A stretch of 34,809 nucleotides of DNA, taken from contig LT649346.1 of NCBI GenBank assembly GCA_900128395.1, positions 1 through 34,809 on the forward strand. The letters are read 5' to 3'. Numbering within the stretch: position 1 is the first letter of the stretch; each line of letters opens with the position of its first letter. The notes under the pieces are model-generated. The model had not been told where the DNA came from and did no database searches. It was given only the letters and a program-made list of their open reading frames with translations. Positions 1-34,809 of this stretch are shown here, piece by piece. Source of the DNA: Stramenopiles sp. TOSAG23-2 (lineage: Eukaryota > Sar). The position numbers were made by a program, and so were the translations under genes.

Positions 1-81
1 TTGAGCATATTACTTTAACACGAGAAGTGTAAAATTATTATAACTTAGATTTTAACCAATATAATATTATATATAATATAT

Positions 82-2937
82 TTAACACTCAATTTCATCA
101 CTATTAATAAAACCAATTTGTCGATGTTCACGATCAAAAATGGTAAGAAATGAACTCATAAATGTATCGCCTAATAATGTTCCACCAGTCACACTTCCAC
201 TATCGATACCAATTGTATACATCCGACTGTCGCAAAATACACCACCATTTCTCATGTACATTTGTGGTTTTAACAATAAATCAACATTGTTCTCTAATTG
301 GATTGTTAATATAGGATATGTTGAAATATCATCTTCATTCATTTCATAACATAAGCCTTGAAACACTCCTCGACCTGGCTCAATCTTATTACCATCATTA
401 TCTATACAAACACCAATTAATTGAGTTGCACTATTGTTACAATATGTTAACATTAAATCACGAAATGCATCAAATGCCGTTCGTGGTAATGTAAATGAAC
501 TAGACCCACTATCAACTATGGCATCACCACGATTGTAAACAGATGGATTAACACCAATTGATATATTATTGATGCGAAAATCTAAAAGGTTAACAACGTA
601 ATAGGTTTCTTTCATGATTTTTGTCCATTGAATTTTAACACCATTGATGTCATTGCTATTATTATCGTTATCGTTGCTATCAGCAGAACGTTTTATTGCA
701 TCATTTGCACCTAGATACAACATACCACCTGTATCTTTATGCATGCATATTGAAAACATATTTGATTTTATTATACCATTATCATACATGGTATCGATAA
801 TTGTTTTTGCACCAGAAGAACTTATGGAGCTATATGCAACACCAATAATCCCATCTAAATTAATAGGTTGTGTTGGATTTTTTAAATGATCTTCGTAAAT
901 AGCACCTATATACGCATTTTCAACTTTTGTTGAACTAGATGAGCCTGCAAGTGACATGGCATCTGTATATATTTGTGCTGAATATCCTGAACTATCAGCA
1001 TAAGAAATTTCATAGGAACATATTTTTTCATGGCATGGCTTACAAACTAAATTTGGCGCTGAACAATTCACTGCATGTGATGTTTTTGAATTTGAAGGTA
1101 CATATCTATTATCAGCATGACGAGTACAAGATGTACATCCCCACTTTGGAATACCTAGATCAGAGGATCCCGTATCAATTTGAAGCAAAAAGGTATTAGG
1201 TGGTGCCCCAATGGATACATTTAAATAATATTCACCATCTTTTGAAAAATAGGAATATAACGGAACTGCTATTTCACCCCATCCTTGGTCATTATTATTA
1301 TTATTATTATTATTTATTTTTTTCGTAAATGATGATGTGAGGTCATTGGAATGAGTTGTAAAATAAAAGTAATCAAATGATACGTTTCCTGGGGGGTTCA
1401 GATGCTGTTTTTTACCATTGTTATTTACATTATCATCATGTTGAATAATATTTAATTGTAAATCAATTGTAATATCGGCACTGTTTATTTTCTCGTCGTT
1501 ATTAAGATGATGCATGGTACAAACAATGTGGAATAATTCTAGATCATTCATATTGTTTATCATTATTGAATTGTTGTCGTCGTCTACTCTTATATTCTTC
1601 TTTTCAGTGCATTTTAATACATTGTTATTATTATCATTTATTATTACAACTTCTAAATTATATGTTAGTATTTCTTCAATATCAATACCTTTCACACGTT
1701 GTCCAATTAAATGTAAAAATGATGTTTGATACAACGAAAACTTAATATTTGGATAAAAGATAGAACCATTATTTTGTAGATTTGTTACTAATAAAAAATC
1801 ATTGGATGCAATTACAGATTCTTTTTTAACAAATATTTTTTGCGAGGTTGATTTAAAATAATTTTCCACTTCAATTCGTTTCCCGAAACGTCCATCATAA
1901 TTACCAATACCAATTTTATCAATTTTAACAGGTGCAATACTACCATTTTTGTAATAATGCACATATCCAGCTACAACATCACGATAATAACCTTTGTTTA
2001 ATAGATCAGTAGAATGTGTTATATCATTAGTAAAATAATACCATTGATTGTGCAATGATAAAAAACTACCATGTCTAAATGTTAAATCTTTGTTTGTCCA
2101 CCACTCTGACTTGTTATAATTATTTGGTTCTTGTCTAAATGAAGGTGTTAAAGATGATGTCTTAATGACAACCCCATTAAAGGTATACGGGCCATAAACC
2201 GATGAACTTGTTCCATAGAAACAACCCCATGATAAGTAAAAGTTCCCATTGTATTTATGTATAAACGGCTTATCATCCAATTTTCCAGGTCCATAATTTC
2301 CAATTGCATTAATTACATTTACTTTTCGAGGATGTTCAGCTAAAGACATCATATCATCATTTAGTTCTGCAATGTAATAATTGAACGTCCCGAAAATTAT
2401 ATAATGCTTTTTATTTGCTGGATCATAAATTATTCCTGGATCTCTTATTGTTGTTCCTAATTTTTTACCTAATTCATCTGATAAAAGCGGCTTCTTTAAA
2501 ACATCATTCCATGGGCCTGAAGGAGATGTGGGTGATTTTACTACTGCAATTTGAGTTGGCCCAATGGATAAGTACCAATAGTAATTATTATTTTTTTCAG
2601 CAGCATCAGTTGCCCAACACTCTGTGCGTGCATCTCTTGGTACCCATTCCATAGGTTTAAATTCTTGAACTTTTCGATAGGAAATTAAATCTGTTGTTTT
2701 CCAAATCCACCAATCATCCATACGAAAATTTGTGTTATTAGGAGAATAATCATGCGTTGCATATATGTAAATTGCATTACCAAAAGCACGTGCATGTGGG
2801 TCTGCCATGCCATTATTTTTGACTAGTGGATTTTCACCTTTTGTATTTGTAATTATTAAAATAATACAATAGTATACAAAAATTAAATTGATACATGTAT
2901 TATTATTATTATCCTTATGAAAAATCATTCTCTTCAA
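82..2937 (-). CDS. Secreted GH43 glycosidase fused to a pepsin-like aspartic protease
   Basis: A 951-residue single reading frame. A hydrophobic stretch at residues 15-30 looks like a signal peptide or anchor, so the product should enter the secretory pathway. Residues 38-345 form a GH43 five-bladed propeller: MADPHA carries the probable base D46, IRDPGIIYD the pKa-tuning D166, DKPFIHKYNG lies where the acid is expected (D222 in place of Glu), and RHGSF and NGSIAPV match the last blade. Residues 354-500, opening RIEVENY, resemble the start of a CBM6-type sugar-binding module. After an Asn run (542-549) comes a family A1 aspartic protease, 555-951, with DTGSS (D588), a flap at SYADSSG and DSGSS (D809), and many cysteines as in nepenthesin-like enzymes. 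GH43 enzymes cleave arabinan-, xylan- or galactan-type glycans; the substrate here is unknown. Fusion of the two enzymes is unusual. The protease part has no signal or obvious propeptide of its own. It lies divergent to ISD11. Confidence 0.88.
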   Translation of the reverse strand: MKRMIFHKDNNNNTCINLIFVYYCIILIITNTKGENPLVKNNGMADPHARAFGNAIYIYATHDYSPNNTNFRMDDWWIWKTTDLISYRKVQEFKPMEWVPRDARTECWATDAAEKNNNYYWYLSIGPTQIAVVKSPTSPSGPWNDVLKKPLLSDELGKKLGTTIRDPGIIYDPANKKHYIIFGTFNYYIAELNDDMMSLAEHPRKVNVINAIGNYGPGKLDDKPFIHKYNGNFYLSWGCFYGTSSSVYGPYTFNGVVIKTSSLTPSFRQEPNNYNKSEWWTNKDLTFRHGSFLSLHNQWYYFTNDITHSTDLLNKGYYRDVVAGYVHYYKNGSIAPVKIDKIGIGNYDGRFGKRIEVENYFKSTSQKIFVKKESVIASNDFLLVTNLQNNGSIFYPNIKFSLYQTSFLHLIGQRVKGIDIEEILTYNLEVVIINDNNNNVLKCTEKKNIRVDDDNNSIMINNMNDLELFHIVCTMHHLNNDEKINSADITIDLQLNIIQHDDNVNNNGKKQHLNPPGNVSFDYFYFTTHSNDLTSSFTKKINNNNNNNNDQGWGEIAVPLYSYFSKDGEYYLNVSIGAPPNTFLLQIDTGSSDLGIPKWGCTSCTRHADNRYVPSNSKTSHAVNCSAPNLVCKPCHEKICSYEISYADSSGYSAQIYTDAMSLAGSSSSTKVENAYIGAIYEDHLKNPTQPINLDGIIGVAYSSISSSGAKTIIDTMYDNGIIKSNMFSICMHKDTGGMLYLGANDAIKRSADSNDNDNNSNDINGVKIQWTKIMKETYYVVNLLDFRINNISIGVNPSVYNRGDAIVDSGSSSFTLPRTAFDAFRDLMLTYCNNSATQLIGVCIDNDGNKIEPGRGVFQGLCYEMNEDDISTYPILTIQLENNVDLLLKPQMYMRNGGVFCDSRMYTIGIDSGSVTGGTLLGDTFMSSFLTIFDREHRQIGFINSDEIEC

Positions 2938-3005
2938 TTTAAATAATAGATGATTGCTTATACCTGTTTCGTTGCTAATATTATCATTAATGTGATGCTT
3001 TCTAT

Positions 3006-3080
3006 GATGGATTTTGTGCGGTGTATGTTTATAATGTATTTTTATTTATTGTAATTGTGAATTGTGAATTGCGCGTGCAA
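3006..3080. repeat. Direct repeat, copy 1
   Basis: About 75 bases beginning GATGGATTTTGTGCGG and ending GCGCGTGCAA. A near-identical block recurs 113 bases downstream. It lies upstream of the minus-strand GH43-protease gene, so it may be in its promoter or 5' leader. Confidence 0.8.
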
Positions 3081-3118
3081 TTATTTCAACAATAATTATT
3101 TTGGTTGATTTCTTCTAC

Positions 3119-3199
3119 GATGGATTTTGTACGGTGTATGTTTATAATGTATTTTTATTTATTGTAATCGTGAATTTAAATTGTGAATTGCACGTGCAA
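3119..3199. repeat. Direct repeat, copy 2
   Basis: Second copy of the 75-base block, with a few substitutions (GTGCGG to GTACGG, GCGCGTGC to GCACGTGC) and a small insertion near its end. Both copies end in a short palindrome-like GCRCGTGC. Local tandem duplication is the simplest origin. Confidence 0.8.
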
Positions 3200-3473
3200 C
3201 AACAACATAAACAACAACAACAATTGCACAATTATTATTATTATTATTTTAATAATTGAAATAATTTTCACAAAAAAATTGTGTTTTTGTTGTTGATTCT
3301 ACATAAAATACCTAGCAAATGACAATAATTTATACTTGAAAGGGAAATTAGAATATAAGAAAATACGAAAATACGAACCATTCCATTTTTTCCATTTTCC
3401 ATTCATCGATTCATCCATTTTCAACTATCAAATGCCATAAATTATTCTATTATATATACTCATATACAGGCAA

Positions 3474-3610
3474 GGATATACTAAGTGCAAGCCGGAAATC
3501 TCAGCTGGGAAGACTCTGCGCTTGCCAGACGAGTATTATAGGCAAATAAGAATACCAAAAAAAAAAAATTACTACAAAAAAAATTACAAAAATGGTATCA
3601 GGTGTGCTCA
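3474..3610 (+). other. GC-richer island of unknown nature in a 855-base gap
   Basis: The gap 2938-3792 separates two divergent genes. Apart from the direct repeats it holds TA- and CAA-rich sequence and this island, which is much richer in G and C than its surroundings. It follows an acceptor-like TATACAG. One plus frame runs open from about 3475 past 3600 and contains KPEISAGKTLRLPDEYY, using codons such as CTG CGC GAC GAG that neighbouring genes avoid. The same stretch also contains GCAAGC and GCTTGC, which could pair. It may be a decayed exon or a small structured RNA; neither is shown. Confidence 0.3.
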
Positions 3611-3792
3611 GACCAAACCAGCTACAGCAAAGATTAAGAATAATATATATATTCTTATATATTCTATTGTAGTATAGAAGAGATCAAGATAGAACATATA
3701 CATGTGTGATATTATATTTAAATAACAGATAAAAGAGAAATACAGAACAACAATAAAATAGTAGTAGTAGTATTAATAATAAAGTAGCAACG

Positions 3793-4044
3793 ATGAGTAA
3801 AAAGGAAGTATTGGCGACGTTTAGAAAATTATTACGTAGTGGTTCAAAATGTAAAGATTATAATTATAGGCATTTTATTCTAAGAAGAATAAGTGAAGAC
3901 TTTCGTGCAAATCAAAATGCAACAGCAGATAATATTAGTGTGATGTTAGAAAATGCAAATAGGCAATTGGAAAATGTAAATCGTATTGTAACCGTCCAGA
4001 ATTTATATGCGACGCCAAATTCAGTGATGGATAATTTAAAGTAA
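3793..4044 (+). CDS. ISD11/LYRM4-like subunit of the iron-sulfur assembly complex
   Basis: An 83-residue protein with the layout of ISD11 (LYRM4), a small three-helix LYR protein of the mitochondrial matrix. ISD11 stabilises the cysteine desulfurase NFS1 and recruits acyl carrier protein. The most telling part is DYNYRHFILRRISEDFRANQN (residues about 22-42), which follows the ISD11 pattern YNYR....RRI.. .FR.N. Towards the end, NLYATP matches the family's QLYST. Length is normal for the family (about 80-95). An oddity: the LYR tripeptide itself reads TFR (LATFRKLLR), so only the Arg and an aromatic are kept. There is no cleavable presequence, which is usual for LYR proteins. The gene ends cleanly at TAA and stands alone; 850 bases separate it from the divergent GH43 gene. 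Confidence 0.88.
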   Translation: MSKKEVLATFRKLLRSGSKCKDYNYRHFILRRISEDFRANQNATADNISVMLENANRQLENVNRIVTVQNLYATPNSVMDNLK

Positions 4045-4533
4045 GAAACGTATATTATCTAGTATCTATATATTGTTGACATTTATAATTTGGTTATTTT
4101 TAAGACAACATACACCAGAAATACAGACACTTTGAAAAAAGTAAAATAAAATAATTGGAATATTATATAAAATATTACGAGTACTTCCGTATAAAAAAAG
4201 TGAAGTAAAATGGAGTGAACCGTGAACGTGTAAAAGAAACAAACGTGAAGATGTATAAAATAATATATATATATTATAATATATATTACACGAAAAGTAC
4301 CAACAAATATTATATATAAGAAACAGTATTAATCTCTAGACAATTATTTTTTATATATCCTCTTTTTACTCTTTTTCCTCCATTTGTTTTACCTTTTTGC
4401 GAATGTTCTTCTTTTTCATCTATCGTATTTTATATATTTAAAAAAACTTCAAATTATTCGCCGCATTATATCACGATGGTAAAATTAAACCTATATATAT
4501 ATATGATGTGTATATATATATATATATATTTAT
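4045..4533. other. Intergenic gap between ISD11 and the sulfhydrylase
   Basis: 489 bases of AT-rich sequence between two convergent genes. It has TA microsatellites near 4262-4290 and 4495-4530 and a T-rich stretch near 4350-4400. I see no reading frame, RNA gene or repeat of note. Confidence 0.7.
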
Positions 4534-5919
4534 TTATTTTTTGTCACCACCATTTAATGCTTGATCAAAGTCAGCTGTAATATCAGCAATATCTTCGAAA
4601 CCAACGGAGCAACGTATCATGTCTGGTTTTACACCAGCTGCTAATTGTTCTTCTTCACTTAACTGTTGATGTGTAGTTACACTTGGACAAATGACTAAAG
4701 TTTTTGCATCTCCAACATTTGCTAAATGTGATGCTAATTTCACATTGTCAATGAAAGCTGCTGCTGCATCTTTTCCACCTTTAACACCAAAGCAAAGTAC
4801 AGCGCCGAAACAACCTGCACGGAAATATTTCTTTGCACGTTCATGGCATGGATGATTTTCCAAGGATGGATGGGATACCCATTCAACTTTGTCATGTTCT
4901 TGAAGCCATTTTGCCAATGCATTTGCATTGTCAGAATGTGCTTTGCCACGTAAACTTAATGTTTCCAAACCCATTAACAATTGGAAAGAACCAAATGGAT
5001 TTGGACAGGCACCCATATCACGTAAGGATACAACACGTGCACGGAAGATGAAAGCCATATTGCATGAAAATGGACCAGTTGGGCCAAATACAGCTTGGAA
5101 ATTTAAGCCATGGTATGCTGGGCAGTCATCATTCAACAATGGGAATTTACTTTTACCATCACTTGTTTGTACGCTCCAATCGAAGGAGTTATTATCGATG
5201 ATGGCACCACCAATGGTATTACCATGACCACCGATCCATTTGGTACAACTACATGTAATAATATCAACACCAAATTTAAATGGACGGCATGTGTAACCGG
5301 CCATACCAAAGGTATTGTCTACCATGAATGGCACTTTGTTTTCTTTACAGATTGCACTGATACCTTCGAAATCTGGGATGTTGAAACTTGGGTTACCAAG
5401 GGTTTCATAATATACGCATTTACATTTATCCCCAAGTTCAGATAATCCAGCTTTCAATTCATCTAAATTTTGACCGTTAATAAATTTAACAGTAATTCCC
5501 ATCAATGGGAATGTATGTTTGAATTGTGCATATGTACCTCCATACAAATCACCTGCAGCAATAATACTATCACCACATTGGCAAATGGTTAACAAAGCCT
5601 GTAACTGTGCGGATACACCAGATGCAGTTGCTACTGCACTTGGATGTGCACCATCAAGGTTACAACCAGAACCTTCCAATTTAGATAAACGGTATTCCAA
5701 TACATGCGCGGTTGGGTTCATAATACGTGTGTAAATTGGACCTAACTCTTGCAATGCGAACAATTTTGCACCATGTTCTGCAGATTTGAATGCAAATGAG
5801 GTACTTGCATAAATAGGTGGTGCTCTTGCACGGTGATCGGAGTCCATGGTTTGACCATGATGTAATTGCACGGTGGTAAAACCTTGACCTGGGGCGCGAT
5901 CGGAATCGTAATCAGACAT
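4534..5919 (-). CDS. O-acetylhomoserine sulfhydrylase (PLP enzyme)
   Basis: A 461-residue member of the Cys/Met metabolism PLP-dependent enzymes, closest in layout to O-acetylhomoserine aminocarboxypropyltransferase (yeast Met17 type). These make homocysteine from O-acetylhomoserine and sulfide, or cysteine in related members. Seen: the N-terminal start FTTVQLHHGQ, YTRIMNPTAHVLEYRLSKLEG (residues 63-83), ASGVSAQ at 99, the cofactor aspartate D201 in MVDNTF, and the Schiff-base lysine K227 in SCTKWIGGHGNTIGG. The C-terminus ends with SVGFEDIADITADFDQAL, as in the family. The 430-460 residue length fits. No targeting sequence is evident, so it is probably cytosolic. It is intronless and more GC-rich at third positions than most neighbours, which suggests high expression. 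Many eukaryotic OAH sulfhydrylases were acquired from bacteria, but transfer is not shown here. Confidence 0.94.
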   Translation of the reverse strand: MSDYDSDRAPGQGFTTVQLHHGQTMDSDHRARAPPIYASTSFAFKSAEHGAKLFALQELGPIYTRIMNPTAHVLEYRLSKLEGSGCNLDGAHPSAVATASGVSAQLQALLTICQCGDSIIAAGDLYGGTYAQFKHTFPLMGITVKFINGQNLDELKAGLSELGDKCKCVYYETLGNPSFNIPDFEGISAICKENKVPFMVDNTFGMAGYTCRPFKFGVDIITCSCTKWIGGHGNTIGGAIIDNNSFDWSVQTSDGKSKFPLLNDDCPAYHGLNFQAVFGPTGPFSCNMAFIFRARVVSLRDMGACPNPFGSFQLLMGLETLSLRGKAHSDNANALAKWLQEHDKVEWVSHPSLENHPCHERAKKYFRAGCFGAVLCFGVKGGKDAAAAFIDNVKLASHLANVGDAKTLVICPSVTTHQQLSEEEQLAAGVKPDMIRCSVGFEDIADITADFDQALNGGDKK

Positions 5920-6527
5920 ATTGTTCTTGTGTTTTGTTTGGTTGTTGTTGCTTTAACTTTTTTTTTGTTTGTAAAAAATGTAATAATATTACTGTTTTGT
6001 TTTTGTTTTGTTTTTTGTTATGTTATGTTTTCTCCTTGCACTTGCAGTGACTACATCTACATCCCTGTATCTTTTATCTAAGTGCTACCATGTTATATAA
6101 GTGCAAGTCGTTTCTCGATGTGTGGCTGTGAAAGTAGTACCGTAATGGTATTCACCGCCTATTTCGACGGGACAATCCGGCACAATGTGTTGAATCCGGT
6201 TTGCGAAAAAAAAAGATATTGCCTGCCGGGCCTGTATTATAATGCTATTTCCTTGTATTATATATTATCCAAAAAACTAAAGCAGAGCAAAATATACCTA
6301 CGTCATTTTTATTCTAGATTTATGCTAAAAACTACTCCCGAAAGCAAAAATACTAACTGAAACTGTGAACCTCGTGAAGGCATACTATAAGACCAATTTT
6401 AGTATTCTAAAGAGGTATAATAGTCTTTGTATTTAGAGCCATTTATCCAATGATGTATAGTTAGAATAAGTGCAAAATATGGTGATTTTTTGATAGGGAA
6501 AAAAAAACACAAAAATCCTGGAACTAC

Positions 6528-6614
6528 TATAACACTGAATAATTACAAGCCAGGAGACTCAGGCACCTTCCCTGAGGTCACATTCAACGGGATTTCTGGC
6601 TAGGTAGTGTTATA
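6528..6614. other. Nested three-stem hairpin, possible structured RNA
   Basis: Three helices nest around one loop. The outer stem pairs TATAACACT (6528-6536) with AGTGTTATA (6606-6614). The middle stem pairs AGCCAG (6548-6553) with CTGGCT (6596-6601). The inner stem pairs GACTCAGG (6556-6563) with CCTGAGGTC (6571-6579) across one bulged base. A TATAAATAG lies just after, at about 6622. It could be a small RNA, part of a transposable element, or chance; strand and expression are unknown. Confidence 0.4.
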
Positions 6615-7060
6615 CCCATGCTATAAATAGGATACATACAGCATTGAAACCACTATTTTTAAGGATAACACCTGTAAAAACCATACATTTTACGGTCTGT
6701 AATCTGTAATATAATGCGATTCACAACTAGAAAAGTATATGTTTGATTAGACTACATATGTTTGTACTATCTTCTGTGTAATAGTCTTATCAAATCACAA
6801 ATCAACATTGTTAGTAATTTATAGTGGAAAAATGTGATTTAGCACCGTATAGCTAGTAAATCAGCGGATATTGAATGATACGGAGTTGAAAATAGGTGTT
6901 AAGACGAAAAAATTACTGATTGTCGCTGATGAATAAAAAATTTTGTTTCGCTGATGAAAAAAATAATGGAGGAAATATTTTATTTATAAAAAATTATTAC
7001 AAATTCATCCACATTTGTTCGGAAAAATAAACACTTTATGTATATAAAAGGACGTAACTC

Positions 7061-7192
7061 AAAATATGCAAAATCAACAAATGAAAAAATTTTGAGGTTG
7101 CGAAATTATTTTCACACTCGGCAACTGTTGCCGAGTGTGAAAATGTTTTTACAAATTTTTTTGGAGCACAAGAAAGTGTTTTTGCATATTTT
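7061..7192. repeat. Foldback element with an 18-base perfect core palindrome
   Basis: The core is a perfect inverted repeat, 7108-7124 against 7128-7144, around CTG, containing CACACTCGGCAA and its complement. The symmetry continues imperfectly about the same centre: AAAATATGCAAAA at 7061-7073 faces TTTTGCATATTTT at 7180-7192. The whole spans about 132 bases. A minus-strand frame of about 67 codons crosses it but matches nothing I know. A MITE-like foldback or hairpin RNA locus is possible. Confidence 0.6.
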
Positions 7193-7220
7193 CTATCCAA
7201 AATATTGATAGATAATGTAA

Positions 7221-7409
7221 TATATCGCTGAAAATCCAATACTGTGTAGTTATAATAAAAAAATAAAACGTATTACTATTGGAAATTATTATTCTTTAAC
7301 TGAAAAACACCCCTTAATCGACAAATTGCTCAGGGAAGGTGCCAGAGGAGGCAAGTACAAATTGAACTTGGAAAGATACGTAAGACGGAATGCACGAATC
7401 AAATTTTAA
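7221..7409 (+). other. Open frame without a start codon, possible relic exon
   Basis: Sixty-three codons between in-frame TAAs, with no ATG. The C-terminal half, containing LLREGARGGKYKLNLERYV and RRNARIKF, has protein-like composition and GC-richer codons than neighbouring genes. It stops 190 bases before the double-SDR gene. It could be a last exon or a pseudogene remnant; I recognise no family. Confidence 0.25.
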
Positions 7410-7598
7410 TAAATAATAAAAATAAATGTTGTTTGAAACGGAGAAATGATTGCATTATCATATTATAAAAACATAATTGTGTCAAAAAATAATAATATAT
7501 ATAACGTAATATATATAAAAACAAACAAAACAAGTACTTTCTTCTATACAATACCAGATTATATTATACATTTAATAAATAAATAATATTCATTCATC

Positions 7599-9939
7599 AT
7601 GTCAGTACAACAAGGTCCTTTAGATTTATCATTATTGTCTGATGGGATATGTATTATAACTGGTGCAGCAAACGGTGGAATTGGATTTGGAATAGCAACA
7701 CGTGCTATGGAAATTGGTATGGATATATTAATTTTAGATTTACGTGCAGATGTATGTGAAAATGCAGCAAATGAATTAAGATCCAAAAATACTTCTAATA
7801 ATAATAATATTATTATTGGTTTAGCATGTGATGTAAGTATATATATATATATATTATATTCCTCTAAAAAATTATATATATATATATGATACATCCTCAC
7901 TAACACACCACTGATCCGTACGTTTCGTTTCACACAGGTTACAAAAGAATCCGATTTAAAAAGTATTGTAGATCTATTACCAAAATATTTTGGTAATAAA
8001 AAACGTGTCTCAGCTTTATTTGCAAATGCAGGCGTTATACTTCCAGTTCCTTCAATTACACAAGGTAATATAAAAAATTGGCAAGTAACATTTGATGTTA
8101 ATGTTTTAGGTGTATTTTTAACAATTAAAACGTTTTTACCAGTTATGCAAAAATCAAAACAACAATGTATTATTACAACGACAGCTAGTACTGCTGGAGT
8201 CATGCGAGGTAGTAAAGCTACTAATGCATATACAAGTTCAAAACATGCCGCATGTGTTATGACAGAAGAATTTGCAAGTGGGTATGTGTATATTAACTTC
8301 TATATATTTCCCTCTATATATATATATATATATATATCCTCTCTAACACACACACACACACACACACACATCACTCTATTTATATACACGCGTAATATAT
8401 ACATATATATACATTATGCACATAAACATGTGTACACCCGATACACACAGATTTATTAAATTATCGCCACAAGTACGATTCCATGTATTAATGCCATGTA
8501 TTGTTCGTACAGGATTAGGACAAACAAGTCAAAATGTTGTTGACAATGGGAAAAAATACAAAGAATTTAATCGTGATGATTTGATGTCCGTTGGTATGTT
8601 AGATCCGTCGTTAGCAATGACACCATATCGTCATGCACAACAAGTCTTTGATAGAATTGCTGCTGGTGAATTTTATATGATCACTGATAATATTCGTCCA
8701 TATGTTGATCATGATTTTAAATTTAATGGAGAAGGTTTAGCACGTTCACGATTTGCAAATATTTTAAAAGATGATTTTAATCGTAAAATTGATCATAATC
8801 AAAGACCAGAAAATTTATATATTCAAGAAATGATACGAAAAAATAATAGTACAAATTTTGGTGGTATCATGTCGCAACGAACATTGCCATCAGGGGTAAA
8901 TGTTGTACAAGGAAATGTAGATTTATCAAACTTTAAAGATACAGTATGCGTTGTTACCGGTGCTGCTAATTTTGGTATTGGATTTGGAATGTGTGAACGT
9001 GCATGTGAATATGGCATGAGTATTGCATTGTTAGATTTAAATCAAAATATTATTAATGGTGCTGTAGATGCATTGCGTAAAAAATATCCAAATGTACAAG
9101 TAGAAGGGTTTCAGTGCGATGTGACAAATAATGTATTGATGAAAAATGTTGCAAATCAAGTAAAAGCTGCATTTAATAAGAAACGTATTTCATCTGTATT
9201 TGCAAATGCAGGTGTTGCATTTGGTAGTAAAAATTTATTAAATGCAACTGCTAAAAATGTTGCAATAACATTAAATGTCAATTGTATTGGAGTTGTTAAT
9301 ACATTGCAAGCCTTTGTACCTATATTAAAAGAAACGCAAAAGCCAGGATTAGTATGTACAACAGCTAGTGTTGCCGGTGTTACAAGAGGTAGTGGAACTT
9401 TATCCGGTTACTTTGCATCAAAACATGGTGCAACGGTGATTACAGAGGGACTTTCTGATGAATTAAAATCATCCCATCCAAATATATCTTGCCATGTTTG
9501 CATGCCATGCATTGTTGCTACGCCTTTAATGGAAACTAGCAATGCAAATAAAAATAACGAAACGTTAGCTACAGATCGATTGGAATCTCAATTGGATGTT
9601 GCCAGGATGCAAGAACAGGCACCAGAATTGATGGGTGGATTGGCGATGTCACCATATAATCATGCACGGCAAGTCTTTGATAGAATTGCTGCTGGTGAAT
9701 TTTACATGATTTGTGATAATATACGCCCATATGTTGATCATGATTATCCATTAAATGGAGCAGTAAATGCAAAGATTAGGGCAGCTCCATTCTTTAAACC
9801 AGATTTTCAACGTTCAGTCGATTGGGACAATGTAGGTTTTGCAACTTCACCGATGTTTCGAAGAGTTGGAGAATTGGCTCGTGAAGCTGCAAAAGCAAGA
9901 AAAGCAAAGAAAAAAGTTGCCGTAAAATCGAAAATGTAG
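7599..9939 (+). CDS. Tandem two-domain short-chain dehydrogenase/reductase, three exons
   Basis: Exons 7599-7832, 7938-8281 and 8451-9939 join in frame to 688 residues. The introns are GTAAGT...CACACAG and GTATGT...ACACAG. Each half is a complete classical SDR, an NAD(P)(H)-dependent oxidoreductase. Half 1 (1-330) has the cofactor motif TGAANGGIG (21-29), CDV, FANAGV and the catalytic Y176-x3-K180 (YTSSK). Half 2 (about 333-688) has TGAANFGIG, FANAGV and Y513-x3-K517 (YFASK). The halves also share MPCIV and a block reading AGEFYMI.DNIRPYVDHD, so they arose by internal duplication. The C-terminus is a Lys/Ala-rich tail. Both introns lie in half 1; the equivalent positions in half 2 have none. 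Substrate unknown. The nearest architectural analogies are multi-domain SDRs such as peroxisomal MFE-type enzymes, but no hydratase or targeting signal is seen. Confidence 0.9.
7833..7937 (+). other. Intron 1 of the double-SDR gene
   Basis: 105 bases, phase 0, GTAAGT to CACACAG. It holds TA repeats, TTCCTCTA, then CCTCACTAACACAC with a CTAAC branch point. Removing it joins ...LACD to VTKES, the expected SDR continuity. Confidence 0.9.
8282..8450 (+). other. Intron 2 of the double-SDR gene, with CA and TA microsatellites
   Basis: 169 bases, GTATGT to ACACAG. It joins EFASG to FIKLSPQ, matching the other half's ...DELKSSHPN. It contains (TA)n, then CCTCTCTAACACAC and a (CA)n tract. The order of motifs resembles intron 1. 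Confidence 0.88.
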
Positions 9940-10155
9940 AGAGGGAGAGAGGTTAAAATGTACACTCATGCACACACGCACACACCACATGTCTCACAAT
10001 TTATTTTGTAGAGTATTATGTAATGATCAGGGTTCAGCGCGGGTATTTTTTTAAATTTTACATTTTGACGACGAGAGGATAAATTTTAAATATTAATATT
10101 ATATTTTAATATTCAATGTTTTCTTTTTATTAACACAACACAGACATTCGTAAAA

Positions 10156-10937
10156 TTATTCCAACTCTTCATCTGAATCGTTTTCTTGAAATGAAATACA
10201 ACGTGAAATTTTTGCAATTTTGTTTTTATCAATCATTGGTTTTTGTTGTCGTCTTTCGTGTTGTACATTTGTTGGTGGACTGCCGGCTGTACCATTTACT
10301 AACGATTGAACAGAAGTTGGAGAAGAAGGTTTTTTGCCTGTTTTTTCTTCATGGACATATTTTTTAGGGCTTGGTGGACGACGGCGACTTAATGTTTTTT
10401 GGGAAGCACGTTTCCATAATTGTTTGCCTATTGATGATCTACGTCTTGTACGTTGCATAGTTCTTATTTGCTCTTCTGTCATACAAATTCTACCTGTACT
10501 ACGTCTTCTTTGATTGATCATTCTTTTCAATTGATCTTTTGATAAAATATCTGACATTTCCGCTTTGTCTGGACAAAATTTTTTAAATTTCAATTCCAGG
10601 TTAGTTTCTGATATCTCACGTTTCATTTCAATTTCATATGGATCAACATATGGCTTCGGTGGTGGTTTATGAACGATTTGTACATTCATACGTATGTTTA
10701 TACCAACACCAAAGCAAGACCATAACTATTTATTGTGCCCGTATTTATATGTAATAATTGTATATTTGTTAGTATGAAAAGTATGTATATGACACGTTGA
10801 AGTTGTGATTTTACATCATCATTTTACATGTGTTAATTCATTAATTTACTTACAGTAAGACCTTGCCTTCTTTTTGGCTTTTCATTGTTGCTTTTTGCTG
10901 AATTGTTTTCTTTCGATTTTGAATCGTAGACGTTCAT
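10156..10937 (-). CDS. Two-exon basic protein of unknown function
   Basis: Exon 1 is 10937-10854 (28 codons, starting MNVYDSKSKENN) and ends at GTAAGT. The intron, 10853-10726, contains a perfect TACTAAC branch point and ends AAATAG. Exon 2 runs to 10156. The splice is in frame and gives 217 residues. Joining places LWSCFGVGINIRMNVQIV after exon 1, so the later ATG at 10689 is probably internal. The protein is basic, rich in RRR and SPKK-like motifs (RRRSTGR, TRRRSSIGK, PPSPKK) and ends with an acidic NDSDEELE tail. RRxS and SP sites suggest phosphorylation, and the lysine/arginine clusters suggest a nuclear or cytoskeletal partner; both are inference. I recognise no domain. Confidence 0.72.
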
Positions 10938-11168
10938 GGTGTGATATTATTACTTTCCCGTTATGAAATTAAATAATTAATTGGTGTGTAATATAATTTC
11001 TTCGACTTTTGCTATGTATATATATAGGTGATGTGTGTCTATGTTTCTATATATTTTGTTTTATGCTTGATAATACTATACTATACTTCAGTATTGCTTT
11101 TCGAAATATATTTTACCGTATTGGAAAAAAATTAAGATACAAATAGCATTGGATTTCATTTTTTGTCA

Positions 11169-11650
11169 TCATCTAGAACCGGAATTTACAGCAACTACAC
11201 GTAATTTTGCGTCGTCTATTTCTGGGCAAAAACATACTAATACTGGTTTGTATTTACCTGCCCCGCGGGCCTGCTAAAATACACTACATAGCATTGTAAT
11301 GGTGACTATTAATGCTATTACGTGGTACATACATGACATACATGGTATAGCATGCAATAGAGACATGTGTACCATATTATAATTATGAATAGTAGAAATT
11401 TGAAAAAAATTAACATCCATCATCGCAATATACCTTAATTGTAATAATATAATTTTTGGCAAAACGTCTTATCAATGATTGTATTTTTTCCTCGTAGCAA
11501 AAAGAAATCTAAAAAAAGCTTTTCTATTTTCCCATAGTGTATAACGTAATAATATTATACCTTATAGTGAAGAAAATATTTTGCCTGAGGTGAATAGATG
11601 TCAAAAAAAGTAAAAAGGGGGGGGCGGTATGTCATGTGATCAGATACCAT
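11169..11650 (-). CDS. Small four-exon gene, about 68 residues, unknown function
   Basis: Found by following splice sites on the minus strand. Proposed exons: the start ATG at 11650-11648; 11584-11561; 11508-11434; 11273-11169. Introns are 63, 52 and 160 bases, all phase 0, with donors GTATCT, GTATAA and GTATAT and acceptors CCTCAG, TTTTAG and TTTTAG. Joined, the frame is open and ends in TGA after VVAVNSGSR. The last exon holds GAGKYKPVLVCFCPEIDDAK; the one before holds YEEKIQSLIRRFAKN. Three successive phase-0 junctions keeping one frame argue for a real gene. The start exon is the weakest part, since it would carry only the ATG. It lies head to head with the gene at 11842, 190 bases away. 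I recognise no family. Confidence 0.5.
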
Positions 11651-11841
11651 GCAAATATCATCTGAAAACAAATATACAAAATGCAAAAGATAGATCGTAC
11701 ATCTATCAATTAGATAGATATATATATATCGTTAAAGTGTATTTGTTGTATCATATATATAAACTTAGATTATCATCATTAGTAGATTCGTTGTATTTAT
11801 TAGAATAAAAAAGAATATTAGCTCGCACAGGTGATAATGAA

Positions 11842-12381
11842 ATGGTCGACGTCGCACAAAAACAAAGTGATGAAGATATCGAAGAAGCATTGGAAACTAT
11901 GGAGGAAAATGAAAAAGATGAAATATTAGAGTTAGTGGGGGAAGCAAAATTAAAGAAACCACAACCGATGGATGCAGTAGTACAATATTGCACTAGTAAA
12001 TGTAAAGAGGAAAAAAATTGGAAACAATTGAAGGCATATCCAGTACAAGTGACATTTAACACTGCACCTGCATATGATGGTCCATCATCTAAATGTAGAA
12101 ATATAAAACCAATTGGTAAAAATGATTGGGTTGCAGTAGATATTTCTGAATGGATGAGAGAATGGGTTACCAATCCAAAATCAAATTTTGGTGTTATGTT
12201 TTTCCCACCTGGAAGCGATAACATTGGTTTTGTTTCTCAATTAGATCCAGATGCAAATGAACGCCCAAGACTTAGTTTGTCATGCCATGGTGATAGGGTA
12301 GATTATGACCATGTATTTAAAGAAAAGAAAGGTAGTTTGAGGCGTGTTGCTCCTGTTCATTTGCATAATAAGCATAAATAA
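11842..12381 (+). CDS. CBM96/DNRLRE-like beta-sandwich protein (C-terminal half)
   Basis: A 179-residue protein. Residues 1-45 are acidic and helical (DEDIEEALETMEENEKDE). Residues about 62-160 resemble the second half of a DNRLRE/CBM96-type module: VTFNTAP, then a WVAVDISEWMREWVTNP strand-helix, SNFGVMFFPP and RPRLSLSC, matching the family pattern V(D)(I/V)T..V..W...P..N.G......RP.L. The usual first half of that module is missing and no signal peptide is seen. This is therefore either a divergent intracellular use of the fold or a gene with an unseen upstream exon: the frame is open for 10 codons before the ATG and contains CGCACAG, an acceptor-like sequence. Function unknown; classical members bind polysaccharide. 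Confidence 0.5.
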   Translation: MVDVAQKQSDEDIEEALETMEENEKDEILELVGEAKLKKPQPMDAVVQYCTSKCKEEKNWKQLKAYPVQVTFNTAPAYDGPSSKCRNIKPIGKNDWVAVDISEWMREWVTNPKSNFGVMFFPPGSDNIGFVSQLDPDANERPRLSLSCHGDRVDYDHVFKEKKGSLRRVAPVHLHNKHK

Positions 12382-12779
12382 GGAGAGAGTACGAAAAATG
12401 TTTATATTTAAATATAAATGATATAATGTGTTTAAAATATCTACAAGTTATAATAAAAATAAAATAAAGCAAATGGTACGCGTACATATTTTATTTTAAT
12501 TTTTTATTCCTACTTCGTACTCAATTCCAACTCCTCTCAAAAGAAACAAATGTTGCAAAATATATAAAAAAATAGCATTTTATTTTATTTATGAATTCAG
12601 AATAATAAATAGTCTTATAAACACCAAAGAGTTTAGTTTTTAAAAAATGAATTAATTACTAATATTACTCGTATATATATATATATACATATGCAAAACT
12701 GGAAAATATTGTCTCTTATATAAAAATTTAAAACACGGAGAACCCTCCTTTATATTATATATATATTTGTGTATTTGTG
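12382..12779. other. Intergenic gap between convergent genes
   Basis: 398 bases separating two gene ends, AT-rich, with a TA tract near 12672-12690. It contains several AATAAA-like signals (for example near 12450-12470) that could serve polyadenylation of either gene. No gene is seen. Confidence 0.6.
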
Positions 12780-13181
12780 TCAAGCACTATCAATATTCAT
12801 TTTCATGCTACTACTATAATTACCATTGTCATTATTATCATTATTATCATTATTATTATTATTTTGCATAATATTTCCTAATTCTGCATTTAATTTTAAA
12901 TCTTGTACCATACCTAATAGTGCGTCTGTTGCTGTGCTTATTTCCTTTGTAGCAACTTTTAAACTTAACTCATCCAAAGTTGCCCTTTCTGCATCCCCAA
13001 TTTTTGATAACTCTAAAATACGTCTATAATTATTAATAACTTTTTTTACATTAGCATCGACATCTTGGTCAAATTCATCATATGCTTGTTTCATTGCATT
13101 TTCTTTAATTTTTTGTTTCTTTTTCTCTTCCAGTAAACGTAGGTTCGTCCGCCCTTTTTCCGTCAATCGTTCCAATGCCAT
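12780..13181 (-). CDS. MED22: Mediator complex subunit 22
   Basis: 133 residues from the ATG at 13181. The frame extends upstream to another ATG at 13250, but those 23 residues look like leader sequence. MED22 (Srb6) is a head-module subunit of Mediator, the nuclear co-activator bridging transcription factors and RNA polymerase II. The match is the helical core: a coiled N-terminal helix (LLEEKKKQKIKENAMKQAYD), then FDQDVDANVKKVINNYRRIL, the family's hallmark 'D.D....NF..I...A', and a second helix STATDALLGMVQDLKLNAEL, matching the family's '..A.SLLKLVSDLK'. It ends in a short Asn/Asp repeat tail (NNNNNDNNDNND) encoded by an ATT/ATC-type microsatellite. Length fits the family. Confidence 0.83.
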   Translation of the reverse strand: MALERLTEKGRTNLRLLEEKKKQKIKENAMKQAYDEFDQDVDANVKKVINNYRRILELSKIGDAERATLDELSLKVATKEISTATDALLGMVQDLKLNAELGNIMQNNNNNDNNDNNDNGNYSSSMKMNIDSA

Positions 13182-13922
13182 AATGATCCAATAAATTATC
13201 CGTTTCCAACTAAACCTTGGATTAACAACTATTTGATATTTTATGTGCATATAATTGTTATTCCTTTATTCTATTTATACGTAGTTAAATAGGTCAAGCA
13301 CGTTGCTCAAACAAAAAATCCACACAAATAATAATCGATTATTAATTTTTATAAAAATTTCCCCTCCCTTCTCTACTTCCTTTTAAGTATAAATTATTGA
13401 TAATATCAATGTCATTTGATAGGCGGGTTTATCATAAATCCAAAAAATAAAATAAATAATTAGAGACATTAGTCTAAATGTCCCTCTAGTATGGAAATAG
13501 CATTACTATGATGGAAATACCATTACATGGACGATTTCAAGAGGATTTTGAATTTCACTCAAAACAACAAACACGCACAATGAAAAATTTAAAAGCCTTC
13601 CTGAAATCGTCCATGTAATGGTATTTCCATCCTAGTAATGCTATTTCCATGCTAGAGGGCTGGAAAAAAAAAGTTGAAAAAAAAAAAAAAAAAAATTTGC
13701 CATTTCTCCTCTCTGTGGTAATGTCGACAAAACTCTAATAATGCTAATCTCATCATTAAAATCATCACGCACATCATCTTCTATTTAAACTACTAATATA
13801 CCCGGTTACAAAAAACGGTTTGTTTTGTATATATCGATCTTCGTGTATATATATTTATATATATATATATATATATTATATATATTATAATCAGGGAAAG
13901 ATCAACTAGATAAGACGACGAG
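13182..13922. other. Bidirectional promoter region with a large hairpin
   Basis: This gap separates the divergent MED22 and scramblase genes. It contains the 58-base inverted repeat listed separately, a poly-A tract near 13677-13695 and a long TA tract near 13845-13890 just before the scramblase. No reading frame of note. Confidence 0.6.
13482..13659. repeat. Near-perfect 58-base inverted repeat (foldback)
   Basis: The left arm 13482-13539 begins CCCTCTAGTATGGAAATAGC. The right arm 13602-13659 is its reverse complement at 56 of 58 positions, ending GCTATTTCCATGCTAGAGGG. The spacer is 62 bases. One of the two mismatches would be a G-U pair in RNA. No target-site duplication is obvious at the outer ends. 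It could be a MITE-like foldback or a hairpin RNA precursor. Confidence 0.9.
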
Positions 13923-14834
13923 ATGCAAGTAGCGCAGGCAGTTCCACAACCAATGATGATGCAGGTGCAAATCCCGCAAGGTGCTGCACCAGGATCATTG
14001 ATGCACGTCCAAACACCACAAGGTATGATGATACAAGTCCAAGTACCACAAGGTGCTCTTCCAGGTATGGTGATACAAGTTCCAATACAAATACAAAAAC
14101 AACAACAAGCACGAATGCAACAAGCACCGATGCAAATGCAAATGCAACGGACGCAAGGTGATGCATTCAATTGCGCGGAGGCAATTGTGATAAAACAAGA
14201 ATTTAATATGGTGGAAATCTGTGGTGTGGAAGGAAAAAATTATTATCGTGTACATCAAAGTTTAATAGCTCCAGAGTATAGGAAGCCAGATGGACAACAA
14301 TTATTATTTGTTCGTGAACAGTCAGAATGTTGTGAAAGAATTTTTTGTGGTCCATCGCGTTCTTTAACATTATTTGCGCATGCTGGGTATGATAAGGGTT
14401 CTCCGGTGTACATACAAATGCACAAACCATTTCATTTACAGGGTAATCTACCATGTTGTAGACCCGAAATGCAAGTTAGTGATGGTTCTGGAAGACCTAT
14501 TGGTCGTGTTGATGATCCATGTGCGTTATGTGTAATGGATCAAACGATTAAGGATGCTAATGGACAATTTCGATATGGTGTTAAAGGTACTATATGTCAA
14601 ATCGGACTTTGTTGCCCTTGTTTTGGCGATGTCGTGTTTGATGTAACAAATCAAGGTGGGGAACATGTCGGTGAAATACGGAAAATGTTTGATGGTTGTG
14701 AAGAATTATGTTTAGGTACTAATAAGTTTAAAGTGATCTTTCCTAACAATGTAACAGTCGAGGATCGTTCGTTAATATTCGCATCTGCTATGTTAGTTGA
14801 TTTACAATATTTTGAAGTCGAAAAGAAAAATTAA
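13923..14834 (+). CDS. Phospholipid scramblase family protein
   Basis: 303 residues. Residues 1-75 are Gln/Met/Pro-rich with imperfect repeats of the form VQVPQGALPG, a low-complexity leader common in protist proteins. Residues about 85-300 are the scramblase (PLSCR/Tubby-fold) domain: the opening IVIKQEFNMVEICGVEGKN, a cysteine cluster at SECCERIFCGPSR, the core strand KPFHLQGNLPCCRPEMQV, then GLCCPCFGDVVFDV, and near the end RSLIFASAMLVDLQYFE. That last part corresponds to the calcium-loop and C-terminal hydrophobic helix that buries in the domain. Multiple cysteines suggest palmitoylation and membrane association. Family members are linked to calcium-dependent lipid scrambling, though many may have other roles. 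No intron. A TA tract lies just upstream. Confidence 0.9.
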   Translation: MQVAQAVPQPMMMQVQIPQGAAPGSLMHVQTPQGMMIQVQVPQGALPGMVIQVPIQIQKQQQARMQQAPMQMQMQRTQGDAFNCAEAIVIKQEFNMVEICGVEGKNYYRVHQSLIAPEYRKPDGQQLLFVREQSECCERIFCGPSRSLTLFAHAGYDKGSPVYIQMHKPFHLQGNLPCCRPEMQVSDGSGRPIGRVDDPCALCVMDQTIKDANGQFRYGVKGTICQIGLCCPCFGDVVFDVTNQGGEHVGEIRKMFDGCEELCLGTNKFKVIFPNNVTVEDRSLIFASAMLVDLQYFEVEKKN

Positions 14835-15568
14835 TGAATAGACAGAGGAGGTATAGATGCAAAAGAGGCTTTCTCTATTAAGCTAATTGCCGTATACTGC
14901 TAATGGAATAAAAATAAAAATATAGATCTAAATAATTCATTTTATAATAAGTTTTTGTTCAAAAAAACAGAAAATAAGTACTTACTTCCCTTTTGAGTAT
15001 ATGTATTATTCTAATTATTGTTTGATAGGGAGATTAATTTCGGATTTCTTTGGCCGTCAATCAATAACGCGTGAGATGAAATTTATAATTCTAGAATAAT
15101 AGGAAATCCCAAACACCAAAAAACATTTAAGAGTGAAATCAATTTTACCATATGATTTTTCAATGGTTGCAATGCTTTAAAATTACCAACATTCCCATTT
15201 TATAATATTAATATCTTGTTTTGTATAATATCCGAACACAATTGTCAATGATCCAAAATAACACTATTCACTATGTACTGAATTACAGTAAATTACGGCT
15301 GTTATATTTTTCAATCTCAGATTACCTAGGATTACTATGGGAATATCATCATGTAGTTTTTGAATAGTTTTTTGATTATTTCATCATTCTTCAGCACATC
15401 ACATCATGCACCAATAATTAAATCAATTAATAATATATAAATTAAGATTGAGATGGAAGAAAGAAGTATATACACATTGATGATAATATATAGATCAAAA
15501 ATATTACACGGTTGGTAGATAGAAAAGTTTTTTGTGATCAAAGATTTACTAACAAACAATTAAACAAA
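14835..15568. other. Intergenic gap upstream of the ANK-TPR-J gene
   Basis: About 730 bases with no convincing frame. A TACTAAC lies near 15547, just before the next start, but no convincing donor or acceptor accompanies it. The frame of the next gene extends back to 15512 from an upstream ATG; the ATG at 15569 is preferred because the product then begins with ordinary sequence. Confidence 0.55.
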
Positions 15569-17707
15569 ATGACAGATACTACGCGATTGAACTTATTGGA
15601 TCGTTTATTAGAAGTTGCAAAAGATTTTGAAGCAGAACGTTTTCAAGATGAAGTGGAACATAAGAAACAATTACGTGCACAACAACAACATGTAGAAGAT
15701 GTGCAACAAAAATTATTCGAAGCAGAGAGTGAAATTGATGGATTAAAAGCAGAAATTAATCAATTGAAATTGGAACAATCGAAAATGTCCAAGAATGAAG
15801 ATAAAACAAATTTAATACGTGAAATTGTTGCGTTGCGTTTTATTGTTGCTGATTTAAATGCTGCCGCTCAACAACAAGCGGCAACAACAATAACGGCAGA
15901 CAAAACACCTACTACGTTATCCACTGCTACTAAAAATATATTAAAAACATTATGCAATAGCCGCGAGTTTTGCAAAGCGGCGTGTCTTGGAAATAAAGAA
16001 AAATTATTAAAAGCATTACAACCAGATTCATCGTTTCAAAATGTATTTTTTGATATTGTCAACACAGCATTAGTTAAAAGTTGTACTACTTCCTCGTCTG
16101 CTTTATTAAATAATAATAATAATAAAGTTGATAACGAGAATATCAATACCAATACTATTACTAATAATAATACTATGAATACAGTTGAAGATGCAAGTAC
16201 AAAGAAAATATTAGAACAAGGTTCAAAGATGGAAATATTAGATGTATTATTAGGTGCTGGCGCAACCATGGCAGCAAGAGATGAACGTGGTACAAATGAA
16301 ACCATTTTACACGGTGCAGCTGGATCTGGTTCTATTGCAGTAGTTGAAACAATATTAGCACAGGAAGGTGTTGATATCAATGCAGTTGATATTAATAATC
16401 GCACTGCATTGCATTCAGCAGCAGAAAGTTCCAATTCGGTACATACAATGCCAGTAATCAAAGCATTATTAATGGCTGGGTGTGATCCAACGATAAAGAA
16501 CAAAGACAATGAAACTGCGCAAGAAATTATTGAAAAGAAATATAATACAAATGTAACGAATACGAACAATAACAAAAATAGTAAAGAAAAAGGCGATAAT
16601 AAAAAAGACGATGATGATATTGAGGAAGAAGAAGAACATGAAAATTTGAAATTGATTGGACAAAGGTTGAAAAATGCATTAAATATTTTCTCCGATCCTA
16701 CTGTATTGTTTTGGAATTGTTCCGTACGCGCATTTGATGCATATAGTAGTGAAAATTTTAAAATTGCACTTGATGTATATGCAATGGCAATAAAATTAGT
16801 ACAAGAAAATTCTTTGCCTGTATCAAAGGAAGATCAATCGCGTTTATATTACAATCGGGCTAGGGCATCGACACATTTAAATTGTAGAGTAAAAGCTATG
16901 AAAGATTTAGAATCCGCATTAGACTTAGCTCCAAATTATACAAATGCACGTGCCTTATTATCGCAATGCCAATTTGATTTGTATCAATACGATCGTTGTG
17001 TACAAGGATTAAAATTAGTGTTAGATAAAGATCCAAATAATAACAAATGGAATAAATTAATAGTAGAAGCAAGACGTTTGCGCGATGCAAATCATTATGA
17101 AGTGTTAGGAATTGAAAGAAATGCTGATGAGAAAGAAATTAAAAAAGCATATCGAAATGCTAGTAAAAAATGGCATCCTGATAAACATCAAAAAAATGAA
17201 GACAATAAGGCAAGAGCGAATACTATGTTTAAACGTGTAAACGAAGCCAATCAAGTCTTGGGCGATTCATATAAGAAATTATTATATGATGTTGAATTAA
17301 ATAAAAAGTTAGAAAGTGAATTAAATGCAATGGAACAAATGAGGCAACGAGAGGAAGAATATGCTGCTGCAAGAAGAGCCAGTTATAACAATATTAAAGT
17401 TCCACGGCGTCCATCGACATATGGTAATGATTATGATATAAGAAATGAATACAATAAAAATAGGCAACAACAACAACAACATATGAATAAAAATAATCAA
17501 AATCGTACATCTATGGGTGGTGCAAGAGATATGTTCAATGAAGTGTTTTCAAGACGCCATGATGTTGATGTAGATGATGAAGTTATCAATCAATGGCAAA
17601 GAGTCTCCGTCGATACTGCTGGTACATATGGCAGTGCATTAGATAGTGATTATTACGAAGAGCAGACAGATGATGAGGAGGAAGAAGAAGAGCTTTTTGG
17701 GTATTAA
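15569..17707 (+). CDS. Ankyrin-TPR-DnaJ co-chaperone
   Basis: 712 residues from the preferred ATG (731 from the upstream ATG; positions below count from that). Order: a coiled coil (about 35-95), an Ala/Thr-rich stretch, an Asn-rich loop, ankyrin repeats (about 240-345, with RGTNETILHGAAGSG and NNRTALHSAAESSN), an acidic Lys/Asp/Glu linker, tetratricopeptide repeats (about 400-515, with SRLYYNRARASTHLNCRVK and APNYTNARALLSQC), then a J domain (528-596) with NHYEVLGIERNADEKEIKKA and the HPD motif at 555-557. The tail is Gln-rich and ends very acidic. J domains stimulate Hsp70 ATPase activity, and TPRs can bind client or Hsp70/Hsp90 tails, as in DNAJC7. Adding ankyrin repeats and a coiled coil is unusual. 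It is probably cytosolic or nuclear, since no signal is seen. Confidence 0.9.
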   Translation: MTDTTRLNLLDRLLEVAKDFEAERFQDEVEHKKQLRAQQQHVEDVQQKLFEAESEIDGLKAEINQLKLEQSKMSKNEDKTNLIREIVALRFIVADLNAAAQQQAATTITADKTPTTLSTATKNILKTLCNSREFCKAACLGNKEKLLKALQPDSSFQNVFFDIVNTALVKSCTTSSSALLNNNNNKVDNENINTNTITNNNTMNTVEDASTKKILEQGSKMEILDVLLGAGATMAARDERGTNETILHGAAGSGSIAVVETILAQEGVDINAVDINNRTALHSAAESSNSVHTMPVIKALLMAGCDPTIKNKDNETAQEIIEKKYNTNVTNTNNNKNSKEKGDNKKDDDDIEEEEEHENLKLIGQRLKNALNIFSDPTVLFWNCSVRAFDAYSSENFKIALDVYAMAIKLVQENSLPVSKEDQSRLYYNRARASTHLNCRVKAMKDLESALDLAPNYTNARALLSQCQFDLYQYDRCVQGLKLVLDKDPNNNKWNKLIVEARRLRDANHYEVLGIERNADEKEIKKAYRNASKKWHPDKHQKNEDNKARANTMFKRVNEANQVLGDSYKKLLYDVELNKKLESELNAMEQMRQREEEYAAARRASYNNIKVPRRPSTYGNDYDIRNEYNKNRQQQQQHMNKNNQNRTSMGGARDMFNEVFSRRHDVDVDDEVINQWQRVSVDTAGTYGSALDSDYYEEQTDDEEEEEELFGY

Positions 17708-18056
17708 AAATATAGAGAGAGGAGGAATGTGTGTGTGTGTGTATAAGGTGAGAGGTGAGATTAAATTAATTGTACACCACATCATTCATAATCATATATA
17801 TATATATAATATTTTTTTTTATTTTATTATTTTACTACACACACGCAACACACACCACCGCATCCAGCACACAAGATAATATGATGATACGAAGTAGTAT
17901 TAATATATGATATTTTAATACACACATATATGCCCATCAAGTGATGTATCATATTTACATATATATATCGGATACATAAAATAACAGAGAACATAACCTA
18001 TCACGTCAACAACACAACAACACAACCAAATAACAAGTAATCAATCTCCATTAAAA
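17708..18056. other. Intergenic gap
   Basis: 349 bases between two plus-strand genes. A (GT)n tract near 17728-17742 and TA tracts are present. CA-rich sequence precedes the next ATG. No gene or RNA is seen. Confidence 0.6.
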
Positions 18057-19493
18057 ATGTTGCTAAGGAATTGCGTACGTCGCCATCTAATGCCTTTAAT
18101 TTATCAAAAGGATAGACCAATTCTATATCATAATAGAAATATAAATATTCATAGTTTATATTCCTATTCTTCTTCCTCCAATAAAATTAGATTCTTTAGC
18201 CATCAACCTACCCATCAACAAATTAGATTCTTTAGCCGTCAACCTGAAACAAATTACGCACAAGTTACGCAAAAAGAACTACATAATACAAAAATTGCCT
18301 TGCGTGCGGAAAGGGATAAACAAATTGCAGCTATAAAACGACGACAATATGCTATTATTGCATTTTTGTTAGGTTCTTTGGCATTTGGATATGTTGGGTA
18401 TAATATCATTTTATCTGTGGGTAACGATCGAAAGATGAACAAAAAAAAATCTTACTTTGAGGGGAAAATTAAAAAAGCAGATCAAATGAAAAAAACTAAA
18501 TATAAACTTGAAGATGTTGTTGGTATGTACGATGCAAAAATGGCATTATATGAAGCATTACAGTTGCCGTTGAAGTTACCACATTTATTTGGTGCAAAAG
18601 GACGTAAGTCATGGAGTGGTATATTATTATATGGACCACCTGGAACTGGTAAAAGTATGTTAGCAGAAGCTATTTGTGCGGATATTGGCGATATTAGCTT
18701 TTTATCATGTGCTGCTAGTGATATTAAATCAAAATGGGTTGGTGAAACAGAACGAAATATAAAAGCCATGTTTGATACAGCAAAAAAAAATGCACCATGT
18801 GTTATTTTCTTAGATGAAGTTGATGCTATTGTAACATCAAGAAATGAAGAGGATAGCAACCATAATCGTAGTATGAAAAATGAATTATTAGTACAAATGC
18901 AAGGTATGTCATCAAAATCTGGTGTCATTGTTCTTGCTGCGACAAATATGCCATTTGGATTAGATAGTGCATTTCGTCGTCGTTGCCAAAAAAGAATTTA
19001 TGCGGGGTTACCAGATGTTAAAGAACGTGAACAATTATTAAAAATTCATTTAAAAAATATTTCAAATACATTAACAGAAAAAAATATGAGTAAAATTGCC
19101 CATGCAACGAAGGGGTTTTCTGGTGCAGATATATCGAATTTAGTAAAAACAGCTGCAATGGTTCCAGTGTTAAAATTAGCACGAGCTAAATGTTTTTGTA
19201 AATTTGAATATAAACCAAAAAATATAGAAACATTTAAAAATCAAAAATTAGATTGGAGCAAAATGATTTTTGAATGTGACTGTGATTATACAAAAAGAGA
19301 GTACAATGAACAGTATCTTTTTGAAGAAAAAAATATATTAAAGAATATAGAGGATGAAGTTAGGAATCTTTTGTATCCTAAACCAGTCAGCATGTCATGC
19401 TTTCAAGAAGCATTGGCTGGTACAAAAAAAACAGTTGATCCAAAGACATTATTGCAATTCATGGAATATCGTAAAGAATTTGGTACAAGTTGA
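18057..19493 (+). CDS. VPS4-like AAA ATPase with presequence and membrane segment
   Basis: 478 residues. The first 60 are rich in Arg, Ser, Tyr and His and almost free of acids, as in a mitochondrial presequence, and hold a tandem repeat (IRFFSHQP/IRFFSRQP at 44-62). A helix with many Lys/Arg leads to a hydrophobic segment at 99-119, a likely membrane anchor. The AAA domain (about 150-390) is of the meiotic/VPS4 type: LEDVVGMYDAK, Walker A GPPGTGKS (193-200), KSKWVGETE, Walker B IFLDE (250-254), sensor-1 N297, arginine fingers in FRRRC (307-309) and GFSGADI. The end, TVDPKTLLQFMEYRKEFGTS, matches the VPS4 C-terminal helix. VPS4 normally has an N-terminal MIT domain and acts on ESCRT-III; here a targeting region and anchor replace it. 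ATAD1/Msp1, also anchored, is the alternative, but VPS4-like residues and the C-terminal helix favour VPS4 ancestry. A cysteine-rich insert (CFCKF...CDCD) lies near 385-420. Confidence 0.87.
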   Translation: MLLRNCVRRHLMPLIYQKDRPILYHNRNINIHSLYSYSSSSNKIRFFSHQPTHQQIRFFSRQPETNYAQVTQKELHNTKIALRAERDKQIAAIKRRQYAIIAFLLGSLAFGYVGYNIILSVGNDRKMNKKKSYFEGKIKKADQMKKTKYKLEDVVGMYDAKMALYEALQLPLKLPHLFGAKGRKSWSGILLYGPPGTGKSMLAEAICADIGDISFLSCAASDIKSKWVGETERNIKAMFDTAKKNAPCVIFLDEVDAIVTSRNEEDSNHNRSMKNELLVQMQGMSSKSGVIVLAATNMPFGLDSAFRRRCQKRIYAGLPDVKEREQLLKIHLKNISNTLTEKNMSKIAHATKGFSGADISNLVKTAAMVPVLKLARAKCFCKFEYKPKNIETFKNQKLDWSKMIFECDCDYTKREYNEQYLFEEKNILKNIEDEVRNLLYPKPVSMSCFQEALAGTKKTVDPKTLLQFMEYRKEFGTS

Positions 19494-19569
19494 GTCCATG
19501 TACGAACATGTAAAATATATAAAATGTGTTTTACCAAAATAATTTCTTCTAAAATTTATAAAAAAACTT

Positions 19570-21402
19570 TTAACTCTTCAATAATTTAGACAGATTCAAT
19601 TTTGGCACTATACCAAGATTATTCTTATTATCATTACCAGCTTTTGTAATCATGGTTTCATCGAGTGAGAAATCTCCACCAATTCCTCCTTCCTCGACTT
19701 TCCCAAATACTTTGCTACCACCATCTTTATTGCTTGGTGTTAAGACTTTACTTCCTTTACTTAATACATTCAAAAAGCCCAATTGTGCTGGCGTACGTTT
19801 CTCCAAGACGCCTAGACCAATAGATGCCCGATGCCGTGCAGCTTGTGCAGCAGCAGCATCTTTATATTTTGGAGAAACGGTAATAGGGGATGCAGGTGGA
19901 ACAACTTGTATTTTTTCTTCACCTGACGTATCAATACTTAATTTTGGTGGGCGGCCTTTCTTCCTGCCAGATGACATAGCAGACAATGGTGGGTTCCCTT
20001 TTGGTGTTGGAGGCTTAAATCCACCTCTTCTTCCCGACATTCCACCGCGTCTGCTAGATCCAATTTTAGCAGATAATGGCGGTTCCCCTTTTGGCGTTGG
20101 TGGTTTAAAACCTGTGCGCCCACTTAACATTGCTCTACCCGTGCTTATGCGATTGCTATTAGGTGGTGGGCCTTGTGGTGTAGGTGGTTTAAAACCAACT
20201 CTGCCACTATTTGGCATACCTCTTCGACCACTACCAATTGGCATTCCTCGTCTTCCACTACCAATTGGCATACCTCGTCTTCCACTACCAATTGGCATAC
20301 CTCGTCGTCCACTACCAATTGGCATACCTCGTCGTCCACTACCAATTGGCTTTCCACCTCTTCTACCACTTATATTTACATTATTCGGTGTTGGTGGCTT
20401 CGCCAATCCTAAATTTGATCTTGCGCTACTGATGACGGCACCACCTCTATTTCTACCAGACATACCACCTCTATTTCGTGCGCTTATAATAGCACCACCT
20501 CTATTTCTACTGGACATACCACCCCTTCTACTACTACCAATTCCAATACTAGGTTTTAACGATGGAGGTGCACGTCCTGATAATCTAGCAGAAATCGCAA
20601 ACGATGGTGCTTTCCCACGCCTAGCCGTGCCTCGCCTTGCTGTTCCACCTCTGCCCCTACCTCTTCTACCAGTCGCCCCACCAAATCTACCTGTACGTTG
20701 AGTAAACATATTACTAGAAGATGCTTTTTCCCAATTTAAATATTTATCTACTAAACAAAATGGATGCGTTAACAATTGACCAGCAGATGTTTGAGCTTCA
20801 CAGCAACGTATGAAATCTTTCGCTTGATCAGATAAACCTTGTTTGGAACATAATTCTTCCACAAAACGACCGATACTATTTAAATCTGCTAATCGTTTTT
20901 CATTATCACTAGAAAATGAACCATTATGAATAGGTAATGAATATATATTGATAATTTTCAACACCCCTTGTGCAGCAACAATGATATCGGTCAATTGAAA
21001 ACCGCCTAAATAATACGCTTGCCCATGTAAATATTGAAGTCCACGTAATATTTGACCAACATATCCACCAGCAATATGTTCACTAACGGTGCCAAAATTT
21101 TCAATAACACTTTTCAACGTACCACCACCAACTAATTCACTATATATAATTATTGTTGCATTTTCAGAACGCTCACATTTATACGATCGCAATAAATTAA
21201 CATGGCTAAACTCCAACATCAATTTGGATTGTTTCTCGACGTCATTTGACGAATTATTTGGAATTCTTTCATATATCATAGGTTTTCCATATGGTGACAG
21301 ACATTTTTTTATTACATTATATTTACCTTGATACAAATCTGAACCATGTTGTACGTTTGAATATGATATTTCCAGTAATGATTTATTATTATTATTAGAC
21401 AT
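19570..21402 (-). CDS. Pseudokinase with an RG-rich repeat tail
   Basis: 610 residues. Residues 10-215 follow a protein kinase of STE type: a helix-C-like segment (EKQSKLMLEFSHVNLLRSY), the hinge YSELVGGGTLKSVIENFG and VGQILRGLQYLHGQ. The catalytic motifs have been lost: the VAIK-like strand reads MIYERIP, the HRD loop YLGGFQ and the DFG position INIYS, so it should not phosphorylate. A C-terminal kinase helix (LSDQAKDFIRCCEAQ...LLTHPFC) remains. Residues 235-480 are basic and glycine-rich: RGG/RG boxes, the 9-residue repeat GSGRRGMPI and repeated GFKPPTPKG motifs, suited to RNA, microtubule or SH3-type binding. The tail (about 490-610) is less repetitive. No signal or membrane segment. It is convergent with the VPS4-like gene (76 bases apart). 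The next gene upstream, on the same strand, ends 52 bases before this start. Confidence 0.82.
   Translation of the reverse strand: MSNNNNKSLLEISYSNVQHGSDLYQGKYNVIKKCLSPYGKPMIYERIPNNSSNDVEKQSKLMLEFSHVNLLRSYKCERSENATIIIYSELVGGGTLKSVIENFGTVSEHIAGGYVGQILRGLQYLHGQAYYLGGFQLTDIIVAAQGVLKIINIYSLPIHNGSFSSDNEKRLADLNSIGRFVEELCSKQGLSDQAKDFIRCCEAQTSAGQLLTHPFCLVDKYLNWEKASSSNMFTQRTGRFGGATGRRGRGRGGTARRGTARRGKAPSFAISARLSGRAPPSLKPSIGIGSSRRGGMSSRNRGGAIISARNRGGMSGRNRGGAVISSARSNLGLAKPPTPNNVNISGRRGGKPIGSGRRGMPIGSGRRGMPIGSGRRGMPIGSGRRGMPIGSGRRGMPNSGRVGFKPPTPQGPPPNSNRISTGRAMLSGRTGFKPPTPKGEPPLSAKIGSSRRGGMSGRRGGFKPPTPKGNPPLSAMSSGRKKGRPPKLSIDTSGEEKIQVVPPASPITVSPKYKDAAAAQAARHRASIGLGVLEKRTPAQLGFLNVLSKGSKVLTPSNKDGGSKVFGKVEEGGIGGDFSLDETMITKAGNDNKNNLGIVPKLNLSKLLKS
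20215..20370 (-). repeat. 27-base minisatellite inside the pseudokinase tail
   Basis: Five near-identical 27-base units encode the GSGRRGMPI repeat (residues about 354-396), flanked by diverged units. The high DNA identity shows recent expansion. Because 27 is a multiple of three, copy-number change keeps the frame. Confidence 0.9.
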
Positions 21403-21454
21403 GATGGACGACGTTAAGTGTTGTTTTTATTTGTTTCAAAAATATATATCAATG

Positions 21455-21802
21455 TTAATTGGCTTTGTTTTTGGTCTTTCTCGTTTTAATATTAATATTA
21501 TTGTTTCCAGCAGCAATAGCAGCAGCACGTTGTTTTTCTTTTATTACAGCTTCTTGCAATTCTTTTGCAGTACGCAAAGCTTTTTCACGTTGTTGTGACC
21601 TGGATTCCCTACGAATACGACGTAATTCACGAGCTTTCTTTTTACGTTCGTTATCACCAACGCCTAAAAAATCTTTTAAAGCTTCTCTAGCTTGTGGAAA
21701 TTGTGACAATACAACACGCCAAACAACTAACCAACCAAATATAAATATTGCAAATATAATTAATAATATAAAAGAAATTGACGTAATATTATCCAATTCC
21801 AT
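21455..21802 (-). CDS. SMIM13-like single-pass membrane protein
   Basis: 115 residues from the ATG at 21802; a longer frame back to 21931 looks like leader. A short acidic N-terminus (MELDNIT) precedes a strongly hydrophobic helix (residues about 9-30) ending GWLVVWRVVLSQFPQ and REALKDFLG. That helix-to-juxtamembrane pattern resembles SMIM13 (UPF0766): a hydrophobic helix, GW..VW...LS.F, then RE....G. The rest is a long basic charged helix (KKKARELRRIRRESRSQQREK), a probable cytoplasmic coiled coil, then an Asn/Lys tail. The human protein's function is not well known; a membrane location, probably ER or another endomembrane, is inferred. The gene sits just upstream of the pseudokinase on the same strand. 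Confidence 0.6.
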   Translation of the reverse strand: MELDNITSISFILLIIFAIFIFGWLVVWRVVLSQFPQAREALKDFLGVGDNERKKKARELRRIRRESRSQQREKALRTAKELQEAVIKEKQRAAAIAAGNNNINIKTRKTKNKAN

Positions 21803-22398
21803 ATATAACTTTATTAAGATGAAAAATTTGAATTTTCTTTTTTTATCTATATATATATATTCAGGCAAATCACAAAAAAAAAAAGAGTTATGGAGTATTA
21901 TGATTGATAAACAAAACACACAAACACACAACTATTACTTTATTATAGAAATGAAAGAAGTGATATGAAAAATATTCTCTCTCTTTCATCGAATTTACAT
22001 GTACTAAATTATTTTTTAAATACATTAATAAAAAATTTTTTGCCAACGGCCCATCCATCATCATAATCACCCAACACTATACCTGAAGTACGATAAAATT
22101 AAGGTTTTTCATCGATTTGTGTACCTAATTATTTATAAATTGTTGTTTTTTTGTTGCATGATGATGATGCAAGTATTAACCATTCTAACCATAGAATTAA
22201 TGTTTTGCTAATATTTAGAAATATATGCACATATTAATTAAGAAAAAAAGTATTAGTCAAAAACAATGTTTTAAAATGTTTTTTTTTCCTTTTTTTGTAC
22301 GAAATATTTAACAGTATCCTTCAAAAGCAATATCAGAAAAGAGTTAAATATCCTGAGTATATATATAACAATATTTTATTATAAAAAAAAAAAAAGCA
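21803..22398. other. Bidirectional promoter region
   Basis: About 600 bases between the divergent SMIM13-like and NmrA-like genes, AT-rich with A and T tracts. A run of A's (22383-22395) directly precedes the NmrA-like ATG. No reading frame with protein-like content. Confidence 0.6.
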
Positions 22399-23310
22399 AT
22401 GGAAGAAGAGAATGCATCTTTGCTTAAAAAAAAATCCCCATTAACAAATTTATTTACCTCATCAAATATTAAAGATGAAACTATTGCAATAATAGGTGGA
22501 ACAGGTAAGACGGGAAAATGGTGCGTTAAAGGTTGTATTCAAAGAGGTGCTAAGGTGAAGGTTCTTTGTCGCAATCCTGATAAATTAAAACGAATTTATG
22601 CAGCGTTGTGGAAGGCAGGGGAAAATAAAATGTTAACATATGACAAAGTTGTAACATCTGGTCAATTAAAAATTATAAAAGGCAATTTGCCAATTGGAAA
22701 AAAAGGGGAAAAAGTTGATGGTAAAAATTATACAATTGCAGCATCAGATAAACAAATGGACTCCCTCAAACAACTGGTTAATGGTACAACTTATGTGATG
22801 AGTTTTTTAGGCATGGATCCAAAGAATCATGCTCCCATTTGCAGACCAGGAATTGAAGCAATTATGAAAGCGGTGCAAAAAAGTGAGGGAAAACAGAAAC
22901 CCAAAATCATGATTATGAGTTCAATAGTTTTATTGGACAGCTATGCACAAGGAAAAGCTGCATGGGGTTGTTGTGGCTGTATTGGGTCTTTCATGCGATG
23001 GAAATTTTTACGTTTAGTTTTTGATGATATGGAAGCAGCTGAACAATATGCAATTGAAAATCGTTCAACAATGGGTTTAGATGTCTGTTTATTAAGAGCC
23101 ACAGTGTTAGGTGATAAATCTAATTATTACCTGGATTACACAACTACTGAACCAAAATATTACATTGTTAAATCAGATGAATTAAATCGGGTAAAGATGA
23201 ACATAGATCGTCAACATGTTGTTCAATGTTTTCTGGATGCAATATCGGACAATAAACAAACCAATAATAAGAATTTTAGTAATTGTGAATGGAGTTTATT
23301 TGATTTGTGA
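22399..23310 (+). CDS. NAD(P)-binding NmrA-like/atypical SDR protein
   Basis: 303 residues. The Rossmann fold starts with IAIIGGTGKTGKW (residues 29-41), the glycine-rich pattern (GGTGxxG) of atypical SDRs such as NmrA and biliverdin reductase B. Next come VKVLCRNPDKLK (a second strand and cofactor-binding arginine), LKIIKGNL, TYVMSFLG, and KIMIMSSIVLLD in place of an SDR active-site strand. A catalytic YxxxK is not evident, so it may be a redox sensor, or a reductase acting by a different mechanism. A Cys/Gly-rich insert (AAWGCCGCIGSFMRWK) is unusual. The late block DVCLLRATVLGD matches the NmrA-type 'R P..L' region. No targeting signal, so probably cytosolic. Substrate unknown. Confidence 0.78.
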   Translation: MEEENASLLKKKSPLTNLFTSSNIKDETIAIIGGTGKTGKWCVKGCIQRGAKVKVLCRNPDKLKRIYAALWKAGENKMLTYDKVVTSGQLKIIKGNLPIGKKGEKVDGKNYTIAASDKQMDSLKQLVNGTTYVMSFLGMDPKNHAPICRPGIEAIMKAVQKSEGKQKPKIMIMSSIVLLDSYAQGKAAWGCCGCIGSFMRWKFLRLVFDDMEAAEQYAIENRSTMGLDVCLLRATVLGDKSNYYLDYTTTEPKYYIVKSDELNRVKMNIDRQHVVQCFLDAISDNKQTNNKNFSNCEWSLFDL

Positions 23311-23702
23311 AATGTGTTAAAAGTATTTTTAATTTTCGTCGAACGTTTATATATAAAATTTGATTTTTATTACGAAGTATTTATGCATAGTCAAAATCTT
23401 TGCTCCTATAAGAACATCTCACACAAAATTAAAAATAGATAGATGTAAGCAACGTAACGGAAGGTTCACTTATTTCTTATAGAGAATTGTCAAATTAAGT
23501 GAACCAAAAATATTGTTAAACAGAGTTTAAATATTAAGTTATATTTGTTTTTATACTCTTTGATATTTTATAAAAAATACGAAGTGTTAATCCTTTTTAT
23601 TTTACACTTCATACTTCGTACGCTTCGTACCTCAGACAGGTTCATAATGAACTATTCTGAATATTTTTCAATACGGCTGCAATGCTATGTAACATCTCAC
23701 AA
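23311..23702. other. Gap between convergent genes
   Basis: 392 bases. It contains a short repeated word (TACTTCGTACGCTTCGTA near 23610) also seen in part near 34746. Nothing else noted. Confidence 0.5.
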
Positions 23703-24259
23703 TCATTTCTCTAATGTGGTTAATGCATTCTTATACTCCTCTGACTGCGCTCCATACTCTTTCCTAATTGTTTTTAGCTCTTCAACATTATGTTTTCCTC
23801 CTGAATTAGACAAGAGACGCAACACTTTGCTGGTTTTACCTGTCTGACGTTCTTGTGATTCGATGGTAGTCATTTTGTTTTCGATAGTAACAAACGTTGT
23901 CATAATACATTTCTGAATCTCCCCCCGCGCAGCATATACATCCCGCTCTTTTTGAGACATCTTGAGAAAATTTACAATCTGTTCTTCGGATAAGAATCTC
24001 AAATCTGCCTTTTCCATTTCCGCCAAAAAGTGTTTAACCCGCTGTGCAACGGTGTTGGAAGGCACCACCACCCTATCATCTCATTTCCACGTGCAATTAT
24101 GTCAAACGATTGTGTTACTTTTGCACCTGATGTCCCTGGCGTCCATTGTGCATTATTTTGTACAATGCAAATGCAAAATAAAACTGATGCATATAATACT
24201 AATATGATTAATTGTTTTTTTAAGAATATGCTTAACCATAGCCAATAATTATATTTCAT
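23703..24259 (-). pseudogene. Secreted protein gene broken by a frameshift
   Basis: The 5' frame starts at the ATG 24259 and encodes a clear signal peptide (hydrophobic residues about 16-34, ending IVQNNAQW), then SGAKVTQSFDIIARGNEMIG. The 3' frame, in another phase, carries NTVAQRVKHFLAEMEKADL to LTTLEK and stops at 23703. The 3' frame has an in-frame TGA at 24083-24081 and no ATG upstream, so the two frames must be joined near 24071-24080, where the minus strand reads GGGTGGTGGTG. A base gained or lost there explains the shift. No splice sites fit. The rest is helical with Lys/Glu pairs; no family recognised. It may be a pseudogene, a sequencing error or recent damage. Confidence 0.6.
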
Positions 24260-24546
24260 CTTGAAAATTGGTTCAAAGGTTTTTTTTCTCGCGTCAATAA
24301 TGCTACAATCCGTTCAAAAAACAATCCGTAACTCTGTGTATTCACGCGTGTCGTCGTCAAGAGATGTGTATATATGTTTAATTATGTTTATTTAATAATT
24401 ATTATTTATTATAATATATTATTAAATATGAATCAATATACATTATATCACACATGCATCATTATCACATATACATATATAATTATATTTATAATATATG
24501 GAAAAAGGGCATCATTATTCATAATAACGATAAATGATAAATAGTT

Positions 24547-25050
24547 TTAAGTTGCTAAAAGAATCCAAAAATCTACACAGCATCCACCATTCGTCATGTG
24601 CTGTTTGTAGAGATTAACCTCTGTCAATACATTTTGGTACATTGGAAACGAATTGCATTGGTCATTTATAATATGAATATCATCAAAAATGTCTTGGTAC
24701 GTGTTGTACACATGTTGCAAGATTTTAATACCCTCATGCAAGAGTTGTTCGGGCTAGATTGAGCAGAAAATATCAAATATGCTAAAAATAATCAAACTTT
24801 TGTAACGAACGCGCGAACGCTCATAAAAATCCGGTTTTAAAGTAGAGCCCATGCTATGTAGTGCTAATTCCAACTTTACGGCGAACTTTGCGGCTATTTT
24901 TTAGGTAGCCGAAAAACTCGGTGGTTTTTTGGGAATATCCGTCTCTTTTTATTTTACATCATCATAAAAAATAAATCTATATTTTCTATCGGTTTGCCAG
25001 TGCGGCGTGCGGCGAGTTTTATTTAGTTTTATTAAGTTTAAGTTTGCGTT
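24547..25050 (-). pseudogene. Relic reading frame with three nonsense codons
   Basis: One minus frame of 168 codons lies between TGA 25053-25051 and TAA 24549-24547. It is interrupted only by TAA (24951-24949), TAA (24903-24901) and TAG (24756-24754). Between the stops the content is protein-like: TDIPKKPPSFSAT, FAVKLELALHSMGSTLKPDF, PEQLLHEGIKILQHVY and NGGCCVDFWILLAT. Codons such as GCC, CGC and CCG are commoner than in the intact genes. The TAG is preceded by an acceptor-like TGCTCAATCTAG, so the last 68 codons could be a terminal exon, but no GTA-type donor gives a clean fit. A decayed gene is the simplest reading. No family recognised. Confidence 0.4.
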
Positions 25051-25286
25051 TCATTAAATCTATAGTAATAAAATAATATAATATTGCTGTGATGATTGAT
25101 GGAAAAGAAAGAAAATATATATATATAAGAGGATATTCACAATTAATATATATATATCAAATTTTTATTGTTTTCATTAACAAAATATATATTGGGGAAA
25201 GAGAACGGAAAATTGTATAAAAAAAGAATATATATATATATATATATATAGTATATTATAGAAGAATAAAAATTAAATAAATAATT

Positions 25287-27002
25287 ATGGCATTTGTATG
25301 TAGGACAACACGTGATAATAATCGTGTTGGATTTCCAAAACAAGCTGGTACTGATAGTGTTGGGCCGGGTTCCTATAGTAGTTCATATTCGTCGATTAGA
25401 CGTAGTAAACCAAGTTTTGCTCCATTTGGTGGCAGCTCTGCTCGTCCAGAATTAGGAAACGGTGGGCGTTTTATCACACCTGGTCCTGGAACATATGGTA
25501 GTATTCAAAAACATGTATATCGTCAAGCTGCTTCAAGTAACGCATTTCGTTCAAAAACAATTCGTTTCAACAAACTAAAAGATTCAGGTACACCTGGTCC
25601 TGGCGCATATAAAGCTCCAGAGTCGTTTAAAAGGCGAAATAAAATGAGACAGCGGCAGCAACAAGAAGATAATGTAAATGGTGCGCCACCTGTAACGTGG
25701 GTACGTGTAACATCGGCCCCAAGTATACCTACTCGTGGCCAAAGTTATGGGTATGAAGAAGGTAAATTTGGTGAATTAATTATGCAGAAACCACCAAAAG
25801 GTGGGCATTCTGGTAGACCAGGGGATGTAGTAGGACCTGGTGCATATCAAAAAGTTGGCGGAAAAAGACAATCAAAGATAGCAACTGATTGGGCGCGCTC
25901 TGGCTCACAACGCACAGATTTTACGAAAGGTGGCACGGGTGGCCAAATCCCTGGACCAGGCGCATATGATATCTCAGGTAATAAAGAAGATGCCAATGTC
26001 TTTGCTGGTGAATTTGAACCAAGGGGTACATCTAGTTTCGTATCACGTAGCGTTCGTAATAAAGCAGGTAAAAAAGCAAAAGCACCTGGCCCTGGTGATT
26101 ATAGACCACCAGATCAATTTTATCGTAAATCCGTTCCTGAAAGCTTGCAATTTTTCGGCAGCACATCTAGACGTTTTAGAGATCGACCAACTGCTAAAAG
26201 TGCTGGGCCAGGTCCAGGTAGTTATGATTTAGCAAAAGCATCCGGCAAGCGTAATCCGTTAGCAGATGCATATCAATTACCAACTGCAGCAAATGTTGGA
26301 TTTGCATCTACAAGTAGTCGTTTCAATGCATCTGAAGATAAAGATGCATTGTATGCTCCAGCACCTGGGGAATATCAACAATCATCGATGGTAGAAGACC
26401 TACAGAAGAAACTTGTTAGTAGAACTGGTGTATTTGGTAGTACAACTAAACGTTTTGCACATGGTATGAATAGTAATAAAGCCAAAGGCCCTGGTCCTGG
26501 CTCCTATACCATTTCAAAATCCCTAGGTGATCATAGTTTAGAGTCTCCAAGCCTTGGAGATGGTGGTGGTTCAATTGCTGGGCGTAGTCGCCCAAGAGGT
26601 CAGCAATCATCTTCTTTTGCATCGACGTCAAAACGTGGTGCTGCATTAAAATCTGGCGATGGACCACCACCAGGTGCATATAACGTACCTAGTGACTGGT
26701 CAGCAAGAGCATTGAAAAAAGGTGGTAAGAAAGGTGTACTTGGTAGTGGTAGTCAACGATTTAATCGCAAACAGTATGGTGAAGGTGGTGTTGGTCCAGG
26801 TGCATACTATAATCCGCAATCATTTGCTACGAAAAATGTGGATAATCCTACAAATGTCATGGTATCCACTGAAAAAAGATTTAAACCGAAGAAAGGCAGT
26901 TCTGTTCCAGGTCCTGGGGCATATGATACAGAATTTTTATATGGTAATATGAATAAACGTACATTTAATATGTCAATTGCAGAACAAGAGTTTTTATCGT
27001 AA
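25287..27002 (+). CDS. Sperm-tail PG-rich (STPGR/SHIPPO) repeat protein
   Basis: 571 residues built almost wholly from SHIPPO/STPGR repeats. About a dozen PGPG(A/S/T)Y-type motifs occur: TPGPGTYGS, TPGPGAYKAP, VGPGAYQ, IPGPGAYDIS, APGPGDYRPP, AGPGPGSYDLA, APAPGEYQQ, GPGPGSYTIS, GPPPGAYNVP, GVGPGAYYNP, VPGPGAYDTE. Between them recur FGSTSRRF-like segments (S..F.ST..RF), also typical of the family. Proteins of this type (ODF3/CIMAP and relatives) bind microtubules, several inside axonemal doublets, and are a marker of flagella or cilia. There is no globular domain or signal. The start ATG follows an AT-rich leader at 25268-25286. Good third-position GC and no introns suggest strong expression. 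Confidence 0.93.
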   Translation: MAFVCRTTRDNNRVGFPKQAGTDSVGPGSYSSSYSSIRRSKPSFAPFGGSSARPELGNGGRFITPGPGTYGSIQKHVYRQAASSNAFRSKTIRFNKLKDSGTPGPGAYKAPESFKRRNKMRQRQQQEDNVNGAPPVTWVRVTSAPSIPTRGQSYGYEEGKFGELIMQKPPKGGHSGRPGDVVGPGAYQKVGGKRQSKIATDWARSGSQRTDFTKGGTGGQIPGPGAYDISGNKEDANVFAGEFEPRGTSSFVSRSVRNKAGKKAKAPGPGDYRPPDQFYRKSVPESLQFFGSTSRRFRDRPTAKSAGPGPGSYDLAKASGKRNPLADAYQLPTAANVGFASTSSRFNASEDKDALYAPAPGEYQQSSMVEDLQKKLVSRTGVFGSTTKRFAHGMNSNKAKGPGPGSYTISKSLGDHSLESPSLGDGGGSIAGRSRPRGQQSSSFASTSKRGAALKSGDGPPPGAYNVPSDWSARALKKGGKKGVLGSGSQRFNRKQYGEGGVGPGAYYNPQSFATKNVDNPTNVMVSTEKRFKPKKGSSVPGPGAYDTEFLYGNMNKRTFNMSIAEQEFLS

Positions 27003-27768
27003 TTTAAAAAAAAAAAAAAAAGCATATTTTTATTGATAAAATGAACCTCTAACAATCGATGAGTGGGTGTAATTCGTGTGTGCATGTCTGTATATACCAA
27101 CATTGGCGCGGCGAGACAAACAAAAAAGGGGGAGATTTTTAAATATGTATGTTTTGAGTGTAAAAAAAAAATGTAAAATATATAAAAAAAAAATAAATGC
27201 ACCAACAAAAAATGTGCAAACTGCAGTGGCAAATCATCGCTATTATAAATAATTTCAATAATGAAGCACTAAAATTTTTAAGTCTATAATAAATCTTCGG
27301 TGTGGGGATGCGACGTTTCGCAAACAATAAATCCTATTTTATATTACAAATTTCCGATTAGTTTTTCCATAGAAAATATAACACGTATTACTATGTAAAT
27401 AGGAACACAGCAACACACGATCTAAATACCTTATACTGTATCTAACACTTTCTTCCACAAGTCGTCACATAATACTACCACATAGTACAATCCATTAAAT
27501 AATGTAATTTGTAATTCGTAATATTAAAATTGGATTTTTACTATACAAATTTTTCCTCACACAACTAAATTTTTGTCCTCCCTCCCACCTTATAACTTCT
27601 TCTTCACAAATTATTAGTAAAAAGTGCTAAATAAATAAATATTAGAAAGATAGAAATGAATAATACCTCTCTATCTACATCAAACAATATATCAAAAGTA
27701 TAGAATATATATATATATATATATTAATATTTTTTTATCCGTTTACTCCCTTCCTGATCATCATCATC
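27003..27768. other. Intergenic gap between two plus-strand genes
   Basis: 766 bases. An A tract (27007-27021) follows the PG-repeat gene. A TA tract (27704-27725) precedes the next ATG. Minus frames at 27139-27327 and 26807-27232 have no features of a gene. Nothing else is supported. Confidence 0.55.
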
Positions 27769-30021
27769 ATGTCGATTCGTAAAAAGAATGCATGGGGTAT
27801 GAAACAAAAATTATTGCGGGAGAAGAAACAGAAAGAAAAGAAAAAACTTGAATTAAGGAAAGCAAAAAATGAACAAAAAGAACGTGAACAAGCAAGACTC
27901 GAAATAAAACATGCAAGTGAAAAGCGACAATATAGTAATAATAATAACAACAACAACAACAATCAAACTAATACGAGAAAAACAACCACCTGGGCAAACA
28001 TTAGCAATAAGCAAAGCAACAATATGAAAAAGCCATCGTTTCAACAATCATCGAAAAAAACAAATAATAATACAAATGATAATAAGGAACGTTCTGATGA
28101 TAGTTTATTTGCACATTTATTGGCGCAACAACAACTAGGGTCTCAAAATAACAATAAAAAAGGTAAGAAAAAGAAATCAAAGCAACCAAGTGATTTGCTG
28201 CAAGCGCCTATTATTACAACTAAACTATCACAAAATCAATTAAAAAAATTGAATAAGAAAAACAATAAAAAAAATAAAAAACCGACGTTCGAAAATAATC
28301 GGACTGTAACATACAGAGAAAAAAAAGTTGTTATTGTTACTAAAAAAGAATTTGAAGATACACAAAAAATTATACATGGTGAATTAGATGAGAGTGAAGT
28401 GAAAAAAATTACGGAAAGAAAGAAGAAGAAGAAACGCCCATCCACATTACGTAAAGCTATTAATCGTGATCGTAGAAAACGTTGGTTTGAAGCAAATCCT
28501 GAGGTTTTGATTGCAAAAAAAACATGTTTAAAGATGAATATGTATTTAAATGTTGCAAGATTATTGAAAATGGAAATGGCTATCCCAACAATATATAAAG
28601 ATAGTGAAGATTATGCTATTGTCGTTAATAATTTGGCGAAAGATAAATTAAAAGAATCTATTTCCCCTTCGAAAAAAAATAAGAACAAGAAATTAAAAAA
28701 TAATAATAAAAACAGCAACAAAAAGCAAGTGGGTAAGAAAAAGAAAGGTAGTAGTAAGAATAACAATAATGAAATGCAAGTTATTGAAGAAGAAGAAGAA
28801 GAAGAAAAGCAGGAAGACAAAGAAGTGAAAAATGCAGATAATAATTTAAATGATAATACAACTAATAATGACAATATTAATAGTGATTTTCCACCTTTAC
28901 CATCAATGGATTTCCCACCACTTCCATCGACAAATATAAAATCAAAGAAAAAACATGCTTTAAAAAAAAAAGAAACAAATACTACATTAGATAGTATTAT
29001 ATCCACAGCAGACAAAAATAATGATAACAATGCGAAGAAGAAAAAGAAGAATTCAACGGTGAAAAAAGGAGAAGTAAAACAGAAGAAGAAAAAAGTAAAT
29101 CCATTTGCTTCCCCATATCCAAAATTACCAAACGCATCACATACACGTGATTATGTAGATCAAATTGTTGATGTTGACATTGGTAAAAAAGTGAAACAAA
29201 TGTTTTCTATTCTTGTCAAATTGCAAGAAAAATTACGGAAAACAGATCCAGAACGGGCGAAATTACGAAAACGATATGTCGTTGGTACGAGAGAAGTATT
29301 ACGTTCATCTAAAAAGAAAACTACAAAATGTATTATTATGGCAACAAATATAGACGAATGTGGAGAACGTGGTGGTCTAGATGAAACGCATGGTAAAATT
29401 GTTGCTAATTGTAAACAAAACGATATACCTTTAATTTACGCATTGCGACGTCGTACTTTAGGAAAGGCGTTGGGGAAACATTTAAAAATGAGTTCCGTAG
29501 CAGTTTTAAATGCTGATGATGCAAGTGTGTATTACAAAGAATTATTAGTAATGGCTAAAGAACGTAAACAGCAATTTATAAATGGGAAAGAATCAAATTC
29601 TAGTAATGACAATCCTAATCAATATAATAATAATGTTGGCAGTGTAAAGACAGGGGAGAATAAAGGTGATGCGTCATCTGCCAACTCTATGGCTGCTAAG
29701 ACAAGCGAAATGCACTCATTTCATGATAAAAAACAGCATCATACTAATAGTTCACAAAAGCATTCGAAGAAAGGGAAGAAGAAGAAGAAAAATAATTCTA
29801 TTGATGAACTTGATAAATCAAGTCTATCTGTGATGAAACCATCTAAAGAATTATATGGTAATCGTAACACTGATATGGAAAAAAATGATACAAAACAAAA
29901 GCGAACTCAACTAAACCCAAGTGCTGGTGAATTTGTTCCAAATTATTATAATCCAGTTGCTAAGGAATGGGTACCTCCATCAACATATAATACTAATAAT
30001 AATGATAATGATAATGGTGAC

Positions 30022-30055
<34 letters not shown>

Positions 30056-30840
30056 GTGACTATAATAATAATAATAATAATAACAACAGTGTCATGGATA
30101 ACAACAATATAAATAATAAAAACCAATTTGCAATTGTACCATTTTCACATACTGCAAATTGGAGTGAGGCGTTAAAATTGCCAAAGCGTAATATTACATT
30201 ATTTAATCGAAATTTAGTTTTAGAACAAGATTGGAAAGATGATGGAAAGGGAGGTAGTAACTTAGGATTTGGTGCTTCGATTTATCCTAGTGCAATACTT
30301 TTAGCATCGTATTTTGAGAAAAACCAACAGATAATGAAAAACAAAACGGTGTTAGAATTAGGCGCTGGTGTTGGCCTTTGTGGGATAGCAGCATATTTAG
30401 CAGGTGCTAAAAAAGTATGCATAACTGATGGCGATGATGAATTATTGAAATTGATTAAAAAAAATGTGAAATCAAATATAAATTCATACGATGTACATAC
30501 ATCGCGTTTGCTTTGGGGAGATATGAATGACCATGCAATTATTCAAAGGGATGTTTTATCAACATCATTAAATAATAAATTTGACGTCATTTTTGGTAGT
30601 GATATTGTTGCATGCCCATATGTAGATGCATTAAATTCATTAATTGAAACCTTGGAATATTATTTCAACGAAAATCCAAAATTGTTGATATACATCAGTT
30701 ACAAACGTAGAAATGAAAGTGAAAACAATTATTTTTGGAATATTATTCAAGAAACAAAAGGATGGAAAACGGAGGATGTTAATATTGATATGTTTGAAGG
30801 GATGAATGAAGATTTATATTTATGTAAAATTAGTAATTAA
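27769..30840 (+). CDS. SBP2-like SECIS-binding protein fused to a PAM2 motif and methyltransferase
   Basis: 1023 residues in one frame. Residues 1-440 are Lys/Glu/Asn-rich with a short paired DFPPLPS motif (373-388). Residues about 446-485 hold a block before the L7Ae domain (SPYPKLPNASHTRDYVDQ) placed like the Sec-incorporation segment. Residues about 495-600 are an L7Ae-type RNA-binding domain with SBP2 features: RYVVGTREVLR, CIIMATNIDE, GGLDETHGKIV and RRTLGKALGK. SBP2 binds the kink-turn in SECIS elements and recruits the elongation factor that inserts selenocysteine. LNPSAGEFVPNYYN (715-728) is a PAM2 motif for the MLLE domain of poly(A)-binding protein. After an Asn-rich linker, residues 797-1023 form a class I methyltransferase of METTL21/Methyltransf_16 type: VLELGAGVGLCGIAAYLAGA (861-880), ITDGDD (acidic strand end) and GSDIVACPY. 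The combination has no known counterpart that I can name. The methylation target is unknown. Confidence 0.9.
30001..30100 (+). repeat. AAT microsatellite with GGTGAC interruptions, in frame
   Basis: Trinucleotide (AAT)n tracts with GGTGACTAT interruptions encode the Asn-rich linker between the PAM2 motif and the methyltransferase. Units are multiples of three, so expansion keeps the frame and changes linker length. Confidence 0.85.
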
Positions 30841-31164
30841 ACAAATAAAACAAGTGTGTGTTCTTTTTTTTTTTCTTTTTATCACAATATTGAAGTACAA
30901 ACTATGTTTTACAAGGCACTTCCTTTTACAAAATTTATTTCTTTGTTTGTTTGTGTCCCCAAGCCAGGCAAGCTGGGCAAAAGCCATTGCCAAAGATCTC
31001 ACATACATTCCACTATTATTACTATGAAATATCATGCTTTTATATAATACACATAGCATTGGTTCAGCATTACAAGTCAAATTGTCCAATATTGTAATAA
31101 CAACAGGGATTTTAGTAGATTCTCGGATTCTCCCTAATAATGTAGTTGGTTCGGAAGATTGTTT
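30820..31164 (-). pseudogene. Relic open frame overlapping the tail of the SBP2 gene
   Basis: 114 open codons on the minus strand, from after a TGA (31167-31165) to a stop at 30822-30820, with no ATG near the start. Content is protein-like: LLGRIRESTKIPVVITILDN, CNAEPMLCVLYKSM and SGMYVRSLAMAFAQLAWLGD, alpha-helical in appearance (an ARM/HEAT-type segment is a guess). The C-terminal part becomes Lys-rich and runs antisense into the SBP2 stop. More open frame continues upstream of the TGA for about 15 codons to another TGA. No good splice pair was found. Most likely a fragment of a gene duplicated or decayed here. Confidence 0.4.
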
Positions 31165-31416
31165 TCAGAAGAAGTACATCTTCGTTCTTGAGTGTATTAG
31201 ATGATATCAATAACTCAATAGCGCACCTTTATCTACCCCTAGAAATCACGATTGTTTTCCATTTCGAAATATTAGCTCAGCGTTAAAGATCTACTAGTAC
31301 AAGAAAATAGAAAGGGTACGTCCTGTCTTCCTTCCTTTATATAGTGTTTTTTATTTGGTATTTTGGTATTTTGGTACTTGTGCTCGTGTTACCTTCTTAT
31401 CTACATCACACCAGTA
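31165..31416. other. Gap between the relic frame and the 7TM gene
   Basis: The 7TM frame is open back to about 31363 through TTG and other codons, but its first ATG is 31417. Repeated TTTTGGTA words (31359-31376) lie just before it. No promoter element is certain. Confidence 0.4.
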
Positions 31417-32697
31417 ATGAGATTGAAGCATACAATTTTTTGTAGCATATTGCTGTATTTTGTTAATAGTAATTATGTTATTTCTATTTCAACGAAAACC
31501 ATTTGTAATCATGAAGGGCGGAGCAATGCTTTTAGCAAACCAATTGACAACTGTACTCAATGCATCACAAAAACTAAAGCAACCACAGGTTTGGAAATTG
31601 AAATTGCCATTTGCAAAGTTGAAAAAGATGAAAAGTATCATGAACAAAAGGAACTTAAATGTGAATATTGTCAATGTAACGCTGGTCATAGATTTAATAT
31701 CAATAATGATAAATGTACACATGTATTTCAAGATACAGTATGGGTAACTGTGTTTAATTATGCATATTATGTGCCATTATACATATTTGCTCTGTATATT
31801 ACCATTAAATTGCATTGTCATAAACTTTCAGTAAATGTACAGAAAAGACCCCAATTTGCACAACAAAGCCGTTTGCGTCGTTTAAGCATAAAATGCACTG
31901 CTTCTTGCGTTGGAAATAGAGTGATAATAGCAATTAATTGTTTGATTGCATATTTAAGCCTACAACTGTTTCGTCACTTAATATGTGGAGTGGAGAATGA
32001 AAATTATATAATCTCTGTTTTTGCGTATCTAATAATAAAAACAACAAGCATTAAATGTTTAATGTTAGCAAGTATTTTTGTAATAACTTCTTGGGCAAAA
32101 ACGACGAATGGGTTGGTGAACCATTGTTACGGCAAACTACCGAATTTTATCACATCGAAAGCAATAGGTTTTGTTTTAAAATTGATTGTTTTTGTTAGCT
32201 GGTGTATATACCCGATGGCTCGTATCTTTGGTAAAGAATATTATTATTTTAATATGTATTTTAATCTCATATTTCTTGTAACAGGTGGTACATTTGCATT
32301 GTTTTATGGGGGGTTGTTAACGCATTGGTTGAAACGTGTTGCGGGCAGAAGGAGTATACAAAATACAACCCAGAAGAAGCAGTTTGATCTAGCGGTAGTC
32401 ATGTCTCGTTATCTTATAGGAATTGGTCTTTACGTAGTTTTCACGTTTGTTTGCTACTTATTTGTGCCCGGCTCGACAGCTGTTGAAATGTTTATTTATT
32501 TATTTACATTAGCACACTTGCATTTATTTTTAGTGTTCTGTCTACTTCGAATATTTGAAGCAAAAGTTGAAAGCAATTTGTTTCTTTGCGGTTGTTGTTC
32601 TAGAAGACATAATAATGTTGTACTGTCATCTACAGAAGAAATTTCTTCAGAGCGTCAAAAGCAAGGAAGCATGGGGTTTGTTTTAGAGGTAAATTAA
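31417..32697 (+). CDS. Seven-transmembrane protein with a cysteine-rich ectodomain
   Basis: 426 residues from the ATG at 31417. Residues 5-24 form a signal peptide. Residues 30-101 are a cysteine-rich extracellular part (CNHEG... CTQC, CKV, CEYCQC, CTHV; about nine Cys). Seven hydrophobic segments follow, near 108-131, 167-190, 197-225, 248-270, 278-303, 326-350 and 355-380. The tail is Lys/Ser-rich with a CGCC pair (possible palmitoylation). The order signal peptide, Cys-rich region, seven helices and short tail is that of a receptor-like protein. Some features recall THH1/TOM1/GPR137-type membrane proteins (IFVITSWAKTT in the third helix region), but the match is weak. Ligand and coupling unknown. 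Confidence 0.65.
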   Translation: MRLKHTIFCSILLYFVNSNYVISISTKTICNHEGRSNAFSKPIDNCTQCITKTKATTGLEIEIAICKVEKDEKYHEQKELKCEYCQCNAGHRFNINNDKCTHVFQDTVWVTVFNYAYYVPLYIFALYITIKLHCHKLSVNVQKRPQFAQQSRLRRLSIKCTASCVGNRVIIAINCLIAYLSLQLFRHLICGVENENYIISVFAYLIIKTTSIKCLMLASIFVITSWAKTTNGLVNHCYGKLPNFITSKAIGFVLKLIVFVSWCIYPMARIFGKEYYYFNMYFNLIFLVTGGTFALFYGGLLTHWLKRVAGRRSIQNTTQKKQFDLAVVMSRYLIGIGLYVVFTFVCYLFVPGSTAVEMFIYLFTLAHLHLFLVFCLLRIFEAKVESNLFLCGCCSRRHNNVVLSSTEEISSERQKQGSMGFVLEVN

Positions 32698-32830
32698 TAT
32701 TTAACAAATTAAAATAGTTGTAGTTGTCTACTCGTAGTTAAGATAACAATGATTATAAAAGATAAATATGATCATTTTGCGCACACTTCATTTTGCACCC
32801 AACATCTTCACTTTTAACTTTTATAAACTA

Positions 32831-33101
32831 AAATAATTTCAAATAATAACTACTCGTAAGAAAGTGAAGCAGCGACAGAGAGAGAGATACATGCAAGAAG
32901 TATACGTACAAAAACAAACAATTCAAACAATTGCATCATTACTCATTGACAATAATAATAATAATAAATACGAACCAAAACAATACATGTAACAATATGT
33001 TAATACTGATTAACAACCTCATAGATAATAGTAAGGACCATCTTTCCATAACTTCAACTATAGAATAGACTTTCAGATTTTTTTTGGAGATTTACAATAT
33101 G
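32831..33101 (+). pseudogene. Degenerate duplicate of the 5' end of the LRR gene
   Basis: Matches 33182-33480 over about 270 bases with scattered substitutions and small indels: the leader (AAATAATTTCAAATAATAAC), the GA-rich stretch, CATCATTACTCATTGACAAT and ATAGATAATAGTAA. The start codon ATG is replaced by TTG, and the frame is broken by further indels. The copy ends where GGAGATTTACA meets unique sequence. It is a dead remnant of a tandem duplication. Confidence 0.85.
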
Positions 33102-33213
33102 ATAGGTAAAATATATTTAACACTACCATTATGTTGCACTAAGTATATTTTTTTATAATCGAAATAATCTAATCTAATAAGAAATAATTTCAAATAATAA
33201 CTAAGAAAGTGAA

Positions 33214-33216
<3 letters not shown>

Positions 33217-33252
<36 letters not shown>
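33217..33252 (+). repeat. (GA)n microsatellite in the LRR gene leader
   Basis: About 18 GA units just upstream of the LRR ATG. The degenerate 5' copy upstream has a much shorter and impure version, so the tract expanded after duplication. Confidence 0.9.
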
Positions 33253-33254
<2 letters not shown>

Positions 33255-33295
33255 CATGCAAGAAGTATATATGTACAAAACAAACCATTCAAACT

Positions 33296-34353
33296 ATGGC
33301 ATCATTACTCATTGACAATAATAATAATACAACAACAACAACAACAACAACAACAAATACGAACCAAAACAATAACAATGTTAATACTATTAACAACCTC
33401 ATAGATAATAGTAATGACCATCTTTCCATAACTAATATACTTTCAGATTTTGAAGAATTACCTGGAGATTTACAAATATGTATCAGTCGCTATTTTGATG
33501 ATGATATTCTTGCAATGATAAATGTGTTTGCAAAAACAAGTACAAAATTTCTTAAATTTGATCCCTTGCGTAGTTATTATTTTATAATTGTATTGCCAAA
33601 TAAATATGTGGTCCGTTATGGAGTAGATTTTCATGATGTAAGTGCATTTTTGCATCACAAGAATCTCACAGATGACGATGCATTAGCTATTGGTGAAGAA
33701 TTAAGAACAAACAATACATTAGAGTTCTTGCAACTACGTAATAATAATATTACTGATGTACAAAGTATTGGTGAAGCATTAAAAACAAACAATACATTAA
33801 GGAGATTGGACCTAGATAATAATCAACTTAGGACCTAGATAGTAATAATATTACTGATGTACAAAGTATTGGTGAATTGTTAAAAGCAAATAATACATTA
33901 ACGGAATTGTGGCTACGTAATAATAATATTACTGATGTACAAAGTATTGGTGAAGCATTAAAAACAAACAATACATTAAGGAGATTGGACCTAGACAATA
34001 ATAATATTACTGATGTACAAAGTATTGGTGAAGGATTAAAAACAAACAATACATTAACAACATTGTACCTAGACAATAATAATATTACTGATGTACAAAG
34101 TATAGGTGAAGCGTTAAAAACAAACAAGACATTAGAGGAATTGCACCTATATAGTAATAATATTACTGATGATGGTGGAATACAAAGTATTATTGATGCA
34201 TTAAAAACAAACAATACATTAAAGACATTGTCCCTACATAATAATCAACTTAGTGATAATATAATATCACAATTAAATGCTATAGAACAATATAAGAGAG
34301 ATGGATCAAACAGGTATCAACAAGTGGAAGGGATGGTGATAGCGGCATTGTAA
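33296..34353 (+). pseudogene. Leucine-rich-repeat gene with an F-box-like start, frameshifted
   Basis: Start ATG at 33296 (an upstream GTG lies in GA-repeat leader). Residues 1-45 are Asn/Thr-rich. Residues about 48-75 (LSDFEELPGDLQICISRYF) read like an F-box-type helix, then YVVRYGVDFHDVSAFLHHKN. From about 33690, ribonuclease-inhibitor-type LRRs of 26 residues recur with the core ITDVQSIGEALKTNNTL. The first frame stops at TAG 33836-33838. A second frame, from about 33843 to TAA at 34353, continues the LRRs. The cause is visible: a 23-base block (33808-33830) beginning GGACCTAGATA is duplicated, and 23 is not a multiple of three. Without it the frames align. F-box-LRR proteins are ubiquitin-ligase adaptors; that role here is inference. 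It may be a recent pseudogene or an allelic/assembly artefact. Confidence 0.75.
33749..34240 (+). repeat. 78-base tandem LRR repeats
   Basis: ATTACTGATGTACAAAGTAT begins units at 33749, 33850, 33928, 34006 and 34084, with a variant at 34162. Spacing is 78 bases except the first interval of 101, which holds the extra 23 bases. High DNA identity between units shows recent expansion and makes length change likely. Confidence 0.92.
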
Positions 34354-34423
34354 TTTATAATAGTTTAAGTTACAATAAACAACAACATTAGCATGGCCAT
34401 GCAATTATTCATAATTAGAATAA

Positions 34424-34505
34424 TATGAAATCACAATTAAATGCTATACAACAATATAAAAGAGATGGATCAAACGGGTATCAACAAGTGGAAGGGATGG
34501 CACTG
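34424..34505 (+). repeat. Partial duplicate of the 3' end of the LRR gene
   Basis: Matches 34260-34340 (ATCACAATTAAATGCTATAG, GAGATGGATCAAAC, TATCAACAAGTGGAAGGGAT) with a few substitutions, about 160 bases downstream. It has no start and no long frame. Together with the 5' copy, it shows the LRR locus was once duplicated at both ends. Confidence 0.85.
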
Positions 34506-34809
34506 ATGGTGATAAGGACATAATAATTAATATATATTTATATACTACCAACTACAATATACTATCCATTTATTATCCGCGATCATCATCAAACATCAAA
34601 CTTCAACCTCTTCCTTCGCACTACCAGGTACCAGGTAGCACCTTCCGTCCTTTTTTCCATTTATTTATTAGAATTATTATTATTTATTCTAGATTCTAGC
34701 CAGCTAGATACTGTATTGTTTTGTATGGAGAGAGTAAAAAAAAAAGTACGCTTCGTAATTAATTACTAAAAGATAGAGATAAGATAATTGAAATTATATT
34801 GTATATATA
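34506..34809. other. Window end, no gene seen
   Basis: AT-rich sequence with TA, TTATT and A tracts. Some GC-richer segments (CTACCAGGTACCAGGTAGCA near 34621) form a short inverted repeat. No frame, tRNA or rRNA. Confidence 0.5.

Follow-up and report, generated by a model that had tools for sequence, protein, structure and literature searches.

The window analysed in this study, a stretch of 34,809 nucleotides of stramenopile DNA taken as a whole, contains a single open frame in which a homologue of SECIS-binding protein 2 (SBP2), a tandem of motifs that likely dock the MLLE domain of the poly(A)-binding protein (PABP) and a complete SAM-dependent methyltransferase follow each other (Table 1). 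At the level of the DNA this fusion is confirmed. We favor, with a probability of about 0.55, a mechanism where SBP2 at the SECIS element and docking to PABP are combined with a tethered enzyme whose likely target is a lysine in a translation protein close by. The proposed scaffolding by SECIS and PABP is well motivated; that recoding would be coupled to the methylation of a translation factor is something we only infer. P0007, a separate public contig, aside, the combination of SBP2, PABP-docking motifs and methyltransferase was not met elsewhere in our sequence searches, and the covered portions of the open PMC literature connect SBP2 neither with PAM2 nor with a methyltransferase fused to it. 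Newly described are the tandem of PAM2 and PAM2w-like motifs in SBP2-like proteins and a fused enzyme from a clade separate from METTL21.

Table 1. Features of the fused gene, with positions in the window.
Feature	Residues	Position	Strand	Basis or remark
Whole fused ORF: SBP2 homologue, tandem PAM2, methyltransferase	1-1023 + stop	27769..30840	+	1023 aa; contig P0007
SID-like block KKKKRPSTLRKAINRDRRKRW	218-239	28420..28485	+	Aligned with human SBP2 AKKPTSLKKIILKERQER
DFPPLPSMDFPPLPS repeat (FPPLP repeats)	373-387	28885..28929	+	P0002 has the repeat too
SBP2-type SECIS/kink-turn binding domain	443-601	29095..29571	+	Pfam L7Ae core 496-586; SECISBP2 match
PAM2 motif LNPSAGEFVP	715-724	29911..29940	+	Pfam PF07145, 20.5 bits, cut-off 20
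Second, PAM2w-like motif YNPVAKEWVP	727-736	29947..29976	+	Trp for Phe; pattern match
Asn-rich linker	737-786	29977..30126	+	AAT codons predominate; in-frame length difference to P0007
Methyltransferase	787-1023 + stop	30127..30840	+	Aligns with stand-alone relatives from conserved A-(I/L)-V-P-F start
SAM-binding motif I VLELGAGVGLCGI	861-873	30349..30387	+	Alignment with relatives
Altered motif DIVACPY after motif II	945-951	30601..30621	+	METTL21/MTF16 enzymes have DXXY at this site

The fused frame and its junction

As claimed in a preliminary description of this DNA, the 1023 codons form a single frame without an in-frame stop separating the two parts, and the domain search that it had proposed assigns L7Ae, PAM2 and Methyltransf_16 to this one frame. 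P0007 covers residues 523-1023 with 498 of 505 positions identical and contains the same junction, where the indels in the Asn-rich linker that distinguish it from the window are all in frame, which makes an assembly error unlikely. The break between two genes within this linker, which the same description had considered as a potential outcome of a better assembly, is not found in P0007.

These observations bear on the view that SBP2 ends past the second PAM2-type motif and that a separate methyltransferase gene starts near Met777 (30097), with the open frame between them resulting by accident from the AAT repeats, from an intron that was not recognised or from faulty assembly. It would account for the resemblance of the N-terminus following Met777 (MDNNNINNKNQFAIVPF) to that of stand-alone relatives such as MDEQHLAIVPF, for the termination of four SBP2-like proteins (P0002 and P0004-P0006) at this place and for the fact that AAT repeats are stop-free in this frame, and a single GTGAG is found between 29880 and 30260, at position 30164 within the enzyme part. 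We nevertheless regard the presence of two genes as highly unlikely, in light of the uninterrupted frame, the equivalent junction with in-frame indels in P0007 and the absence of GTAAG or GTATG from 29880-30260, a region searched for intron starts across the junction. The standard for the latter is provided by two introns of one gene, SepSecS, which start with GTAAGT and GTATGT in the same assembly; an intron of this type within the linker was consequently rejected.

The scenario that both parts are always separate in homologues applies to seven SBP2-like and 22 enzyme homologues, which contain one part only, but not to the near-identical P0007, where they are fused. Since, among the SBP2-like and enzyme relatives found by sequence search, P0007 alone shares both parts, the fusion looks lineage-specific rather than unreal. 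The searches for SBP2 relatives covered the 7993 candidates with most shared words in a range of 563-1790 residues (2 matches) and, in a second round, proteins of 344-1094 residues (7 matches). The search for relatives of the enzyme extended from about 240 to 763 residues (23 matches), with shorter enzymes, for example in the organism of P0002, being outside this range. Viral contigs contained 46 pattern matches and no relatives.

The SBP2-type part and its probable PABP-docking motifs

The SBP2-style L7Ae domain of the preliminary description is supported by both sequence and predicted fold. The Pfam model Ribosomal_L7Ae matches residues 496-586 (E 9e-12) and the best solved relative is SECISBP2 (7zjw_B, 2.7e-22, residues 443-601), compared to a value of only 3.1e-4 for the best ribosomal L7Ae protein, and the predicted model of the RBD is in Foldseek nearest to 7zjx_B, which shows SBP2 on the 80S ribosome with SECIS (TM 0.80 by query and 0.67 by target). 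Upstream of this domain, the core block KKKKRPSTLRKAINRDRRKRW, to which the alignment is confined, aligns with human KKPTSLKKIILKERQER, with AINRD in place of human IILKE. The SID-like block, the FPPLP repeats and the second PAM2-type motif are additions to the first account; in our own reading, the FPPLP repeat may be linked to the DFPE motif found in human SBP2 (PMC2746813, in part). Among the five L7Ae matches in the assembly, which were sorted by sequence reading, the fused frame is the only SBP2-type gene. We thus assign it as SECIS-binding protein 2 of the organism, with the family identity being established by these matches and the binding of SECIS as its expected activity.

The same assembly contains further components of the selenocysteine pathway, including SepSecS (217.9 bits, cut-off 21.1), two tRNA-Sec (64.4 bits, cut-off 47) and SelD (283.4 bits, cut-off 125), which exceed their cut-offs in respectively 3, 5 and 2 of 14 control genomes. 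It also encodes a GPx (over the cut-off in 6 of the 14 controls) with one in-frame TGA and a SECIS-like hairpin downstream (z -4.27), and a GTPase that scores 106.8 bits, below the cut-off of 242.25 of the bacterial selB model, and that was assigned as eEFSec-like by sequence reading. A search of the genome with the Rfam model SECIS_1 gave no match, which is uninformative since it also gave none in any of the 14 control genomes. Together, these features indicate that the genome, which encodes the fused SBP2 gene, decodes selenocysteine. An MLLE domain of PABP (99.8 bits, containing KITGMLLE) is located on contig C175. It is the only such match in the assembly, and none of the 14 control genomes contains one.

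The PAM2 motif LNPSAGEFVP noted previously holds, just above the Pfam cut-off with a match to residues 712-726, and it fits the consensus LNxxAxEFxP (PMC7356810, in part). A second motif, YNPVAKEWVP, whose start lies 12 residues beyond that of the first, conforms to the published PAM2w form, where Trp replaces Phe of the consensus (PMC7356810, in part), by pattern only: Pfam PAM2 does not match second-motif peptides containing YNPVAKEWVP or FNPGAKEWTP, and the tail of P0004 with FNPSAAEWTP scores 15.6 bits, under the cut-off of 20. The strict PAM2-type pattern occurs twice in the fused protein and nowhere else in the 69,614 six-frame residues of the window. Since shuffling predicts at most 0.0004 occurrences per protein, the two motifs are not a product of chance.

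The tandem is shared by five of the eight SBP2-like proteins (P0001, P0002, P0004, P0005 and P0006), three of which (P0004, P0005 and P0006) end two residues past the second motif. The nearest relative P0002 (78% identity across 31% of the query region) stops eight residues past its second motif without an enzyme, as judged from a protein sequence that may be followed by a downstream exon. For full-length proteins, Pfam PAM2 gives 20.5 bits for P0001, which alone is over the cut-off, 19.9 for P0002, 15.6 for P0005 and no match in the other five of the eight. In its own genome, LNPSAGEFVP is the best of four PAM2 matches, nearly tied with the second (23.2 vs 23.1 bits). PAM2-like motifs are also found in a Tpr-like and, under the cut-off, in a Sac3-like protein of this genome, and the motif therefore need not signify selenocysteine decoding. 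The PAM2-like match on C430 was considered as eRF3 and rejected, because a stop follows the motif and no eRF3 sequence surrounds it in the three frames of that strand. We conclude that the two motifs of the fused protein are likely docking sites for the MLLE domain of PABP.

An L7Ae-type protein of this kind could in principle be another kink-turn protein that does not bind SECIS, with PAM2 motifs directed to a different MLLE protein. The divergence of AINRD from human IILKE would fit such a role, and a second SBP2 could be missing, since the lack of any match to EF-Tu domain 3, which was found in all 14 controls, indicates that the assembly, possibly a metagenome bin, may be incomplete. Still, with SBP2 as top match by sequence and fold, the sole SBP2-type gene found in an assembly that contains the selenocysteine pathway and a single MLLE match as potential partner, we find this assignment exceedingly unlikely.

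A methyltransferase from a separate clade

The presence of a complete class I methyltransferase, as described initially, is well supported, with Methyltransf_16 matching residues 831-992 (E 6.5e-25, 88.3 bits with a cut-off of 21). The best solved relative is METTL21A (3e-13), and the predicted model is nearest to 4lec_B of the same protein (TM 0.69 and 0.81). Its initial classification as a METTL21-type lysine methyltransferase of chaperones or elongation factors is not supported in this form. In a tree where the PDB rows are fragments and the fused row is of unusual composition, the enzyme resides in a clade of 18 rows (the fused domain and 17 relatives) apart from METTL21A/B (support 96/92). 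The hallmark of MTF16 enzymes, (D/E)XX(Y/F) after motif II (PMC4482628, in part), is not found in the fused enzyme, which contains DIVA of DIVACPY at this site, and all 17 relatives of the clade show D(I/V)(V/A)AxPY (DxxAxPY) instead. The wording DXXY does not occur in PMC3547847. An orthology to METTL21 was thus rejected, and homology therefore does not define a substrate.

Of 49 columns that at least 13 of 14 relatives conserve, the fused domain retains 42, including residues of the SAM motif and a Trp, and it has lost the remaining seven, two of which (a Phe and a His) are kept in all 14. Its branch is long (1.37), compared to 0.10 and 0.22 for the brown-algal sisters and 1.42 for P0015, another member of this clade. 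Among named enzymes, those of brown algae are nearest, with the placement of the fused row beside them being weak (89/74). In the relatives seen, the enzyme stands alone. A Met-started, unfused N-terminus is evident in 15 of 17, the exceptions being P0019, a fragment that lacks this end, and P0017, which starts with Leu.

It is quite possible, if in our view somewhat doubtful, that the enzyme has retained the substrate of these relatives and plays no role in selenocysteine decoding. Such a passive fusion is in line with the absence of the SBP2 part from all 17 relatives and the 50-residue Asn-rich linker between the parts. Moreover, none of the seven other Methyltransf_16 frames of the assembly contained in the tree joins the clade, so that the old function may fall to the fused copy (an eighth, on C139, was left out, and the contig of L026 contains L028 as a second match). 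On the other hand, each of two separate contigs contains the fusion with an in-frame linker, and tethering would in any case place the enzyme on mRNPs carrying SECIS and poly(A).

Proposed mechanism and relation to known systems

In the mechanism that we favor, the SID-like block and the L7Ae-type domain would bind the SECIS kink-turn in the 3' UTR of selenoprotein mRNAs, where the SBP2 part would work with eEFSec and Sec-tRNA so that UGA is read as selenocysteine. The PAM2 and PAM2w-like pair, common to the nearest relatives, would dock the MLLE domain of PABP on the adjacent poly(A) tail and in this way enrich the protein on those selenoprotein mRNAs that are polyadenylated. The frame continues in this lineage via the Asn-rich linker into the complete methyltransferase, and the enzyme would thereby be carried to translating mRNPs, where it most likely modifies a lysine in one of the translation proteins nearby.

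In a bolder extension, which we consider unlikely, SBP2 docked to PABP would rival eRF3 for the MLLE domain at UGA-Sec, while the tethered enzyme would mark eEFSec, PABP or a ribosomal protein. The tandem motifs, laid out much like those of eRF3, would take MLLE from the release factor and thus weaken termination while eEFSec is recruited. The ability to dock to PABP may be ancient in SBP2: in animals, its conserved LSAD motif (KLSADVKPFVP) agrees with the PAM2-N of eRF3a at 6 of 10 positions, without the invariant Ala of PAM2 (PMC2854688, in part), and Pfam PAM2 does not match the N-terminus of human SBP2 that contains it.

To our knowledge, it is an open question how a SECIS located far off, in the 3' UTR, is able to compete with termination at UGA. 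With a group of SBP2 proteins that bring along their own PABP-docking motifs in a release factor-like layout, a role of poly(A) and PABP as a platform can be tested directly and cheaply. The fused enzyme in turn suggests that selenocysteine decoding may include a methylation step and might help to find the partner of a clade, brown algae included, in which we have seen no characterised member.

The fused protein shares its L7Ae-type RNA-binding domain, preceded by a putative SID-like block, with the SBP2 family of SECISBP2 and SECISBP2L, its best match by sequence and fold, but it additionally contains the PAM2 and PAM2w-like tandem and, at its C-terminus, a methyltransferase. No such added parts are described in the consulted part of a paper on the evolution of SBP2, from which the word methyltransferase is absent (PMC2746813). 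With METTL21A/B and MTF16 it has the fold, the SAM motifs, a conserved Trp and the match to Methyltransf_16 in common, whereas the DXXY motif and the separation into clades set them apart. A fusion in Naegleria gruberi similarly joins a protist protein of the selenocysteine pathway to a methyltransferase domain, although this protein is SPS2, a selenophosphate synthetase, and not a SECIS-binding protein (PMC4561486, likened by description alone and in part). LARP4 and LARP4B also contain Trp for Phe in the PAM2 consensus (PMC7356810, in part), but these are La-family proteins with the motif close to the N-terminus, and the first hydrophobic position in the fused protein is Tyr instead of Leu. 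Finally, eRF3 (GSPT1) shares the arrangement of two closely spaced PAM2 sites (LNVNAKPFVPNVHAAEFVP in eRF3a, LNPSAGEFVPNYYNPVAKEWVP in the fused protein). In eRF3 these sites overlap and the second is without leucine (PMC2854688, in part), whereas in the fused protein, a member of a different family, they are successive and the second contains Tyr and Trp.

Composition and junction of the fused frame

P0001, the 1023-residue protein encoded in the window, belongs to the SBP2 family and combines PAM2 and a PAM2w-like copy with a methyltransferase in a single frame; its assembly also contains a selenocysteine (Sec) pathway. The single frame with an SBP2-type L7Ae domain, a PAM2 motif and a complete methyltransferase, as proposed in the preliminary description, is confirmed by Pfam, by a search of solved structures and by fold models. 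In the structure search, the L7Ae part aligns with human SECISBP2 across residues 443-601 (2.7e-22), with ribosomal L7Ae proteins scoring 3.1e-4 or worse, and the enzyme part matches METTL21A (3e-13) and METTL21B (4.5e-11). In AlphaFold modelling, the RNA-binding part (mean pLDDT 81.3) comes closest to 7zjx_B, SBP2 on the 80S ribosome with SECIS (TM 0.80 by query, 0.67 by target), and the enzyme (mean pLDDT 79.2) to METTL21A.

Features of the fused frame
Feature	Position	Strand	Evidence
Fused open frame, 1023 codons	27769-30840	+	single frame read
Ribosomal_L7Ae	residues 496-586		Pfam E 9e-12
PAM2	residues 712-726		Pfam 20.5 bits, cut-off 20
Methyltransf_16	residues 831-992		Pfam E 6.5e-25

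At the DNA level, the available evidence points to a genuine fusion. P0007, encoded on a separate contig and belonging to a cluster of 13 sequences, is identical at 498 of 505 positions from residue 523 to the end and shows the same junction, its Asn-rich linker being four residues longer by virtue of three in-frame indels. The two introns read in SepSecS, of about 190 and 150 nt, have the donors GTAAGT and GTATGT; neither GTAAG nor GTATG occurs within 29880-30260, where one GTGAG is located at 30164, inside the enzyme part.

The search for the same order in relatives, called for in the preliminary description, recovered both parts in P0007 but no enzyme in the other SBP2-like relatives (P0002-P0006, P0008 and P0009; 7/7) and no L7Ae domain among the listed Pfam domains of 22 further enzyme homologues, in a search that took in proteins of about 240 residues upward. 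The clade of the enzyme comprises 17 of these 22 homologues, of which 15 have a Met start located 1-75 residues upstream of the conserved A-(I/L)-V-P-F; of the remaining two, one starts with Leu and the other is fragmentary. Since the parts are separate in relatives, and the stand-alone enzymes mostly Met-started, the fusion seems to combine a complete SBP2 with a complete enzyme placed behind it. Judged from these sequences, it is a recent or uncommon arrangement. P0002, the nearest SBP2, stops eight residues past its own second motif, and an enzyme exon may lie beyond an intron past its last codon. Another unusual SBP2 architecture is found in P0003 (1069 residues), with four RRM stretches between an SID-like block and the L7Ae domain. 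Elsewhere in the window, a 951-codon frame (82-2937, minus strand) contains a Pfam aspartyl protease in its C-terminal part, preceded by a long N-terminal region read as glycosidase-type, for which Pfam gives nothing at E 0.01.

Tandem PAM2 and PAM2w-like motifs

The putative PABP-docking part is larger than previously described, as a second motif, YNPVAKEWVP, starts 12 residues past the start of LNPSAGEFVP. The PAM2 consensus is given as LNxxAxEFxP, with a tryptophan form, PAM2w, in LARP4/4B (PMC7356810). A strict pattern covering both forms occurs twice in each of P0001, P0002, P0004, P0005 and P0006 (five of the eight SBP2-like proteins), against a shuffling expectation of at most 0.0004 per protein; it is absent from P0003, P0008 and P0009, with a relaxed form found once in P0008. 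Apart from the two copies in P0001, none occurs in the 69,614 residues of the window's six-frame translation. Because P0001 and P0002, and likewise P0004 and P0006, are close, the five proteins represent perhaps three lineages. P0004-P0006 end two residues past the second motif, and the ancestral SBP2 of this group therefore most likely ended there.

On full-length proteins, the Pfam PAM2 model exceeds its cut-off in P0001 alone, with 19.9 bits in P0002, 15.6 in P0005 and no match in the other five of eight, and it reaches 25.8 bits on the P0002 tail alone; second copies alone give no match for P0001 and P0002 and 15.6 bits for P0004. Among four assembly-wide matches, the window motif ranks top at 23.2 bits, hardly ahead of LNPSASVFVP (23.1 bits; L041, C13:51020) in a coiled-coil protein read as Tpr-like. 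A weaker match, LNPFAATFTP (L043, C166:23079), is in a protein read as Sac3/GANP-like. These two are possibly PABP links of mRNA export factors or false positives.

The N-terminal stretch of human SBP2 reads ...IKLSADVKPFVPR..., and its LSAD motif, common to SBP2 and SBP2L and given no function in the available text of the source (PMC2746813), matches eRF3a PAM2-N (LNVNAKPFVP) at 6 of 10 positions. It has Val where PAM2 invariantly has Ala (PMC2854688), and the Pfam PAM2 model does not match it. A PAM2-like element in human SBP2 is thus a lead, not a result.

The methyltransferase and the host selenocysteine pathway

In a 34-row tree, whose PDB rows are fragments, with several long branches and an unusual composition of the fused row, the enzyme groups with 17 relatives (support 96/92), apart from METTL21A/B and from seven further Methyltransf_16 frames encoded in the same genome. 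The DXXY motif of MTF16 enzymes is described as lying close to the AdoMet methyl group (PMC4482628); its place is taken by DIVACPY in the fused enzyme and by D(I/V)(V/A)AxPY in 17/17 relatives. By its separate clade and its altered, DxxAxPY-type motif the enzyme is not a METTL21. The preliminary interpretation is supported in part: the METTL21-like identity falls, and the SBP2-family protein with PAM2 and the single frame stand, in a host assembly with a Sec pathway. Of the 49 columns shared by 13 or all 14 of the relatives compared, the fused enzyme retains 42, SAM motifs and the conserved Trp among them, and it is likely an active SAM enzyme; the other seven are changed, including a Phe and a His that 14/14 relatives have. 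Another Methyltransf_16 enzyme (L022, C706) follows a part read as ankyrin repeats in one 465-codon frame.

Profile searches covered the assembly to which the window belongs (793 contigs, 17.45 Mb; genes read as eukaryotic). They recovered SepSecS in three pieces, two tRNA-Sec genes that exceed the Rfam cut-off, with a third match below it, and a GTPase in a 622-codon frame read as eEFSec, though under the cut-off of the selB model. The tRNA-Sec genes (L011/L012, C227:11214-11478) have equal scores and lie on the same strand with 93 bases between them. SelD (L038, C587:2942-3874) is part of one 846-codon frame whose N-terminal part reads as an NADH-dehydrogenase-like oxidoreductase, a fusion type already known from protists (PMC4561486). 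A glutathione peroxidase (L039, C22:45799-46119, minus strand) contains exactly one in-frame TGA and, just past the gene in its 3' flank, a hairpin read as SECIS-like (-28.5 kcal/mol, z -4.27, 1/200 shuffles as good), and is likely a selenoprotein gene. The Rfam SECIS model has no matches in this assembly and likewise none in the control genomes. As cut-offs are also exceeded in controls (SepSecS 3/14, tRNA-Sec 5/14, SelD 2/14, glutathione peroxidase 6/14), the case for the pathway rests on the whole set. The window frame is the only one of SBP2 type among five L7Ae matches, the others being read as L7a-, NHP2- and Snu13-like. The assembly also encodes a PABP MLLE domain containing KITGMLLE. 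EF-Tu domain 3 (PF03143) has no match, compared to matches in 14/14 controls; eEF1A and eRF3 are missing from the assembly or unreadable in it. The assembly may be a metagenome bin and may contain contamination.

Comparison with known systems

A protein binding both SECIS and PABP would be placed between the 3' UTR and the poly(A) tail, where the fused enzyme might act on a neighbour within the complex. P0001 suggests a connection of selenocysteine recoding to PABP that can be tested directly, and no description of this architecture for the known factor was found in the literature searched, as far as its text was available. Paired PAM2 sites resembling the PAM2/PAM2w-like pair of P0001 are known from eRF3, where the pair is reported to bind PABP with raised affinity (PMC2854688) and where the interaction with PABP enhances termination in vitro (PMC9661723). 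By analogy, such a pair could let an SBP2 both accumulate on polyadenylated mRNAs and vie with eRF3 at UGA codons. In Naegleria, selenophosphate synthetase is described as fused to a methyltransferase domain (PMC4561486), illustrating that a fusion between the Sec pathway and a methyltransferase has arisen elsewhere too.
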